DNA of 64,000 nt, taken from positions 62,001-126,000 of the forward strand of contig JAHFTX010000002.1 in NCBI GenBank assembly GCA_023265395.1, given 5' to 3'. Source of the stretch: Thermoplasmata archaeon. Its GTDB lineage: Archaea; Thermoplasmatota; DTKX01; JAHFTX01. Shown piece by piece: positions 1 to 64,000 of this stretch. Position 1 is the first letter of the stretch, and the number at the start of each line of letters is the position of its first letter. The notes beneath the pieces are model-generated. The model saw only the letters and a program-made list of their open reading frames with translations, had not been told where the DNA came from and ran no database searches. Both the position numbers and the translations under genes were made by a program.

Positions 1-881
1 CCCAGCCGTTCCTGAGCGGTGCCATCTCCAAGACGGTCAACGTCCCCTCCGAGACGACGGTCGAGGAGATCGAGGAGATCTACGTCGAGGCGTGGAAGAC
101 CGGCCTCAAGGCCATCGCCATCTACCGCGACGGCTCCAAGCTCAGCCAACCGCTCAACGTCACCGATGGCTCGAGCGAGCAGACCGACGACGAGGAGGTC
201 CCCACGGTCGTCGTCGCACCCGCGCGCCCGGCCGGGCTGGTGCGCGGCGAGCGCAAGGTGCTCCCCAAGAAGCGCGTAGGCTTCACCATCGAGTCGGAGG
301 TGGGCAGCCACAAGGTGTTCCTGCGCACTGGCGAGTACGAGGATGGCACGCTTGGCGAGATCTTCATCGACATGTACAAGGAGGGCGCGGCGTACCGCAG
401 CCTCGTCAACTGCTTCGCCATCGCGGTGAGCATCGGCTTGCAGTATGGCGTGCCGCTGGAGAAGTTCGTCAACAGCTTCACCTTCACGCGCTTCGAGCCC
501 TCGGGCATGACCGACCACCCCAACATCCGCACGGCGACGAGCCTGCTCGACTTCGTCTTCCGGGTGCTGGGGATGGAGTACCTCGGCCGCACCGACTTCG
601 TGCACATCCAGCCCAAGTCGATCGACGAGCCCGTGCTCCCGCCCGTGGCGGGGGCCCAGGCGGCCCCCGTCCTGGCTGCTGCCGCGGCCGCCGGTGCGGC
701 CACGGCTGCGGTGGTCGATGCGACCTTGCGCTCGGAGGCCGCGCGCAGCTCCGCGGCCAGCGCGGCGCTCGAGAACATGATGGGCGACGCGCCCCCCTGT
801 GACGCGTGCGGGCACATCACCGTGCGCAACGGCGCCTGCTACAAGTGCATCAACTGTGGCAACTCGATGGGCTGCAGCTGA
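1..881 (+). CDS. nrdJ: Adenosylcobalamin-dependent (class II) ribonucleotide reductase, C-terminal part
   Basis: The reading frame is open from base 3 and its start lies outside the window. Class II ribonucleotide reductases reduce ribonucleotides to deoxyribonucleotides with coenzyme B12. The visible part opens with the family signature [13 protein letters not shown] and then [13 protein letters not shown], close to the end of the catalytic barrel. A second conserved block around [20 protein letters not shown] follows, then an Ala-rich linker, and the protein ends in a cysteine-rich tail with CDAC, CYKC and a final CS. In this family the tail cysteines re-reduce the active site. The Ala-rich linker between body and tail looks flexible. 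The assignment is firm; the missing N-terminus prevents checking the active-site cysteines. Confidence 0.93.
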
Positions 882-896
882 TCGGCTCTGACGGCG

Positions 897-917
897 GCGG
901 GAGGGCGCACCTCCCGC
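897..917 (+). terminator. Stem-loop downstream of nrdJ
   Basis: A perfect 8-bp inverted repeat (GCGGGAGG / CCTCCCGC) with a 5-nt loop begins 16 bases after the nrdJ stop. A T5 run follows about 37 bases later. The repeat is seen directly; a role in termination or 3' end formation is inference. Confidence 0.4.
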
Positions 918-950
918 GGCCGGTCCCGCAGCCTCGGGTCACCTGGGGGA

Positions 951-962
951 GCCTTTTTAGGC
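951..962 (+). promoter_or_regulatory. TATA-like box before the PAS sensor gene
   Basis: GCCTTTTTAGGC is an AT-rich interruption in G+C-rich sequence. The expected transcription start about 25 bases downstream falls at about 982, exactly on a GTG in frame with the next gene, so a leaderless transcript is possible. The same T5 run could instead end nrdJ transcription. Confidence 0.4.
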
Positions 963-981
963 CCTCAGCCGCACGGCAGCA

Positions 982-3231
982 GTGCTGAGGTGCTGGCGCC
1001 TGCCGCAGGACCCCCCCGAGCGTTCGCCACCGGCTGCGCTCGAACCGCAATGGGGTCAGTCCACCAGCGGACCCCTCAGGGGCACCGCCCCGCCCATGGG
1101 GTTGCTCATCCGCCTCGACTCCTCGGGACGCGTCCGTTCCCTCAGTGGCTCGAGGGAGCTGCTGGGGCAGCTTGGCGGCGACGAGCTGATCGGGATGTCG
1201 CTGCTGCGGGTGCTCCCCCCGCAGGGTCGCGAGACGCTGCGGCACCTGCTGCGCGAGGTGTTGTTGCTGGGGATGCCCCTGCAAGCCGAGCTCGAACTGC
1301 AAGGGGGCGCGGCTGCCCAGCCGGTGCTCCTGGCACCGGTGCCCACGGGGGGGATCGACGAGCTGCTGCTCATCTGCCCCTGGCGCGGGGGCAGCGCCCG
1401 GCGTCTGAGCCCCGACTCGGCGGCGCCCGCCGACCAGCGGTGGGTCGTCGACGAGGCACCGATCGGCACCATCCTCATCGATGACACCGGTGCGATCGTG
1501 CAGGCCAACGCGATCGCGAAGCTGCTGCTCGAGCTCGACGAGGGTCTCGAGGGGCTGCAGCTCGAGGAGGTCCCGCCGCTCCAGCGCGCGGGGCTGGCCG
1601 CGGAGCTGCGGGAGGTGCTCGGCACGGGCCGCAACCTCAGCCGTCCGCTGGCCCGCGGCGAGGTGGGCGCCCCGGCGGTCTGGTGCTCGACGGCGCTGCG
1701 CACCGACGAGGGCGGCCGCATCGTGGCGTTGGCGCTCTACCTGGTCGACCAGCTGCCTCTGGCGATGATCGAGGCGGACCTCGACCGCAACCGGCAGCTG
1801 CTCGACCTGCTCGTCGAGGAGAACGCCGAGGCGATCGTGGTCGTCGACCGCCTCGGGCGGGTGCTGCGGGCCAACGGGGCGGCGGTGCGCCTGCTTGCGC
1901 TGCCCAACGAGATGCTCGTGCACCATCCCATCCAGGAGCTGCTGCGTGACCCGCTGGGCGAAGGGGTTGCGCTCTGGCGCCTGCTGGGCCTGGCGACAGA
2001 TGAGCGCCTCGAGCTGCGGATCCCCCACGTCGATGGCACCAGCACACCGGCACAGGTGCGCTGCCGCACCATCTCCCGCGACCAGCACCAGCTGGTGCTC
2101 ACCGACCAGAGCGCCCAGCAGCGTCTGCACGACGTGCGGCAGGCCGCCGATGGGGTGTTGCGCGCGCTGCTGGAGTCAGCGCCCAGCGCGCTGGCCCTCG
2201 TCGGGGCCGATGGCAAGGTCCGTGACGCCAACGCGGCCATGCTGACGCTCCTGGGGATGGCGCCATCGGTGGTGGTCGGTGCGCCGCTGTCGGCGGTGGC
2301 AACCCAGCTGCCCTTGGCCCCGGGCCGCGATCCCCAGTCGCTGCACACCCACCTGACTGCCCTGCTCTCCCCGGGGGGACCGCGGGTCGTGCGCGTGCCA
2401 CTGCGGCCGCCAGCGCCGGGCCATTCAGCGGAGCTGCAGCTGATCCGTCTCGATGGCCCCCTGCCCGAGCAGCCACTGGTGCTGTTGGCGCTCGACATCT
2501 CCGGCGCCGGCTCGTGGGGTGAGGGAGAGGCACTGATGCCCTCGCTGGCGCTGCTGATCGATGAATCGCTGCGCTACCTCAACGACCCGTTGCTGAAGAT
2601 GGTGCTGCTGAGCGAGAACTCGCGCGAGGGCTCGCCCCGACTGCTCGAGGGGCTCGAGGGCCAGTACCAGCTGGCCCACTCGCTGCTGGTGCGACTGCGA
2701 CGGCTCTGCGGGGCATTGCACAAGCAGCCGCAGCTGAGCGATGCGCGGGTAGCGGTGCGCGAAGGCGTCGCTGCCGCGACGGCAGGATGGACCCAGAGCG
2801 ACCCGGTGGTGGTGGTCCCTCCCCGACCGGTCCCGGTGCGCGCGGAGGCCAGCCAGCTGTCCCTGATCGTCGAGGAACTGGTCCGCAACGGCCTGGAGGC
2901 CACCGGGGGCCTCGAGGGCGAGGTCACGGTGTTGCTGCGTATCGCCGACGACCACGCCGAGCTGTTGGTGCGCGACCTCGGCGCGGGGATCGACCCCACG
3001 CAGGTGCCCACGCTCACCACCCCCTTCCACAGCATGCGCCTCGACCGTGACACCCAGGTGCGCGGGCTGGGGCTGTGCTCGGCGGCGGTGATGGCCCACC
3101 GCCTGGGTGCGCAGCTGCGCCTGTTGCCGTCGCAGGCAGACTCCCCCGACGTCGGTACCCAGTGGCAGCTGCGCGTCCCGCTCTCTCCCCTGCGGGAGAG
3201 CATCGAGGGAGCATCCGAGCGCGGACCCTGA
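982..3231 (+). CDS. Multi-PAS sensor protein with histidine kinase-type ATPase domain
   Basis: About four PAS-like modules come first (roughly residues 40-130, 155-260, 275-395 and 400-510). A helical dimerisation-like segment (about 515-600) and a C-terminal HATPase domain follow. The ATPase has the N box (VEELVRNGLEA), G1 (DLGAGID) and G2 (GLGLCSA). No transmembrane segment is evident, so it is probably a cytoplasmic sensor. Where a HisKA H box is expected, the sequence reads ESLRYLNDPLLKM, without the phospho-accepting histidine. The GTG at 982 matches a TATA-like box, but the first 38 residues look like low-complexity filler; the ATG at 1096 just before PAS1 is the alternative. A ferredoxin starts 7 bases after the stop, suggesting one transcript. 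Confidence 0.82.
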   Translation: MLRCWRLPQDPPERSPPAALEPQWGQSTSGPLRGTAPPMGLLIRLDSSGRVRSLSGSRELLGQLGGDELIGMSLLRVLPPQGRETLRHLLREVLLLGMPLQAELELQGGAAAQPVLLAPVPTGGIDELLLICPWRGGSARRLSPDSAAPADQRWVVDEAPIGTILIDDTGAIVQANAIAKLLLELDEGLEGLQLEEVPPLQRAGLAAELREVLGTGRNLSRPLARGEVGAPAVWCSTALRTDEGGRIVALALYLVDQLPLAMIEADLDRNRQLLDLLVEENAEAIVVVDRLGRVLRANGAAVRLLALPNEMLVHHPIQELLRDPLGEGVALWRLLGLATDERLELRIPHVDGTSTPAQVRCRTISRDQHQLVLTDQSAQQRLHDVRQAADGVLRALLESAPSALALVGADGKVRDANAAMLTLLGMAPSVVVGAPLSAVATQLPLAPGRDPQSLHTHLTALLSPGGPRVVRVPLRPPAPGHSAELQLIRLDGPLPEQPLVLLALDISGAGSWGEGEALMPSLALLIDESLRYLNDPLLKMVLLSENSREGSPRLLEGLEGQYQLAHSLLVRLRRLCGALHKQPQLSDARVAVREGVAAATAGWTQSDPVVVVPPRPVPVRAEASQLSLIVEELVRNGLEATGGLEGEVTVLLRIADDHAELLVRDLGAGIDPTQVPTLTTPFHSMRLDRDTQVRGLGLCSAAVMAHRLGAQLRLLPSQADSPDVGTQWQLRVPLSPLRESIEGASERGP

Positions 3232-3238
3232 GGCGGCG

Positions 3239-3469
3239 ATGGTCGAGCTCTACATCGACTACCGGCGCTGCGAGGGGCAAGGACCATGCGTCGACGTCTG
3301 CCCCGTCGACGTGCTCGAACTGCGACCGCCCGCGCACGACCTGCCGCTGGCCACACAGCTGCGGGTGCGCCTGCACGGTGGCAAGCAGGCCTTCCTGATC
3401 GGCGAGTGCATCGGCTGTGGGAAGTGCGTTCCCGTCTGCCCGACCCAGGCGTTGACGCTCTACGAATAG
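3239..3469 (+). CDS. Dicluster ferredoxin, probably 3Fe-4S/4Fe-4S
   Basis: A 76-residue small electron carrier. The second motif, CIGCGKCVPVCP, is a complete 4Fe-4S site. The first, CEGQGPCVDVCP, has Gln where the second cysteine should be, leaving three cysteines, the pattern of sites that hold a 3Fe-4S cluster. About 30 residues separate the two motifs, as in archaeal seven-iron ferredoxins. The ATG at 3239 was chosen because it opens directly on the fold; the frame extends upstream only inside the preceding gene. Its close spacing to the PAS sensor gene suggests co-transcription. The redox partner cannot be deduced. Confidence 0.85.
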   Translation: MVELYIDYRRCEGQGPCVDVCPVDVLELRPPAHDLPLATQLRVRLHGGKQAFLIGECIGCGKCVPVCPTQALTLYE

Positions 3470-3503
3470 CTGCGGCGACGGTCCCAGGTCTCCGCGCGCG
3501 TGC

Positions 3504-3947
3504 TCAACGAGGTCCGAGCTGCAGCTTCTTGGCCAGCGCCGCCAGGTCTTCCACGGGTGGTCGCTTGGATTGGCGCATGGCGTAGTGGATCGGGCCGCCA
3601 CCGTCGCCGACCCACCGCGGGATCAGGTGGAGGTGGACGTGCCAGACCTCCTGGCCCGCCGCAGCGCCGTCGTTGAGGCCGAGGGTCAACCCATCGGAGC
3701 CGATGGCCTCCTGCAGGTGCACCGCCAGGGCGTCGCCCAGTTCGAAGACCGCCGCCCGGTCGGCGGCGGAGAGGTCGCTCAACGACGAGCCGTGGGCCTT
3801 GGGGATCACCACGGTGTGCCCACGGGAGAGGGGATGGATGTCGAGGAACGCGACGGCGCGAGGACCCTCCGCCACCCTGTGGCTGGGGCTGGTACCGCGG
3901 GCGATCTCGCAGAAGAGGCAGTGGGGGTCGGCGCGGGGCTTGGCCAT
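3504..3947 (-). CDS. HIT family nucleotide hydrolase/transferase
   Basis: HIT proteins hydrolyse or transfer nucleotide phosphates through a histidine triad. The triad is visible as HVHLHLIPRW near residue 100. An N-terminal CLFC pair may bind zinc, as in many microbial HIT proteins, and the conserved FLDIHPLSRGHTVVIPK block lies in between. The ATG at 3947 gives 147 residues, the usual length; a longer frame to 3974 adds nine unlikely residues. It is divergent from the MutY-type gene. The exact substrate (for example an adenosine phosphoramidate or dinucleoside polyphosphate) cannot be told from the sequence. Confidence 0.87.
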   Translation of the reverse strand: MAKPRADPHCLFCEIARGTSPSHRVAEGPRAVAFLDIHPLSRGHTVVIPKAHGSSLSDLSAADRAAVFELGDALAVHLQEAIGSDGLTLGLNDGAAAGQEVWHVHLHLIPRWVGDGGGPIHYAMRQSKRPPVEDLAALAKKLQLGPR

Positions 3948-4032
3948 GGGCAGCCCGTGGCCGGACCACCACAAAGCCGTTTCGACCGATCAGGGCCCGA
4001 AACCTCTTGGCGCGGGCCTCGGCTGCCGGGGT

Positions 4033-4935
4033 GTGGCTGTCCCAAGCTCCGCGAGGGTACGCCGCCTGCTGCTGGCGTGGTATCGGCGCGACGGACGCGC
4101 GCTGCCGTGGCGCCTCACCACCGAGCCCTACGCGATCCTGGTCTCCGAGCTGATGCTCCAGCAGACCCCGGTGGCGCGGGTGGTGCCCCGCTACGAGGCG
4201 TGGCTCGATCGGTTCCCCACCCTTGCCGCGCTGGCAGATGCCCCGACCGGCGACGTGCTACGCCAGTGGCAGGGACTTGGCTACAACCGCCGTGCCCTGG
4301 CGTTGCAGCGCTGCGCCCAGGCCGTCGTCGCCGATGGTGGTGCGCTGCCCCAGGATGATGCCGCGCTGCGCGCGCTCCCAGGGATCGGTCCCTACACCGC
4401 CGCCGCCCTCCGCTGCTTCGCCTTCGGACAACCCATCGCTCCGCTCGACGTCAACCTGCTGCGGGTCCTCCATCGGCTGCAGGGGCACACCGGCGCGCCG
4501 CCACGGACTGCTGCTGCGGGCCTGCGACGGTTCGCCGATGACGTGGTGCACTCCAACGACCCGCCAGCGGTGGCCAACGCGCTGATGGACCTGGGGGCGA
4601 CCATCTGCACGGCGCGTGCACCGCAGTGTGGTGCATGTCCGCTGATGCACCTGTGCCCCAGCAGCCACCGTGTGGTCATCGCGCCACGCCGAAGGGCGGG
4701 TGCCTCCTTCGTTGGCTCCGATCGTCAGCTGCGCGGGCGGCTGCTGGCTGCGGTCGTGGCTGGACCCCACCGGGGGCTGAGCCTCGCTGCGATCCATCGG
4801 CGGTGGCCCCTGCGACCGCGCCCGCAGCGAGCGCGCTTGGCGACGCTGGCGAAAGCCCTCGAGGCCGATGGACTGCTGCAGCGCCGCAGCAACGGCAGGG
4901 GGGTCCATCTGCAGCTGCCCAAGCGGAAGGGCTAG
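4033..4935 (+). CDS. mutY: MutY-type HhH-GPD DNA glycosylase with 4Fe-4S cluster
   Basis: Base-excision repair glycosylase that removes a mispaired base, adenine opposite 8-oxoguanine if it is a true MutY. The catalytic Glu lies in SELMLQQTPVARVVPRY, the helix-hairpin-helix in LPGIGPYTAAALRCFAFG, and the catalytic Asp in PLDVNLLRVLHRL. The iron-sulfur ligands have the canonical C-x6-C-x2-C-x5-C spacing (CTARAPQCGACPLMHLC). DVN replaces the DGN of typical MutY, so a thymine/uracil mismatch glycosylase of the MIG type remains possible. The bacterial NUDIX-like C-terminal domain is absent; a short basic, winged-helix-like tail takes its place. The start is uncertain: GTG 4033 was chosen because it lies just before the conserved region, while the frame is open far upstream. 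It converges on the next gene and shares its stop. Confidence 0.83.
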   Translation: MAVPSSARVRRLLLAWYRRDGRALPWRLTTEPYAILVSELMLQQTPVARVVPRYEAWLDRFPTLAALADAPTGDVLRQWQGLGYNRRALALQRCAQAVVADGGALPQDDAALRALPGIGPYTAAALRCFAFGQPIAPLDVNLLRVLHRLQGHTGAPPRTAAAGLRRFADDVVHSNDPPAVANALMDLGATICTARAPQCGACPLMHLCPSSHRVVIAPRRRAGASFVGSDRQLRGRLLAAVVAGPHRGLSLAAIHRRWPLRPRPQRARLATLAKALEADGLLQRRSNGRGVHLQLPKRKG

Positions 4936-5579
4936 GCCTTGACACCCGCTGGCCAGAGCACCACGATGGTGGTACGCCCCTCGCCGCGGGGCGTGTGGCG
5001 CGAGAAGGGCGGCATCCATACCAGCGAACCGGCCGGGTGCCGCCCCCGCTCGTCGACGACGGTCCCCTCGACGACCAAGTAGAGCTCGCCGCCAAGATGG
5101 GTATGGGGCACGAAGGCCTCTGCACCGGCATCGGCGGGGATGCGGTAGGCCACCAACCCCGTGCTACCCTGACGCGCGACCTTGGCGAACTGCACCCCAC
5201 CCGCGATGGTCTTCCACGGCAGCGAATCGAGCCCCGGTTGCGGCTGCATCCCCACGTAGGGGCGCAAGTCGATGCTGAATCGGCCGGCGTCGATGTCACC
5301 GCGTGGAAGTCCCTCGATCGCCGTGGCCAGGGCGATGTCGCGGGCCGTCAGCCCCTTGACGTCGTGGCTGTGCGTGGTCACCTCGACGGCACCATAGCGC
5401 AGCACCAGGTCGGGATGGTGGTCCAGCCCCTCGGCGGTGCGCGCGATCGACATCGCAAGGTCGACGCACTGCCCGTAGCTGGGCAGCGTGAACACCTTGT
5501 GGAGCTTGCCTTCGGCGACCACCCAGCCGGGCAGCTTGGCCACGGCCGCAGCCAGGTCAGAAGCCGAGAGGAGGGACAT
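4932..5579 (-). CDS. Pterin-4a-carbinolamine dehydratase fused to a cupin domain
   Basis: The first ~95 residues are a pterin-4a-carbinolamine dehydratase (PhhB/DCoH) domain. They contain HHPDLVLRYGAVEVTTHSHD, which carries the family's active-site histidine pair and the later conserved His. The last ~115 residues form a ChrR-like cupin with HTHLGGELYLVVEG and a late His in PPFSRHTPRGE, likely metal ligands. Stand-alone dehydratases are about 100 residues, so this is a two-domain fusion. The role of a carbinolamine dehydratase here is unclear, since no aromatic amino acid hydroxylase is in view; some such proteins are thought to serve molybdopterin metabolism. The stop shares the bases CTAG with the convergent MutY-type gene. 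An AT-rich box at 5606-5615 fits a nearly leaderless start. Confidence 0.82.
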   Translation of the reverse strand: MSLLSASDLAAAVAKLPGWVVAEGKLHKVFTLPSYGQCVDLAMSIARTAEGLDHHPDLVLRYGAVEVTTHSHDVKGLTARDIALATAIEGLPRGDIDAGRFSIDLRPYVGMQPQPGLDSLPWKTIAGGVQFAKVARQGSTGLVAYRIPADAGAEAFVPHTHLGGELYLVVEGTVVDERGRHPAGSLVWMPPFSRHTPRGEGRTTIVVLWPAGVKA

Positions 5580-5605
5580 CGTATCGTGCCACCTGAGACC
5601 GGAAC

Positions 5606-5615
5606 GCTATTTGAG
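5606..5615 (-). promoter_or_regulatory. TATA-like box for the dehydratase-cupin gene
   Basis: Reads CTCAAATAGC on the minus strand, about 27-36 bases before the ATG at 5579, which predicts a very short leader. Assigned from spacing and base composition only. Confidence 0.4.
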
Positions 5616-5660
5616 GGCAGCCTGACGCACCCGCAGGGCGCACCCTGGGCGCGAGAGGAT

Positions 5661-5734
5661 AGCGGGGAGTGGATTTGAACCACTGGTCTACGGGTTATGA
5701 GCCCGTCGGGATGTCCTGGCTACCCCACCCCGCT
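5661..5734 (-). tRNA. Initiator tRNA-Met (CAU)
   Basis: The 74-nt cloverleaf is complete on the minus strand. The acceptor stem AGCGGGG pairs with CCCCGCT, giving an A1-U72 first pair. The anticodon arm ACGGG-CTCATAA-CCCGT has three consecutive G-C pairs below the loop, and the T arm contains GGTTCAAATCC. The A1-U72 pair and the GGG/CCC anticodon stem are marks of an archaeal initiator tRNA rather than the elongator. CCA is not encoded. It has its own TATA-like box. Confidence 0.94.
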
Positions 5735-5763
5735 ACGAGGATGCCGCGACCATGGGAAGGCCT

Positions 5764-5773
5764 TGGATAAGGG
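5764..5773 (-). promoter_or_regulatory. TATA-like box for initiator tRNA-Met
   Basis: CCCTTATCCA on the minus strand lies about 30-39 bases before the tRNA 5' end, consistent with an archaeal box A serving the tRNA gene. Confidence 0.5.
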
Positions 5774-5903
5774 TTGTGGTGGCGCTCCAAGGCGCCGGTC
5801 ACATCTGAGAGTGCGTCGGCTCGTGCGCCGCTACGGCAGCTACGCTTATGGCCGATTCGCCCGTTGCGCGCCCCAGGCCCAGCGAGCCTTGGGGTGGACA
5901 GAG

Positions 5904-6845
5904 ATGAGCAAGATCAGCATCATCGGCGCCGGTCAGGTCGGAGCCGCGACGGCAGTGCGCCTGGTGGACATGGAACTGGTCGACGAGGTCGTCCTCTTCG
6001 ACGTCGTCGACGACATGCCGCAGGGCAAGGCCCTCGACATCGCCCAGAGCACCCCCGTGGTGCAGAAGCAGGTGGCGATCCGCGGGACCAACGCCTACAA
6101 GGACATCGCCGACAGCGACATCGTCGTCGTCACCGCCGGCTTCCCGCGCAAGCCGGGGATGGACCGCCTCGACCTGTTGGCCAAGAACATCGAGATCAAC
6201 AAGTCCGTCAGCGCCAACATCGTCACCTACGCCCCCAGGACCATCGTGCTCTACGTCGCCAACCCGCTGGACCTGATGACCTACGTCTGCCACAAGCTGA
6301 CCAAGTTCCCCGCGCAGCGGGTCTTCGGCATGGCCGGCGTGCTCGACACGACCCGCTTCCGCACCTTCGTGGCGATGGAGACGGGCTACACCATCCGTGA
6401 CGTCCAGGCCCAGGTCATGGGCGGCCATGGCGACGCGATGGTGCCGCTGGTGCGCTACTGCTCGGTGGCGGGCATCCCGCTGACGGAGCTGCTCCCCAAG
6501 GCCAAGATCGATGCCATCGTCGACCGCACCCAGAAGGGCGGCGGCGAGATCGTCAAGCTCCTCAAGACCGGTTCGGCCTACTACGCCCCCGGCGCTGCCG
6601 TCGCGCAGATGTGCCAGGCGATCGTGCGCGACGAGAAGCGCATCCTGCCGGTGTGCGCCCAGCTCGATGGCGAGTACGGCTACAAGGGGCCCTTCGTGGG
6701 CGTGCCGGTGGTGCTCGGCCGCAAGGGCGTCGAGAAGGTGCTGCAGCTGCAGCTCGACGCACAGGAGAAGGCGCTGCTGGCCAAGTCGGTGTCGAGCCTG
6801 CAGGAGCAGCTCGACGAGATCGAGAAGGGGAAGATGTACCAGTAG
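5904..6845 (+). CDS. mdh: Malate dehydrogenase (NAD-dependent)
   Basis: A 313-residue member of the LDH-like malate dehydrogenase family, interconverting malate and oxaloacetate in the citric acid cycle. The N-terminal Rossmann motif is IGAGQVGAATA. The substrate loop reads GFPRKPGMDRLDLL, with Arg where lactate dehydrogenases have Gln. VANPLDLMTYV follows, and the catalytic His is in VMGGHGDAMVPL. Length matches the family. The ATG at 5904 starts directly on the Rossmann strand; the open frame upstream runs through the tRNA region and is not coding. It is convergent with gltX, with only 13 bases between the stops. Confidence 0.94.
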   Translation: MSKISIIGAGQVGAATAVRLVDMELVDEVVLFDVVDDMPQGKALDIAQSTPVVQKQVAIRGTNAYKDIADSDIVVVTAGFPRKPGMDRLDLLAKNIEINKSVSANIVTYAPRTIVLYVANPLDLMTYVCHKLTKFPAQRVFGMAGVLDTTRFRTFVAMETGYTIRDVQAQVMGGHGDAMVPLVRYCSVAGIPLTELLPKAKIDAIVDRTQKGGGEIVKLLKTGSAYYAPGAAVAQMCQAIVRDEKRILPVCAQLDGEYGYKGPFVGVPVVLGRKGVEKVLQLQLDAQEKALLAKSVSSLQEQLDEIEKGKMYQ

Positions 6846-6858
6846 GGCCAAGCGCCCC

Positions 6859-8619
6859 TCAGCGATGGGCGAAGGCCCCGTGCAGCTGCGTCGGACGCTC
6901 CGCGCTCGTTGGCTGCAGCCGCACGAAGCCGTAACGCTCCAGCTGCACCACGCCGCCAGCGGCGGCCCCTGCCGCCGCCTCGACCATCCCGGCGTCGACG
7001 GGGCCCTCGGGCCGCCGCACCTGCAGCGGCAGTGCGCCGATGGGCTCGACCCACTGGAGGATCTGCGGCCGACGCCCCCCGGTGGGCATCGGCACACCGG
7101 CGAAGGTGGCCGTGGTGCCGTCGACCTTGGTGAGGTTGCACATGTCCTTCAGTCGCACCAGCGCGCCGTTGGGCAGCGGGTCCCAGTCTGCGCCGGCGAT
7201 GAGCACCTCGACGACGCCCCCGTGGGGGTGGAGCGTGCTGCGCCGCTCGCCGCGCTCAGGGTGCGACGGATGCAGCGGCGAGGATCGCTCCAAGGGTCCC
7301 TCCACCCCCTCGATGCGCACGGTGCGCGGGTCGGGGGTGAAGCAGAAGCGGTCAGAACGGTCGTCGATGAGCTCCTTGTTGAAGGCGTAGAGCGTCGGCC
7401 AGCTCAGGACCACGTCGACCTCGTTGACGCCCGCCTCGACCCAGTACCTCCGGAGCGCCGCCGGCTCGATCCCGCGCGCCTCCATCGCGCGCAGCGTGCC
7501 CAGGCGCACGTCGTCCCAGCCCGAGTAGGTGCCATCGGCGATTCCCGCCGCCATGGTCGAGGTGGAGAGCTCCGGTCCGTCGATGCGCACGCGGCCATAG
7601 TGGATGTAGTGGGGCACGCTCCACCCCAGCGCGTCGAAGACCCAGCGCTGCCGGTAGGTGTTGTTGAGGTGGTCCTTGCCTCGCAGCACATGGGTCAGCC
7701 CCAGCAGGTGGTCGTCGAGGGCGACGGCGAGGTTCATCAGCGGATAGACCAGGTAGCGGTCCTTGGTCCGCGGGTGGGGGCTGGTCGAGATGCGCATGGC
7801 CGCCCAGTCGCGCAGCGCCGGGTTGGGGTCGGCAAGGTCGGTCTTGATCACCAGCACCGCTTCGCCGTCGTGGTAGGCGCCGCCGAGCATCTTGTCGAAG
7901 CGCTCGAGCTGGGCGTGCGGCGCCTCATGGCGTTCGGGCAGCGGGCGGTTGTGGAGCTTGGCGTCGCGCCAGACCTCCTCGGGGGCGGTCGAGACGTAGG
8001 CGGCGCCGACCTCGAGCAACCGCCGTGCGTGGGCGTAGTAGAGGTCGAAACGGTCGGATTGGACCACCGTCGTGTGGATCGTGACTCCCAGCCACTGCAG
8101 GTCCTGGGCGATCCACTCGAAGGCCTCGAGCATGACGCGGTCGGGGTCGGTGTCCTCGAGCCGCAGCAGCAGCGTCCCCTTGGTCGCCTTGCAGTACGCG
8201 TCGTTGAGGATCGCCATGCGGCTGTGCCCAAGATGCAACGGCCCCGAGGGGCCGGGCGCCAGGCGCATGACCACCGCGGAGGTGTCACCCTCCAGCGGCG
8301 GGAGGGTCGGCCCCCCGGCGGGGGCGCCGACGCTGGTGGTCGCACGCCGGGCCGTCCGCGGCGGTCCCTCGCCCTGGGGGGCGCCACCCAGCTGCGCCAG
8401 GGCAGTCTCGAGGGCGTCCTTGGGCAGGGCATTGACCTCGTCGACGATCGCCGCGATCCGTGGGCCCAGCTCCTTGGCGGCGGGGCGCAGCTCCGGTGCA
8501 GCACCCAGCAGCTTGGCCAGCACCGCCTTGGTCGCCGCCGTGCCGCCATGGTCGAGGGCGTTGGCCAGCGCCAGTCGGCGCGCAAGGGCCAAGGCCTCCT
8601 GCAGCTGCGCCTCCTCCAT
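6859..8619 (-). CDS. gltX: Glutamyl-tRNA synthetase, archaeal type
   Basis: Class I aminoacyl-tRNA synthetase charging tRNA-Glu. The first ~100 residues are the helical extension typical of archaeal and eukaryotic forms. The HIGH motif is PSGPLHLGHSR, and the KMSKS equivalent is ELSTSTMAAGI, as in archaeal enzymes. The C-terminus is the beta-barrel, GlnRS-like anticodon-binding region, not the bacterial helical cage. At 586 residues the length is normal. Archaeal enzymes of this type are usually non-discriminating and also charge tRNA-Gln; that is not visible here. The ATG at 8619 lies 16 bases after the prenyl synthase stop, so it is the last gene of the metG-to-gltX operon. Confidence 0.94.
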   Translation of the reverse strand: MEEAQLQEALALARRLALANALDHGGTAATKAVLAKLLGAAPELRPAAKELGPRIAAIVDEVNALPKDALETALAQLGGAPQGEGPPRTARRATTSVGAPAGGPTLPPLEGDTSAVVMRLAPGPSGPLHLGHSRMAILNDAYCKATKGTLLLRLEDTDPDRVMLEAFEWIAQDLQWLGVTIHTTVVQSDRFDLYYAHARRLLEVGAAYVSTAPEEVWRDAKLHNRPLPERHEAPHAQLERFDKMLGGAYHDGEAVLVIKTDLADPNPALRDWAAMRISTSPHPRTKDRYLVYPLMNLAVALDDHLLGLTHVLRGKDHLNNTYRQRWVFDALGWSVPHYIHYGRVRIDGPELSTSTMAAGIADGTYSGWDDVRLGTLRAMEARGIEPAALRRYWVEAGVNEVDVVLSWPTLYAFNKELIDDRSDRFCFTPDPRTVRIEGVEGPLERSSPLHPSHPERGERRSTLHPHGGVVEVLIAGADWDPLPNGALVRLKDMCNLTKVDGTTATFAGVPMPTGGRRPQILQWVEPIGALPLQVRRPEGPVDAGMVEAAAGAAAGGVVQLERYGFVRLQPTSAERPTQLHGAFAHR

Positions 8620-8635
8620 CTGCCGTCCCCCCTCT

Positions 8636-9637
8636 TCAGTGCGTCCGCTCGACGAAGAGCCGGACCAGATGGGAGAGGTGGTCCTTGTGGACGCCCGGAG
8701 GCACCGCCACGAGCAGGGAGTGGGCGTCGGCGACGCACTGGCGGGCCTTGGCCTGGGCATACTCGATGGCGCCGCACTGGTGCAGCACGTCGATGGCCGC
8801 ACGGACCTGCGCGGGCGTGGCGGCACTGTTGCCAAACGCCGCGGCGAAGGAGGAGCCTTGGGAGGGGTCCATCCGCTCGCGGGCGGCGATGGCGATGATC
8901 GTCTGCTTGGCGCCGCGGATGTCGGCCCCGATCTCCTTCTGGAACGTGCGGGGGTCGGCGGTGAGGTTGAGCACATCATCGCGGATCTGGAAGCCCACTC
9001 CGAGGGTGTTGCCCCAGGCGGTCAGCGCCTCGACCTGTGCGGTGCTGCCCCCGGCGATGATGCAACCGCCGCGGGCGGCCATCTTGTACATCAGGGCCGT
9101 CTTGTACTCGATCATGTGCAGGTACTCGGCCTCGCTGACGTCGCGGCGACGCTCGAACTCGACGTCGAACTGCTGCCCCTCGCCGATCTGCCGCACCATG
9201 GCCGCGGTCTCGCGCACCAGCAGCCGCAGCGACGGCTCCGCCACCTGCAGGTCCGCGATCAACTCGAAGGCGCGTGCGTGCAGCGCGTCGCCGGCGTTGA
9301 TGGCGGTGGCCTCGTCCCACTTGGCATGGACCGCCGGCAGCCCCTTGCGCACCAGGTCCTGGTCCATGATGTCGTCATGGACGAGGGTGAAGTTGTGGAC
9401 CAGCTCGAGGGCGACGGCGTAGGGTCGCGTGCGCGGCGCGACGCCCTCGCCACCGATGGCCCGCGCGACGGTCATCGCCGTGAAGGGGCGCAGCCGCTTG
9501 CCCTTGGCCAGCGGGTAGTGGCGCATCGCCTCGAGCAGGCGCGGGTTGGTGCCCTCCTGCAGGGCCGCCTCGACGGCAGCATCGATGGCGGAGACCTCAG
9601 CGGCGTAGGAGGGCTCGAAGGTGGGCGGAGCGTCCAT
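8636..9637 (-). CDS. Geranylgeranyl (polyprenyl) diphosphate synthase
   Basis: A 333-residue trans-prenyltransferase condensing IPP with allylic diphosphates, in archaea to make the C20 or C25 chains of ether lipids. GKRLRPFTAM carries the IPP-binding residues. The first Asp-rich motif is LVHDDIMDQD, and the second region reads GFQIRDDVLNLTAD, with Asn in place of the last Asp of DDxxD. The ATG at 9637 overlaps the isomerase stop as TGATG, which indicates coupled translation; a GTG one codon earlier is possible. Chain length cannot be read with certainty, so no symbol is given. Confidence 0.92.
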   Translation of the reverse strand: MDAPPTFEPSYAAEVSAIDAAVEAALQEGTNPRLLEAMRHYPLAKGKRLRPFTAMTVARAIGGEGVAPRTRPYAVALELVHNFTLVHDDIMDQDLVRKGLPAVHAKWDEATAINAGDALHARAFELIADLQVAEPSLRLLVRETAAMVRQIGEGQQFDVEFERRRDVSEAEYLHMIEYKTALMYKMAARGGCIIAGGSTAQVEALTAWGNTLGVGFQIRDDVLNLTADPRTFQKEIGADIRGAKQTIIAIAARERMDPSQGSSFAAAFGNSAATPAQVRAAIDVLHQCGAIEYAQAKARQCVADAHSLLVAVPPGVHKDHLSHLVRLFVERTH

Positions 9638-10752
9638 CACCGCCTCCGCCGGGCCGCACCGGTGCGCGCCGGCAGCTGGGCACGACCAAACCAGGCATCG
9701 GTGGGGGGCAGCACCAGCATCCGCGCCGCGCGCAGCGCGGCAAGGTCCTTCGAGCCCGTCAGGAACGCGGCGGTGCGCAGCTCGGCGATGACCCGTTGCA
9801 GCTCGGTCTCGACTGCCTGCGCCGAGCGCATCGCCGCCAACAGCATCGGCCGGCCCATGCCCGCGACGGTGGCGCCGAGCGCGATGGCCTTGGCCGCGTC
9901 GCCGCCGTTGCGCACGCCACCGGTGGCCGCCATGGGCAACCCCACGGGGCGGACCTCGTTGACCGCTGCGGCGGTGGGGATGCCCCAGGACCAGAAGGCG
10001 CGACCCAGGCGCTGGCGCAGCTCGTCGCGATGGTCCTTGGCGCGGTAGTACTCGACGGCCGAGAAGGAGGTGCCCGAGGCGCCGCCGACGTCGATGGCCT
10101 TGACCCCAGCGGCGCGCAGCGCCACCGCAGCCTCGAAGCTGATGCCCGCACCGGTCTCCTTGGCCATCACCGGGATGCGCTTGGCGATCCTGCCGATCGC
10201 CGCCTGCACGCCCGCGGCGCGCAGGTCGCCCTCGGGCTGGACGACCTCCTGGAGGAAGTTGAGGTGGATCGCCAACCCGTGCCCGCCGATCAGGTCGACC
10301 AGCTCCTTGCAGCTCTCCACGGTCAGAGGTGGCGTGCCCCCCTGCTGGGGGATCAGCTGCGGCGCGCCGATGTTGCCCAGCAGCAACGGCACATCGTGGT
10401 CGCCCACGACCGAGAAGGTGTCCGCCAACGAGCGGTCCACCAGGGCCGCGCGCTGGCTGCCCACCCCCATGGCGACTCCGACCTTGGCTGCCGCCTTGGC
10501 GAGGTTGGCGTTGATCCTCTTGGCACCCCGGAAGCCGCCGGTCATGCCCGTGATCAGCAGCGGGGCCTGGAGCTTGCGCCCCAGGAAGGTGGTCCGGAGG
10601 TCCACCGCGTCAAAGTCGACCTCGGGGAGTGCCTGATGGACCAGCTGCAGGTCGTCCCAGTGGTTGTGGGGGACCTCGACCTGCTCCTGCGAGACGATGA
10701 GCACGTGCTCCTCCTTGCGGTTCTCGATGGTCGTCGCCCGCCGCTTGCTCAT
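9637..10752 (-). CDS. fni: Type 2 isopentenyl-diphosphate delta-isomerase (FMN-dependent)
   Basis: Interconverts IPP and DMAPP using reduced FMN and NADPH. The 371-residue protein starts with the family pattern MSKRRATTIENRKEEHV. It then shows APLLITGMTGG, GVGSQRAAL and HLNFLQEVVQPEGD, and the FMN phosphate-binding region ATGGVRNGGDAAKAIALGA near residue 280. It supplies DMAPP to the prenyl synthase encoded next. The start overlaps the kinase stop by four bases (ATGA) and the stop overlaps the synthase start. Length and motifs are complete. Confidence 0.95.
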   Translation of the reverse strand: MSKRRATTIENRKEEHVLIVSQEQVEVPHNHWDDLQLVHQALPEVDFDAVDLRTTFLGRKLQAPLLITGMTGGFRGAKRINANLAKAAAKVGVAMGVGSQRAALVDRSLADTFSVVGDHDVPLLLGNIGAPQLIPQQGGTPPLTVESCKELVDLIGGHGLAIHLNFLQEVVQPEGDLRAAGVQAAIGRIAKRIPVMAKETGAGISFEAAVALRAAGVKAIDVGGASGTSFSAVEYYRAKDHRDELRQRLGRAFWSWGIPTAAAVNEVRPVGLPMAATGGVRNGGDAAKAIALGATVAGMGRPMLLAAMRSAQAVETELQRVIAELRTAAFLTGSKDLAALRAARMLVLPPTDAWFGRAQLPARTGAARRRR

Positions 10753-11582
10753 CGGATCACCGTCCCGAGGGTGCGCGCTCCCCGCAAGGCCGCGACCACC
10801 GTTGAAGGTTCCTGCCCGCCGACGAGGGCGGTGGGGACCCCCGCGCGCGCCATCGCCCCCGCCACGGCGACCTTGGCGAGGATGCCGCCCGTGACGTCGA
10901 GGCTGACCTCGCCCAGGCGCAGGCCCGCACCCAGGTCGGAGAGGGAGCGGCAGGAGAGCTCGGGCACGACGTCCCCGGCGTCGATGGGGACGCCGGCCTG
11001 CGGAGGTGCGCGCAGCACGCCGGGCACGTCCATGGCGAAGACCGCCCGCACCGGCGCCGGGCGCAGCTGCGTCGCCATCGCCTCCAGCAGCGCATCGCCG
11101 CTGAGGATCGCCAGGCCGCGGACGCGGTCGACGACGACATCACCAAAGAGCACCGGCACGGCGCCCTGCTGCAGCCACCGCACGACCTGCTCCTGGGGCC
11201 AGCTGACCAGCCGCCCCTTGTCGGTCAGGCAGCCGCCGCGCGGCGGCACGGAGACCGCCGCCACCCCTGCGTCGAGCAGCGCCCCCACCACCGCCTGATG
11301 GAGGGTCAGCACCTCCTGCTGGACCGTGGCGGCACCCCTGCGCTGCCGCGCGCTGCCGTCGGCGCCCTCCGCGAGCCGGTGCTCGCGAGCGCCATGGTGA
11401 CCGAAGCTGCCCGCACCGTGGACCACCACCAGCGGCCCATCGGCGCGCGCCGAGCGCTCCACCGCGGCGGCGAGCCCTGCCAGGCGCTGGCGACGCAGGG
11501 TGCAGCGGCGCGCCTTGTCGGTCAGCAACGAGCCGCCCAGCTTGAGGAGCCGCAGGCCCGAGACGTTGCGCAGCGCGCCCAT
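10749..11582 (-). CDS. Isopentenyl phosphate kinase
   Basis: Phosphorylates isopentenyl phosphate to IPP, the last step of the alternative mevalonate routes of archaea. It belongs to the amino acid kinase fold: LLKLGGSLLTDK at the N-terminus is the nucleotide-binding Gly-rich strand, and VVVHGAGSFGHH contains the His that marks isopentenyl phosphate kinases within the fold. AILSGDALLEAMA and a late TGGILAKV are further conserved parts. It is 277 residues long, the normal length. It starts 12 bases after metG and overlaps fni. Its presence implies that the mevalonate route ends in isopentenyl phosphate, though the decarboxylase is not in this window. Confidence 0.93.
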   Translation of the reverse strand: MGALRNVSGLRLLKLGGSLLTDKARRCTLRRQRLAGLAAAVERSARADGPLVVVHGAGSFGHHGAREHRLAEGADGSARQRRGAATVQQEVLTLHQAVVGALLDAGVAAVSVPPRGGCLTDKGRLVSWPQEQVVRWLQQGAVPVLFGDVVVDRVRGLAILSGDALLEAMATQLRPAPVRAVFAMDVPGVLRAPPQAGVPIDAGDVVPELSCRSLSDLGAGLRLGEVSLDVTGGILAKVAVAGAMARAGVPTALVGGQEPSTVVAALRGARTLGTVIR

Positions 11583-11594
11583 CCTCCCTCAGGC

Positions 11595-14054
11595 CTACCG
11601 CACCACCGAGCCTGCAGGCAGCGGGCGGTCGGTGACGATCGCGATCCCGTCGACGGTGCGCAGCTTGTGCCCGCCGACGCCCGGGACGATGGCGCCGTCG
11701 ATCTGCTGCAGCTCCAAGGGGACGAGCACGAAGTCGGTGATGGTGACCTCCGGCGGCGTGGGGGTCTCCCCCAGGTGGTCGAAGACCACCCGCGTCCCAG
11801 CGGGGACGGAGCGCTCGGGCACCAGCAAGGAGACGGTCGGCCCCTCGTGGAGGGTGCCGGCAGGGGCGCCGCCCTCGTCATCGACGCCGATGGAGGGATC
11901 CTCGACCTCGGCGGCGAGGAGCATGCCCTGGCTGAGCGAGCCGCGCAGCCGCGCGGGCTTGAGGTTGACCAGGAACACCGCGTCGCGGTTGGAGAGCTCC
12001 TCGACGCTATAGTGTGCCAGCAGCCCGGCGACGACCTGGCGCGCCCCGACCCCGAAGTCGACATCGAGGAGGATCAGGTGGTCGGCGGCGGGGTGCTGCT
12101 TGGCGGTGCCGATGTGACCGACCGCCAAGTAGAGGTCAGCGGCTGGGTCCTCCTGCTCACCGGGCTTGTCGACGTGGGCGTGGTCTGCCGCGCCGCCCTG
12201 CGCGCCGATGGCACCGATCTGCAGCAGCGGGGCGCCACCGCTCGAGGGCAGCGAGCCGATCTGCATCAGCGCGCCGCCGCCGCGGGCAGGTGCGGCCTGG
12301 GTGATGCCCGCGCTTGGGTCCCCCGACGGGTCGAGGGGCACCGCCGTCGGCTGCGGTGCGGGGGTGTCGCGCCATCCGCCCTCGGGCGTGAAGTAGTCCT
12401 CGTAGCGGAGCTTGCGGAACAGGGGCGTGGGCTTGGGCAGCGGCTGGCCCTCGGGCAGCTTCGCCAGCGCGTCGCCCCAGCCGTGGTCAGCGAGGGTCGA
12501 CCGCTCGCCCAACAGCTCCCAGATCCGCTGGCAGCTGGTGGGCAGGAAGGGCGAGGTCAGGAAGGCTAGGGCGCGGACCACCTTGAGACACATGTTCATC
12601 ACGTGCCCGGTGCGCACCTTGTTGTCGGCCAGCGTATCCCAGGGCGCCATGGCGTCGATGTACTGGTTGCCGTTGCGCGCCAGGTCCATGATCTCCTCCA
12701 TGGCCGCCTTGAAGTGGCACCCCTCGAGGTGGTCGGCGACCCGTTCCTCCGCCACGGCGAGCCGGGTCAGCAGCGCGCGGTCCTGATCGGTCAGCTGCCG
12801 CAGGTCGGGGATCTCGCCGAAGTTCTTGTAGGTGAAGTGCAGCACGCGGTGGACGTAGTTGCCAAAGGTGGCGACCAGCTCGTTGTTGTTGCGGTCGACG
12901 AAGTCGCGCCAGGTGAAGTCGACGTCCTTGCCCTCGGGGGCGCTGATCGACAGATAGTAGCGCAGCGCGTCGGCATCGAAGGCCTCGAGGAACTCCCCGA
13001 CGCTGATGGCGTTGCCCTTGCTCTTGGAGAGCTTGGCGCCATCCATGGTCAGGTACTGGTTGGCCACCACCAGGTCGGGCAGGTGCAGGGTTTGGTCGTA
13101 GCCCATCAGGATGGAGGGCCAGATGATGGTGTGGAAGGGGATGTTGTCCTTGCCCATGAAGTAGACATGGGTGGCCTCGGGGTTGGTCCACCAGGTCTGC
13201 CACGCGCGAGTCTGCCCGGTGGCAGCGCCGGTGCGGCGCGCCCACTCGAGGGACGCGCTCAGGTAGCCGATCACCGCTTCGAACCACACGTAGAGGCGCT
13301 TGTCGTCCCAGCCTGGCAGCGGCACCTCGACTCCCCACCCGATGTCGCGGGTGATCGCGCGCTCCTTGAGGCCGGCATCGAGCCAGGCGCGGGTCTGGTT
13401 GGCGACGATCGGGCGCCACGACGCCGCCCGCTCCTGCAGGAACCCCTCGAGCGGTCGCTGGAAGTCCTGCAAGCGCAGGAACTGGTGGACGGTGGGCAAC
13501 ACCTGCAGGCTCTCCTCGCACACGGCGCAGCGGGGGCGCAGCAGGCTGTCGATGTCGTAGGTCGCGCCGCAGGCGTCACACTGGTCGCCGCGGGCGTCCT
13601 CGGCGCGGCAGGAGGGGCACATCCCGCGCACGTACCGGTCGGGGCGGAAGGAGTTGCAACCGCGGCAGAAGAGCGCCTGGGTCGTGCGCTCGGTCAGGTG
13701 CCCCTTCTTGAGCAACGCCGAGAACACCTCCTGGGCCACCTGCTTGTGGTGGTGGTCGCTGGTGCGGTAGAAGAGGTCGAAGCTGATGCCCAGGCCCAGC
13801 AGCTGGCGCCGGTGCTCCTCGTGGTAGCGCGTGGCGATCTCGGCGGGGGCGACCTTCTCCTTGTCCGCCTGGACCGTGATCGGCGTGCCGTGCTCGTCGC
13901 TGCCGCTGACCATCAGCACCTGGCATCCGCGCATGCGCTGGTAGCGGGCGTAGGTGTCGGGCGGCAGCAGCGAGCCGGCGACGTGTCCTAGGTGCAGCGG
14001 CGCGTTGGCATAGGGCCACGCGACGGCGACGAGGATCGGTCGCGGGCGCACCAT
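11595..14054 (-). CDS. metG: Methionyl-tRNA synthetase with C-terminal tRNA-binding domain
   Basis: Class I synthetase charging both Met tRNAs. The HIGH motif is APLHLGHVAGS near residue 20 and the KMSKS loop is AKLSKSKGNA. Two zinc knuckles lie between, with CRGC/CPSC and CDAC/CAVC pairs. The last ~150 residues are an EMAP/Trbp111-like OB fold (LVNLKPARLRGSLSQGMLLAA). It is joined by a long Gly/Ala/Pro linker in which the phrase LMQIG / LLQIG is repeated. The total of 819 residues is long for the family because of this linker. The ATG at 14054 is nearly leaderless relative to a TATA-like box at 14076-14087. It is the first gene of an operon continuing into isoprenoid genes. Confidence 0.95.
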   Translation of the reverse strand: MVRPRPILVAVAWPYANAPLHLGHVAGSLLPPDTYARYQRMRGCQVLMVSGSDEHGTPITVQADKEKVAPAEIATRYHEEHRRQLLGLGISFDLFYRTSDHHHKQVAQEVFSALLKKGHLTERTTQALFCRGCNSFRPDRYVRGMCPSCRAEDARGDQCDACGATYDIDSLLRPRCAVCEESLQVLPTVHQFLRLQDFQRPLEGFLQERAASWRPIVANQTRAWLDAGLKERAITRDIGWGVEVPLPGWDDKRLYVWFEAVIGYLSASLEWARRTGAATGQTRAWQTWWTNPEATHVYFMGKDNIPFHTIIWPSILMGYDQTLHLPDLVVANQYLTMDGAKLSKSKGNAISVGEFLEAFDADALRYYLSISAPEGKDVDFTWRDFVDRNNNELVATFGNYVHRVLHFTYKNFGEIPDLRQLTDQDRALLTRLAVAEERVADHLEGCHFKAAMEEIMDLARNGNQYIDAMAPWDTLADNKVRTGHVMNMCLKVVRALAFLTSPFLPTSCQRIWELLGERSTLADHGWGDALAKLPEGQPLPKPTPLFRKLRYEDYFTPEGGWRDTPAPQPTAVPLDPSGDPSAGITQAAPARGGGALMQIGSLPSSGGAPLLQIGAIGAQGGAADHAHVDKPGEQEDPAADLYLAVGHIGTAKQHPAADHLILLDVDFGVGARQVVAGLLAHYSVEELSNRDAVFLVNLKPARLRGSLSQGMLLAAEVEDPSIGVDDEGGAPAGTLHEGPTVSLLVPERSVPAGTRVVFDHLGETPTPPEVTITDFVLVPLELQQIDGAIVPGVGGHKLRTVDGIAIVTDRPLPAGSVVR

Positions 14055-14075
14055 GTCGCTGCCCAGGGGGGAAGG

Positions 14076-14087
14076 CGGTAAAAGCCT
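14076..14087 (-). promoter_or_regulatory. TATA-like box of the metG-isoprenoid-gltX operon
   Basis: Reads as a GGCTTTTACCGC element on the minus strand, about 25-33 bases before the metG ATG. A start site close to the ATG is predicted. It is probably the main promoter for all five genes, since none of the downstream gaps exceeds 16 bases. Confidence 0.55.
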
Positions 14088-14136
14088 TTGGAACTGCGCC
14101 GAGGGGACGGTCGACGTCGGAGGAGTCGCCGCGCAC

Positions 14137-16140
14137 CTACGGGTGCTGCTCGAGGGCCTTCTCGGCCTTCTTGACGTACCGGTCCGCCTTCTCGGCATTC
14201 CCCGCGGCGAGGAAGGACTGCGCCAAGCGCACCAGGTTGCGCGCGTGGGAGAGGTTCTGCCCCTCACCCTCGAGCCGAGTCAGCTGCGAGTCGAGCTGCG
14301 TGATGACGATCCCGATGTTGGCCAACGTCGGGTCTGCAGCGTCGCCGCCACCGGAGACCGAGGGTACCTCGATCGGGGGTTGCGGCACGCTCTGCGGCGG
14401 TGGCGCTGCTGCCACCGGGGCCGCTGCAGCGGGCAGGGCCGCCGGGGGGGCTCCTGCCACCGAAGGGGTCGCCCCGCTCCATTGCACCTGCGAGAGGCAG
14501 TCGGGGCAGCGCTTGAAGCCGACCTCGAGCTCGGCTCCGCAGGCGGGGCAGCTGACCCCTCCGGCAGCGGCGCGCACGGGGGCCGCGGCGATCGGTGGGG
14601 CAGGCGGCGCGACGGGCTGCTTGGGCGGCGAGGGTGCGGCTGCGACGGGAACCGCCACCGGTGCAGGGGCGATCGCCGCTGGCGGACTCGGCGCGGGGCT
14701 GGGCCTTGGCGCTGCTGCCACCACCGGGGCCGGAGCACTCGGTGGGGTCGCAGCGCGCGTCGGAGCGGGCGAAGGACGAGGGACCGCGCCACCGCCCGAG
14801 AGCTCGAAGTTGCAGAAGGGGCAACGGGTCCAGTCTGCTTCGACCTCCTCGTTGCACTCGGGACAGATCACCGGTCCGCTGGGAGCTGCACGCGCTGCAG
14901 GGGGCGCGGGGCTCGTCGGGGGGGCCGCCGCCGCAGCGGCGGGCGCGGTCGCAGCTGGCGCCGGGGCAGGCGCCGCACGCAACGCGAAGCCGCAGTACTG
15001 GCAGGAGGTGGCCTGCTTGTCCTGGACGATGTTGCCGCACTCGGGGCAAGCATCGAGGGTGGCGGTGAAGAGCGAGCTCGTCTCGTCGGCGGGCAGGGTC
15101 GCGTCGTCGTCCCCGCTGGCCGCAGCAGCGCTCGCCTTCTTCTTCTTGGGCGGCAGCGGCGACGAGCAGTAGGGGCAGACGTCGGTCATGTCGTCGCTGA
15201 GCACGTTGCCGCACTTGCGGCAGGCGTTGACCGAGGCGGAGAACATCGACGAGGCGGCGTCGATGTCGACCGTGGGCGTGCCCCGGGAGGTGGTCTCGAT
15301 GGTCGAGCCCATGCCGACCTCGCTCTCGGCGCGGCGTGCCGCACCACCGACCTTGGCCTCCTCGGCGTCGAGCATCCCCTTGCCGCGCTGGAGGAACTCG
15401 AGGGCCTTCTCGTACTGGCCGTTGCGCTTGAAGGTGCGCGCGAGCTGCAACTGGTTCTCGACGGGCTCGAGGTGCACCTGGAACTGTGCGAGGTAGTCCA
15501 TGGTGTCCTCCATCCGCGGGATCATGTCGTTGACCTGGTGGAAGAGGCCCACCTGGGTGTCGGCGGAACGCTTGGCGGCCATCGCCGTCGCCTGGGCCCC
15601 GGGGCTGTCACCGTGGCTCAGCTGCTCGCGAGCGAGCGCCAGCTGCTCGTCGGCGGCGCCGACCTTGACCCCCACCGACGAGGCGGCGTTGATCGACTCC
15701 TCGGCGGAGTCGATCAGCTGCTTGGTCGCCACCACCGCCGGGTCGCTGTAGCCGTCGTAGGTGCCCAAGGACCCCTGGGCGTAGGTCGCCGCCGCCGGCC
15801 GGGCGTTGGGGTCCTGGTACTTCTTGCACATGTAGCAGTACCACGCGTTGTACTGCTGGATGTAGGTGAGCGGCTGTCGGCAGTCGACGCAGGCGGCGTC
15901 GCTCAGTCCCGGCCCTGCGGGCATCGCCACCTGGTAGGGGGAGAACGCCTGCTGCGCGACCATGCCGCCCAGCGGGGGCAGCAGGGCTGCCGCCTGCTGG
16001 GGGCTCAGCCCCGGCGGCAACTCGACGTAGGAGTTGCACCGGTCGCAGAACCAGGCGTTGTAGGCATCGATGCGCCGGACGCTCTCATAGCGACAACTGG
16101 CACATGGGTGCTGTACCACACTTGGTTGCCCATTTGCCAA
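14137..16140 (-). CDS. Multi-zinc-ribbon protein with helical hairpin repeats
   Basis: A 667-residue protein of unknown function. Zinc-ribbon-like CxxC pairs occur at the N-terminus (CASC/CDRC and CVDC/CYMC), in the middle (CRKC/CPYC, CPEC/CQYC, CPEC/CPFC) and late (CPAC/CPDC), so about six ribbons. A helical region at about 115-275 and the last ~70 residues carry hairpins of the form LxLAR...GxxxxAxxxAxxA. Long Ala/Pro-rich linkers separate the later ribbons. No signal peptide or membrane segment is seen, so it is probably cytoplasmic. The start is uncertain: TTG at 16140 is the frame limit and GTG at 16119 is an alternative. A similar hairpin closes the surface protein at 44394-47978. A scaffold or nucleic acid-binding role would be a guess. 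Confidence 0.75.
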   Translation of the reverse strand: MANGQPSVVQHPCASCRYESVRRIDAYNAWFCDRCNSYVELPPGLSPQQAAALLPPLGGMVAQQAFSPYQVAMPAGPGLSDAACVDCRQPLTYIQQYNAWYCYMCKKYQDPNARPAAATYAQGSLGTYDGYSDPAVVATKQLIDSAEESINAASSVGVKVGAADEQLALAREQLSHGDSPGAQATAMAAKRSADTQVGLFHQVNDMIPRMEDTMDYLAQFQVHLEPVENQLQLARTFKRNGQYEKALEFLQRGKGMLDAEEAKVGGAARRAESEVGMGSTIETTSRGTPTVDIDAASSMFSASVNACRKCGNVLSDDMTDVCPYCSSPLPPKKKKASAAAASGDDDATLPADETSSLFTATLDACPECGNIVQDKQATSCQYCGFALRAAPAPAPAATAPAAAAAAPPTSPAPPAARAAPSGPVICPECNEEVEADWTRCPFCNFELSGGGAVPRPSPAPTRAATPPSAPAPVVAAAPRPSPAPSPPAAIAPAPVAVPVAAAPSPPKQPVAPPAPPIAAAPVRAAAGGVSCPACGAELEVGFKRCPDCLSQVQWSGATPSVAGAPPAALPAAAAPVAAAPPPQSVPQPPIEVPSVSGGGDAADPTLANIGIVITQLDSQLTRLEGEGQNLSHARNLVRLAQSFLAAGNAEKADRYVKKAEKALEQHP

Positions 16141-16232
16141 GGCGGTCCCCCGTCGATGCCGCGCAGGCCATGGCGACGGTTTAGGCCCAGCCCGGCCAGC
16201 ACGAAGCGGTCGGACCGCACGACCCGCCTTTC

Positions 16233-16243
16233 CTTATATGAAG
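16233..16243 (-). promoter_or_regulatory. TATA box for the zinc-ribbon gene
   Basis: CTTCATATAAG on the minus strand is a strong archaeal box A. The predicted start site near 16210 leaves a leader of about 70 bases to the annotated TTG. This is longer than elsewhere in the window and adds doubt to that start. Confidence 0.55.
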
Positions 16244-16330
16244 CTTGCCCAGCACTCCCTGCGCCCTACTTTGGGGGAGCGCGGCTCCACCCGTCTGAGG
16301 CGACGCTGCGTGCGCCCTCGGAGGTCGCAG

Positions 16331-17374
16331 TTAGGTCACCGCCGTCGCACGCAGCGTGATCGCGCTGCGCAACGGTGCCCACACCGCCAGGAGGTCGTGC
16401 CACTGGTTGTGCGCGGCACCGGTACGCCGCTGCTCGTGCGCGGCCATCTGCAACAGCGGCACGGGGAAGGCGAAGGTCGCGAACTCCGGCGGGATGCTGC
16501 GGCGCACCAGGAAGCGCTGCACGCTCCCTTGGATCGCCGCGGCGATGGGGCCCTCGCCCACGAAGGCCTGCCGCAGCCCATGGGCGAGGCCGTCGGGCCG
16601 GCGGTCGAAGAGGAAGTAGGCGGCCTTGATCGCCGCGTAGAGGGCGTCCGTCGTCGGCAGCCCCTGCGGTGCGCCCATCTCCCAATCTGCGACTCCGATC
16701 GTGCGATCGTCGGCGGAGAGCAGGAGGTTCTTGGGGCAGAAGTCCCCATGGGTCCACGCACAGGGGATCCCCATCTTCGCGAAGGAGGCCGATTCGTCGC
16801 GCAGTGCGGCTGCCACCGGGCCGAGGGCCGGCTCGACTGTCGCGGCGCGCTCCATCGGCGCGACCAGCTGCTGCTCGAGGAGCTGCGCCTCGACGACGTG
16901 GGGTCGATCCCCTGGGTCCGTCGCGATCGCCTCCGCTGTCGCCTGCTGGAAATCGGCGAGCCACTCGTAGGCGCGATCGAGCAGCTGCCCTGCCGCGGCT
17001 GCGCCGCTGATCCCACGCCCCGAGAGGGAGGAGGAGGCGCGCTCCGATGCGCGGAGCGCGCGCTCGACCAGGACCAACCGGCCGGTCTTTGGCAGCCGCT
17101 GCAGCCCCAGCGGCTCCGGGATCGTCCCCTGCAACCGTGGGGCCATCCTGTGGAGCCGCTCGAGCACCTGGTGCTCGAGGCGCAGCCGCTCTTCGCCAGC
17201 GGTCCCCCGCGGGATCTTGAGGACGAGGCTGGGGGTGGGTGCACCGTCGAAGACCAGCACCACGCTCTTTCCGTCGCGACCCGCCAGCCCCCGCAGGAGC
17301 AGGAACTCCGGATCGCCGACGATCAACCCCTGATGGCGCAGGAGCGCCACGGCTTCGGAACGTACGCTGGTCAT
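16331..17374 (-). CDS. Aminoglycoside phosphotransferase-like kinase
   Basis: A 347-residue kinase-like protein of the APH/choline kinase fold, which phosphorylates small hydroxylated molecules using ATP. The catalytic Brenner motif is seen as CAWTHGDFCPKNLLL, and the metal-binding DFG equivalent as GVADWEMG. An N-terminal lobe lysine lies in SLVLKIPRG. The start overlaps the methyltransferase stop by four bases, and the flippase is upstream, so it belongs to a surface-polymer or glycolipid gene group. The substrate may be a sugar, amino alcohol or lipid head group; antibiotic resistance is not implied. Confidence 0.8.
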   Translation of the reverse strand: MTSVRSEAVALLRHQGLIVGDPEFLLLRGLAGRDGKSVVLVFDGAPTPSLVLKIPRGTAGEERLRLEHQVLERLHRMAPRLQGTIPEPLGLQRLPKTGRLVLVERALRASERASSSLSGRGISGAAAAGQLLDRAYEWLADFQQATAEAIATDPGDRPHVVEAQLLEQQLVAPMERAATVEPALGPVAAALRDESASFAKMGIPCAWTHGDFCPKNLLLSADDRTIGVADWEMGAPQGLPTTDALYAAIKAAYFLFDRRPDGLAHGLRQAFVGEGPIAAAIQGSVQRFLVRRSIPPEFATFAFPVPLLQMAAHEQRRTGAAHNQWHDLLAVWAPLRSAITLRATAVT

Positions 17375-18444
17375 GCGGCCGCCTTGCGCGCCAGCTGGAT
17401 GAAGGTCGGAACCAGCTCGGGGGCGACCCCGGTCGCCGTCGCGACCCGCCCGGCGAGCTGGGCGATGCCCGGCTGGGCGCTGATGGAGCGCAGGTAGTGG
17501 GCCAATGGCGTGCTGGTGCGCAGCGTCGCCGTCATGTCGGGAGCACGGTACTTGGGGATCGCGGCCAGCGTCTCCTCGACCTCAAGCCCCGCCTGGGCCA
17601 GCAGTGCCGCCAGCGCCGTGCGGCCATAGGTGTAGTTGCGGAAGGGGCGGCCCTTGGCTGCGCGCATGCGTCGGTCGGCCATCCGGCGGGGCAGCAGGTT
17701 GGTCCCCCACACCCCGGTGTGCTCGTCTGCTTCGCCCAGGAGGTAGTTGTAGCCCCAGCGGTTCTCGATCCCCAGCACCAGCTGCCCCCCCGGTCGCAGG
17801 ATCCGCGCGACCTGCCGCAAGAATCGCAGCTGGACCTGCTCCACCGGCGTCTGCTCGTCGGCCAGCGGCACCCACTCGAGGACCCCCATGACCACCACCG
17901 CGTCGGCCACACCCTGCGGGAGCGGGAGCGTCAGCGCATCGGCGTGGAGGGGCACGACGTTCTCGAGCCCCTGGTCGCGGGCGCACAGCGCGCTGACCTC
18001 GAGCCGCTCGAGGGTGCCATCGATCGCGCAGACCGTCCCGACGTGCGGTGCAAACGAGCGGGCGACGGCGCCAAAGCCCGAGCCGACGTCGACGAGCAGC
18101 GCCTCGGAAGGGTCGCGATCGCCCAGGTCGACGAAGAACTGCCAATCCCCGCGGCTGTCATCGAGGACATAGGAGCGCATCCAGGAGCGCTTCTGGGGGT
18201 CCTCGATGGCCTCGATCGCCGACGCGACCGTGGTGGCGCGGGCGTGGTCGATCAGCGAACGTGTCCGTTCCCGCGAGAGCTCGCCATAGAAGAAGGAGGG
18301 GTCGCCGAAGCTGAGGATCCCTTGGCGGCGCGGGAAGGAACGTCCGCAGCCGCTGGGTGCGCTGCACGCGGCTGCCTCGTCGTCGACCGCCAGCGGCGTA
18401 CCGCAGCTGGGGCAACAGAGCGGGAGCCTGTGCGCAACAGCCAT
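17371..18444 (-). CDS. SAM-dependent class I methyltransferase with N-terminal zinc motif
   Basis: The 357-residue protein opens with a Trm112-like CCPSCGTPL...CGRSF zinc-binding segment. A class I methyltransferase domain follows: SAM motif I is LLVDVGSGFGAVARSF near residue 115, and the motif IV region is ADAVVVMGVLEWVP. A later LRPGGQLVLGIENRWGYNY block is often seen in methyltransferases acting on glycans or lipid-linked substrates. It overlaps the phosphotransferase by four bases and lies 90 bases after the flippase, consistent with decoration of an exported polymer. The target is not identifiable. Confidence 0.82.
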   Translation of the reverse strand: MAVAHRLPLCCPSCGTPLAVDDEAAACSAPSGCGRSFPRRQGILSFGDPSFFYGELSRERTRSLIDHARATTVASAIEAIEDPQKRSWMRSYVLDDSRGDWQFFVDLGDRDPSEALLVDVGSGFGAVARSFAPHVGTVCAIDGTLERLEVSALCARDQGLENVVPLHADALTLPLPQGVADAVVVMGVLEWVPLADEQTPVEQVQLRFLRQVARILRPGGQLVLGIENRWGYNYLLGEADEHTGVWGTNLLPRRMADRRMRAAKGRPFRNYTYGRTALAALLAQAGLEVEETLAAIPKYRAPDMTATLRTSTPLAHYLRSISAQPGIAQLAGRVATATGVAPELVPTFIQLARKAAA

Positions 18445-18534
18445 CGGCGGTCGCAGGCGGCAGCGGGATGAAAAGCCTGGCGCAGGGGCGCTGCAGAGTC
18501 CGGTCCCCTGCCCCGATCTGGTCGGTGCGCGGCC

Positions 18535-20079
18535 TCACCGCTGCGACGACCTGGGCCGTCCGAGGATCACCGACCCCCACGACCGGAGCTCATCGACGCC
18601 CACCAGACCCAAGCCAAGGGCGCTGCTCCCGGCCACCGCCAGCAGCAGGCCACCGCCGATGGCCAAGGTCAGCCACGACCCTCCGCCCAAGACGCCCGCG
18701 AGCAGGCTCCCGCCCACCGCAGCGACGACCAGCGACGAGGTGTAGATCAGGATGCGCCCCCAGCGGATGGTCGCTCCCCAGGGCACCGCGGTGCGCCGTG
18801 CGAGGACGACCAGCTGCACCAGCTTGAGCACGTAGGTGGTCGCAGAGACGATCGCTGCGCCCAGCAGGCCGTAGCGCGGGATCACCAGCAGGTTGCCCCC
18901 GACGTTGAGGGCGGCCAGCAGCCCAGAGGCGAGCACGTTCTGCCGGATCAGCCCGGTGCCCTCGACCAGGGGGTTGAGGATCCGCGCCAGCGCGAAGGCC
19001 GCTGCACCGACCACCAGGATCTGCATGGGCAGGACCGCCTGGGCGAAGGGCGGCCCGAAATAGAGCCGCACGAACGGTCCGGCCAGCACCACCAACCCGA
19101 CCGTCAGCAGCCCCGTCAGCAGCAGCGCGATGGTCATCGCACGGTCGGTGATGGCGCCGATCTCCCGACGCCGATCGCGGGCCCACAGCCCCGAGACGTT
19201 GTGCAGCAGGGAGACCTGCAATGCCCCCGGGACGATCCAGAGCATCTCCGAGAGGAGCAGCGCGGCGCGGTAGACCCCCGCCGCGCTCGAGCCGAGGATC
19301 ACCACCACGATCAGCAGGTCGGCGTAGTAGAGCAGCTGCGCAAAGACGATCCCGAGGGTGGTGTAGACCCCGAAGGTGACCCATTGGCGTCCCGCCCGCA
19401 GGCCGACCCAGCCATCGCCAAGACGCAGACGCACCTGCGCGGCTGCGCTCCGCACAGAGATGATCGCGGCGATGCCGTTGGCGCCGCAGACGGCGATGAG
19501 CAGACCACTGACGCCCAGGCCCACGTGCAGCGCGACGATGCCGCCGACCGCGCTGACCACCGCCACGACGACCCGCAGCGGCTCCACCGACGACTCGCGA
19601 TGCAGCCCAAAGAGGACCGACCGGGCGCCCTGGAAGACGTTCCACACCAGCAGGTTGAGCGCGACCAGCGCGATGGGGAACCGCAAGCGGTCCAGCTCGA
19701 GGGGGAGGCTCGGCAGCAGGGCGAGCGCGATCCCCGCGACGCTCGCGCCCAGCCCCAGCAGGCCACACAGCAGGAGCCCCCCGCTGGCGACCCGGCGGCG
19801 CGCGCTGGCACGCTCCTCCGTCATGCCCTTGCGGATGGCGCTGAAGAGGCCCAGGTTGGTCAGCACCTGGGCGATCCCTGCGGCTGCCATCAGCGAGGCG
19901 TAGTCGCCATACTGGGCCGGGCCGAGCTGTCGCACGACGATGGGGATGAAGGCGAACCCGACGGCCAGCTCGACGGTCGACACCAGCAGGATCGCCGTCG
20001 CTGCCGTCGCGACCCGATCGGCCGCTGAGGGGCGAGCAGGGGCTGCGGTCGCCTCCGATCGCGCAGCGCCCTTGGCCAT
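18535..20079 (-). CDS. Polysaccharide flippase (Wzx/MOP superfamily)
   Basis: A 514-residue polytopic membrane protein with about 12-14 hydrophobic segments. It has the family's N-terminal layout: a short basic tail, the first helix AILLVSTVELAVGFAFIPIV, then RQLGPAQYGDYASLMA, matching the RxLGxxxYG signature of Wzx/RfbX flippases. These move lipid-linked oligosaccharides across the membrane. The ATG at 20079 was preferred over the frame limit at 20163 because it lies a few residues before the conserved N-terminus. With the methyltransferase and phosphotransferase that follow, it forms a likely surface-glycan cassette. The transported substrate is unknown. Confidence 0.85.
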   Translation of the reverse strand: MAKGAARSEATAAPARPSAADRVATAATAILLVSTVELAVGFAFIPIVVRQLGPAQYGDYASLMAAAGIAQVLTNLGLFSAIRKGMTEERASARRRVASGGLLLCGLLGLGASVAGIALALLPSLPLELDRLRFPIALVALNLLVWNVFQGARSVLFGLHRESSVEPLRVVVAVVSAVGGIVALHVGLGVSGLLIAVCGANGIAAIISVRSAAAQVRLRLGDGWVGLRAGRQWVTFGVYTTLGIVFAQLLYYADLLIVVVILGSSAAGVYRAALLLSEMLWIVPGALQVSLLHNVSGLWARDRRREIGAITDRAMTIALLLTGLLTVGLVVLAGPFVRLYFGPPFAQAVLPMQILVVGAAAFALARILNPLVEGTGLIRQNVLASGLLAALNVGGNLLVIPRYGLLGAAIVSATTYVLKLVQLVVLARRTAVPWGATIRWGRILIYTSSLVVAAVGGSLLAGVLGGGSWLTLAIGGGLLLAVAGSSALGLGLVGVDELRSWGSVILGRPRSSQR

Positions 20080-20217
20080 CGCCCTCCGTACGGACCGCTG
20101 TCCATTAATCCGACGCGGCGACGACCCCGTCGGCGACAGAACCCACCGAGCGCGCCGGTGCATCCGACCGACCGCAGGCGTCGGGAGGTACGGCAGGGAA
20201 GTTCCGCTGCACCCTCC

Positions 20218-20227
20218 GTCTTAAGAG
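20218..20227 (+). promoter_or_regulatory. TATA-like box for the KaiC-like gene
   Basis: GTCTTAAGAG lies about 34-43 bases before the ATG at 20261, predicting a leader of roughly 12 bases. Confidence 0.45.
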
Positions 20228-20260
20228 CGCTGCCATCGTTCGTTTCCTCGGTGGGACACC

Positions 20261-21025
20261 ATGGCACCCGAGAAGCAGACTGGATTGGACCTCGACAGCC
20301 TCGCCGATGGGGCGGTTGGTCGCGCGACACGATTCCCGATCTACATCGACGGACTGGACGAGCTGCTCGAGGGCGGCCTGCCCAAGGGCCATGTGGTGCT
20401 GGTGGCCGGGCCCGCCGGTTCGATGAAGAGCTCGATCACCTTCAACACGCTCTACCGCAACACCATGGAGAACAACCTGCGGTGCCTCTACGTCTCGCTG
20501 GAGCAGAACCGCAGCAGCCTCCTCGACCACATGGAGGGGTTGGGGATGGGAATCGGTGAGGTCCAGGAGCGCTTCAACATCTGGGACCTTGGGCTGATCC
20601 GTTCGAGCCTGCTCGAGGGGCCCACCTGGATGGATGCGTTCAAGAAGGACGTCGAGGAGTACAAGGAGCGCGTCGGCCTCGACATGCTGGTCATCGACAG
20701 CCTGCCGGTGCTCGACATCATCTGCAAGTGGGAGGACCCGCGCGCGGAGCTCTTCCACCTCTTCGAGTGGTTCCGCGAGCTCGAGATCACGACCCTGCTG
20801 ATCTCGGAGATGGCCTCCGACAGCCGCGCCTACTCGCGGCACGACGAGGACTACCTCAGTGACGGCATCATCATCCTCAAGATGGTCGAGGTCGACGAGG
20901 TGCAGGTCGAGCGCCGCATCCGCATCGTCAAGATGCGGGCGACCAACCACAGCATGAACAACTTCAACCTCATCTTCGACGGCGGCCGCTTCAAGATCAC
21001 CAAGGTCATCGGCAAGCACCTCTAG
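20261..21025 (+). CDS. Single-domain KaiC-like RecA-fold ATPase
   Basis: A 254-residue protein of the KaiC/RadA/GvpD superfamily, which archaea use as signalling or regulatory ATPases. Walker A is GPAGSMKSS at residues 50-58, and Walker B is the hydrophobic strand LDMLVIDSLPVL near 140-150. The N-terminal lead-in GLDELLEGGLPKG is typical. Only one KaiC domain is present and no DNA-binding domain or recombinase L1/L2 motif is obvious, so a role in recombination is unlikely. It is divergent from the flippase and precedes an AT-rich regulatory island. The partner is unknown; proteins of this type often work with PAS or response-regulator partners. Confidence 0.87.
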   Translation: MAPEKQTGLDLDSLADGAVGRATRFPIYIDGLDELLEGGLPKGHVVLVAGPAGSMKSSITFNTLYRNTMENNLRCLYVSLEQNRSSLLDHMEGLGMGIGEVQERFNIWDLGLIRSSLLEGPTWMDAFKKDVEEYKERVGLDMLVIDSLPVLDIICKWEDPRAELFHLFEWFRELEITTLLISEMASDSRAYSRHDEDYLSDGIIILKMVEVDEVQVERRIRIVKMRATNHSMNNFNLIFDGGRFKITKVIGKHL

Positions 21026-21116
21026 CCAAAGTCGGAGCGTCGGCGAGGTCCCCCGCCGCCGCCCCCTCCTGCGAAGAACGGGGCACCCAGCAGGCTGGGC
21101 AGCAGCAAACGTTCTT

Positions 21117-21211
21117 AATCATCGGCCGAGTTATTATATATAAACTCGTGATTCGAAAAGAAGGAAAACCCCCCATCGAACCATCAATGGTTAAATACTA
21201 AGTATAAGGTG
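21117..21211 (+). promoter_or_regulatory. AT-rich promoter island with two inverted repeats
   Basis: This stretch is sharply AT-rich in a G+C-rich genome. It contains a perfect inverted repeat CGAGTT-N10-AACTCG (21127-21148) whose spacer is a TATA-like run, a second perfect repeat AACCAT-CA-ATGGTT (21179-21192), and a further TATA-like AGTATAAGG (21201-21209). Two tandem promoters with operator-like palindromes for the small gene at 21273 are the simplest reading. A replication or unwinding element is a less likely alternative, because no cdc6/orc gene is in view. Confidence 0.5.
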
Positions 21212-21272
21212 TTTTCGTTACCACCTACCCTGACCGTCCCGGTCTCCTTCGGTGGTACTCGGAGGCACACAC

Positions 21273-21488
21273 ATGCGCAAGGTCGACTTGACCACGGCGA
21301 AGACCATCGCGAACACCAAGGGCCTGCTGCCCAGCCGCGTTATCGGCACCAGCGGGTTGCAGTTCAGTGGGGGGCACAACGCCAACCTCGAGCCCGTATC
21401 CTGGGAGGAGTTCGAGGGCTCCATCAACTCCCGCGGGTTGGCCATCTACGAGCAGGGTGGCTGGCTCAAGCTGATGCGGACCCAGTGA
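21273..21488 (+). CDS. Small conserved-looking protein of unknown function (71 aa)
   Basis: The ATG at 21273 has a strong Shine-Dalgarno (GGAGG at 21261-21265) with 7-base spacing, and follows an AT-rich promoter island. The product is soluble-looking and ends in SWEEFEGSINSRGLAIYEQG followed by GWLKLMRTQ. It has no signal peptide, cysteines or membrane segment. The composition is balanced and not that of a shadow frame, and a stem-loop with a T run follows, so the gene is well delimited and probably well expressed. I do not recognise the family. A small regulatory or ribosome-associated protein is conceivable, but nothing in the sequence shows it. Confidence 0.72.
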   Translation: MRKVDLTTAKTIANTKGLLPSRVIGTSGLQFSGGHNANLEPVSWEEFEGSINSRGLAIYEQGGWLKLMRTQ

Positions 21489-21507
21489 CCACGACAGGTC
21501 CGCACGC

Positions 21508-21572
21508 GGGTGGCGCTGCCACCCGTCCTCCGGTGGGGAGGCCGGTCACCCTCCCCACCCGTTCCTTTTTCC
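21508..21572 (+). terminator. Double stem-loop with T run after the small gene
   Basis: A 7-bp perfect repeat GGGTGGC/GCCACCC (21508-21524) is followed by a 10-bp perfect repeat GGTGGGGAGG/CCTCCCCACC (21532-21559), then a pyrimidine run with T5. It lies between the small gene and the tRNA promoter, the right place for a terminator. Confidence 0.6.
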
Positions 21573-21593
21573 TCGGCCGCTCGGCCGGGACCA

Positions 21594-21603
21594 AGCTATA
21601 AGG
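21594..21603 (+). promoter_or_regulatory. TATA box for elongator tRNA-Met
   Basis: AGCTATAAGG lies 28-37 bases before the tRNA 5' end, the standard distance for an archaeal box A. Confidence 0.6.
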
Positions 21604-21630
21604 GGACCCTGCCACTGGGTGCCCCTCCGT

Positions 21631-21703
21631 GCCGGGGTGGCTCAGCCGGTAGAGCGTTGGACTCATAATCCGAAGGTCGTGGGTTCGAACCCCACCCCCG
21701 GCA
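21631..21703 (+). tRNA. Elongator tRNA-Met (CAU)
   Basis: A 73-nt cloverleaf. The acceptor stem is GCCGGGG/CCCCGGC with discriminator A, the D arm is GCTCAGCCGGTAGAGC, the anticodon arm is TTGGA-CTCATAA-TCCGA, and the T arm is GTGGGTTCGAACCCCAC. The G1-C72 pair and the absence of a GGG/CCC anticodon stem distinguish it from the initiator at 5661-5734. A tRNA-Ile2 with a modified C34 also reads CAU, but the anticodon arm here fits elongator Met better. CCA is not encoded and no intron is present. Confidence 0.9.
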
Positions 21704-21752
21704 CTGGCGTCCGCTCAGGATGCGCTGCGGCTGCCCATCGTGCCCAGCCCCC

Positions 21753-24341
21753 TTACTGTGGTGGCCACGGCCCCAGTGGGTCGTTGGCACGGCGGCTGCC
21801 GAAGGGATCCCCCGCTGCCGGCGGCGGCGCGTAGGGGTCGTGCCCGGGCGGTCCTTGCATCGCCGGATCGGGGTGCTGCTGAGGCTGTTGGTAGCCCTGC
21901 TGCGGCGGCTGGGCGTACGGGTCGTACTGCTGCTGAGGCTGTTGGTAGCCCTGCTGTTGCGGAGGTTGCGCGTAGGGGTCGTACTGCTGCTGGGGCGGCT
22001 GGTAGCCCTGTTGCGGCGGAGGCTGCTGGTAGCCCTGCTGTTGCGGAGGTTGCGCGTAGGGGTCGTACTGCTGCTGGGGCGGCTGGTAGCCCTGTTGCGG
22101 CGGAGGCTGCTGGTAGCCTTGCTGTTGCGGAGGTTGCGCGTAGGGGTCGTACTGCTGCTGGGGCGGTTGGTAGCCCTGTTGCGGCGGAGGCTGCTGGTAG
22201 CCTTGCTGCGCAGCTGGCGCGCCGGTGGAGGGATATCCGGGGGTCGGTGCGAAGGCGCCCGGCGGTGGGCCCTGCACCTGGGGTGGCGTGGCACGGCGCT
22301 TGCGCAGGAGCATCACGACCCCGAGCGTCGCCACGATGGCCACCACCACGACTATGAGCAATAACAGGTCGACCCCACCGACGGAGCCGAGCCCTGACGA
22401 GCCGCCGAAGAAGGGGTTGCCATCAGGCTGGCCTGTGCTGGAACTTCCCTTCTGGCCCACTTTGACATGGACGATGCTGACCTTCATGAAGTCGCCAAGG
22501 TCGAAGGCCGGGTTGAGGAAGGCGAAGGAGCCACTCAGTTCTGCCATGTTGATCGCCAGCACCAGGATGGTGTAGGTGCCACTGGCGGGCAACCCGTGCG
22601 GGACCACCAAGGAGGTCGAGAGGGACGAATCCGCCTTGGTCAGGATCCCGACTTGGCCGGCCATCGCCGACCAGGGCTGCCACTCGGCTTGGCTGACCAT
22701 CGAATCATCCGAGCCAAGGGGCATGTCGCGGAAGTCAAAGTCACCGGGAACGAAGAACAGTCCGACGGTCCAGATGTCACCGGACGCGACGGGGAGATGG
22801 ACGGTCGCGGTGTTGCGTCCGCCGACGACCCAGGTGGAGGTGGTCACGCGCAATGCCGGGTCGACGAGCTTGTCAATGGTCTGACCACTGTCGCTGGGTC
22901 CGAACACGACGTTCTCGGAATCCTTGCCCCAGAGCTTGCCATCGTTGGTGCCGTCGCTCTCGCCGATCGCCGCGTCGCGCAGGGGTGAGTCGAATTCGAT
23001 CGTCGCAGAATCGAGGTTGTCGCTCTTGGGCGCATCGAAGGGGACGGTCAGTTTGCCGTCAGCCCCGGTGGTCAGCTCGATGGCGCCGAGCATCTTCTGC
23101 CGGGTGTGGATGTAGACGTAGACCTTGGCGTTGCCGTAGCCTTCGACCTCGTCGCAGCCCGACCACTGTCCGGGGGTCTTGCAGCGATAGGCCTTGTATT
23201 CCAGGTTCGACTTCTTGCCCTGCGGCAAGGCCTTGGTGGCATCGAAGAGGGCGATGATGTCGAAGTCCTCAAGACTGGGTTCCTCGGGGGTGAATTCACC
23301 GGGACCCGCCGAGGTCACGACCATCGAGCCGGAGAACTCCTGGGACTTCCCGCCAAGGGTCACCTTGCCGGAGACCTCGACCGTCTCGAGGACTTTCGAG
23401 TAGCTGATCGTGAAGGGTGCCTGCCCCGACACATCGGTCGTCGTCGAGCCGGCGCTCTCGCTCTCGTAGCCGAAGGTGGAGGTCTCGTAGTCATACGAGA
23501 GCTCGATCGTCGCGCCGTCGACGGCTTTGCCGTCGGGGTCGCTGACGATCATCGTGAAGGTCGCTTCGGTGGTGGAGACCTGCTGGCGATGGAACCAGAT
23601 GTTGAAGAACCGCATGGCGAAGTCGAGGTTGCTCGTGCCCTGGTCCTTCCCATCGACATCGAGGTCCGCATTGATCTTGACGGTCCCAGCGTGGACGCGG
23701 TCCGCTGGCACCGTGGTCGTCGCCGAGTAGACCCCTGTCTCGACCTTGGCAGCGTTGAGCCCTTGGTTGTCCTCATCGTCGATATCGCCCGAGTCGAACC
23801 AGGTGTTGACCTTCAGACTGCCCGCGGGGGCGTCCTTGGGCTCGCCGTTCTTGGTCGTGTAGATCAGCACTTCGATCCGGTCCCCCGGCTTGACCTCCAT
23901 CCCCTGGCCCTCCGCCGGTGCGAGGAAGACGCCCCACCTGTCGGAGGTATCACCGCCCTCTGGGAAGCCCATGACACCGCCACTGGCCGCATTGTCCTCC
24001 TTGGTCGCCTGCGCCGTCACGTAAGTCCCGGCGAAGATACCCCCAGTGTTGGTCGCCTCGGTGGTCCCTTGGAAGACCCCGGGGGATTTCTCCGTCAACG
24101 CGACCTCGCTGGTCTGGCCACCGAACGGATCCTTGAGCGAGTGGGCGGTCACCGAGGAGGCACCCGAGGGCTCGCCGGCGTCGAAGATGTGCACCTCGAC
24201 GTTGGCATCTTCTCCGTAGGTGAGGGTCTTGTCGGGCAGCAGCACCACGACGTGGAGGCTGTCGTCGTCGGCCAAGGCCGGAGAGACTGCGCTCAGGGTC
24301 AGCAGGAGCACCAGGAATGTCGGCAGCAGGGCTCGGGTCAT
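21753..24341 (-). CDS. Secreted, membrane-anchored surface protein with Pro/Gln/Tyr repeat tail
   Basis: An 862-residue protein. A Sec signal peptide ([19 protein letters not shown], ending near SPALA) leads into about 630 extracellular residues of beta-rich, Ig-like repeats. One C-terminal helix, [20 protein letters not shown], is followed by RKRR, so the tail faces the cytoplasm. The tail contains three near-identical 28-residue repeats around [18 protein letters not shown] plus shorter copies. The extracellular part looks like a structural or ligand-binding surface protein; no enzyme motif was found. The ATG at 24341 starts exactly at the signal peptide and is close to a TATA-like box. It is probably N- or O-glycosylated, but no specific function can be given. 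Confidence 0.82.
21894..22207 (-). repeat. 84-bp tandem repeats encoding the surface protein tail
   Basis: Copies begin at 21961, 22045 and about 22129 with an 84-bp period and only a few silent-looking differences. Shorter, more diverged units lie at 21894-21960. They remain in frame and encode Gln/Pro/Tyr-rich repeats. The near identity at DNA level points to recent expansion and possible copy-number variation between strains. Confidence 0.85.
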
Positions 24342-24373
24342 GGGGGACGCCAAGGAGCGACCCTCCCCGAGCA

Positions 24374-24383
24374 CCTAAAAAGC
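24374..24383 (-). promoter_or_regulatory. TATA-like box for the repeat-tail surface protein
   Basis: GCTTTTTAGG on the minus strand lies 33-42 bases before the ATG at 24341. It closely resembles the CTTTTTAGG element at 951-962. Confidence 0.5.
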
Positions 24384-24415
24384 CATCGCCATCGTTTGTT
24401 GACCGGGCGCGGCTC

Positions 24416-25762
24416 CTAGAGCGTGCGCAGGTAGCTGTGCAGCTCCCAGGGGTGGACGGTGGAGCGGTAGCTGTCCCACTCGTCGGTCTTGACCCGCATG
24501 AAGTTGTTGAACACGTGCGGTCCGAGGATGTCCTGCATCAGCTTGCTCTGCCGCAGCACGTTCAGGCTGTGGCCCAGGTTGTCGGGCAGCGAGTCGATCC
24601 CACGCTTGCGCCGGTCCTCGGCGTTGAGCTGGTAGATGTCCACCTCGGTGGGGTCACCCGGTGCGAGCTTGCGCTCGATGCCATCGAGCCCGCTGCCGAT
24701 GAGCACCGCCAGCTGCAGGTAGATGTTGCCCGAGGGGTCGGGGTTGCGCACCTCGATGCGCGTGCCCCTGCCCCGGGAGGAGGGGATCCGCACCAGCGCC
24801 GAGCGGTTCTTGTTGGCCCAGCTGACGTAGACGGGGGCCTCGAAGCCGGGGATCAGGCGCTTGTAGCTGTTGACCCACGAGGCGAGGATGGCGCAGTTGT
24901 GCTGCGCGTTGGCGAGGATGCCGCCGATGTAGTACAGGCACTGCTGGCTGAGCTGGAACTTGCCCTTGGGGTCGAAGAAGGTGTTGGTGCCGTCCTTGGA
25001 GGTCAGGGACTGGTGGACGTGCATGCCGCTGCCGTTGATGCCGGCGATGGGCTTGGGCATGAAGGTCGCATGCATGCCATGGGCCATGGCGATGTTGCGG
25101 ATCGTGTACTTGAGCCCGAAGACGCGGTCGGCCATGGTCAGGGCGTCGCTATACCGCAGGTCGATCTCGTGCTGCGAGGGAGCCACCTCGTGGTGGGAGG
25201 CCTCGATGTCGTAGCCGAGCCCATTGAGGTAGGCGACCACCTCCTTGCGCACGATGTCCCCTTCGTCCTGGGGCATGAGGTCGAAGTAGCCGCCCTGGTC
25301 GCTGTGGCCGGGGATCGGCGTCGAGCCGTTGACCTGTGAGGCTTGGAAGAGGAAGAACTCGTACTCGGGGCCGACCATGGGGGTCCAGCCCTTCTTCTGC
25401 GCCTTGGCGACCACGCGCTCGAGGACGAAGCGCGGGTCCCCCTCGAAGCGCTTGCCGTCGGGGGTGTAGACGTCGCAGATCAACCGCGCGGTCTTCATCG
25501 AGCCGCCGGTCCAGGGGAGGATCTCGAAGGTCTGCGGCAGCGGCCGCGCGCGCATGTCGCTCTCCTCGATGGTGCAGTAGCCGGCGATGCTGCTGCCATC
25601 GAAGTTGACGTCGTCCTCGAAGGCATCCTCCAGCTTGGCGCTGGGGATCGAGACGCACTTCTGGACCCCCAGGATGTCCGTGAACTGCATCTGGATGAAC
25701 TGGACCTTCTCCTTCTGGACCGTCGCGAGGACCCTCTGCTGGTTGCCTTCCATCTTTGCCAT
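24416..25762 (-). CDS. glnA: Glutamine synthetase type I
   Basis: Makes glutamine from glutamate, ammonia and ATP; the fold forms a dodecamer. The 448-residue protein contains NFDGSSIAGY, the active-site strand VGPEYEFFLFQ, the metal-ligand block NGSGMHVHQSL and NKNRSALVRIP. The adenylylation loop of bacterial GSI-beta enzymes (NLYDLP with its Tyr) is absent: the equivalent end reads RRKRGIDSLPDNLGHSL. Control is therefore more likely by feedback or transcription. The ATG at 25762 lies shortly after a TATA-like box; a Met three codons later is an alternative. The Lrp-type gene is divergent and shares the intergenic region. Confidence 0.96.
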   Translation of the reverse strand: MAKMEGNQQRVLATVQKEKVQFIQMQFTDILGVQKCVSIPSAKLEDAFEDDVNFDGSSIAGYCTIEESDMRARPLPQTFEILPWTGGSMKTARLICDVYTPDGKRFEGDPRFVLERVVAKAQKKGWTPMVGPEYEFFLFQASQVNGSTPIPGHSDQGGYFDLMPQDEGDIVRKEVVAYLNGLGYDIEASHHEVAPSQHEIDLRYSDALTMADRVFGLKYTIRNIAMAHGMHATFMPKPIAGINGSGMHVHQSLTSKDGTNTFFDPKGKFQLSQQCLYYIGGILANAQHNCAILASWVNSYKRLIPGFEAPVYVSWANKNRSALVRIPSSRGRGTRIEVRNPDPSGNIYLQLAVLIGSGLDGIERKLAPGDPTEVDIYQLNAEDRRKRGIDSLPDNLGHSLNVLRQSKLMQDILGPHVFNNFMRVKTDEWDSYRSTVHPWELHSYLRTL

Positions 25763-25799
25763 CGTCGCACCTGCCGATGAACCGTGCACCAACCAGGCT

Positions 25800-25892
25800 A
25801 TTGATAAAGCCTTTCTGAAAGAAGGTAGACGATTGAATGATATCTAATCAAGAAATCGCTCATCTGCCACACCTACGACCGCCAGGTATATG
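25800..25892. promoter_or_regulatory. Divergent promoter region between glnA and the Lrp gene
   Basis: For glnA (minus strand), the AT-rich element at 25801-25810 predicts a ~15-base leader. For the Lrp gene, AGGTATATGG at 25884-25892 predicts a start near 25915, that is leaderless. Between them lie a perfect CTTTC-T-GAAAG palindrome (25811-25821) and an imperfect GATT...AATC palindrome (25831-25849). Both are of the size Lrp-family dimers bind. The boxes and repeats are seen; Lrp binding is inference. Confidence 0.55.
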
Positions 25893-25916
25893 GAGGGACG
25901 CCGCCGTCCCTGGGCG

Positions 25917-26468
25917 ATGACCCTCAGCGGGATCGACGGACTGGATGTCGCCCTGCTCGATGCCCTCAACGCCGATGCGCGGCTGAGCCGCCGCGACCTC
26001 GCGCGACGGCTGGGCGTGTCGCTGAGCACCGTCTCGGCGCGGCTGCGACGGCTCGAGGAGACCGGTGTCGTGCGTGGCTATGCCCCGATCGTCGACGCCG
26101 CGGCGCTGGGGCTGGACCTTACGGTGATGGTGGGTCTGCGCATCCAACGGGGACGGCTGCTGCAGACCCAGGAGCGCATCGCCAAGGACCCCCACGTCTT
26201 CGGGGTGTTCGACTCCACAGGGGAATGGGACAGCCTGGTGTTGGCGCGCTTCCTCGACCGTCGCGAGCTCGACCGCTTCATCAAGAACCTGCTCGACACC
26301 CCCGGGGTCGAGCGCACCCACACCAACCTCATCCTCAACATCGTCAAGGACGAGCGCCGCGTGCTCGCCGGGCCGCTGCTGGGCCCCAACCGCGCACGCC
26401 CGCGGGCCGGGCGACCGCGCCGTGGCGGCGCCGCTGGTGCGCGCAGCGGTGGCACGGGCAAGGCTTAG
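25917..26468 (+). CDS. Lrp/AsnC-family transcriptional regulator
   Basis: A 183-residue regulator. The N-terminal winged helix-turn-helix is seen in ARLSRRDLARRLGVSLSTVS and RLRRLEETGVVRGYAPIVD. The C-terminal RAM domain carries the conserved turn FGVFDSTGEWDSLVLARF that binds amino acid effectors. A basic Arg/Gly tail of about 35 residues is extra. The ATG at 25917 agrees with a TATA box giving a leaderless message. Its position opposite glnA suggests nitrogen or amino acid control of glutamine synthetase. The effector is unknown. Confidence 0.92.
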   Translation: MTLSGIDGLDVALLDALNADARLSRRDLARRLGVSLSTVSARLRRLEETGVVRGYAPIVDAAALGLDLTVMVGLRIQRGRLLQTQERIAKDPHVFGVFDSTGEWDSLVLARFLDRRELDRFIKNLLDTPGVERTHTNLILNIVKDERRVLAGPLLGPNRARPRAGRPRRGGAAGARSGGTGKA

Positions 26469-26492
26469 GCCGAGCCGCGCCTGGCTGCGCCC

Positions 26493-27458
26493 ATGGTCCG
26501 GCGCTTCGTCGTATCAATACGTGGCGCTGCCCGCGGCCTTGGCCCGCTGATCGACCAGACCCTGGGCCACCTTGCCGCGCAGCTGGAACCCTCCGAGCTG
26601 CGCTGGGAGGACCGTACGGGCGCCGCGCACCGGCGCACCCTGCGACCCGGACCGATCGCGCTGCCCGCGCGGGGCCGGCGCTTGCAGGTGCAGCTGCGAC
26701 GACCCGGCGGCAACCGCCCGATCGCAAGCCTGCGCGCGTGGCCAGCCGGATGTGGGGACGTGCCGCGGTCACTGCGCTCCCATCACCTGCAGCTGGAGCT
26801 GCGTCTGCGCATGGGTGCAGCCGCCGCGGATGCGCAACACGCGGATGGTGCAGGCAGCGCGGGTGGTCGATCCCCGCTGGCCCTTGCGGTATTCTGCGCC
26901 GATGCACTGCTGCGCCTGCCCCTGGTACGCCTGTGGGAGGGCGAGGGCCGTGGCCAGGGGATGGTCGACGAGGGCGGACGCTTCGTCGTCGCCTACGAGA
27001 ACCTGCAGACCTTGCTCGACCTCACCGTCGAGCTGCACAACAGCCACTACGTCCCAAGCTCGTCGGGGCCCAAGCTGGTCGACCGCACGCACCGGATCAC
27101 CAACCGGCGCAAGGCCCTGGCGCTCCTGCAGGAGCACCTCCCATTGCTCCTCGCCTACGGCGGAGCGGGCTTCGTGTCCCACCCCCTGCCGGAGGGCGGC
27201 ATCGCGCTCTGCCGCGTCAGCGACGCCAAGGATCGGGGGTGGGTCGCTGCCGACTTCGCCCCGCCACTTCCCTACGGAACCACCACACGCCTCGCACCGG
27301 GGGCCTTGTTCCTCCCACCGGGGGGATTCCTGTTGGCATCGCTGGCGGCGCTGGGGCTGGCCTTTGGTCCCGACATCCCGCTGGCCAGCCTCAGCCCGCC
27401 GTTGGCGAGGGCGCTCCAGACCGATTCGGCCTTCCAGAGGTACCACGTGCTCAGTTGA
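26493..27458 (+). CDS. Hypothetical protein
   Basis: A 321-residue protein of unknown family, 24 bases after the Lrp gene and possibly co-transcribed. The first third is Arg-rich. The middle has recognisable secondary structure (VDEGGRFVVAYENLQTLLDL and VELHNSHYVP). The C-terminal part contains LFLPPGGFLLASLAALGLAFG, which is hydrophobic but Pro/Gly-broken, more like a buried strand-helix than a membrane segment. No cysteine clusters or nucleotide-binding motifs are seen. The frame shows normal codon bias and ends 8 bases inside the convergent kinase gene, which supports it being real. No function is proposed. Confidence 0.6.
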   Translation: MVRRFVVSIRGAARGLGPLIDQTLGHLAAQLEPSELRWEDRTGAAHRRTLRPGPIALPARGRRLQVQLRRPGGNRPIASLRAWPAGCGDVPRSLRSHHLQLELRLRMGAAAADAQHADGAGSAGGRSPLALAVFCADALLRLPLVRLWEGEGRGQGMVDEGGRFVVAYENLQTLLDLTVELHNSHYVPSSSGPKLVDRTHRITNRRKALALLQEHLPLLLAYGGAGFVSHPLPEGGIALCRVSDAKDRGWVAADFAPPLPYGTTTRLAPGALFLPPGGFLLASLAALGLAFGPDIPLASLSPPLARALQTDSAFQRYHVLS

Positions 27459-28911
27459 GCGTCGCCTGCGGAGGGCGCAGTTCGCGCCGCAGGGGGATCG
27501 GCGGCTCGATCCGCACCATCGCCCGTTGGGCCACCTTCAGGTTGCGATGCCAGCCACAGGCGACGGCTCCCAGCAGCGCCGCTCCTAGCGCGGTCGCCTC
27601 GGTGCTGTGCAGCCGCTGCAGGGGGATCGGCAGACAGGCGCGCAGCAGCGCGGCCACCCGCCGGTCGGCGACGAGGCCACCATCGACGCGCAGCGAGCGC
27701 GGGGCGATCCCCATGGCGTCGTAGCTGCGCAGCACCGTCGCCGCCTCGAGGCAGATCGCCTCGAGTGCGGCCCGCGCGATGTGGCTGCGGTCGTGGCCCA
27801 GCCGCAACCCGCCGATCGTCCCGCAGGCTTGCCGGTCCCACCGCGGGGTGCCCACCCCCGCGAAGGAAGGGTCGATGCGCACCCCGGCGGCGCCCGGCGG
27901 CGCCGTGAAGGCGGCGTCGGTGAGCGCCGAGAAGCGCGCTGACGGCGAGAAGAAGGTCGTGCGGACCCAGTCATAGAGCGAGCCGCTGGCAAGGGCTGCG
28001 CCTTCGACCAGCGTCGTCGCTGGCACCACGTGGGCGCTGCAGAGCAACCCCGCCTTCCCGTCCGTGCGCAAGCCCGCCGCGGTCGTGGCGACGAAGGTGC
28101 CGCTGCCGAAGGTCGCCTTGGCGACCCCCCTGCGCAGCACGCCCGCAGCCGCCGCTGCGCACTGCTGATCCCCCCCACCAAGGACCACCGGCAGCCCCGA
28201 CCGCACCCCCGTTGCGCGCGCCGCAGCGGGGCTGACCTCACCTATGATGGTCCCGCAGGGTCGCACCGGTGGCAGCAGCGAGGGATCGACCTCGAAGCTG
28301 TCGCACAGCTCCTCCTCCCAACGGCCCTTGCGCAGGTCGTAGAGCAGGGTGCGGCTGGCGTTGGTCGGGTCGGTGACGAACTGCCCGCTCAACCGCAGGT
28401 TGAGCCAGTCGCTGACCAGGGCGATGCGCGCGCAGCGCCGAAGGACCGAGGGCCGCCGCTGCGCCAACCAGAGGAGCTTGGGTGCGCTGAAGTAGGGGTC
28501 CAGCGGGAGCCCGGTGCGCCGTCGCACCCATCGGGGGTCGACGCCTGCGCGCAGCTTGGGGATCAGCTCGCTGGCACGCAGGTCGTGCCACAGGATCGCC
28601 GGATGCAGCGGTCGGTCGTGAGCGTCGAGGGGCACCACCGTCTCACGCTGGTTGGTCACCACCACCGCCGCCAGCGCGCGCTGCGCACCGGGCGTGCTGC
28701 GCAGCAGCTGCCTGCTGACGGCGCAGGCGGCACGCCACCACTGCTGCGGCTGCTGTTCGGCCCAACCGGGCATCGGGTGCTGGGTCGACAGCGGCCGCTG
28801 TGCCACTCCCTGGGGCCTGCCGGCGGCATCGACCAGCAGCCCCGTGAACGTCGAAGTCCCTGAATCGAGGGCCAAGACCAATGGCGATGGTACCCGACGC
28901 TCAGTGGACAT
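27451..28911 (-). CDS. FGGY-family carbohydrate kinase, glycerol kinase-like
   Basis: An ATP-dependent kinase of the ASKHA fold. The N-terminal phosphate loop is LALDSGTSTFTGLLVD. VTNQRETVVPLD, ILWHDLRASE and GLPLDPYFSAPKLLWL resemble glycerol kinase, and so does GVGTPRWDRQACGTIGG with the later ALEAICLEAATVL. LRVDGGLVADRRVAALL is the C-terminal adenosine motif. The canonical WDxR of glycerol kinases is WHDLR, so a different polyol or sugar cannot be excluded. It is 486 residues from ATG 28911 (another ATG lies at 28920), overlapping moaB by about 11 bases, so the two genes share a transcript. Confidence 0.85.
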   Translation of the reverse strand: MSTERRVPSPLVLALDSGTSTFTGLLVDAAGRPQGVAQRPLSTQHPMPGWAEQQPQQWWRAACAVSRQLLRSTPGAQRALAAVVVTNQRETVVPLDAHDRPLHPAILWHDLRASELIPKLRAGVDPRWVRRRTGLPLDPYFSAPKLLWLAQRRPSVLRRCARIALVSDWLNLRLSGQFVTDPTNASRTLLYDLRKGRWEEELCDSFEVDPSLLPPVRPCGTIIGEVSPAAARATGVRSGLPVVLGGGDQQCAAAAAGVLRRGVAKATFGSGTFVATTAAGLRTDGKAGLLCSAHVVPATTLVEGAALASGSLYDWVRTTFFSPSARFSALTDAAFTAPPGAAGVRIDPSFAGVGTPRWDRQACGTIGGLRLGHDRSHIARAALEAICLEAATVLRSYDAMGIAPRSLRVDGGLVADRRVAALLRACLPIPLQRLHSTEATALGAALLGAVACGWHRNLKVAQRAMVRIEPPIPLRRELRPPQATLN

Positions 28912-29425
28912 GGTGCCCATCCGCCGCGTGGTGGGGACCGTGGCCGACCGCGGTGCCGGCGTGCAGCCGCACCAGCGATTCGATCTGCGGCAGCACCAGG
29001 TGCGTCAGCGCCAGCTCCACTGCTGCAGGGGCCCCCGGCAGCGCGATGATCAGCATCGGCCCCGAGAACCCGGCGAAGGCGCGACTGAGCAGCGCCGCAG
29101 CGCCGACCTGCTGGTAGGAGAGCAGCCGGAACAGCTCGCCAAAGCCCGGCAGGTCGGCCGAGAGCAGCGGTCGGATCGCTTCGGGGGTGACGTCGCGGGG
29201 CGTCACCCCGGTGCCGCCGGTGAGGACCACGGCGACGACCGCCCCACCTTGGCGCAGCTGTCGCACCTCGGTGGCGATGGCAGCGGCATCGTCGCGCACG
29301 ATCGCCCGGTGGGCGACCCTATGACCCGCACCCTGCAGCGCGGCGCACACGGCGTCGCCGCTGTGGTCGTCGCGCAGCGAGCGGCTGTCACTGACGGTCA
29401 CCACCGCCACGACCAACCCTGCCAT
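28901..29425 (-). CDS. moaB: MoaB/Mog-type molybdopterin adenylyltransferase-like protein
   Basis: A molybdenum/tungsten cofactor synthesis protein that adenylylates molybdopterin in archaea. The core motif [20 protein letters not shown] is clear, with the N-terminal [19 protein letters not shown] and [12 protein letters not shown] near the end. It is 174 residues from the ATG at 29425, the usual MoaB size. The His-rich C-terminus ([14 protein letters not shown]) is not typical and could bind metal. The gene overlaps the kinase that follows; no other cofactor genes are in view. Confidence 0.9.
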
Positions 29426-29523
29426 CGGGGCGCCGATGGGGGGCTGCCCTACAAGCACCTGCCGCCTTGGCGTCGCAGCGCAGACTTGATGGCCCCTGCC
29501 GCGGCTCTCCCGTTGGGATTCTC

Positions 29524-30501
29524 ATGCACCTGGTCGTCCTCGGCTGCGGCGCGCTCGGTGGCATGGTCGCCCACCACCTGGTCCGCGGCGGCTGCGACGT
29601 CTCGGTCATCGGCAGGGGCGAGACGCTCTCGGCGATCAGCGGCGAGGGGCTGACCCTCGAGCAGGCAGGCCGCAGGACCACCGTGCGCCTGAGCGCCGCA
29701 GCGTCCCTCTTCGAGGTCCCGCCCGCCGACGTGGTGCTGCTGTGCGTCCCGGCCGATCAGACCGCTGCGGCGGTCGACCAGATCCGGCGGCACATGGTGC
29801 CTGCGACCTTGGTGGTCAGCCTCCAGGGCGGCGTCGACAACGAACAGCGGCTGTGCCAGACCATCCATCCTTCCCAAGTGCTCGGCGGCGTCGTCGACGG
29901 CTGCGTCGAGACCCTCGAGCCAGGGCTGCTGCGCCAGCATGGGGAGGTCAGCATCACGCTCGGAACCGTCGGGGCGACCCCGCCACGACGGGTCGAGACG
30001 CTCCTGGGCGAGCTTGCTGCCAGTGGGGTCACCGTCCACCGCACCGACGACCTGGTGGCAGCACGCTGGGCGGCGTTGATCGCCCAGGGGCCGACGGCTG
30101 CGCTGTGCGCCATCGGCCGGTGCACGCCCGAGCGCCTCCTCGAGGACCCTGCCACTGCCGAGGTGCTGCACGAAGCGATGGGGGAGGTCGCAGCGGTCGC
30201 TGCCTCCAAGGGGATCGCGTTGCCCCACGACGTGGTGGGGACGGCGTTGCGCACCGCGTCGGCACTGCGCGGACCGCCCTCGCTGCTGCAGCGGCTCAAC
30301 GCGCACAAGCCGCTCGAGCATCAGGCGCTGGTGGGGCTGCCGGTGCGGGAGGGGGCGCGGCTGCGGCTGCGCACACCGGTGCTGAGCACGCTGCTGGCGC
30401 TGCTGCAGCTGCTCGACCCTGCGACGACAGCGGAGCCGACGCGCGCTCCCTGGGCCGCGAAGGAAGGGGTCGGTGCGCTGGCACCGCTGCAGTTCCGCTA
30501 G
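29524..30501 (+). CDS. Ketopantoate reductase family protein
   Basis: A 325-residue NAD(P)-dependent dehydrogenase of the PanE/ApbA family. PanE reduces 2-dehydropantoate to pantoate for coenzyme A synthesis. The N-terminal Rossmann motif is VVLGCGALGGMVAHHLV. ADVVLLCVPADQT and VSLQGGVDNEQRL follow the family order, and a C-terminal helical domain has NAHKPLEHQALVG, where PanE has its substrate-binding helix. The ATG at 29524 starts on the first strand. The divergent moaB lies about 100 bases away. Identity as the true PanE is likely but not certain, because paralogues act on other oxo acids. Confidence 0.83.
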   Translation: MHLVVLGCGALGGMVAHHLVRGGCDVSVIGRGETLSAISGEGLTLEQAGRRTTVRLSAAASLFEVPPADVVLLCVPADQTAAAVDQIRRHMVPATLVVSLQGGVDNEQRLCQTIHPSQVLGGVVDGCVETLEPGLLRQHGEVSITLGTVGATPPRRVETLLGELAASGVTVHRTDDLVAARWAALIAQGPTAALCAIGRCTPERLLEDPATAEVLHEAMGEVAAVAASKGIALPHDVVGTALRTASALRGPPSLLQRLNAHKPLEHQALVGLPVREGARLRLRTPVLSTLLALLQLLDPATTAEPTRAPWAAKEGVGALAPLQFR

Positions 30502-30603
30502 GAGGAGGATGCCCCAGGGCGGGCCTCGATGGGCAGGACCCGCCCTGCGGCGGCCGACGGCGCAGACGGAGGATCCGCCGCCGGCCTTGGGGTGGTCGAG
30601 GAC

Positions 30604-31329
30604 CTACGCCTCGGCCTTCTTCTTGGCGAGGTACCAGTCGGTCAGCTGCAGCTTGCCGTCGCGGGCGCGCTCGTCGGCACCCGCCGTGGTGGTGGGTGCG
30701 GGCAGGACCACCGGCTGCCCGGGGGTCCAGTCGGCGGGGGTCGCGACGCCCTGGGCGTCGGCCAGCTGCAGCGCGTCGACGACGCGCAGGATCTCATCGA
30801 AGTTGCGACCGACGTTGAGCGGGTAGTAGATGATCGCCCGCACGGCGCGCTTGGGGTCGATGAAGTAGACTGCACGGACCGCCGAGGTCGTGGAGGTCGG
30901 CTCGTGGACCAGCCCGAAGAGCTGGGCGACCTTCTGGTCGAGGTCGGCCACCACCGGGAACTGCACCTTGACGCCCTGGGTCTGCTCGATGTTGCGCGTC
31001 CAGGCGATGTGGGCGTAGATGCTGTCGATGCTCACACCGATCAGCTGGGTGTTGCGGCGCTGGAAGTCCTCGAAGCGCTTGGCGAACTCGACGAACTCGG
31101 TGGTGCACACCGGCGTGAAGTCCGCCGGGTGGGAGAAGAGGATGGTCCACTTCCCTGCGTGCCACTTGCTGAAGGTGATCGGGCCATGGGTGGTGGTGGC
31201 CTCGAAGTCGGGCGCGATGCTGTTGAGCTCGATCAGGGCCTTGCGGCTCGTCGGCTGCGCCGGGGCGGTCGTCGTTGGGGCAGGGGCGGCCGCTTGGGCC
31301 ACCGGGGTCTGTTGCGTGGTGGTGCTCAT
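30604..31329 (-). CDS. Peroxiredoxin (Prx6-like)
   Basis: A thiol peroxidase reducing hydrogen peroxide and organic peroxides. The peroxidatic cysteine lies in FSHPADFTPVCTTEF near residue 70. SIDSIYAHIAWTRNIEQ and RAVYFIDPKRAVRAIIYYP are typical of archaeal Prx6/AhpC2-type proteins. Only this one cysteine is seen in the 241-residue protein, so it works as a 1-Cys enzyme or uses an external thiol. A 26-residue Thr/Ala/Pro/Gln-rich N-terminal extension is unusual. The ATG at 31329 follows a TATA-like box at 31365-31373. Confidence 0.92.
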   Translation of the reverse strand: MSTTTQQTPVAQAAAPAPTTTAPAQPTSRKALIELNSIAPDFEATTTHGPITFSKWHAGKWTILFSHPADFTPVCTTEFVEFAKRFEDFQRRNTQLIGVSIDSIYAHIAWTRNIEQTQGVKVQFPVVADLDQKVAQLFGLVHEPTSTTSAVRAVYFIDPKRAVRAIIYYPLNVGRNFDEILRVVDALQLADAQGVATPADWTPGQPVVLPAPTTTAGADERARDGKLQLTDWYLAKKKAEA

Positions 31330-31364
31330 CTTGCTCACCGTAGGCCCGGGGAACATTCATCGAC

Positions 31365-31420
31365 ATTTAACAGTATGTATCAACAAAGAGTAGTAATACG
31401 CAGATATGCGGATAATTTGG
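31365..31420. promoter_or_regulatory. Divergent promoter region, peroxiredoxin and membrane protein
   Basis: The minus-strand element TGTTAAATG (31365-31373) fits the peroxiredoxin ATG at 31329. On the plus strand, GATAATTTGG (31411-31420), next to the repeat CGCA-GATA-TGCG (31399-31410), could serve the gene at 31503 with a leader of ~60 bases. AT-rich sequence and repeats are seen; start sites are inferred. Confidence 0.45.
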
Positions 31421-31502
31421 CGGTCGAAGCCTGCTGGGCTGCTTCACGAGGGGTCGGCTCCGAGGCACAGTCGCCATGTAGCGGGGTCCCCTGCGCACGT
31501 CG

Positions 31503-32750
31503 ATGGCGCTCTTGCGTGTCGTGCGACTGCACCTGGCGCTGGGCCTGCTCAGCGCCGCTGCTGCAGGGCTGCTCGAGGCCGCGACGATCGCCGTGGCGCT
31601 GCGAGGGAGCTTCGTCGTCCCCGACCCGCTGCTCCAGCAGGCCGTCGTGGTGCTCCTGCTGCACGGCTTTGGGTTGCACTTCCTGCTGGCCGTCAGCTAC
31701 GCCTTCTTGCCGATGTTCGCGCGGCGCCGCATCCGCAGCGAACTCGCAGGGGAGGTCGTCGCCCTGGTGTGGGGAGCGACGCTGCCGACGATGGTCGCTG
31801 GATCGCTGCTGCTGAGCCTGGCGATGCCTCCGCTCTACGTCCTCGTCGGTGCCTGCTTGCTGCCGCTGTTCCTGCTCATCCCGCTCAACACGGTGCCGAT
31901 GGCTGCGACCCCCGGTCCCCCCACGCCGCCGCACCGCGTCGCGCCGTTGCTGGTGCTGGCCTATGGGTGCTGGTTGGTCAGCGGCTGCCTCGCGAGCGCA
32001 GGGCTGCTGGGACTGACCGAGCGCTGGCATCTGGATGCCCAGGGCACCGCGCTTGCGTCGCTGCACCTGTTCCAGGTGGGGGTGCTCGTCACCTTCGTGC
32101 TGCGGATCTCGTTCGCGCACCTGCCGCAGGTGCATCGGGCGCCGCCGGTGCCGCTGCCGCTGCAGTGGGTGGTGCTCCTGGGCGGTGCCACTGGGTTGGG
32201 CCTGCTGGTGATCGGTCTTGCCACCGTGCAGGTCCCGCTGCGGGCCTATGGCGGCACGCTGCTGCTTGGGGCGATCTGGCTGGGCGTCGGCGCGCAGCTG
32301 TGGATGCTCCGCAACGCGACGCGGGGCGACCTCCTCCTGCAGCGGCGGCTGCTCGTGATCGGGGCACTGCTGCTGCTGGCGGGGACGTTCCTTGGTGCGA
32401 CCGCTGCGGGCCATCCGCAGCTGTGGTGGTACCGCATGGGCCATCTGCGGCTGAACCTCTTCGGGTGGTTGCAGGCGACGATCGCGGCGATGGCGCTGAC
32501 CTTGCTGCCCAACGCCGCGCTGTTCGACCGCCGCCGCGTGCACCTGCTGAGCGCACTGCTCGTCAGTGCGGTCGTCGCCGACTCGATGTGGTGGTTCGTC
32601 CAAGGCGAACCGGCGGTACTTCGCCACGCGCTCGCCCCGCTGGCGCTGGTGGCGATGGTGCTGCTGCCGACCATCCCCCCACTGCTGGCGCTGCTGCTGC
32701 GCCCCAGCTTCCAACGGGGATTACGGCCCCGGCGCACCTGGGTGCTCTAA
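31503..32750 (+). CDS. Polytopic membrane protein, heme-copper oxidase subunit I-like
   Basis: A 415-residue protein with about 12 hydrophobic segments. Three pairs of helices carry a repeated histidine pattern: LLHGFGLHFLLAVSYAFLP, LHLFQVGVLVTFVLRISFAH and GHLRLNLFGWLQATIAAMA, each ending near LP-x-x-x. This repeated HxxxxxG/F...P layout resembles small archaeal relatives of cytochrome oxidase subunit I and NnrS. There, histidines bind heme or copper. The copper B site of a true oxidase is not evident, so it is more likely a heme or metal-binding relative than a respiratory oxidase. It is not in an operon with oxidase subunits. Family assignment is tentative. Confidence 0.6.
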   Translation: MALLRVVRLHLALGLLSAAAAGLLEAATIAVALRGSFVVPDPLLQQAVVVLLLHGFGLHFLLAVSYAFLPMFARRRIRSELAGEVVALVWGATLPTMVAGSLLLSLAMPPLYVLVGACLLPLFLLIPLNTVPMAATPGPPTPPHRVAPLLVLAYGCWLVSGCLASAGLLGLTERWHLDAQGTALASLHLFQVGVLVTFVLRISFAHLPQVHRAPPVPLPLQWVVLLGGATGLGLLVIGLATVQVPLRAYGGTLLLGAIWLGVGAQLWMLRNATRGDLLLQRRLLVIGALLLLAGTFLGATAAGHPQLWWYRMGHLRLNLFGWLQATIAAMALTLLPNAALFDRRRVHLLSALLVSAVVADSMWWFVQGEPAVLRHALAPLALVAMVLLPTIPPLLALLLRPSFQRGLRPRRTWVL

Positions 32751-32872
32751 GTCCGCAGTCGATTACGCCATCCCATCGAGGGGATGTTGCCACTCGTGGT
32801 CGCTTCAATGGGGCCTCGATCTTTCGACCGTGGAGACCACCTTTGCCGACAAGCCCCCCCCCCGAGGGGGAG

Positions 32873-32956
32873 TGCGGGGGCTGCGATTCGAACGCAGGAA
32901 CCACTAAGGACTAGCCCCTCAAGCTAGCGCCGTAGACCAGGCTTGGCTACCCCCGC
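32873..32956 (-). tRNA. tRNA-Leu (GAG)
   Basis: A class II tRNA of 84 nt. The acceptor stem is GCGGGGG/CCCCCGC with discriminator A. The anticodon arm is CTAGC-TTGAGGG-GCTAG with anticodon GAG, a long variable arm (TCCTTAGTGG region) follows, and the T arm contains GCGTTCGAATCGC. The size and variable arm fit leucine. No intron and no encoded CCA. A TATA-like box lies at 32984-32993. Confidence 0.92.
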
Positions 32957-32983
32957 GGGTCGCGCTGTGGCCACCGAGGGTCG

Positions 32984-32993
32984 ATACTTAAGC
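32984..32993. promoter_or_regulatory. Shared TATA-like box, tRNA-Leu and small membrane protein
   Basis: ATACTTAAGC reads as a box A on either strand. It is 28-37 bases from the tRNA-Leu 5' end on the minus strand and 52-61 bases before the ATG at 33045 on the plus strand, giving a ~30-base leader. Confidence 0.5.
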
Positions 32994-33044
32994 GTTTGCG
33001 GATGGGTCCCAAAGGCGAAGCGCTCACCCGAGGATGGCGTGCCG

Positions 33045-33257
33045 ATGGTCCTGCAGCTGACGCGGAGGGAGGCGCTCGTGGCGCTCGTGGCGCTCGGGAT
33101 GCCCGCCGTCGTGATGGTCATCGCGGCCTACCTGCTCGCAGGCGGCCCATCGGCACTGTTCGTCGTTGTCGTCGTGCTGCTGGTGATCCTCTGGCGTATC
33201 GGTCGGTTCGCCCGCCAGGTGGAACTCCTTGGGGGGATGTTGCGTGCACGGCGCTGA
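33045..33257 (+). CDS. Small membrane protein (70 aa)
   Basis: Two hydrophobic helices (LVALVALGMPAVVMVIAAYL and ALFVVVVVLLVILW) are separated by a short AGGPS turn and end in the basic tail RIGRFARQVELLGG-MLRARR. Both ends are predicted to be cytoplasmic. The ATG at 33045 was chosen because the longer frame to 32943 overlaps the tRNA-Leu gene. No family was recognised. A subunit of a larger membrane complex or a stand-alone small membrane protein is equally possible. Confidence 0.55.
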   Translation: MVLQLTRREALVALVALGMPAVVMVIAAYLLAGGPSALFVVVVVLLVILWRIGRFARQVELLGGMLRARR

Positions 33258-33301
33258 GCGTCGACCCTTGCTACTGCTGCACACGGCCATCCCCGTGCCC
33301 G

Positions 33302-33327
33302 GCGCGCGAAGGGGCGGCTTCGCGCGC
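33302..33327 (+). terminator. Strong G+C stem-loop
   Basis: A perfect 10-bp inverted repeat GCGCGCGAAG/CTTCGCGCGC with a 6-base loop lies between the small membrane gene and the next promoter. No T run follows. An intergenic 3' end structure is the likely role. Confidence 0.4.
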
Positions 33328-33359
33328 TCCGCCTCCGCGTGCCCTGGTGCAGCCCGCAA

Positions 33360-33368
33360 CTATTAAGG
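33360..33368 (+). promoter_or_regulatory. TATA-like box before the duplicated coiled-coil gene
   Basis: CTATTAAGG predicts a start at about 33388-33390. This is on or after the only possible non-standard start (CTG at 33384) and well before the first GTG at 33573, so the translation start is unresolved. Confidence 0.45.
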
Positions 33369-33383
33369 ACACCCGGCAGTTAG

Positions 33384-35027
33384 CTGAGCGCTCCGCTCGG
33401 GCGGGGGGGGTCCACCGTCGTCTACGTCACGCCCGACGAGGTCAAGGCGTACGTCAAGAAGTACGTCCAGACCTACATCTCCACGGTCAAGGAGAAGGAC
33501 AGCGCCCACAAGCCCTCCTTCTTCACCGACTACCCCCACAACATCGTCGCGACGATCCTCCCCAACGAGGTCGTGGCGATCCTCTACACCCCCAAGTCCG
33601 ACGTCGCCCAGGTGGCGGTCAACCGCCAATCCTACGAGCAACTGCGGGCGACGATCAGCGGCGGCGGCCACAGCCGCCTGCAGACCCACTTCCCGACCAA
33701 GGACTTCTCCGAGCGCGCGGCGATCGTCGACGCCAAGCGCGACGTCGCCTTCGACACCCAGGATGCCACCTTCGACACCGGGCTCATAGCCGCCCGCAGG
33801 CACGTCGAGGAGAGCCAGCGGACCCTCAAGGAGATGGCATCGACCCAGCCGTGGCTCGAGGGCCAGCTGGGGGAGCTTGCCGCCAAGCTCACCAAGGCGA
33901 TGGAGCCGCTCGACCAGCTGCTCAAGGACCAGCAGAACGCCCACAGCAGCGGGCGGCGCACCGTCGAGCTCGATGAGCTGGCCCGCCTCGAGGGGGTGCG
34001 GCTCGAGGGCTATCGCACCCTCGAGGGTGCAATCGTCGAGGAGTACCTGCGCTCCTACCTGGCCACCTACCGCGCCGGGATCAAGCCCGACTACCCCGAC
34101 CACGCCAAGCCGGGCTTCTACAAGAACGGCCCCTACCACATCAAGGCCTACATCCTGCCCAACGAAGCGGTCGCGCTGCTGGTCAAGGCCAAGACCTCCA
34201 ACATCCAGCTCGCCTGCGTCCGCTCCTCCTGGGAGGAGTTCGAGAACGCCCTCGACGCCGTACCCCACGACTTCATGGCCTCCTACCCGCCGCTCAAGCC
34301 CTTCACCAAGGCCTCCGGGTCGGTCGACGCCAAGGCCGCGGTCAGCGCCGACATCGCCATCGCGCTGCACCAGGTGCTGCTGACGACCACCAAGGAGCTG
34401 GTCAGCGCCTGCGAGCAGCAGATGACCGAGATCGCCCGCACCAACCCCTGGCTGGAGGAGCCGCTGGCCAAGGCCGGCAACCGCATCCAGCAGGTGACCA
34501 AGCTCCTCGAGGTCCTGACGGTGACGCTGGCCAAGCAGGAGCAGGGACTGCGTGCCCTGACCGAGAAGGCGCGCACCGACACGCTGCGCCGCTTCAAGAG
34601 CCCGCAGGTGGGCCAGGCGCCAATCTTCGAGGAGAGCGCAGCCCCCGCCCCGGCGTACGTCCCTGCCCCGACCCCGGCAGCGGCGCCGCAATATGAGACC
34701 TACGAGGAACCCGCCCGCGGCGGCGGCGGGCTCAGCGAGGACGACCGGCGCATGATCGAGGGGCTGCGCGGCGAGCTGGACAACTCCCGGCGCAAGATGC
34801 GCGACTTCGAGCGGCGCCTCGACTACCTCGACAACCTCGCCGGCAAGCAGCAGGCGGACCAGAACGAGAAGTTCAAGCTGCAGAACGACATCATCAAGGG
34901 CGAGGTGCGTTCGGCCAACAAGGCCAGCTGGGGCCTGGCGGCCATGGGCCTGCTCCTGGGGGTGCTGGCGATCGTCGCCAACTACGAGAACCTCATCGCG
35001 ATCATCGTGCGGCTGACCGGCGGCTAG
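33384..35027 (+). CDS. Membrane-anchored protein with an internal duplication and coiled coil
   Basis: Two copies of a ~190-residue domain follow one another. Copy 1 runs VKAYVKKYVQTYI...NIVATILPNEVVAILYTPK...STQPWLEGQLGELAAKL; copy 2 runs VEEYLRSYLATYR...HIKAYILPNEAVALLVKAK...RTNPWLEEPLAKAG. An Ala/Pro linker, a charged coiled coil (MIEGLRGELDNSRRKMRDFE) and a C-terminal helix LAAMGLLLGVLAIVANY follow, so it is tail-anchored with the domains in the cytoplasm. The homologous sequence begins about 55 codons before the first GTG (33573), yet no ATG, GTG or TTG exists in frame after the stop at 33381. The given start is the rare CTG at 33384. A G8 run at 33403-33410 could hide a frameshift. No function was recognised. 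Confidence 0.68.
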   Translation: MSAPLGRGGSTVVYVTPDEVKAYVKKYVQTYISTVKEKDSAHKPSFFTDYPHNIVATILPNEVVAILYTPKSDVAQVAVNRQSYEQLRATISGGGHSRLQTHFPTKDFSERAAIVDAKRDVAFDTQDATFDTGLIAARRHVEESQRTLKEMASTQPWLEGQLGELAAKLTKAMEPLDQLLKDQQNAHSSGRRTVELDELARLEGVRLEGYRTLEGAIVEEYLRSYLATYRAGIKPDYPDHAKPGFYKNGPYHIKAYILPNEAVALLVKAKTSNIQLACVRSSWEEFENALDAVPHDFMASYPPLKPFTKASGSVDAKAAVSADIAIALHQVLLTTTKELVSACEQQMTEIARTNPWLEEPLAKAGNRIQQVTKLLEVLTVTLAKQEQGLRALTEKARTDTLRRFKSPQVGQAPIFEESAAPAPAYVPAPTPAAAPQYETYEEPARGGGGLSEDDRRMIEGLRGELDNSRRKMRDFERRLDYLDNLAGKQQADQNEKFKLQNDIIKGEVRSANKASWGLAAMGLLLGVLAIVANYENLIAIIVRLTGG

Positions 35028-38000
35028 GGCTCGCCACGGCTCGCGTCGGGCGCCGTCGGTGGCGCTGCGCCCTCGTCGGCGGGCTCCTCCGACGAGGAGG
35101 TGCCCTCGGCGGCCACGATGGGCCGCTCGTGGTGCTCCCGGCGCTCTGGCGGTGTCGCCAACGTCGCCACCAGCAGCGCCGCCAGCTGCGCGGCGCCCGC
35201 CTTGTCGAGCCCCTCGTTGCGGACGCGGCTGAAGGGGCTGTGCACGCAGCTGGGGCATCCCTTGGCGCAGGGGCAGGCGGCGATGGTCCTGTGCACCGCC
35301 GAGAGCAGCGCGGGCAGCTGCAGATACCCCTGCTCGACCAGGCCGACCCCACCGGCGGCGTTGTCGAAGAGGAACAGCCCCGGGGCGCCGGCCAGCGCCT
35401 TGTGCGCGGAGAAGGCCGCACCGCCGAGGTCATGTCGGCCACAGATGGCAAAGAGCGGCAGCAGCGCAGAGGTGGCGTGCTCGAGCGCCTGCAGCGACCC
35501 TTCGAAGTCGCGGTCGGTGGCGCTCAGCGCGTCGCGCAGCCCACCGCCCAGGCGCAGCCACATCCCCTTGGTGCGCAGCCGCGTCGCCGGCAGGTGCAGC
35601 GGCTCGGGCTGCGAGACCGCAGGCCCCTCCTTGCTGTCGCGCACCATCACGTAGGAGCGCACCTGCTCGACGACCTCCACGTCGCCAAAGCCGACCTCGA
35701 GCTGCGGCCAGCGCGCCTCCTCCAGCGGGGCGATGATCTCGAGCTCGGTGCTCTGGTAGGCCTCGGTGTAGTAGTCGGCCTCGATGGGCTCGACGTAGGC
35801 ACACCGAGCCTTGAGCACCAGCTCGCGCACCAGATAGGTCTCGCCCTGGTGGAGGTAGATCGCCCCCGGGTGGGTCTCGCGGAAGGCACGCGGTCGGTCG
35901 ACCTCACCGATCTCGCGGTCGCGACCTCTGGTGACGTCGACGATCTTGATGCGCGAGCGACTGGTGGAGCGGATCGCCACGCGCCGGTGGGGCGCCTTGG
36001 CCGTGCAGCCGAAGGAGCCGTCACGCTTGCGGGTGAGGACGTCGGAGGTCGCTAGCGCCTCCAGATGGATGGTGAGCCCTTCCCCAAAGAGCGTCTCCTC
36101 GCTCGTCGTCACCGGCAGCTCTGCGGCGGCGCAGGGCAGGTGGTCGGCCAGCAGGTAGGGGTTGCGCGGGTCGATGACCGCGCGCTCGGGGGCGCTGGCG
36201 AAGAGGCGCTCGGGGTCCTCCATCAACGACTGGTCGAGCGGGTCGGAGAGGGCGATCAGGGTCACCAGCGCCTCCTTGTCCCCGCGGCCGGCACGGTTGG
36301 CCTGCTGCCAGGTCGAGGCGATGGTCCCAGGATAGCCGATCAGGATCGTCGCATCGAGGCCGCCGATGTCGATCCCCAGCTCGAGGGCGTTGGTGGCGGT
36401 CACGCCCAGCAGCTTGCCGCTGAGGATCCCCTGCTCGAGGGCCCGTCGCTCGCGCGGGCTGTAGCCGGCGCGGTAGCTGGCGACCTGCTCGGCCAGCTCG
36501 GGGGAGAGGTCGGCCTTGGCCCAGCGCAGGACCAGCTCGGCGATGCGCCGGGCCTTGGTGAAGGTGAGGTTGGTGACGTGGTGCTTGACATGCTCCTTGA
36601 ACAGCAGCACCCCTTCGGTGTAGGAGGAGGTGCGCGCCCCCTCCTCGTCCAAGGGGGGGTTCCACAGCACCAGGGTCTTGGGCCCGACCGGCGCGCCACT
36701 GTCGGAGATGACCTCGAAGGGGACGCCCGCGAGCGTGGAGGCGAACTCGCCGGGGTTGGCGATCGTCGCCGATGCCCCGATGAACAGCGGGGTGGCGCCG
36801 TAGTGGGCGCACAGCCGGCGCAACCGGCGCAGCACCAGCGAGACGTGGGAGCCGAAGACCCCTTGGTAGATGTGCATCTCGTCGAGCACGACGACGCTCA
36901 GGTGCGACAGGAAGGGGGCCCACTTTCCGTGGGTGGGGAGGATCCCAAAGTGCAGCTCGTCGGGGTTGCTGAGGATGATCTTGGGGAAGTCGGCCAGGAT
37001 GCGCTTGCGCGACTCGGGGGTCGTATCACCATCGAAGGTGGCCGCCGAGGAGCGTCCCCCCAGGTGGTCCCAGAAGGCAAAGAGCCGCTGCAGCTGGTCC
37101 TGCGCCAGCGCCTTGGTCGGGGTCAGGTAGAGCGCGTGGGCCGAGGGGTCGGCAAGCAGGTCGGTGAAGATCGGCAGCGTGTAGCAGAGGGTCTTGCCCG
37201 AGGCGTTGGGGGTCGCCACGACGAAGTTGTGATGCTCACGATGGAGGCGCAACGCCGCCGCTTGGTGGGTGTAGAGCGGCCAGGTGCCTCCCTTGTGCAT
37301 CGCGCTGATGAGTGCGGGATGGAGCTCGGGCGTCTCAGCAAATTGGGCGCTGCGCTGGGGCAGCTGGCGCACATGGACCATCTGCCCGCGATAGGTGGGC
37401 ATCTTCTGCAGGTGGTCGAGGAAGGCGGCGATGGTGGGGAAGGGCTCGGCTGGCCCCTCGAAGGTCGGTGCGGCGACCTCGCCCTCGGCGGGTCCCTCCT
37501 GGTGGGTCGGCAGGATCCGTGCGCGCCATTGCGAGCGCATGCGCGCATTGTCATACAGGCGCAGCCGCAGTCCGAGCTCGTCGCTCTGCTTGAGCAGGTA
37601 GTAGAAGTCCCGCCCATGGCGACCGCTGCCCCCGCCGCCGCCGACCGAGGTGCGCCGCAGCGCCGTGCGCTTGCCGTTGGCGACGGCCTGTGCGACGCCC
37701 TGGACCTTGCCCACCCCCAGCACCTCCTCGCCCAGCAGGTCGGTCACGCACAGGGAGAGGTCCTTGGGGGGCAGTGGGCCGAGGACCTCGAGCAGGCAGA
37801 GGATCACCTCCTGGACCAGGGCGAAGATCGCGTCGTTGTCAGTCAACTGCAGCACGAATAGATCCCCCTGGGGGACCACCAGGCGCATCCGCTGCAGGTG
37901 GTCGAGGGCCTCCTTGACCTGCCCCAGTGGCACATCGGCGGCATGGGCCAGCTCGAGCTTGGCCTGCGGCCCCTTCTGGTGCAACGTCTGGATGGTGCGC

Positions 38001-38032
38001 AGCAGCGCCACGGCCGGTGCGACCTCGCTCAC
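35024..38032 (-). CDS. MrfA/YprA-like DEAH-box helicase with MZB (DUF1998) domain
   Basis: A 1002-residue superfamily 2 helicase. The N-terminal ~60 residues look like a winged helix (LRTIQTLHQKGPQAKLELAH). Motif I is VVATPNASGKTLCY, motif II VVLDEMHIYQGVFGSH, motif III IGASATIANP, and motif VI WQQANRAGRGDKEAL. GYPGTIASTWQQ and the late cysteines (FAICGRH and CPCAKGCPSC) mark the DUF1998/MZB zinc domain of the MrfA group. Bacterial MrfA removes mitomycin lesions; the archaeal role is probably DNA repair. The N-terminal segment between the winged helix and motif I is long and little conserved. The stop shares CTAG with the convergent gene. Confidence 0.88.
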   Translation of the reverse strand: MSEVAPAVALLRTIQTLHQKGPQAKLELAHAADVPLGQVKEALDHLQRMRLVVPQGDLFVLQLTDNDAIFALVQEVILCLLEVLGPLPPKDLSLCVTDLLGEEVLGVGKVQGVAQAVANGKRTALRRTSVGGGGGSGRHGRDFYYLLKQSDELGLRLRLYDNARMRSQWRARILPTHQEGPAEGEVAAPTFEGPAEPFPTIAAFLDHLQKMPTYRGQMVHVRQLPQRSAQFAETPELHPALISAMHKGGTWPLYTHQAAALRLHREHHNFVVATPNASGKTLCYTLPIFTDLLADPSAHALYLTPTKALAQDQLQRLFAFWDHLGGRSSAATFDGDTTPESRKRILADFPKIILSNPDELHFGILPTHGKWAPFLSHLSVVVLDEMHIYQGVFGSHVSLVLRRLRRLCAHYGATPLFIGASATIANPGEFASTLAGVPFEVISDSGAPVGPKTLVLWNPPLDEEGARTSSYTEGVLLFKEHVKHHVTNLTFTKARRIAELVLRWAKADLSPELAEQVASYRAGYSPRERRALEQGILSGKLLGVTATNALELGIDIGGLDATILIGYPGTIASTWQQANRAGRGDKEALVTLIALSDPLDQSLMEDPERLFASAPERAVIDPRNPYLLADHLPCAAAELPVTTSEETLFGEGLTIHLEALATSDVLTRKRDGSFGCTAKAPHRRVAIRSTSRSRIKIVDVTRGRDREIGEVDRPRAFRETHPGAIYLHQGETYLVRELVLKARCAYVEPIEADYYTEAYQSTELEIIAPLEEARWPQLEVGFGDVEVVEQVRSYVMVRDSKEGPAVSQPEPLHLPATRLRTKGMWLRLGGGLRDALSATDRDFEGSLQALEHATSALLPLFAICGRHDLGGAAFSAHKALAGAPGLFLFDNAAGGVGLVEQGYLQLPALLSAVHRTIAACPCAKGCPSCVHSPFSRVRNEGLDKAGAAQLAALLVATLATPPERREHHERPIVAAEGTSSSEEPADEGAAPPTAPDASRGEP

Positions 38033-38107
38033 CAGTGGACCTCCCGTTCCCTCACAGGAGCCACGGCGGGAATGAAGCTTGGCCGCCGAGCGGTGGTTGG
38101 TCGCAGC

Positions 38108-38659
38108 CTACCCAGAGTCGATCCCCCCCGATGCGACTGTGCGCACCTGTCGTCGCACCGTCCGCTCGATCGTGCGGCGCGTCGCGCCCCTGGGGTCGCC
38201 CTGCAACCTCAAGAAAAGCCCTGCGCGATGGCGGCGGTCGGTGTGATGCGCCACCAGCTGCAGCTCCACCGGCTTCCCGGCTCCGTGCGCGGGGACCACC
38301 GACCAGCGTTCCTGCAGCTGCGGGGTCATCCCCAGGAGCGGGACTTCTCCCCAGGGCAGGACCGAGCCGATCGGCAGGTCGGTGCTGACCACCAGACGCT
38401 GCTGGGCAAGGGCCGCAAGCAGCGCAGGTCGCAACCGCGACCAGAACAGCACGGGGATGATCGAGACCTCCTGCAGCGCCGCGACACGGACGCGCAGCGC
38501 GCGCAGCCGCACCCACCCCAGTGCCCCTGCAAGCAGCAGGTGCACCGAGATCCCGACGAGCAGCAGGTGCACCATCCCCAGCTGCTGCCGTGGCAGCAGC
38601 AGCAGCGGGAGCACGCCCGAACCGAGGCAGCTGAGCACCAGCACCTGTCGGACCCGCAA
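38108..38659 (-). CDS. Small predicted membrane protein
   Basis: A 183-residue product with two hydrophobic helices (QVLVLSCLGSGVLPLLLLP and LGMVHLLLVGISVHLLLAGA), then a soluble basic part ending RTIERTVRRQVRTVASGG. The start is doubtful. TTG at 38659 is the only start-like codon, and sequence of coding character (SAEWRRESELFGELLR) continues in frame upstream toward the end of the surface protein gene, about 70 bases away. It could be co-transcribed with that gene. No family was recognised. Confidence 0.5.
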   Translation of the reverse strand: MRVRQVLVLSCLGSGVLPLLLLPRQQLGMVHLLLVGISVHLLLAGALGWVRLRALRVRVAALQEVSIIPVLFWSRLRPALLAALAQQRLVVSTDLPIGSVLPWGEVPLLGMTPQLQERWSVVPAHGAGKPVELQLVAHHTDRRHRAGLFLRLQGDPRGATRRTIERTVRRQVRTVASGGIDSG

Positions 38660-38726
38660 CAGCTCGCCGAAGAGCTCGGACTCCCTGCGCCACTCGGCGC
38701 TGGGGGCTGCCCCTCGCAGCGCGCGG

Positions 38727-40970
38727 CTAGCGATCGCGCTCCCCCCGTCGCAATCGCCGCGCCACAGGGGCGCGTGCCGAACGAGGGGGCCGCAGGCGCT
38801 TGCGGTTCGCCCGTCGCAGTCGCCGTTCGATGGGATCGCGCGACCGGCGCACGCGCCACTGCCGCACCGTCAACAGCGCGACGATGATGGTCACCGCCAG
38901 CAGCAGCAGGCACGCTGGGGAGGCCACGACCACCGCTGCGGTCGCCGCGATCGTCGGGCTGACGAAAACGGTGACGTTGTTGTGCCCTGCGACGCCCGGC
39001 GCATCGGGGAAGCGCACCCGCACCGTGCGCCCCACGGCGTCCACCTGGGCAGGGTGCTGCGCCTCGATACGGGTGACCTCCACCGACGAGGGGAAGCGCA
39101 GGACGTAGGTGAGGACCCAGCCCTCCTGGCCGCGCAGGGCGAAGCGCTGGCCGATCTCGACGACCGCCAGAGCCCCGCTGACCGACCCGCTTGCGGTCGG
39201 CGGGACCTCGGTGCGCTCGGTCGAACCGAGGTCCTTGGTGCGCAGCACCTGCGCCAGCCCGACGATGCGCAGCGGCCCGCGGGCGGTGGGCGATAGCGTC
39301 TCGTCGACGAGGGTCATCCGCAGGTCGACCTGCTGCCCCAGGGCTGCGCTGAGCGCTGCCGCCAATCGGATGGTGGCCTGCGTCGTGAGGTTGTCGAGGT
39401 CGCTGTGGTGCACGTAGCCCTCGGCGAGCAGGGCCCGCAGCAGGTTGGCATCGGCAAAGGGGATCTCCACGGCACCCAGGGAGGTGCCGTTGAGGAGGTC
39501 GGTCGTCGCCACATGGTCGATCTCGACCTCGACGCGCACCGCGGTGGGGACCACGGCCTGCCACCGTGTGAGGATCTGCGCAGGGTCGGTCTGGGTGTCG
39601 CCGATCGAGAGGGTGATCTGCGCCTGCGTGCGGTTGCGGTCGTACCGCTCCCCTTCGCCGATCAACCGGAGCTCGGTGGCGCGTCCGAGCGCCAGCTGGA
39701 CCATCGTCCGCGCGCCCTGCAGGGTCACGGGCGCACCTCCCGAGTCGGCGACGCGCACCCCGATGGGCAGCAGCAGGTCGATGGTCCCGGTGGTCAGGTC
39801 GGCGGCCGCCGGCATCCGCAGCAGCACCGCACCGCTGCTGTTGAGCAGCGCCCACGCCAGCGCCCGCCCTTGGTCACCGAGCCCGGGGGAGAGGAGCTCG
39901 ACCTGCAGGTCGCCCACCAGCGGCGGACCGTCCATGGTCGCTGGGGCGAACCCCACCTGGGTCTGCGGCCGCCACACCAGCCCCAGGCGGACCGGGCCCA
40001 CCAACGGGGCAAGCTGGGCCTCGGCGGTGCGCAGCCGCGGCTGGACGTAGACGAGGTCGATGCGCTCCCAGCTGGTCACCCCCGCCGCGACGGCCATGCG
40101 GACCCCATCGGCCGTCACGATGTCGATGCCCCCCAGCTCCGCAGGGAGCAACGGCGCATCGCCACTGCTGGCGAGCGCGCCGATGGAGACGGTGGCGTTG
40201 AGGGTGATGGCGTCGAAGTCGAGGACGTCGACGTGCGCCGCCAGCGAGATGTTCGTCTGGGCCACCGGTGCTGGGGAGAGTGCTGCCAGGGTCAGTTCGA
40301 TGCGCTGCTGCAGCACCTCGCTCCCAAGCAGGTTGTCGAAGACCCAGTGCGGATCGCCCTGGAGCGGACCACCGCCGCTCAGACCGCTGCCGGCCATCGC
40401 CAACAGCTGCAACTGCAACCGGTCCCCCGCCGGGACCTCCACCTGCAACGTCGACGAGGGCGTGGCCCCCAGGGTGAGCGCGCCGCGCAGCGACGCGCCG
40501 ACGTCGGCGGTGGGAGCCAGACCGTAGCTGCTCGCCTCGACGCGATAGCGTGCACGGACCCCCAGCCGCAGCGGCTGCTCGTAGGGGTCGGCGGTGTCGT
40601 TGCCGTAGTCGAGCAGCCGTGACGTCGGCCCGTCGATGGGGCTGAGCAGCACCGGCGGACCGAGCGCCCCGGCGACGATGTCGTCGAAGCGGTCCTCCAC
40701 CACCGCAGTGAGCACCGCGACGACCGTGCCGTTGGTGGAGGCGTCGACCGAGCGCAGCTGTGCCGCGCTCAGGGCTGTCCCCTCGATGCCGAACTCGTGG
40801 ATGGCGAAGGTGGCACCGATGGCGATGGTGGGCATCTCCCGCAGGTCGACGACGACCTCGGCCTCCATCCACTCGGGGGCGACCGTCGCATCGGCAGCCT
40901 GCGCGATCGGTGGGAGCGCCGGCAGCACCACCAGCGCCAGCAGCAGCAGCGCGGAGAGCGGCCGAGCCAT
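38727..40970 (-). CDS. Secreted membrane-anchored surface protein
   Basis: A 747-residue protein. The signal peptide (MARPLSALLLLALVVLPAL, cleavage near AQAADA) starts exactly at the ATG 40970. The longer open frame upstream is the shadow of rpe. The large exported part is beta-rich with several N-x-S/T sequons (NGT, NDT, NIS, NAT, NLT, NVT). One C-terminal helix, IAATAAVVVASPACLLLLAVTIIVALL, is followed by an unusually Arg-rich cytoplasmic tail (RRLRRANRKR and more), which may bind nucleic acid or acidic lipid head groups. No enzyme motif was seen. It lies 47 bases after rpe but is not metabolically related. Confidence 0.75.
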   Translation of the reverse strand: MARPLSALLLLALVVLPALPPIAQAADATVAPEWMEAEVVVDLREMPTIAIGATFAIHEFGIEGTALSAAQLRSVDASTNGTVVAVLTAVVEDRFDDIVAGALGPPVLLSPIDGPTSRLLDYGNDTADPYEQPLRLGVRARYRVEASSYGLAPTADVGASLRGALTLGATPSSTLQVEVPAGDRLQLQLLAMAGSGLSGGGPLQGDPHWVFDNLLGSEVLQQRIELTLAALSPAPVAQTNISLAAHVDVLDFDAITLNATVSIGALASSGDAPLLPAELGGIDIVTADGVRMAVAAGVTSWERIDLVYVQPRLRTAEAQLAPLVGPVRLGLVWRPQTQVGFAPATMDGPPLVGDLQVELLSPGLGDQGRALAWALLNSSGAVLLRMPAAADLTTGTIDLLLPIGVRVADSGGAPVTLQGARTMVQLALGRATELRLIGEGERYDRNRTQAQITLSIGDTQTDPAQILTRWQAVVPTAVRVEVEIDHVATTDLLNGTSLGAVEIPFADANLLRALLAEGYVHHSDLDNLTTQATIRLAAALSAALGQQVDLRMTLVDETLSPTARGPLRIVGLAQVLRTKDLGSTERTEVPPTASGSVSGALAVVEIGQRFALRGQEGWVLTYVLRFPSSVEVTRIEAQHPAQVDAVGRTVRVRFPDAPGVAGHNNVTVFVSPTIAATAAVVVASPACLLLLAVTIIVALLTVRQWRVRRSRDPIERRLRRANRKRLRPPRSARAPVARRLRRGERDR

Positions 40971-41017
40971 CGGCCACGCTCCATCCTCTGCGCAGATAGG
41001 GCTGTTGGTGGGAACCC

Positions 41018-41698
41018 TCAGTGGCGCCGGGCGCTCAGGCCCGCCTCGGCGGCCGCACGCAGCTTGGCCATGTTGGGGGCGATGGCACTCAGCGGCCCGC
41101 TGTAGATCGCGTTGCCCGCCACCAGGGCATCGGCGCCGGCGGCGACCACCGCCGTGGCATTGTCGGGGGTGATCCCGCCGTCGACCTCGATGATGACCGT
41201 GCGGCCCTTGACCATCTCCGCAGCCTCGCAGACCTTGGCGAGCACCGAGGGGATGAAGGACTGCCCCCCGAAGCCGGGGTTGACCGACATGATCAGGATC
41301 AGGTCGAGGTCGTCGAGGAGGTGTCGGAGCCCATCGACGGGGGTGTGGGGGTTGAGGGAGACGCCCGCGCGCAGACCCAGCTTGCGGATCGCCCCCAGCG
41401 TCCGATGCAGGTGCGTGCACGCCTCCCAGTGGACGGTCAGTCCCGCACAGCCGGCCTCGGCGAAGTCGTCGAGGTACCGGTCGGGGTCGGTGATCATCAG
41501 GTGCGTGTCCAGGGGCCGCGTCGCGACCTTGGCCAGCTTGCGGATCACCGGCGGCCCGATGGTGATGTTGGGCACGAAGTGACCGTCCATGACGTCGACA
41601 TGGTGCCAGTCGGCGCCGGCCGATTCGGCGGCACCGAGCGCGGCACCGAGTGCGGCGAAGTCCGCCGAGAGCAACGAGGGGGCCAGCACCACGCCCAT
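41018..41698 (-). CDS. rpe: Ribulose-phosphate 3-epimerase
   Basis: Interconverts ribulose 5-phosphate and xylulose 5-phosphate in the non-oxidative pentose phosphate pathway. The 226-residue TIM barrel has the full set of family motifs: APSLLSADFAALG, the metal/catalytic HHVDVMDGHFVPNITIGP, THLMITDPDRYLD, ILIMSVNPGFGGQSFI and the second catalytic Asp in IIEVDGGIT, ending in VAGNAIYSG. It is divergent from the transketolase genes around a palindrome at 41750-41769, suggesting common control. Confidence 0.96.
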   Translation of the reverse strand: MGVVLAPSLLSADFAALGAALGAAESAGADWHHVDVMDGHFVPNITIGPPVIRKLAKVATRPLDTHLMITDPDRYLDDFAEAGCAGLTVHWEACTHLHRTLGAIRKLGLRAGVSLNPHTPVDGLRHLLDDLDLILIMSVNPGFGGQSFIPSVLAKVCEAAEMVKGRTVIIEVDGGITPDNATAVVAAGADALVAGNAIYSGPLSAIAPNMAKLRAAAEAGLSARRH

Positions 41699-41749
41699 GG
41701 CCGACCATGCCCGGTGCGGCGGATGAGCCTTTGGGGCCGCTGCGGTGGG

Positions 41750-41769
41750 GCGATAGACCTATCTATCGC
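41750..41769. promoter_or_regulatory. Perfect palindrome in the divergent rpe/tkt promoter
   Basis: GCGATAG-ACCTAT-CTATCGC is a 7-bp perfect inverted repeat with a 6-base spacer, AT-rich inside a G+C-rich region. Its centre is 61-66 bases from both start codons, so it coincides with the place where TATA boxes for rpe (minus) and tktN (plus) would be. It is probably a shared promoter/operator. No other box is visible in this gap. Confidence 0.55.
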
Positions 41770-41824
41770 GCACCGATTGGGCGGCGTTGGCCAGCAGGGT
41801 CACGGGGGGCTGGGGGTGCAGACG

Positions 41825-42679
41825 ATGCCGCGCGCACAGGTGACCCCCATCGATTCGGTGCAGCGCGAGGAGCTCGAGCGCATCTGCACCCGGGCACGAC
41901 GCCGCATCCTGCGGATGATCCACGCCGCCGGCAGCGGGCACCCGGGGGGCTCCTTCTCGGCCATCGACATCATCACCGTGCTCTACCAGCGCTACCTGCG
42001 CTTCCGCCCCGCCGAGCCGCAATGGCCCGCCCGGGACCGCTTCGTGCTCAGCAAGGGCCACGGAGCCCCGGCGCTCTACGCGGCGCTCTTCGAGGCCGGC
42101 TACTACGACGACGAGGAGGTGTTGCTGAGCCTGCGCAAGATGGGCTCGCCGCTGCAGGGCCACCCGGTGATGGGCAAGCTCCCCGGGGTCGAGATGACCA
42201 CCGGCTCGCTCGGACAGGGCTTCTCCGCTGCAGTGGGGATGGCGCTGGGCGTGCGCCTCGACGGCCTCGAGAGCCGCATCTTCACCTTGCTCGGCGACGG
42301 CGAATGCGACGAGGGCATCGTCTGGGAGGCGGCCATGGCAGCGGCCCACTACAAGCTCGACAACCTCGTGGCCGTCATCGACCACAACCGCTTCCAGATC
42401 GACGGCCCCAACGCCACGATCATGGACCTAGGGGACCTGGCGGCAAAGTTCGCCGCCTTTGGGTGGGCCACCACCGAGATCGACGGCCACGACCTCGACC
42501 AGATCTGCGAGGCGCTCGAGTGGGGCATCGCCCTGCAGGGTCGCCCGGCGATGATCGTCGCCCACACCAAGAAGGGCCACGGGGTCTCCTTCATGGATGA
42601 CAGCAACAAGTTCCACGGCATCGCCCCCACCGACGCCGAGCTGGCGGTGGCGCTCAAGGAACTGGAGGGACCGGAGTGA
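41825..42679 (+). CDS. tktN: Transketolase, N-terminal (thiamine diphosphate-binding) subunit
   Basis: With the next gene it forms a split transketolase transferring two-carbon units between sugar phosphates. This 284-residue half carries the thiamine diphosphate motif GDGECDEGIVWEAAM with the metal-binding NRFQIDG downstream. SGHPGGSFSAIDII and FVLSKGHGAPALYA near the N-terminus hold the substrate-site histidines. The ATG at 41825 opens on the helical lead-in. The stop overlaps the next start as GTGA, so translation is coupled. Confidence 0.94.
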   Translation: MPRAQVTPIDSVQREELERICTRARRRILRMIHAAGSGHPGGSFSAIDIITVLYQRYLRFRPAEPQWPARDRFVLSKGHGAPALYAALFEAGYYDDEEVLLSLRKMGSPLQGHPVMGKLPGVEMTTGSLGQGFSAAVGMALGVRLDGLESRIFTLLGDGECDEGIVWEAAMAAAHYKLDNLVAVIDHNRFQIDGPNATIMDLGDLAAKFAAFGWATTEIDGHDLDQICEALEWGIALQGRPAMIVAHTKKGHGVSFMDDSNKFHGIAPTDAELAVALKELEGPE

Positions 42680-43662
42680 GCGGGGGTGCGGGGGCGGCGG
42701 CGATCCCGCGCCCGGGGGCCACGTTCGGCAACCGCGTGGCCTTTGGGCTGGCGCTGCTCGACGAGGGGCGGCGCAACGAGCGCATCGTCGCGCTCAATGC
42801 CGACCTCTCGGGCTCGACCAAGACCTCGACCTTCGCCAAGGAGTTCCCGCACCGGTTCTTCAACGCCGGGGTCGCCGAGTGCAACATGATGGGCATGGCC
42901 GCGGGGCTGAGCACCACCGGCCGGCCGGTGGTCGCCTCCACCTTCGCGGTCTTCGCCACCGCCCAGGTGCTCAACGTCATCCGCCAGTCGATCGCCTACC
43001 CGCGCAACAACGTCAAGATCGTCGCCACCCACGCCGGCATCACCGTCGGGGGCGACGGCGCGACCCACCAGATCTGCGAGGACATCGCCCTGATGCGGGT
43101 CCTGCCTCACCTGCGCGTCTACGTCCCCGCCGACGCGCAGCAGACCTACCAGGTCATCCTCCACGTGCTGCGTACCGATGGGCCCGCCTACGTGCGCATG
43201 GGGCGCATCGACACCCCGGTGATCTTCGACCACGACTACCGCTACGTCCCTGACCGCGTCGAGGTGCTCGCCGACGGCGACGACGTCACCCTCGCCTGCT
43301 GCGGCCTCTTGGTCGAGGAGGGGCGCAAGGCGGTCACGCTCCTCGCCGATTCGGGGATCAGCGCCCAGCTGCTCAACGTCCACACCATCAAGCCCCTCGA
43401 TGTCGCCGGCATCGAGTCGGCGGCCCGCCGCACCGGCAGGGTCGTCTCGGCCGAGGAGCACGTCGTCGCCGGCGGACTGGGGAGCGCCATCGCCGAGACG
43501 CTGGCGCAGCGCTACCCGACGCCGCAGCGCTTCATCGGCCTGCGGGACCACTTCGGCGAGAGCGGAGAGCCCTCCGACCTGATGGTGGCCTTCCACCTGA
43601 CGGCCGCCGACATCGCCACCTCTGCCTCTGCGCTGGTCGCCGAGCGCGACGCCAGGACCTGA
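42676..43662 (+). CDS. tktC: Transketolase, C-terminal subunit
   Basis: The second half of transketolase, 328 residues. It has the pyrimidine-binding region with the catalytic Glu in FNAGVAECNMMGMAAGL and the GGDGATHQICEDIALMRVLP motif. The C-terminal transketolase domain runs from ISAQLLNVHTIKPLD to GGLGSAIAETLAQ. The start is GTG at 42676, overlapping the previous stop by four bases. Split transketolases are common in archaea. The transaldolase follows 21 bases later. Confidence 0.94.
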   Translation: MSGGAGAAAIPRPGATFGNRVAFGLALLDEGRRNERIVALNADLSGSTKTSTFAKEFPHRFFNAGVAECNMMGMAAGLSTTGRPVVASTFAVFATAQVLNVIRQSIAYPRNNVKIVATHAGITVGGDGATHQICEDIALMRVLPHLRVYVPADAQQTYQVILHVLRTDGPAYVRMGRIDTPVIFDHDYRYVPDRVEVLADGDDVTLACCGLLVEEGRKAVTLLADSGISAQLLNVHTIKPLDVAGIESAARRTGRVVSAEEHVVAGGLGSAIAETLAQRYPTPQRFIGLRDHFGESGEPSDLMVAFHLTAADIATSASALVAERDART

Positions 43663-43683
43663 CCGACCCACGGAGCATGCAGC

Positions 43684-44328
43684 ATGAAGATCTTCCTCGA
43701 CACCGCCAACATCGACCACATCCGCGAGATCAACGACTGGGGCATCCTCGACGGGGTGACCACCAACCCCTCGCTGATCGCCAAGGAGGGCCGGGACTTC
43801 AAGACGGTCGTGCGGGAGATCTGCGCCATCGTCGAGGGGCCCGTCAGCGCCGAGACGGTGGCCCCCGACGCCGCCGGGATGGTCGAGGAGGGCAAGGACC
43901 TCGCGGCGATCCACGACAACGTCATCGTCAAGGTCCCGCTGACCGCCGAGGGGCTCAAGGCCACCAAGCGGCTGGCCGACTACGACATCCCCACCAACGT
44001 CACGCTCTGCTTCTCGGCCACCCAAGCGCTGCTGGCGGCCAAGGCGGGCGCCGCGATGGTCTCGCCCTTCGTGGGCCGCCTCGACGACGTCAGCGCCGAC
44101 GGCATGGGGCTGATCGGCGACATCCGGACCATCTTCGACAACTACGACTACCAGACCGAGGTGCTGGTGGCGTCGGTGCGCCATCCGCTGCACGTGCTCG
44201 AGGCGGCCACGATGGGTGCCGACATCTGCACCATCCCCCACAAGGTCGCCCTGATGCTGGTCAAGCACCCCCTGACCGACCTAGGGATCGAGCGCTTCCT
44301 CGCCGACTGGCGGGATGCCGTCAAGTAG
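43684..44328 (+). CDS. tal: Transaldolase-like protein (TalC/FSA type)
   Basis: A 214-residue short-type transaldolase / fructose-6-phosphate aldolase family member. The Schiff-base lysine lies in [29 protein letters not shown] and [13 protein letters not shown] open the barrel, and [19 protein letters not shown] is the family's phosphate region. Operon position after both transketolase halves points to transaldolase activity rather than free aldolase activity; the sequence alone does not separate them. Together the four genes convert triose and hexose phosphates into pentose phosphates. Confidence 0.94.
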
Positions 44329-44331
44329 CCC

Positions 44332-44340
44332 GATATATGG
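44332..44340 (+). promoter_or_regulatory. TATA box for the PKD surface protein
   Basis: CGATATATG immediately follows the transaldolase stop and predicts a start near 44361. That leaves a ~33-base leader with a strong Shine-Dalgarno (GGAGGT) before the ATG at 44394. Confidence 0.6.
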
Positions 44341-44393
44341 GTTCGCAACAGGAAGGATTAATGGCCCCCTTGGGGAAGGCTGGAGGTCGGCCG

Positions 44394-47300
44394 ATGGCTG
44401 CACCGGAGGTCCGCCTGTTGCATCGTGCTCCCCTCCCCTCCCGCGCAGCCGTGGTCGCCCTGACGGCCTTGCTGCTGGCACCGGCCCTGCCGCTGGCGCT
44501 GGTGGGCGGTTCGACCGACGACCGCGCAGCCTTCCAGCTGACCACCACCACCTTCGCTGGCGACGCCGCCACCCTGGGGATCATCATCGACGAGCTCCCC
44601 GAGACGGTGATCGCCGACGGCTTCTCGGTCCAAGATGGGCTGAACATCGACTCGGCGTCGATGATGGCCGCCGGCAGCGGCCATCCGCTCAATGGGTCCT
44701 ACCTGCGCAACATCGAGATGGACATCGGCCAGGATGGGGACATCGACTGGGCCTTCGAGGGGGCAGGCTACGGCGCGCTGGGGATGCAGGACATCTTCAG
44801 CAATGGGCAGCTCGATGCCAATGCCACCGTGCTGAGCGGGGCGCAGACCAACACCAGCTTCGGCCTCTGGCTGCCCAAGAACGCCACCGTCACCCAAGCG
44901 ACGGGCAAGGCCACGGTGATGGCCGTCAACGTCGCCATCGAGTGCCCCCCCGGCGGGGCTGACTGCGACGAGGCGGCCCAGCTGGTCACCATGCTCTCGG
45001 GCATGGGCTTTGCCGCCAGGGTGGTCAATCCCACGGACATCGACACCGTCGGGGAGCTGGCCGGCTATACCACGGTCATGGTCGGTGGCAGCGGCTCGCA
45101 GGAAGCGCACCTTGCGGCCTTCGCCCCGGCCTTGCGCACCTACGTCGAAGGCGGTGGCGGGGTGGTCTTCGCCGGCATGATCTACGACGACGCGAACTGT
45201 TGTTTCTCGGTCGATGCCGACATCGAGTCCGTCTCCCCGGTGAGCTTGAGCGACTGCTGGATGTGCCCCGATTCCGCAACGGTGCAGATCACCGCCGCGG
45301 ACCCCGTCACCACTGGGGTCAACGATTTCGACCTCAGCCAGATGTTCCCCGCCTACACCCTGACCAACGGCGGGGTGCAGCTGGGCGACTCCTCCAACGA
45401 CCCGGGAGCGATCACCATCGCCTCGACCACCATCATCAGCGGGAGGTCCGTCTTCTTGGGCATGCCCTACCTCTATGACAACGACGATGCCGGCGGCTGG
45501 GGCGCCGACCCCACCATCTACGATGATGTCGACGCCCAGGCGCTCCTGCGCAACGCCATCTCCTGGACCTCGGGCAGCCTCAACATGGATGCGAGCATCG
45601 ACATCGGCGACGATGGCGACCTCGAGTGGTCCGCGGTCGCCTTCTCGGGCAACCAGTCCCTGGCGGACTTCACCGACGAGCTCAACAGCCTGCTGGCGAG
45701 CCTCCCGGTGACCGACACCGACGCCTATGGCAACCAGATGGTGCGGATCCCCTTGGCCCTGCAGGGCTCCTCCACCGGGTTGGTCGGTCTGGGCACCTTG
45801 CATGTCGAGTACGACTACCTCGCACGGGTGCACGACAAGCCCGTCAGCGACCTCGAGGCGGAGATCGATGCTGCCCTCTCGCCCTCGCCGAGCACGGTCA
45901 TGGTCAGTTTCCCCATCGGACTGCAGAGCACCACGGCCGGCGTGCTGACGCTGTCGCAACTGGAGGTCATCGGCACCCCACCGCCCCACCCGCCGCACTT
46001 CGAGGAGGTCAGCCCCGACACCGATGCCTTCTCGCTGCCCGAGAACTCGACCCAGCTCCTGCACGCCGTGCCGGGGGACGACTATGGCAACCCCACGACC
46101 CTGCGCTGGCAGCTCGACGACGTCGACGTCTCGACCTCGGACAACTACACCTACGCCCCCGGGTTCGATGATGCCGGCACCCATCGGATCGAGGCCATCG
46201 CCGACAACGGACTGCAGACGGCGACCCATCTGTGGGAGGTCACCGTCACCGATGTCAACCGACCGCCCGTGGTCCTGGGCGTCAGCCCCGCCCTCGATGC
46301 GCAGGTGCCCGAGGCGACCACCACGGTGTTCAAGGTCAATGCGACCGACCCCGACGGCGACCAGCTGACCTACCGGTGGTTCGAGGACGGTGTGTCGCGC
46401 ACCACGGAGTTCTTGGGCACCTTCTCGGCGACCTACGACTACAAGGGTGCGGGCCCGCACCACATCAAGGTGCAGGTGGTCGACGCCGACAACGAGGTCG
46501 TCGAGCGGCAGTGGGACATCACCGTCCTCGATGTCAACGCCCGCACGCGGATCATCTCGAGCCGCCCCTCCGACGGCGTGACCATCGCCGAGCTGCAGGA
46601 CCTGACGTTTGCGGTCACCGCACACAGCCCCGATTCGGACCCGATCACCTACCGCTGGGAGCTCGATGGCACCGCGCTGAGCGCCCAGACCACCTCGACG
46701 ACCACCTACATCGCGACCTTTGACGACGCGGGCACGCACACCATGCTCGTCGTCGTCAATGACGGCCACCAACCGGTGGAGGTCCACTGGAACTTCACCG
46801 TCACCGACCTCAACCGCCCGCCCACCACCTCGATCCTCTCGCCGCTGGCCGATGCCAAGGTCGTCCGCGGACAGCTCCTGCACCTGCAAGCCGCCGACCA
46901 GGCCGACCCCGATGGCGACCCGCTCTCCTTCGTGTGGCGCATCGACAACAAGCAGGTGGCCACCGAGCGCGAGGCCGACATCACCGTCGATGCCCGCGAC
47001 GGCCGCCACTCCCTCTCCCTGGAGGTCAGCGACGGCCGCGGCGGCCTGGCGACGGCGGACCTCACCTTCGAGATCGCCTCGCTGACGTTCACCGGCCGGC
47101 TCTTCTCCAAGTCGGAAGACCTGGTGGCCGACCGTGACGTGCCCCTGCGAGTGGAACTGACCAACACCGGCAGCGCCACGGCCGACAACGTCCCCGTGCG
47201 GGTGCTCCTCGATGGCGTCAGCGTCCACGAGACCACCCTGGCGACCACCAAGCCGCGGCAGGTCCACAGCGTCCCCTTCTCGATCAAGACCAGCGGCGGG

Positions 47301-47978
47301 GAACACACCCTGACCGTCGAGGTCGCCGGCGCGGTGGTGCTGACCAAGACCCTGGAGGTCAGCTCGACACCCTCGCCGCTCAACTTCGGGCCCGGGGGCG
47401 ATGGCGGCTTCTCGATGCTGCTGCTGGTGCTCCTCCTGCTGGTCGTTGCAGGAGCCGTCGTCGGCATCGTGGTGATGCGCCGCCGCCGCACGGCCGCGAG
47501 CGCGCCACCGCCGATGGCCCCCAGCCACGCGCCCTACGGCACCGGAACGGGCATCGGCCTGCCGCCGATGGCGCCCGATGGCGGCACCCCCTACAACCCC
47601 TACGCCGCCCCACCGCAGGCGACCGTCGTCTCCGCCAGCTACGGCACGGCCTCCCCGGGTACGGCGATTCCCCCCACTGCCGGCTTTGGCACCGCGCCGC
47701 CGGGCGCCTATGGCAACGCACCCGCGAGCAGCGGTGGCGGACCTGGAGCTCCGGGTCTGCCCGGAGGCAACCCCCTGCTGACCGCGACGCCGACGACGCC
47801 GGACCAGGTCAACGCCTACCTCAACGAGGTCGAGGCACTGATGCAGCAGAAGGCGGCCTCGGGCACCGACGTCCAGCGCGCCAACGCCCAGATGACGCTG
47901 GCACGCAACCATCAGCGGGCCGGGCGCTTGGCCCAGGCCCACCAAGCGGCCAAGCAGGCCTACGTGCGCCTACGGTAG
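44394..47978 (+). CDS. Large PKD/cadherin-like surface receptor with cytoplasmic helical tail
   Basis: A 1194-residue type I membrane protein. The signal region is followed by a beta-rich domain with a GATase-like strand set (GGSGSQEAHLAAFAP), then about three PKD/cadherin-like repeats, each opening with NRPP-type sequence (DVNRPPVVLGVSP, DLNRPPTTSILSP) and containing DPDGD. An APHP/CARDB-like domain (VELTNTGSATADNVPVRVLL) precedes the helix MLLLVLLLLVVAGAVVGIVV. The cytoplasmic tail is Pro/Gly/Ala/Tyr-rich (YNPYAAPPQ) and ends in a helical hairpin (AQMTLARNHQRAGRLAQAHQ) like those in the zinc-ribbon protein at 14137-16140. ATG 44394 was chosen for its GGAGGT at 6-base spacing; ATG 44361 is the leaderless alternative. 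Confidence 0.82.
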   Translation: MAAPEVRLLHRAPLPSRAAVVALTALLLAPALPLALVGGSTDDRAAFQLTTTTFAGDAATLGIIIDELPETVIADGFSVQDGLNIDSASMMAAGSGHPLNGSYLRNIEMDIGQDGDIDWAFEGAGYGALGMQDIFSNGQLDANATVLSGAQTNTSFGLWLPKNATVTQATGKATVMAVNVAIECPPGGADCDEAAQLVTMLSGMGFAARVVNPTDIDTVGELAGYTTVMVGGSGSQEAHLAAFAPALRTYVEGGGGVVFAGMIYDDANCCFSVDADIESVSPVSLSDCWMCPDSATVQITAADPVTTGVNDFDLSQMFPAYTLTNGGVQLGDSSNDPGAITIASTTIISGRSVFLGMPYLYDNDDAGGWGADPTIYDDVDAQALLRNAISWTSGSLNMDASIDIGDDGDLEWSAVAFSGNQSLADFTDELNSLLASLPVTDTDAYGNQMVRIPLALQGSSTGLVGLGTLHVEYDYLARVHDKPVSDLEAEIDAALSPSPSTVMVSFPIGLQSTTAGVLTLSQLEVIGTPPPHPPHFEEVSPDTDAFSLPENSTQLLHAVPGDDYGNPTTLRWQLDDVDVSTSDNYTYAPGFDDAGTHRIEAIADNGLQTATHLWEVTVTDVNRPPVVLGVSPALDAQVPEATTTVFKVNATDPDGDQLTYRWFEDGVSRTTEFLGTFSATYDYKGAGPHHIKVQVVDADNEVVERQWDITVLDVNARTRIISSRPSDGVTIAELQDLTFAVTAHSPDSDPITYRWELDGTALSAQTTSTTTYIATFDDAGTHTMLVVVNDGHQPVEVHWNFTVTDLNRPPTTSILSPLADAKVVRGQLLHLQAADQADPDGDPLSFVWRIDNKQVATEREADITVDARDGRHSLSLEVSDGRGGLATADLTFEIASLTFTGRLFSKSEDLVADRDVPLRVELTNTGSATADNVPVRVLLDGVSVHETTLATTKPRQVHSVPFSIKTSGGEHTLTVEVAGAVVLTKTLEVSSTPSPLNFGPGGDGGFSMLLLVLLLLVVAGAVVGIVVMRRRRTAASAPPPMAPSHAPYGTGTGIGLPPMAPDGGTPYNPYAAPPQATVVSASYGTASPGTAIPPTAGFGTAPPGAYGNAPASSGGGPGAPGLPGGNPLLTATPTTPDQVNAYLNEVEALMQQKAASGTDVQRANAQMTLARNHQRAGRLAQAHQAAKQAYVRLR

Positions 47979-48755
47979 GCCGCCCTGCCGCATCGGTGCG
48001 GGCAGCGGTTGGCGGCGCGAGAGCAGGTCGGCCACCAGCGGCGCATCGGGGACCCCCTTGAGGACCAGGGGCAGCCCCGAACGGGTGCGCAGCGCCAGCG
48101 AGTCGCCCTCGAAGGTGATCGAGCCGGCGTCGATCTCGGCATAGGGGACCAGACGCGTGACGGTGCCGTCGTGCAGCACCAGCCGCTCGGACGTCACCCA
48201 GCAGCCGGCGTCACGGAAGAGCTTGCTGCGCACCGCCAGCGCGATGACCCCGGTCAGCACCAGACCGCCCAGCAGCCCGCCGCCGCCAGCGCCGATCCCC
48301 AGCAGCAGCGTCAGCAGGGTCCCGACGCCCAGTCCGATCATCGTCGGCGGGAAGCTCCAGAAGGAGGGTTTGTGGTAGCGCAGCAGCTGCTCGTCGCTCG
48401 CCAGCGGCACGGGGCAGGCGGGCAGCAGCGGCGCGACGCGCGCAAACGGGGGGAGTGCCACTGCCGGCGTGGGCACGAACGTCGCTGGGGGCAGCGCCGG
48501 CGGGGCTGGCGGCTGCGCGGTCGGATCGGTGATCCACTGGATCTGCGGCGCGGGGCTCGGGGTGGTCAGTGGCGCCATCGGGCTCTCCCAGAGCACGCCG
48601 CCGTGGTCAAGGTTGTGCCCCGGCACGCCGCTGCGCTGCCGCAGGGCGCTGCCTCCGGCGGCGAGCCCCTCCGGACCGTCGTCGTCATCCCAGGAGAGCT
48701 GGGGGGGCGTTCGCATCGCGGTGGCACGGTCGCGCAGGGTCGGATGTTCGGTCAT
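47970..48755 (-). CDS. Membrane protein with PH-like (bPH) domain
   Basis: 261 residues. A Pro-rich, disordered N-terminal half is followed by two helices (SFWSFPPTMIGLGVGTLLTL and LLGGLVLTGVIALAV). A bacterial PH-like domain comes last: CWVTSERLVLHDGTVTRLVP, then YAEIDAGSITFEGDSLALRT. Proteins of this layout (DUF304-like) sit on the cytoplasmic face of the membrane. The gene overlaps the convergent surface receptor by 9 bases and lies just after the GT39 gene, so it may be co-transcribed with the glycosylation genes. Function is unknown. Confidence 0.72.
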   Translation of the reverse strand: MTEHPTLRDRATAMRTPPQLSWDDDDGPEGLAAGGSALRQRSGVPGHNLDHGGVLWESPMAPLTTPSPAPQIQWITDPTAQPPAPPALPPATFVPTPAVALPPFARVAPLLPACPVPLASDEQLLRYHKPSFWSFPPTMIGLGVGTLLTLLLGIGAGGGGLLGGLVLTGVIALAVRSKLFRDAGCWVTSERLVLHDGTVTRLVPYAEIDAGSITFEGDSLALRTRSGLPLVLKGVPDAPLVADLLSRRQPLPAPMRQGGLP

Positions 48756-48759
48756 GGTC

Positions 48760-50745
48760 TCACCCGCTGTCGTCGCTGGGCAGCGTCGTCGTCGCAAAGA
48801 GGGAGGTCCAGGAGGGCGGATGCTCCGCCGCCCGTGCCTGCTCGAGACGCTCCTGGGGGAGCGTCCAGAGGGTGCCATCGGTCCACTGCAGGCTGACGAC
48901 CCCGTCGCCGTCGTCGGTGGCGATGACCACCACATAGGGGTGCTCGATGGTGGTCGTGCGCGTGTTGAACACCTGCGACGTCATCCTGTAGGAACCGACC
49001 GAGACGACCTCGAAGTCGGTCAACCCCGTGCGCGCATAGGCGGTCCAGTCGTTGGCCTGCTCGCGGTGGGGCGGGTCGTTGTCGTCGTAGAGCAGCAGCG
49101 CCATCGCCGTCCCAGGGTCGTCGAGGGCTCCGAGGAAGCTCGAACCGTAGATCGCGATGACCGCCTGCTCGGGGGTCGGCTGCCCCGAGGCTTGGAAGTC
49201 ACGCCCCCACACCTGGCCGATCTGCAGGTCGTAGTCGTAGGTGTACAGCTGCAGCCGCTCATCGTGCCGCAGGTAATAGGCGATGGGCGAGTAGGTCACC
49301 CACGTGGGCACCAGCACCGGTGCGTCGGCGCCCACCTGCAGTCGCGCCTGCTGGACATCCTGCGCCAGCATCTGCGTCGGCGCGCTGGCGCCGACCCAGA
49401 AGATCCCGAAGGGGCTGGCGGGCAGGTTCGTGTCGCTGCCCGTCGACATCTCGATGCTCGATGCGGTCGCATAGAGCGGGGTGTAGCCCAGCACCAGCAT
49501 GCACCCGACACCGATGGTGGCCATGCGCCGTGGCGAGATCTGCACCGAGGGCCACAGCTCGACGAGCCAGTGCGCCGCAAGCAGGCTCAGCGCCACCAGT
49601 GCCGGCGCCGTCCAGTGGGGGAGGCGACCCAGGCTCAGGCCGAACCAGAGCAGGAACACACCGGCACTGGTGCCGAGCACGGCGGTGCGCTCGTCGCGCC
49701 ACCCGCGGATGCAGCTGCCGATGGCCAGCAGCAGCAGCACCACGACGATGGTCGTCGCAGGCTCCCCCATCGCGATCCCCAGCAGCGTCAGCGGTGCCAG
49801 CGCCGCGATCAGGCCGACCTTCCAGCCGGGCAGCGACCAGCGGGCGGCGCGCAGGCCACCGACGACCAGCACGCCCACCAGCGGCATCGACGCTGCCATC
49901 GCCCAGAAGAAGGGCGAGTAGAAACCGCCGACGAGCAGGTTGAGTCCCACGCCACCGGGACCGAGCAGTGCCCCCAGGGCCGCACCCCGGCCCCCTTGGT
50001 AGGAGAAGGAGGCGAAGTCGTTCTGCAGGTTCCACACCAGGATCGGGGTGCACAGCAGCAGCGCCAGCGTCAGGGCGATCCGGCCATGGCGACCCAGCAG
50101 GAAGGCGCGGTGCTGGCGCAGCTGCAGCGCCAGCAGCAGGATGATCGGGATCCACACTGCCAGGGTGTACTTGACGAGGATGCCCGTCCCGATGAGCATG
50201 CCCACCGCCCACAGGCTCCGCGGATCGTGGGTGCGCAACGCGCGCAGCAGCACCAGCAGGATCAGGGCGAAGAGGAGGATCGCTGCGCTGTCGTTGAAGG
50301 CGACACGGCTGAGCAGCACATGGACGAAGTCGACCCCCAGCAGGAAGGCGGCGACCAACCCGACCGTGCGGTCGTAGAGCTCGACGCCCAGCAGGTAGGT
50401 CACCACCACCGTGGCGACTCCCAGTGACGCCGCCACGGCGCGCAGCCCAAAGAGGGAGTCGCCAAAGAGCAGTTGCGAGAGCGCGACCTCGTAGGCGACG
50501 GCCGGCGGATGGTCGTAGAAGGACCACTCCAGATGACCCAGCTGCAGCTGGTCGCCCCAGACCCAGTAGTAGGCCTCGTCGTGGAAGAGCGGCTGCTCAC
50601 CCAGTCCGACGAACCGCAGCGCCGCGGCCAGCGCGATCACCAGCGCCAGCAGCAGCTGGTGGGTGGTCAGCGCCAGCGGCCAGCGCAGGGCCGTCGACGT
50701 CACTGCGCCCTGTTGCATCCTCTCGACCGCCTGCCTGCCGACCAC
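48760..50745 (-). CDS. GT39 / ArnT-like lipid-linked glycosyltransferase
   Basis: A 661-residue polytopic membrane protein with ~11-12 helices. The first extracytoplasmic loop has HDEAYYWVWGDQL and FYDHPPAVAYEVALSQLLFG, the acidic DE and the YDHPP signatures of PMT/ArnT-type transferases. These use polyprenyl-phosphate sugars to glycosylate proteins or lipids on the outside. A C-terminal ~200-residue soluble domain faces outward. The gene starts 6 bases after the GT2-GtrA stop (GTG 50745, preceded by a GGTGAG-like ribosome site). Together they look like a two-step mannosylation route: synthesis of the lipid-linked sugar, then transfer. The acceptor is not known. Confidence 0.87.
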   Translation of the reverse strand: MVGRQAVERMQQGAVTSTALRWPLALTTHQLLLALVIALAAALRFVGLGEQPLFHDEAYYWVWGDQLQLGHLEWSFYDHPPAVAYEVALSQLLFGDSLFGLRAVAASLGVATVVVTYLLGVELYDRTVGLVAAFLLGVDFVHVLLSRVAFNDSAAILLFALILLVLLRALRTHDPRSLWAVGMLIGTGILVKYTLAVWIPIILLLALQLRQHRAFLLGRHGRIALTLALLLCTPILVWNLQNDFASFSYQGGRGAALGALLGPGGVGLNLLVGGFYSPFFWAMAASMPLVGVLVVGGLRAARWSLPGWKVGLIAALAPLTLLGIAMGEPATTIVVVLLLLAIGSCIRGWRDERTAVLGTSAGVFLLWFGLSLGRLPHWTAPALVALSLLAAHWLVELWPSVQISPRRMATIGVGCMLVLGYTPLYATASSIEMSTGSDTNLPASPFGIFWVGASAPTQMLAQDVQQARLQVGADAPVLVPTWVTYSPIAYYLRHDERLQLYTYDYDLQIGQVWGRDFQASGQPTPEQAVIAIYGSSFLGALDDPGTAMALLLYDDNDPPHREQANDWTAYARTGLTDFEVVSVGSYRMTSQVFNTRTTTIEHPYVVVIATDDGDGVVSLQWTDGTLWTLPQERLEQARAAEHPPSWTSLFATTTLPSDDSG

Positions 50746-50751
50746 GATCCC

Positions 50752-51852
50752 TCACCCGCTGAGGAACCCCCATCCGCGCGCCAGGGCATAGTTGACGCCC
50801 GTGGCGCTGCCGATGGCCGCAATCTGTGAGGGCAGCAGCGCGAGGCCCCCCTGCAGCAGCAGCGCCAGCACCAGCAGGTTGAGCCCCAGGGCCAGCACCG
50901 AGCCGCCGACATAGCGCCCGTACTGCCGGAGGAACCCGTGGAGGTAGCGACGCCCGCTGCCGGTGGGCTCGAAGGTCCAGGTGCGGTGCAGCGCGAAGTT
51001 GCAGCTGACGGCCAGAGCGAAGGCGCCCACCGCGGCGGGCAACGGCGCGACGCCCAGCAGCACCAGGCCCCACAGCAGCGCGAGGTTGACCACGACGCCG
51101 AGCGCCCCGACGAGCACGAAGCGGCCGGCCTGCCCCAGCAGCCGCATCCGCGCCCCGTAGAGCCCACACAGGTGGCGCAGGTAGGTCAGGTAGAGCCGCG
51201 CCCCGAGCTTGGAGGCTCCGGCGGTGCGGTCCGCAAACAAGAAGGGCACCTCGACGACCCGGGCGGGGCGCGCGCGCACCAACAGCTCGAGCAGCACCTT
51301 GTAGCCGACGGGCTGCAGGAAGCGGCCCCGCAGCAAGGTGCGGTCGAAGAGGAAATAGCCGCTCATCGGGTCGCGCACCATCGTCAGCGGGCGCGCCAGC
51401 AGGGTCGCGCCCCAGCTGGTGGCGCGGCGGCCCATGCCCCAGCCGAGCACCCCGCCGCCGGGGACGTTGCGCGAGGCGATCGCCACCTGGGTCGCGCCCT
51501 GCTGCAGCGCCTCCAACAGCACCGGCACCAGTTCCGGCGGGTGGCTGAGGTCGGCATCCATCACCCCCAAGAAGGGAATCTGCGCATCGGCAGCGGCCCA
51601 TCCCTCGATGACGGCCGAGCTCAGCCCGCGCTTGGCGCCGCGCTGGAGCAGGCGCAGCTCGATGGCTGGGCGCAGCGTCGGCGCCATCCGTTCTGCGACC
51701 GCGGCCGTGCCATCGGGGGAGCCATCGTCGACGACGATGACCTCGATGCACGCTCCAGCCTCGACGAGGGCACGGTGGAGACGGCGCAGGAGCCGGGGGA
51801 GGTTGGCCGCCTCGTTGTAGGTGGGGATCACCAGTGCCAGCCGCGGTCGCAT
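50752..51852 (-). CDS. GT2 dolichol-phosphate mannosyltransferase-like protein fused to GtrA domain
   Basis: The N-terminal ~240 residues are a DPM1-type family 2 glycosyltransferase. VIPTYNEAANLPRLL and VIVVDDGSPDGTA hold the nucleotide-sugar site, FLGVMDADLSHPPELV is the DXD-like region, and RDPMSGYFLF is typical of polyprenyl-phosphate mannosyl/glucosyl transferases. The last ~120 residues form a four-helix GtrA-like membrane domain (GRFVLVGALGVVVNLALLWG), which may help flip the lipid product. It is 366 residues, with a TATA-like box upstream and coupled to the GT39 gene. The transferred sugar is probably mannose or glucose. Confidence 0.9.
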   Translation of the reverse strand: MRPRLALVIPTYNEAANLPRLLRRLHRALVEAGACIEVIVVDDGSPDGTAAVAERMAPTLRPAIELRLLQRGAKRGLSSAVIEGWAAADAQIPFLGVMDADLSHPPELVPVLLEALQQGATQVAIASRNVPGGGVLGWGMGRRATSWGATLLARPLTMVRDPMSGYFLFDRTLLRGRFLQPVGYKVLLELLVRARPARVVEVPFLFADRTAGASKLGARLYLTYLRHLCGLYGARMRLLGQAGRFVLVGALGVVVNLALLWGLVLLGVAPLPAAVGAFALAVSCNFALHRTWTFEPTGSGRRYLHGFLRQYGRYVGGSVLALGLNLLVLALLLQGGLALLPSQIAAIGSATGVNYALARGWGFLSG

Positions 51853-51924
51853 CGGAGGGCATGTGGCCGTCGACCCTCATGAGGGGCCCCCGCGGACCGT
51901 TGCCCAGCACTCTTCCCCCCAGCT

Positions 51925-51974
51925 TCATATAGAGGGGCTCGTGGGCGTCGCGAAGGGCGCCAACCTCATATGGC
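51925..51974. promoter_or_regulatory. Promoter region between GT2-GtrA and TadC
   Basis: The element CTTCATATAGAGG (51925-51937) reads as a TATA box on the minus strand for the GT2 gene, with a ~55-base leader. A second box, CCTCATATGG (51965-51974), predicts a plus-strand start near 51997, almost on the GTG at 51999. Both are inferred from sequence and spacing. Confidence 0.5.
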
Positions 51975-51998
51975 CGCAGCACCAGCGGGGCGACCACC

Positions 51999-53852
51999 GT
52001 GCCTTCCGTAGGGGGAGGGGCTGCGGTCTATTCCCGAGCGTGCGCGCACAGCGCACGGCTGCTGGGAGGACCCCATGCCCGCTGGGCGGTCGCCGAGGAG
52101 CGGAGCGCCTCAGCGGCGCTGCGGGGCCACTTGCGCGCCAGCGGGCTGGAGGTGCGACCGCACCAGGTGGCGGCGCTCGCCTACCTCTCGGCGCTGATCG
52201 CCACGGTGGTGGTCGCTCCCCTTGGCGCAGTGGTCGTGCTTCGGGCGCACCTGCCGATGCCGCTACTGATCCTCTCGGTGCTGCTGCCGCTGGCGATGGT
52301 ACCGCTGCTGGCACTCAGCGCGGCGGTCGCCTATCCGCGGCTGCGGGCCGCAGCGGCGATGCGCGCGGAGGTGGCCCAAGGCGCCCTGCTCGTCGAGTAC
52401 CTGGTGCTGGCGTTGCAGCTGCAGCCGTCGCTGCCCCAGGCACTGCGGTTCGCCGGCTCGCACCTGCCGGCGCCCCTGGGCCGGCGGGTCCGCGCGCTCC
52501 AGTGGGGCGTGCTGTTGCACGACTCTGAGAGCTTCGAGGCGGCATTCCTGCAGCTGGCGGCGCACCTTGGCCCCCACGCCGACCATCTGCGGCAGGCGCT
52601 CTATGTGGTGCGCACGGCCGCCCTCGAGACGACGGCCGAGGGACGGGAGCGCAAGCTCGACCAGGCGCTCAACGTCGTGCTCCACGGCCAGCAGGAGGCG
52701 CTGCGCACCTATGCCAGCGGACTGGGGGCGCCCTTGTCGGCACTCTTTGCGCTGGGCGTGCTGCTGCCGCTGGTGCTCGGCACGATGCTGCCGCTGGCGG
52801 CGATCGTCGGCGTGGGGCTGAGCGCGCCCCTGGTGGCGGCGTTGCTGGTCGGCGCGGTCCCGGGCGCCTGTGCACTCATGGGCGTGTCGCTGCTGCGACG
52901 CCGCCCGCCGATGGAGGTGCCATCCCCCGACCCGCCGCTCTCCCCGCTGCGTCGCGGGCAGGTCGCCGCGCTGGTGATGCTGGCCGCCGCCGGGACGCTG
53001 CTGGCACTGGCGGTCCTGCCGACCGCACCTTCGGGACTTTCGCAGCTGTGGATCGCGGCGCTGGTGCTCACGGTCGCCCTCGTCGGTGGGGTCCTCGGGA
53101 GCCTGCGCTGCGCGGCAGCCGCGCGCACGGCAGGGCAGCTCGAGCAGCTGGCAGCGGAGCTGCCCGATGCGCTCTTTGCCGTGGGCAGCCGCCTGACCGA
53201 GGGGCAGGGGCTGCAACAGGCGTTGCGCTCGACCGCCGATGCGCTGGGGCAGAGTGCCGGGGGCACCTTCTTGCGCACCATCGCACGGCGGCTGCGCCTG
53301 AGCGGCAGTACCCTCGGACAGCTCGCCGAGGACCCCTGGCTGGGTCGACGCTACCCCCTGCCGGGGCTGCCGGTGATGCTGCAGCTGCTCAGCCAGGCGA
53401 CGGCCCGCGACGGTGCCACCGCCGGGCGGCTCGTCAGCCAGCTCGCCCTGGCGATGCGACAGGTCGCGCACCTGCACCGCAGCTCACAGGGCGAGTTGGT
53501 GCGCGTCACCAGTGCGATGCGGGCGACCGTGCTGTGGTTCGCCCCGGTGGTCCTGGGGGTCACCGCCACGCTCTATGGCACCCTGGCACGGACCCTTGCG
53601 GCATCGCGCGGCCCCCTTTCGGGGAGTGGGGTCGCGCTCTTTGGTTCCGCTGCCGCCTCGGCGGTGCCGCTCGACCAGTTCCTGGGGATCGCCGCCGCCT
53701 ACCTGTTGGTCCTCTCCCTCGTCGTGGGCCTGGTACTGGGCGCCCTCGAGGGCACGCGCGGCAAAGCGCGGCTGTGGCTCCCGACTGCCACCGGAGCGCC
53801 GCTGTCGGTGGGCGCCTTCGTGGTGGTGGTCGCCGTCGGGAGCGTGCTCTGA
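51999..53852 (+). CDS. TadC/ArlJ-like type IV pilus membrane platform protein
   Basis: A 617-residue membrane protein with two T2SSF-like modules, as in archaeal pilus and archaellum platform proteins. Each has a cytoplasmic helical domain (EVAQGALLVEYLVLALQLQP; LEQLAAELPDALFAVGSRLTEG) followed by pairs or triplets of membrane helices. Such proteins organise pilin assembly with a TadA/GspE-type ATPase. Neither the ATPase nor pilins are encoded next to it, so it is an orphan here. The start GTG 51999 agrees with a TATA box giving a leaderless message. The true start could be slightly further in; the first ~20 residues are of low confidence. Confidence 0.83.
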   Translation: MPSVGGGAAVYSRACAHSARLLGGPHARWAVAEERSASAALRGHLRASGLEVRPHQVAALAYLSALIATVVVAPLGAVVVLRAHLPMPLLILSVLLPLAMVPLLALSAAVAYPRLRAAAAMRAEVAQGALLVEYLVLALQLQPSLPQALRFAGSHLPAPLGRRVRALQWGVLLHDSESFEAAFLQLAAHLGPHADHLRQALYVVRTAALETTAEGRERKLDQALNVVLHGQQEALRTYASGLGAPLSALFALGVLLPLVLGTMLPLAAIVGVGLSAPLVAALLVGAVPGACALMGVSLLRRRPPMEVPSPDPPLSPLRRGQVAALVMLAAAGTLLALAVLPTAPSGLSQLWIAALVLTVALVGGVLGSLRCAAAARTAGQLEQLAAELPDALFAVGSRLTEGQGLQQALRSTADALGQSAGGTFLRTIARRLRLSGSTLGQLAEDPWLGRRYPLPGLPVMLQLLSQATARDGATAGRLVSQLALAMRQVAHLHRSSQGELVRVTSAMRATVLWFAPVVLGVTATLYGTLARTLAASRGPLSGSGVALFGSAAASAVPLDQFLGIAAAYLLVLSLVVGLVLGALEGTRGKARLWLPTATGAPLSVGAFVVVVAVGSVL

Positions 53853-53938
53853 AGGACCAATTTTCTGCTCACTCAGTCCCAGACTAGTTCGCAGAGGGAC
53901 CTTGCACCTCCCGTACATGCAGGTGCGGAGGCAGGGAA

Positions 53939-55000
53939 ATGCTCACAAACCCTACGCGCATTATGCTCGCGGTGCTCGTCCTGGCCACATTGGTGGTCGC
54001 TGGCTGCACCGCAAGCCAGAGCTCGAACGACAAGACCCCGGTGGTCACCTACCAGAGGCCCCCCGGCACCGTACTGCCCGGCCCGTTGCCGACGGTGACG
54101 GTGGTCCCCAGCCCACTTGTGCCGGCAGCCAAGGCGCCCGATGCCGACGGCATCGTGCGATTCACCCTGACCATCGAGGAGAAGACTGCCCTCATCGACG
54201 AGGGCATCGCCTACACCTTCTGGACCTTCGGTGGCACCGTGCCGGGCCCGGTGCTACGGGTCAAGGAGGGCGCGGTCGTCGAGCTGACGTTGGTCAACCC
54301 CGCCACCAGCACCTACGCCCACAACATCGACCTGCACGCGGTGACCGGGCCCGGCGGCGGCGCCAAGGCCTCGATGACGGCCCCCGGTGAGCAGACCACG
54401 ATCCACTTCACGGTCATCCGCTCGGGGGCGTATGTCTACCACTGCGCCACGCCGCCGGTGACCCACCACATCGCCAACGGCATGTTCGGGATGATCATCG
54501 TCGACCCCAAGGTCCCGCTGCCAGCCGTCGACCACGAGTACTACATCATGCAGACCGAGCTCTACTCCACCGGCGACTACGGCCAGAAGGGGATCCATAC
54601 CCTCTCCCACGACAAGATGGTCAACGAGACGCCTACCTACTACCTGATGAACGGCAAGGTCGGTGCGCTCACGGGTGCGGGTGCCCTGACGGCCCGCACG
54701 GGCGAGAGCGTGCGGATCTACTACGGGGTCGGGGGCTTCGTCGCCTCCAACTTCCACGTCATCGGGGAGATCTACGACACGGTCTACATCGAGGGCGGGA
54801 CGCTGGTGAACCACAACGTCCAGACCACGATCGTCCCCGCTGGTGGGACCAGCATCATGGACTTCGAAGTCGAGGTTCCCGGCGACTACATCCTCGTCGA
54901 CCACGCGCTGATGCGCTCGATCGACCACGGCGCCGTGGGCATCCTCAGCGTCAGCGGGGACCCCAACCCCGACGTCTACAAGGGCGCGGTGACCGGCTAA
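53939..55000 (+). CDS. nirK: Copper-containing nitrite reductase, AniA/NirK type, lipoprotein
   Basis: Reduces nitrite to nitric oxide outside the cell membrane. The lipobox LVVAGCTAS at residues ~18-25 predicts lipid anchoring. Two cupredoxin domains follow with all copper ligands visible. Type 1 ligands are the His in AHNIDLH, the Cys in YHCATPP, and the His and Met in THHIANGMFG. Type 2 ligands are the second His of HNIDLH, the His of YHC and the His in ILVDHALMR. The catalytic Asp is in HNIDLH and the catalytic His in SNFHVIGEIYDTVYIEGG, which matches the AniA subtype. It is 353 residues, full length. No nitric oxide reductase is nearby. Confidence 0.93.
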   Translation: MLTNPTRIMLAVLVLATLVVAGCTASQSSNDKTPVVTYQRPPGTVLPGPLPTVTVVPSPLVPAAKAPDADGIVRFTLTIEEKTALIDEGIAYTFWTFGGTVPGPVLRVKEGAVVELTLVNPATSTYAHNIDLHAVTGPGGGAKASMTAPGEQTTIHFTVIRSGAYVYHCATPPVTHHIANGMFGMIIVDPKVPLPAVDHEYYIMQTELYSTGDYGQKGIHTLSHDKMVNETPTYYLMNGKVGALTGAGALTARTGESVRIYYGVGGFVASNFHVIGEIYDTVYIEGGTLVNHNVQTTIVPAGGTSIMDFEVEVPGDYILVDHALMRSIDHGAVGILSVSGDPNPDVYKGAVTG

Positions 55001-55027
55001 GCCATCGCAGCGATCATCGGCGCCGAC

Positions 55028-55077
55028 AGCCCCCACCCGACTGGGTGGGGGCTGCCCCCTGCGCACCACAGGTGCGC
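55028..55077. terminator. Two stem-loops between convergent nirK and TerB-like gene
   Basis: An 11-bp perfect stem AGCCCCCACCC/GGGTGGGGGCT with a 4-base loop (55028-55053) is followed by a 7-bp stem GCGCACC/GGTGCGC with a 3-base loop (55061-55077). They sit between two convergent stops and probably serve both transcripts. Confidence 0.6.
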
Positions 55078-55086
55078 GGGGGTGGA

Positions 55087-55524
55087 TCACCCGCGGTTCT
55101 TGATCTCGAGGACCTCGACGATCTTGACCGCCAGGGCGTCCTCGACGGCCAGGGCCTTCTGCAACGCCTCGAGGAAGGCGCGCTCAGTGTCGGCGACATC
55201 GCCATCCATCAGCAGCAGGTCCGCAGCGACGGCGAACGCCGTCGGGCGCAGCTCCTTGGGCAGCGCTTTGGCCGCCGCCGGCAGCACCGCCTCGACCCCG
55301 CCCTCATGGAGGGAGCGGACGATCTTCTCCATGGCCTTCTTGAGCGTCTTTCCGTCCCACTTGGCGAAGGCCTGCATGCGCCCCAACGAGGCCTGCAGCC
55401 CCATGGCCTCCTCCTCCGTGATCACGCCGTCGGCAGCGACGGCGCAGAGTGCCACGGCCAGGAAGGATTCCGCGACGTCGAGTTCGTTCGATCTCTTGCC
55501 CATGACCTTGTCGAATAGTCCCAT
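55087..55524 (-). CDS. TerB-like helical protein
   Basis: 145 residues, with the TerB/DjlA N-terminal fold. [22 protein letters not shown] and [20 protein letters not shown] are the two repeated acidic helix-loop-helix parts, where AADG and MDGD may bind a cation. The opening [10 protein letters not shown] is typical of the family. The ATG at 55524 starts exactly at this opening; the longer frame is noncoding upstream sequence. The family is linked to stress tolerance and membrane-associated complexes, but the specific role is unknown. Confidence 0.85.
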
Positions 55525-55596
55525 GGTCCACCTAGCGGCCCGCACTGCCCAAGGTGCCTTGAATGTACTCCTTGGCGCAGGTCCACGCGGCACCGG

Positions 55597-55607
55597 AGAT
55601 TATCAAG
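55597..55607. promoter_or_regulatory. AT-rich divergent promoter of acs and the TerB-like gene
   Basis: The element GATTATCAAGG and its complement lie 32-42 bases before the acs ATG at 55639, and 73-83 bases before the TerB ATG on the other strand. Only one AT-rich box is visible in this gap, so it may serve both. Confidence 0.45.
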
Positions 55608-55638
55608 GGGGGTGCCGCTGGCCACAGCGGCGGGCGGC

Positions 55639-57624
<1,986 letters not shown>

Positions 57625-57659
57625 AGGTCTGACGCCCCCGCTGCGGGTTGCAGGTGCCC

Positions 57660-58922
57660 ATGGTCGAGCGCTGGATGGTCGCGCTGGGGATCTTCGCGGC
57701 CACCTACGTCCTGATCTCGGTCGCGCGGCTGCCCCACATCCCACTCCAGCGACCCTACGCAGCACTCCTGGGCGGGGCGATGATGGTGGTGCTCGGGGTC
57801 GTCCCCCCGCTGACGGCGCTGCAGGCGATCGACGGGGGCGTCCTGGCGCTGCTGCTGGGGATGATGATGCTGGCGGCCGCGCTGGAGTGGTGCGGGTTCT
57901 TCGGGTGGTGCGCGCAGAGACTGCGCGCGCGTGCGGTCAGCGGGGTGCAGCTGCTGCGGTCGGTGATCGTCCTGACGGCGCTGTCGTCGGCGCTGATCCT
58001 CAACGACACCGTGGTGCTGCTGATGACCCCCATCGTCATCCGCCTGTGCATGCAGGCGAAGCTGCCGCCGATGCCCTACCTGATCGGGATGGCGCTGGCC
58101 GCCAACATCGGCTCGGTCGCCACGCCGATGGGCAACCCGCAGAACGCCTACGTCGCCTCGGCCTCGGGGATCCCACTGGTGACCTTCGTGGCGCTGCTGC
58201 TGCCGCTGGCGGTCGGGAGCCTGCTCATCGCCCTGCTCATCCTGCCCCGTCTCTTTGCCAGGGACCTCCCTGCGGTCTTGCCCGAGGTCGGCGCCACGGC
58301 GATCGAGCCGCTGCGGGATGTCGGGCTGCTGCGATTGACGTTGGCGACGATCGCCGCCGTCGTGGTCGGCATGGCGCTGCTGCCGCTGCTGGCACCCAGC
58401 CTGCCGCTGGGGGTCGTCGCCCTGCTCGGCGGCACGCTCGTGCTGCTGTGCGCCTGCGGCTGGGGGCGGGCGGTGCCCACGGCGATGGTGCGTCTGATCG
58501 ACTGGGAGGTGCTCCTGCTCTTCGTGGGGCTCTTCGTGCTGCTGGCGGGGGTGACCCAGGCGGGGCTGCACCGCCCGATGCTGGCGGCGCTGGGGGTGCC
58601 CCTCGAGTCGCGTCCCTCGCCAGCGGTGCTGGTGCTCGCCTCGGCGGTCCTCGCCAACCTGCTGAGCAACGTCCCCTCGACGCTGCTGCTGGCGCCGATC
58701 GCACGCGCCGGCGGCGCGGGCAGCTGGTTAACGCTGGCCGGTGCATCGACGCTGGCGGGCAACGCCACCATGATCGGCGCGGCGGCCAACCTCATCGTCG
58801 CCCAGAAGGCCAGCCGCGCGGGGGTGGAGCTCTCCTGGCGCACCTTCACGGTGGTGGGGTTGGCGGTGACCATCCCGACATTGCTGTTCTGCGCGCTCTA
58901 CGCGTCGGTGCTCCTTGGGTAG
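57660..58922 (+). CDS. ArsB/NhaD-like ion-transporter superfamily permease
   Basis: A 420-residue polytopic protein with ~11-12 helices of the ArsB/CitM ion transporter superfamily. Two inverted halves are recognisable by ILNDTVVLLMTPIVIRL with GSVATPMGNPQN, and by LSNVPSTLLLAPIAR with AGNATMIGAAANLIVAQ. These Asn/Pro-containing motifs form the transport site. Substrates of relatives include arsenite, Na+/H+ and carboxylates. No arsenic genes are nearby, and the position after acs makes an organic anion plausible, but this is inference. ATG 57660 was preferred to the TTG at 57648. Confidence 0.83.
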   Translation: MVERWMVALGIFAATYVLISVARLPHIPLQRPYAALLGGAMMVVLGVVPPLTALQAIDGGVLALLLGMMMLAAALEWCGFFGWCAQRLRARAVSGVQLLRSVIVLTALSSALILNDTVVLLMTPIVIRLCMQAKLPPMPYLIGMALAANIGSVATPMGNPQNAYVASASGIPLVTFVALLLPLAVGSLLIALLILPRLFARDLPAVLPEVGATAIEPLRDVGLLRLTLATIAAVVVGMALLPLLAPSLPLGVVALLGGTLVLLCACGWGRAVPTAMVRLIDWEVLLLFVGLFVLLAGVTQAGLHRPMLAALGVPLESRPSPAVLVLASAVLANLLSNVPSTLLLAPIARAGGAGSWLTLAGASTLAGNATMIGAAANLIVAQKASRAGVELSWRTFTVVGLAVTIPTLLFCALYASVLLG

Positions 58923-58924
58923 GG

Positions 58925-58938
58925 GCCCCCGCGGGGGC
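58925..58938 (+). terminator. G+C palindrome after the permease gene
   Basis: GCCCCCGCGGGGGC is a perfect 14-base palindrome five bases after the permease stop, followed by C-rich sequence. It is probably a 3' end structure. Confidence 0.35.
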
Positions 58939-58981
58939 TCCCCCCCTGGGACCTTGTCGATGCGCCGGCCCAGGGGTAGGC

Positions 58982-59536
58982 ATGAGCGCCCCCGCGACGA
59001 TGCGATCGCTCCCGCCCGTGGGCGAGGGCCCGATGCGCCTCAGGTCCACGTCGATGCTGGGCCTTCGGTACGAGCTGCGCGTCGGTGCGGAGCTCGCAGG
59101 GGTGCTCCAAGGCTCCTTCTGGGGGGGGTCCCCGACGGTGCTGCAGACGGCGCAGGGGACCTTCCGGCTGTTCCCCTCGGCGGGTTGGTCGCACGCCGAG
59201 GTCCGCCTCGACGGAGCGCAGGGGTGGATCGCGCGCCTGCGGATCCCTTGGTTTGGCTCGGCGGAGATCCAGCTGGCCGACGGACGAGTGCTGCACCAGA
59301 AGGACCTCGGTCGGATGGGGAGCAGGTGGGCCTGGCTCGACGAACAGGGTGGTGTCGTCTGCTCCTTCGACGGGGGGCTGATGGCACGGTCCACCACCCT
59401 TGAGGAGGGGCCATCGAGCAGGACCTTGGATCTGGGCCAGCAGACCGCCGTGCTGCTGCTGGGGGTCTGGCTCATCCAGCTGCGGCGCAGCCTCGCGGAG
59501 ACCGCCGTCGCGTCCGTTGGCGCGGTCCTTCTGTAG
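58982..59536 (+). CDS. LURP-one/tubby-like beta-barrel protein
   Basis: 184 residues, mostly short beta strands (LRYELRVGAELAGVLQGSFW, WIARLRIPWFGSAEIQLADG, WAWLDEQGGVVCSFDG), ending in a hydrophobic segment TAVLLLGVWLIQLRRSL. The layout resembles the tubby-C-like/scramblase-related (LOR) superfamily, often peripheral membrane proteins. This is a structural impression and not a motif match. It lies 36 bases before the ABC ATPase gene and may belong to that operon. ATG 58982 starts shortly before the first strand; a Met ~17 residues later is possible. Confidence 0.6.
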   Translation: MSAPATMRSLPPVGEGPMRLRSTSMLGLRYELRVGAELAGVLQGSFWGGSPTVLQTAQGTFRLFPSAGWSHAEVRLDGAQGWIARLRIPWFGSAEIQLADGRVLHQKDLGRMGSRWAWLDEQGGVVCSFDGGLMARSTTLEEGPSSRTLDLGQQTAVLLLGVWLIQLRRSLAETAVASVGAVLL

Positions 59537-59572
59537 CACGACCCTTATCTGCGGAGGCAGGATGGCGACGGC

Positions 59573-60520
59573 GTGGCGGAGGCCAGCGAGAGCGTCATCG
59601 AGGCCAAGGGGCTGCGCAAGACCTACGGCAGCCTCGATGCGGTCGGCGGCGTCTCGCTGAGCGTCCGCAAGGGGGAGATCTTCGGGTTCTTCGGCCCCAA
59701 CGGCGCGGGTAAGTCGACGATGATCAAGCTGCTGACGGGGCAGACGGCCCTCTCGGCTGGCTCGGCGACGGTCGCCGGGATGGACCTGGCGAGTTCGCCG
59801 ACGGCGGTGCGCACCGCCATGGCCATCATGCCCGAGGAGGCCTCCTTCTACGAACGGATGCCCGTGGGCGACTACCTGCGGTTCTTCGCGGCGATGGCGG
59901 GTCTTGGCGGTGCCGAGGCGCGCAGTCGCCTCTCCAGCGCTCAGGAGGTCGCCGAGGTCGGCGAGTTCGTGCGCAAGCCCATCGCCGACCTCTCCCATGG
60001 ACAGCGGCAGCGGGTCTCGATCGCGCGAGTGCTCCTCAGCGACGTGCCCCTGCTGTTCCTCGACGAGCCCTTCCAAGGCATCGACATCGTCCACCGCCGG
60101 ACCCTGCGTGCGCACCTTCGCGCCTTCGTCGACGCCGGTGGGACGGTCTTCTTCACCTCCCACAACCTCATCGAGGCCGAGCACATCGTCGACCGCTTCG
60201 CCTTCATCGACAAGGGCAAGCTGCTGACCATCGGGACCGCCGCGCAGCTGCGGGAGCGGTACCTGCTGCCCTCCTACGCGATCAAGGTCTCCGACCCCGC
60301 CGCGGCGGTGCGGGTGCTCCAGCAGCAGTTGCACCCCAAGGAGTGCACGGTCTCCGGCGACGAGGTCCACCTGGTGTTGGCGGACCGCGCCGACCTGCCC
60401 AAGGTCGCCACGGTGATCGGGAGTGCTGGGCTGACGCTGACCGAGCTGCGCCAGCAAGGGACGATGGAGGAGGTGTTCCTGCAGCTGCGGGAACGGCCGG
60501 CCGAGCGGGAGGGCCCCTGA
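59573..60520 (+). CDS. ABC-2 type exporter ATP-binding protein
   Basis: A 315-residue nucleotide-binding subunit. Walker A is GPNGAGKST, the Q-loop region MPEEASFYERM, the signature LSHGQRQRVSIAR (LSHGQ in place of LSGGQ), Walker B PLLFLDEPFQGID, and the switch His in FFTSHNL. A C-terminal ~85-residue extension is like those of ABC-2/CcmA-type ATPases (DrrA, NatA). The start is GTG 59573 with a GGAGG about 14 bases upstream. The permease gene starts 2 bases after the stop, so they form one transporter. The cargo is unknown. Confidence 0.92.
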   Translation: MAEASESVIEAKGLRKTYGSLDAVGGVSLSVRKGEIFGFFGPNGAGKSTMIKLLTGQTALSAGSATVAGMDLASSPTAVRTAMAIMPEEASFYERMPVGDYLRFFAAMAGLGGAEARSRLSSAQEVAEVGEFVRKPIADLSHGQRQRVSIARVLLSDVPLLFLDEPFQGIDIVHRRTLRAHLRAFVDAGGTVFFTSHNLIEAEHIVDRFAFIDKGKLLTIGTAAQLRERYLLPSYAIKVSDPAAAVRVLQQQLHPKECTVSGDEVHLVLADRADLPKVATVIGSAGLTLTELRQQGTMEEVFLQLRERPAEREGP

Positions 60521-60522
60521 AC

Positions 60523-61929
60523 ATGCGCCCGGATCGCCGCAAGGCGATGGTGGCGATCGTCGGCCGCGACCTGCGCCAGGTGCGCCGGCACGGGCTGGTG
60601 ACGCTGCAGGTGGTCAGCACCCTGCTCTTCCTCTTTGGCCTCGTCGCCTTCAGCTTCGTCGGCTCCAACATCCGGGAGTGCGGCTTCACCTCGATGACCG
60701 GGTCGGTGCCTGGTGGCTGCGGCGTACCGCTGCAGGGACAGTTGCACGTGACCAGCCTCAACGGAGCGGCGCCGTTGCATGTCGTGGTCGTCGCGCAGGT
60801 GCAGGGTGGCACGGCTCCCTACGAGTACGCCTGGTCCTCGGGGGACGGCCGCGAGGGTCGCGGCACCGTGGGCGACTTCACCTACGATCGGCCCGGGACC
60901 TACCTGATCAACCTGCACGTGCGCGACAGCGGTGAGGGGGACCTCTCGCTCGGCCCGATCCCGGTGGCGGTCTCGGCACCGCCGCTGCCTCCCGAGCACG
61001 CGCCCCTGGTGGTCGCCATCGGCGCCGACCATCTCGAGGGGGGGGCGCCCCAGGTGGTCTCCCTCTATGCCGCGGTGGCCGGAGGGGTGGGACCCTACAC
61101 CTACGCCTGGCAGCTGGGCGACGGGCGCACCGACACCCAAGAGCGACCGGTGCACCTCTACGGCGTCGGCCAGCATGGCGTGCGGTTGACGGTCACCGAC
61201 GCCTCGGGGCACAACGTCACCACCGAGCCGCTCCACGTGGAGTCCTTCGGACCCAGCGGGGGAGGGCTGCCCTTTACCCTCCTCGACATCGCCTTCGGGT
61301 ATGCCGCACTGGTCTGCGCGTTGCTGCTGCCGACCATCTTCGCCCTGACCTTCCGCCACGAGCTGGCCCGCGGCACCGTGCGGGTGCTGACCACCTACCC
61401 CGTGGGCGTGCTCGAGGTGACGGTGGCCAAGCTCTGCTCGACGGGGGCGCTGGGGCTGCTGCTGGGCCTGCCCATCGTGGTGCTGCCGATGCTCCTTGCC
61501 GGGCTGCCCACCTCGACGGTGCTGGGGATCTTCCTGGTGGCCTACCTGCTGACGATGGTCACCATCGCCGTCGGGGCGATGCTCTCGTGCCTGCTGGCCC
61601 GTGCCCGCGGCCGGATGGTGCTGCGACCGACATCGATCCCCTTTGCGCTGACCATCCCGTTCTTCGTCCTCACGCGGCTGTCGGGCTGGCTCCTCCAAGG
61701 GCTGGTCCTGTTGGTGCATCTGCCCCAGGGCACGGCCGATGGACTGGCGGCGGTGCTGCTGCCGCTGGTGACCATCTCGCCCTACCATCAGGGAGGGCTG
61801 CTGCTGTCGATGGTCCAGCACGGGGGCAACGTCCCCGATGTCCTGGTCTGGCCACTGCCGGTGCTGGTGCTCCTCGCCGGCGGCGTCGTGACCAAGGCGC
61901 TCTACCCCGACCTCTACGAGCGGGAGTGA
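60523..61929 (+). CDS. ABC-2 permease with two PKD domains in an extracytoplasmic loop
   Basis: 468 residues. The first helix (LVTLQVVSTLLFLFGLVAFS) is followed by a ~200-residue extracytoplasmic region with two PKD domains. The first is APYEYAWSSGDGREGRGT with PGTYLINLHVRDSG; the second is GPYTYAWQLGDGRTD with GQHGVRLTVTDASG. Then five or more helices form an ABC-2 membrane domain (LDIAFGYAALVCALLLPTIF, TLLGxxx-type helices, and RHELARGTVRVLTTYPVG before helix 3, a common ABC-2 coupling feature). PKD domains mediate protein or glycan contacts on surfaces, so the loop may bind a substrate or the S-layer. The ATG at 60523 is 2 bases after the ATPase stop. Confidence 0.85.
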   Translation: MRPDRRKAMVAIVGRDLRQVRRHGLVTLQVVSTLLFLFGLVAFSFVGSNIRECGFTSMTGSVPGGCGVPLQGQLHVTSLNGAAPLHVVVVAQVQGGTAPYEYAWSSGDGREGRGTVGDFTYDRPGTYLINLHVRDSGEGDLSLGPIPVAVSAPPLPPEHAPLVVAIGADHLEGGAPQVVSLYAAVAGGVGPYTYAWQLGDGRTDTQERPVHLYGVGQHGVRLTVTDASGHNVTTEPLHVESFGPSGGGLPFTLLDIAFGYAALVCALLLPTIFALTFRHELARGTVRVLTTYPVGVLEVTVAKLCSTGALGLLLGLPIVVLPMLLAGLPTSTVLGIFLVAYLLTMVTIAVGAMLSCLLARARGRMVLRPTSIPFALTIPFFVLTRLSGWLLQGLVLLVHLPQGTADGLAAVLLPLVTISPYHQGGLLLSMVQHGGNVPDVLVWPLPVLVLLAGGVVTKALYPDLYERE

Positions 61930-61980
61930 CCCTTCCCCCGTGCGGCAGGGGGAGCGGTTTGGGGTCCCCGCGCGATTGGA

Positions 61981-62787
61981 CTAGCGCGTGCGCGCACGCG
62001 TGCGAGGTGCGTCCTCGACGAGCTGGTAGATGTTGCCATCGGGGTCGAGCATCTCGCCCTCCAGTCCGCCCCAGGGGGCCGGGGCGACCTCCTTGGCGAA
62101 GCGCACCTTCCGCTTGCGCAGCTGCTGCTGCAGGGCAGGCAGGTCGCGGCCCCGCAGCATGATGTAGGTCCGCTCACCGATCGCAGCGAGGTCGCTCTGG
62201 TAGAGCGCCGGGTCCTCGTAGTGGGAGCGCTTGGGGGTAAAGGGCATCAGCCCGGTGCCGTTGGGCTGCAGACGATAGCTCGCATACTCATCGCCACCGG
62301 CCTTGGTGAACCCCAGCGTGCCCGTGTAGAAGCGCGCCAACCGTGCCCGGTTGCGCGAGGCGACGGTGATGAAGTCGAGCTTGCCCAGCTTCGTCGGAGG
62401 CGACTTCAGCCGGCCGTTGCCCGAGAGGAAGTAATGGTTGCCATCGGGGTCGTCGAAAGCTCCCCAACCATCACCCCACACCTCCACGGGGACCTTCTTC
62501 TTGCGCAGCGCGGCGACCGTCGCGTCGAAGTCCTTGACGCAATAGCCGATGCCGGTGGGCTGGCCGATCATGGCCGTGACCTGGCGCGCGGGCAGTCCCC
62601 ACGCAGCCGGCTCCCACAGGTTGAGCGAGGCATCGGCCCCCTCGAGGGTCGGGCCCAGCGCGATGTAGCCCATCTTGGGCATGCGCGCGCGCACCTTCAG
62701 TCCCATCGTCGTGGTGAAGAACCGCGTCGCCGTCGCTTGGTCCGAGACGAAGACCCCCACCTGGCTGACCGTCAGCAACTTGCCCAT
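61981..62787 (-). CDS. Double VOC (glyoxalase/dioxygenase-fold) protein
   Basis: 268 residues with two vicinal oxygen chelate modules. Module 1 is VSQVGVFVSDQATATRFFTT to AFDDPDGNHYFLSG; module 2 is KLDFITVASRNRARLARFYT to EMLDPDGNIYQLVE. DPDGN near each end is typical of VOC domains, but the usual His/Glu metal ligands are largely lacking, so it may be a binding rather than a catalytic protein. The start at 62787 (ATG) follows a TATA-like box at 62822-62831. The long frame upstream of it is the shadow of the divergent gene. Confidence 0.83.
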   Translation of the reverse strand: MGKLLTVSQVGVFVSDQATATRFFTTTMGLKVRARMPKMGYIALGPTLEGADASLNLWEPAAWGLPARQVTAMIGQPTGIGYCVKDFDATVAALRKKKVPVEVWGDGWGAFDDPDGNHYFLSGNGRLKSPPTKLGKLDFITVASRNRARLARFYTGTLGFTKAGGDEYASYRLQPNGTGLMPFTPKRSHYEDPALYQSDLAAIGERTYIMLRGRDLPALQQQLRKRKVRFAKEVAPAPWGGLEGEMLDPDGNIYQLVEDAPRTRARTR

Positions 62788-62821
62788 CAGGACACCTCGA
62801 TGAGGGCCGGACCAAGCCGTG

Positions 62822-62831
62822 GGGCATAAGC
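62822..62831 (-). promoter_or_regulatory. TATA-like box for the VOC gene
   Basis: An ACGCTTATGC element on the minus strand about 35-44 bases before the ATG at 62787, predicting a short leader. Confidence 0.45.
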
Positions 62832-62910
62832 GTGTGCCCCACCGGCGCGGGAGGCTCTTCGGGGGGGTGCACCGAAAGAGGCAAGGTGCCCGGCGGCACG
62901 TGGCGGCCTC

Positions 62911-64000
62911 ATGGAAATAGACCGGCGCCGCAAGCTGATGGCGCTCTCCATCGTCGTCCTGTTGCTGCTTGCAGGTGGCGTGGTGCTCCTGTTCCGGCCC
63001 GGGATGTGGGGCACGACACCGCGGCAGGGTGCGCCGGCGACGCCGATGGTGCCCTTCGTGATCTGCGACCCGCAGTGCAACCCCGACATCGACCCCGGCC
63101 CGGCCCCGGTCAACGAGGTCGACATCGGGATCAACCCCGTCGACCCGCTCAACATGATCGTCTCGGGCAACGACTACAACACCTCGACCGGCCTCCACTG
63201 GTTGGGCGTCTACTGGAGCAAGGACGGCGGCAAGAACTGGAACCACTCGATGCTCGAGGGCTGCCCCGGCTGCCCCGACAACCAGCTCTCCACCTTCGCC
63301 GGCAGCGGTGACCCGGTCATCGTCTACGGCGCCGACGGAACGGCCTACCTCGCCGGCATCGCCTCGGGAGACCGCGACAGCGCCCCGATCCAGCGGCTGC
63401 TGCGCCGCGACCCATTGTCGGTGACCCTCTCGGCGATCTCCACCGACGGCGGGGCGACCTGGTCCAACATCGCCTATCAGGGGACCGCCTACACCCGCCT
63501 GACCTTCCACGACAAGGAGTGGATCGAGACCGACCCCAACAGTCAGTACGTCTACATGGCGTGGATCGCCTTCGAGGGGGCCGTCACCTCTCGGATGCAG
63601 GTGAGCACCTCCGCCGACGGCGGGCGGACCTGGGGCACGCCGGTCATCTACACCGAGCTGCGGCAGCTGGAGCTCAACACCCAAGGGGCGACGCCGATGG
63701 TCGGCGCCGACGGCACGCTGGTCGTGGCCTTCATCGACTACCAGAAGAACCAGATGATGGCCGTCCGCTCCCACGACCACGGCGCCACCTTCGATTCGCC
63801 GACGCCGGTGTGCCCCGTCACCCCGATCAACCGCAACTTCCCGGAGTACACCTTCCGGACACCGACGATCCCGCAGGGCGTGGTCGACCGCAGCGGCGGT
63901 CCCCACGACGGCCGTTACTACCTGACCTGGGAGGACATGGCCTCGGGCAACTCCGACATCCAGCTGACCTACAGCGATGACGGCGGGGTCACCTGGTCCG
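62911..64000 (+). CDS. Membrane-anchored BNR-repeat (sialidase-like) surface protein, 3' end missing
   Basis: The frame is open to the end of the window, at least 363 residues. A signal anchor (LMALSIVVLLLLAGGVVLLF) near residues 9-28 places the rest outside. BNR/Asp-box sequences of the form S-x-DGG-x-TW are seen repeatedly: YWSKDGGKNW, STDGGATWSN, TSADGGRTWG, SHDHGATFDS and YSDDGGVTW. This is the beta-propeller of sialidases and other glycan-binding proteins. The catalytic Arg triad and Tyr of a true sialidase cannot be judged from this part. ATG 62911 fits a position just before the anchor. Confidence 0.83.
   Translation, partial: MEIDRRRKLMALSIVVLLLLAGGVVLLFRPGMWGTTPRQGAPATPMVPFVICDPQCNPDIDPGPAPVNEVDIGINPVDPLNMIVSGNDYNTSTGLHWLGVYWSKDGGKNWNHSMLEGCPGCPDNQLSTFAGSGDPVIVYGADGTAYLAGIASGDRDSAPIQRLLRRDPLSVTLSAISTDGGATWSNIAYQGTAYTRLTFHDKEWIETDPNSQYVYMAWIAFEGAVTSRMQVSTSADGGRTWGTPVIYTELRQLELNTQGATPMVGADGTLVVAFIDYQKNQMMAVRSHDHGATFDSPTPVCPVTPINRNFPEYTFRTPTIPQGVVDRSGGPHDGRYYLTWEDMASGNSDIQLTYSDDGGVTWS

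Follow-up and report, generated by a model that had tools for sequence, protein, structure and literature searches.

A two-gene ABC transporter of a Thermoplasmata archaeon with two PKD domains on the extracellular side of its membrane subunit

The ectodomain of ABCA transporters is situated between transmembrane helices 1 and 2 (TM1 and TM2), and we know of no large ectodomain in DrrB. ABCA1 and ABCA4 belong to the type V fold class and combine a large extracellular domain with a regulatory domain on the ATPase (PMC11466899). Sizeable extracellular domains are also found on the type V-like membrane domains of NatAB, YhaQP and LnrLMN from Bacillus subtilis, which together with YhcHI are described as 'type V/VI hybrid' exporters (PMC11466899). 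The ectodomains of these hybrids are described as a five-stranded sheet with flanking helices that belongs to no known domain family or, in the case of YhcHI, as a coiled coil.

The 64,000-nucleotide stretch of archaeal DNA analysed here (the window) encodes a two-gene ABC transporter whose membrane half bears two PKD (immunoglobulin-like) domains outside the cell. Its features are as follows.

59573–60520, + strand: ABC ATPase, DrrA/NatA-like, 315 aa, with a C-terminal extension past the nucleotide-binding domain (PF00005, E 8e-27)
59990–60004, + strand: ABC signature LSHGQ, read directly
60523–61929, + strand: 468-aa permease of the ABC-2 (type V-like) kind, bearing the PKD ectodomain (open frame, Pfam, full-length orthologs)
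60523–60678, + strand: N-terminal positively charged (elbow-like) helix and TM1, residues 1–52 (TM1 at 25–43 by hydropathy; model helix 5–52)
60733–60975, + strand: PKD domain 1, residues 71–151 (PF00801 stretch 81–136; beta strands, pLDDT about 88–96 over most of the domain)
60997–61248, + strand: PKD domain 2, residues 159–242 (PF18911 at 159–236; beta strands, pLDDT about 83–97)
61279–61896, + strand: TM2–TM6 core, residues 253–458 (hydropathy, model helices, ABC2_membrane_3 at 253–390)
61354–61383, + strand: conserved cytoplasmic loop after TM2, RHELARGTVR (ExxKGTxR in relatives), K/R-rich, with G284 invariant in 8 homologs
61777–61797, + strand: SPYHQGG motif (SPFHxGG in relatives) in the external TM5–TM6 segment, with S419, P420, H422 and G425 invariant in 8 homologs

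Like NatAB, YhaQP, LnrLMN and YhcHI, the archaeal pair combines an ABC-2 core carrying an extracellular domain with a separate NatA/DrrA-like ATPase, which in such systems often has a C-terminal regulatory domain. It differs from them in its tandem PKD domains, of which relatives have zero, two or three. With DrrAB-type exporters (TIGR01188) it shares the two-gene ATPase-permease layout and an ATPase most like DrrA, although the latter scores below the TIGR01188 cut-off. The ABCA proteins differ in being single-chain full transporters with unrelated ectodomains. The first-pass annotation had placed two PKD domains in the loop after the first helix, a placement that it did not know from any described transporter. 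The site is correct and is borne out by Pfam, hydropathy, AlphaFold and orthologs, but it is not unusual: since NatAB, YhaQP and LnrLMN (PMC11466899) as well as ABCA1/ABCA4 carry ectodomains, the placement is of a known kind. What appears to be undescribed, as far as the PMC papers searched show, is the PKD domain as occupant of this slot; those papers, which leave out most subscription articles, contained no account of an ABC-2 permease bearing PKD domains.

The permease is encoded by a single uninterrupted open reading frame running from ATG to TGA, and only 2 bases separate its start from the ATPase stop codon at 60518–60520. Pfam detects two PKD stretches, with PF18911 at E 3.3e-19 (69.2 bits against a cut-off of 27) and PF00801 at E 2.6e-11 (43.8 bits against 23.5). 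ABC2_membrane_3 follows the PKD domains at E 1.7e-5 and 24.5 bits, which is under its curated cut-off of 31.6. In the ortholog L015, ABC2_membrane_2 scores 28.5 bits, above the cut-off of 27.2, and because this match spans TM1, the PKD domains and TM2–TM5, the PKD domains must lie inside one permease domain. Hydropathy indicates six TM helices, with the PKD domains between TM1 (25–43) and TM2 (256–274). Eight K/R residues precede TM1 and the two ends of the PKD loop have only one nearby, which by the positive-inside rule puts the loop outside and the N-terminus inside. The loop after TM2 is likely a coupling helix that touches the ATPase.

A first AlphaFold model, built with 8 sequences, had a pLDDT of 55.8; with PKD pairs and more permeases added, a second model reached a mean of 81.6, with blocks within the PKD domains mostly at 82–97. 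This model shows two beta-sandwiches between helix 5–52 and helix 253–282. Model helices 5–52 and 402–433 may correspond to the amphipathic elbow and re-entrant TM5–TM6 helices of type V exporters, respectively, but TM5–TM6 has a pLDDT of only about 62–81 in this single-chain model. The PKD fold is the same as in archaeal S-layer PKD proteins (PDB 1l0q) and in collagenase PKDs, but there it belongs to proteins that are secreted or surface-located and have no transporter part. Fold searches returned only Ig/PKD ectodomains and no ABC membrane domains among the matches listed, and the sole PDB sequence matched by the membrane core was that of CcmB, at E 0.21.

The ATPase has intact Walker A and Walker B motifs and an H-loop, so that a separate ATPase with all of these and the signature adjoins the permease, as in ABC-2/type V exporters. 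Its top NCBIfam match is drrA TIGR01188 (209 bits, below the cut-off of 312), and Pfam finds a weak DrrA1-3_C match at residues 221–304. It is 47–58% identical to ATPases adjoining other PKD permeases. The LSHGQ signature pointed out in the first-pass annotation is present and recurs in L015 and L016, whereas most members of family f42 (see below) have LSQGQ, LSMGQ or LSQGE and the PKD-less family f64 has LSMGER or MSMGER. Since the signature differs among such close relatives, we regard LSHGQ as an ordinary variant of a variable position and reject it as a special or diagnostic signature. Membership in a defence system was likewise rejected, as PADLOC gave no match for the permease and nothing more specific than general ATPase models, mad3 among them, for the ATPase.

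The genome survey for PKD permeases covered one phylum, that of the window. The PKD form is present in at least 13 related genomes from two classes, plus one fragment. Two genomes from another family of the same class (G001 and G003) encode full-length orthologs that are 32–33% identical and carry two PKD domains next to an ATPase with LSHGQ; permeases with PKD domains are absent from two other genomes of the window's class. In a different class, the version encoded by genome G250 is 628 aa long and contains a single clear PKD domain along with two weaker PKD-like domains; its ATPase adjoins it. Nine more genomes of its family, f42, have three PKD or PKD-like domains in frame with the permease core, bringing f42 to 10 genomes and the one fragment. 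A search for plasmid-borne relatives gave PKD matches only and no PKD permease, and one scan of GTDB contigs gave only PKD matches, in Bacteroidota. In the f42 PKD permeases (L067, L138–L142), the elbow helix is preceded by a conserved N-terminal tail rich in proline, ELPPPPxD/E; this tail is predicted to be cytoplasmic and is not found in the window protein.

Comparison of G001 with G003 gives a dN/dS of 0.31 over both PKD domains (PKD1 0.53, PKD2 0.18), indicating purifying selection, and of 0.27 over TM2–6. Within f42, the PKD domains are 44–54% identical, as against 70% for TM2–6 and 77% for the ATPase. The PKD copy number is constant within each family, at one site. The PKD domains thus drift faster than the core while keeping their fold, which suggests an exposed module, and the retention of fold and number in f42 despite this drift is easier to reconcile with a stalk or docking function than with an exact binding site.

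The ATPase adjoins the permease in all families examined (f1, f2, f42, f64, f11, f16, f8 and f4). In f42 the flanks are conserved and comprise, as named by sequence reading, an aldehyde ferredoxin oxidoreductase-like gene, a TauE-like transporter and an aldehyde dehydrogenase, none of which is shared with f1 or f2. No partner gene besides ATPase and permease is conserved across families, and since the flanking genes differ, these two form the sole constant unit. The window's genome (G000, a 2.78 Mb bin of 75 contigs) contains 141 PKD_4 stretches, which points to a markedly PKD-rich cell surface. Its full-length SSU rRNA scores 1496 bits against the archaeal model (positions 1–1478), and although bacterial sequences also match that model, a score this high over the full length indicates an archaeal source. 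Elsewhere in the window (about 44350–47978), sequence reading points to a large protein, either secreted or anchored in the membrane, that has PKD-like repeats as well as a TM segment at its C-terminus; it is followed by a probable ArnT-like glycosyltransferase on the opposite strand (48760–50745). A probably secreted BNR/Asp-box repeat protein starts in the window (62911–63999) and continues beyond it.

The same ATPase-permease pair also occurs without PKD domains. The loop is empty (about 15 aa) in f16 and f8, the seven f64 loci examined lack PKD domains, f11 has an acidic loop of 58–70 aa in the slot, and f4 has a domain of about 180 aa that is not a PKD domain and has no Pfam match. One such ortholog, L101:3029–4357 in genome G005, with an ectodomain of this size and again no Pfam match, possibly represents a new ectodomain family. 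By hydropathy, PKD-less and PKD-bearing members have in common six-helix topology, a positive N-terminus and an external loop, with the threshold catching 5 of 6 helices in f16 and f8. As sister lineages carry nothing, an acidic loop or an unrelated domain at this position, the TM1–TM2 loop is an interchangeable ectodomain slot, at a position that holds domains in NatB-like and ABCA-type transporters as well.

On an ATPase tree, from which the PKD trait was left out, f1, f2 and f42 (16 rows) fall into a single clade with support of 96/86; three of these rows were unscored because the permease is off the contig or incomplete. Parsimony on this tree explains the PKD state with one change, so that one gain suffices and is the most parsimonious history. 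The sister group of the clade is unsure, because some outgroup branches are long. Taken individually, PKD domains of f1 resemble those of f2 no more closely than either resembles those of other PKD proteins; one-to-one orthology between them is unsupported, and PKD domains may have been exchanged repeatedly in the slot after the first gain.

We consider it probable that the pair is a type V two-gene exporter with the PKD domains as accessory extracellular stalks, perhaps for docking or cargo hand-over. An ATPase closest to DrrA and a permease matching ABC-2 families support the exporter reading; the sub-cut-off ABC-2 scores of the window protein, the missing partner gene across families, the single PDB match of the core (CcmB) and fold matches confined to the ectodomain count against it. 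By homology, the complex would probably contain two ATPases and two permeases. The DrrA/NatA-like ATPase would bind and hydrolyse ATP and act through the loop after TM2 on the six-helix permease, which would let go of its cargo at the outer face; this cargo could be hydrophobic, linked to a lipid or part of the envelope. Each half would bear a short extracellular stalk made up of its two PKD domains between TM1 and TM2. Rather than being part of the pore, the stalks would most likely dock the transporter on the PKD-rich surface coat or assist in handing cargo on. The existence of PKD-less orthologs argues that they do not belong to the obligatory transport cycle. That their role is docking or hand-over is a guess, possible but falling short of probable. 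Substrate capture, contact with the S-layer and gating of export, which the first-pass annotation put forward, are likewise no more than guesses.

That the gene is an artefact, in which a frameshift, a mis-assembly or overlapping frames would have joined a permease to a secreted PKD protein, can be practically dismissed. The bin is of high GC content and contains many long spurious frames, yet the same fusion recurs in 13 genomes, always in an uninterrupted frame and beside the same gene, and this, together with a Pfam permease match across the insert, refutes the false fusion that the first-pass annotation had named as a possible refutation. Some extracellular PKD domains bind polymers, and the PKD domains might instead be the substrate-binding part, with a ligand such as a surface glycan or a peptide being captured and then exported, handed over or imported. 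Importers such as ABCA4 exist among type V proteins (PMC8386196), which lends this reading some weight and leaves the direction of transport uncertain, but PKD domains that evolve faster than the core, vary in number by lineage (2 or 3) and are missing from some members make it unlikely.

Less likely still is a mechanotransmitter, in which ATP-driven motion of the membrane domain would move the PKD stalks on an outside partner without cargo crossing. Type VII ABC proteins with large ectodomains (MacB, FtsEX) act in this way (PMC11466899), and the rigid beta-sandwich stalks of the AlphaFold model are joined directly to TM1 and TM2. Nevertheless, each half has six TM helices instead of the four of the MacB/FtsX fold, PKD-less orthologs retain the same ATPase and core, and there is no conserved partner gene. 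We give equally little credence to a passive spacer, a neutral decoration acquired from the many PKD domains of the genome and retained for no specific purpose. Plentiful genomic PKD domains and their faster evolution would fit, but one would then not expect purifying selection, a copy number fixed within each family, or retention at a single site in 13 or more genomes spanning two classes.

Returning to the exporter with accessory stalks, a more specific version is that, in this archaeal clade, PKD domains took over an ancestral slot on a single occasion and physically tether the exporter to the PKD-rich coat, so that coat components or lipids would be exported by a machine anchored at the surface; this we regard as speculative and rather improbable. 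At the level of the family, one orthologous archaeal lineage displays a swappable TM1–TM2 slot that is empty or holds an acidic loop, an unrelated domain, two PKD domains or three PKD or PKD-like domains. It thus provides a natural comparison series for the function of type V-like ectodomains, and it may connect an exporter with the surface, rich in PKD domains, of uncultured archaea.
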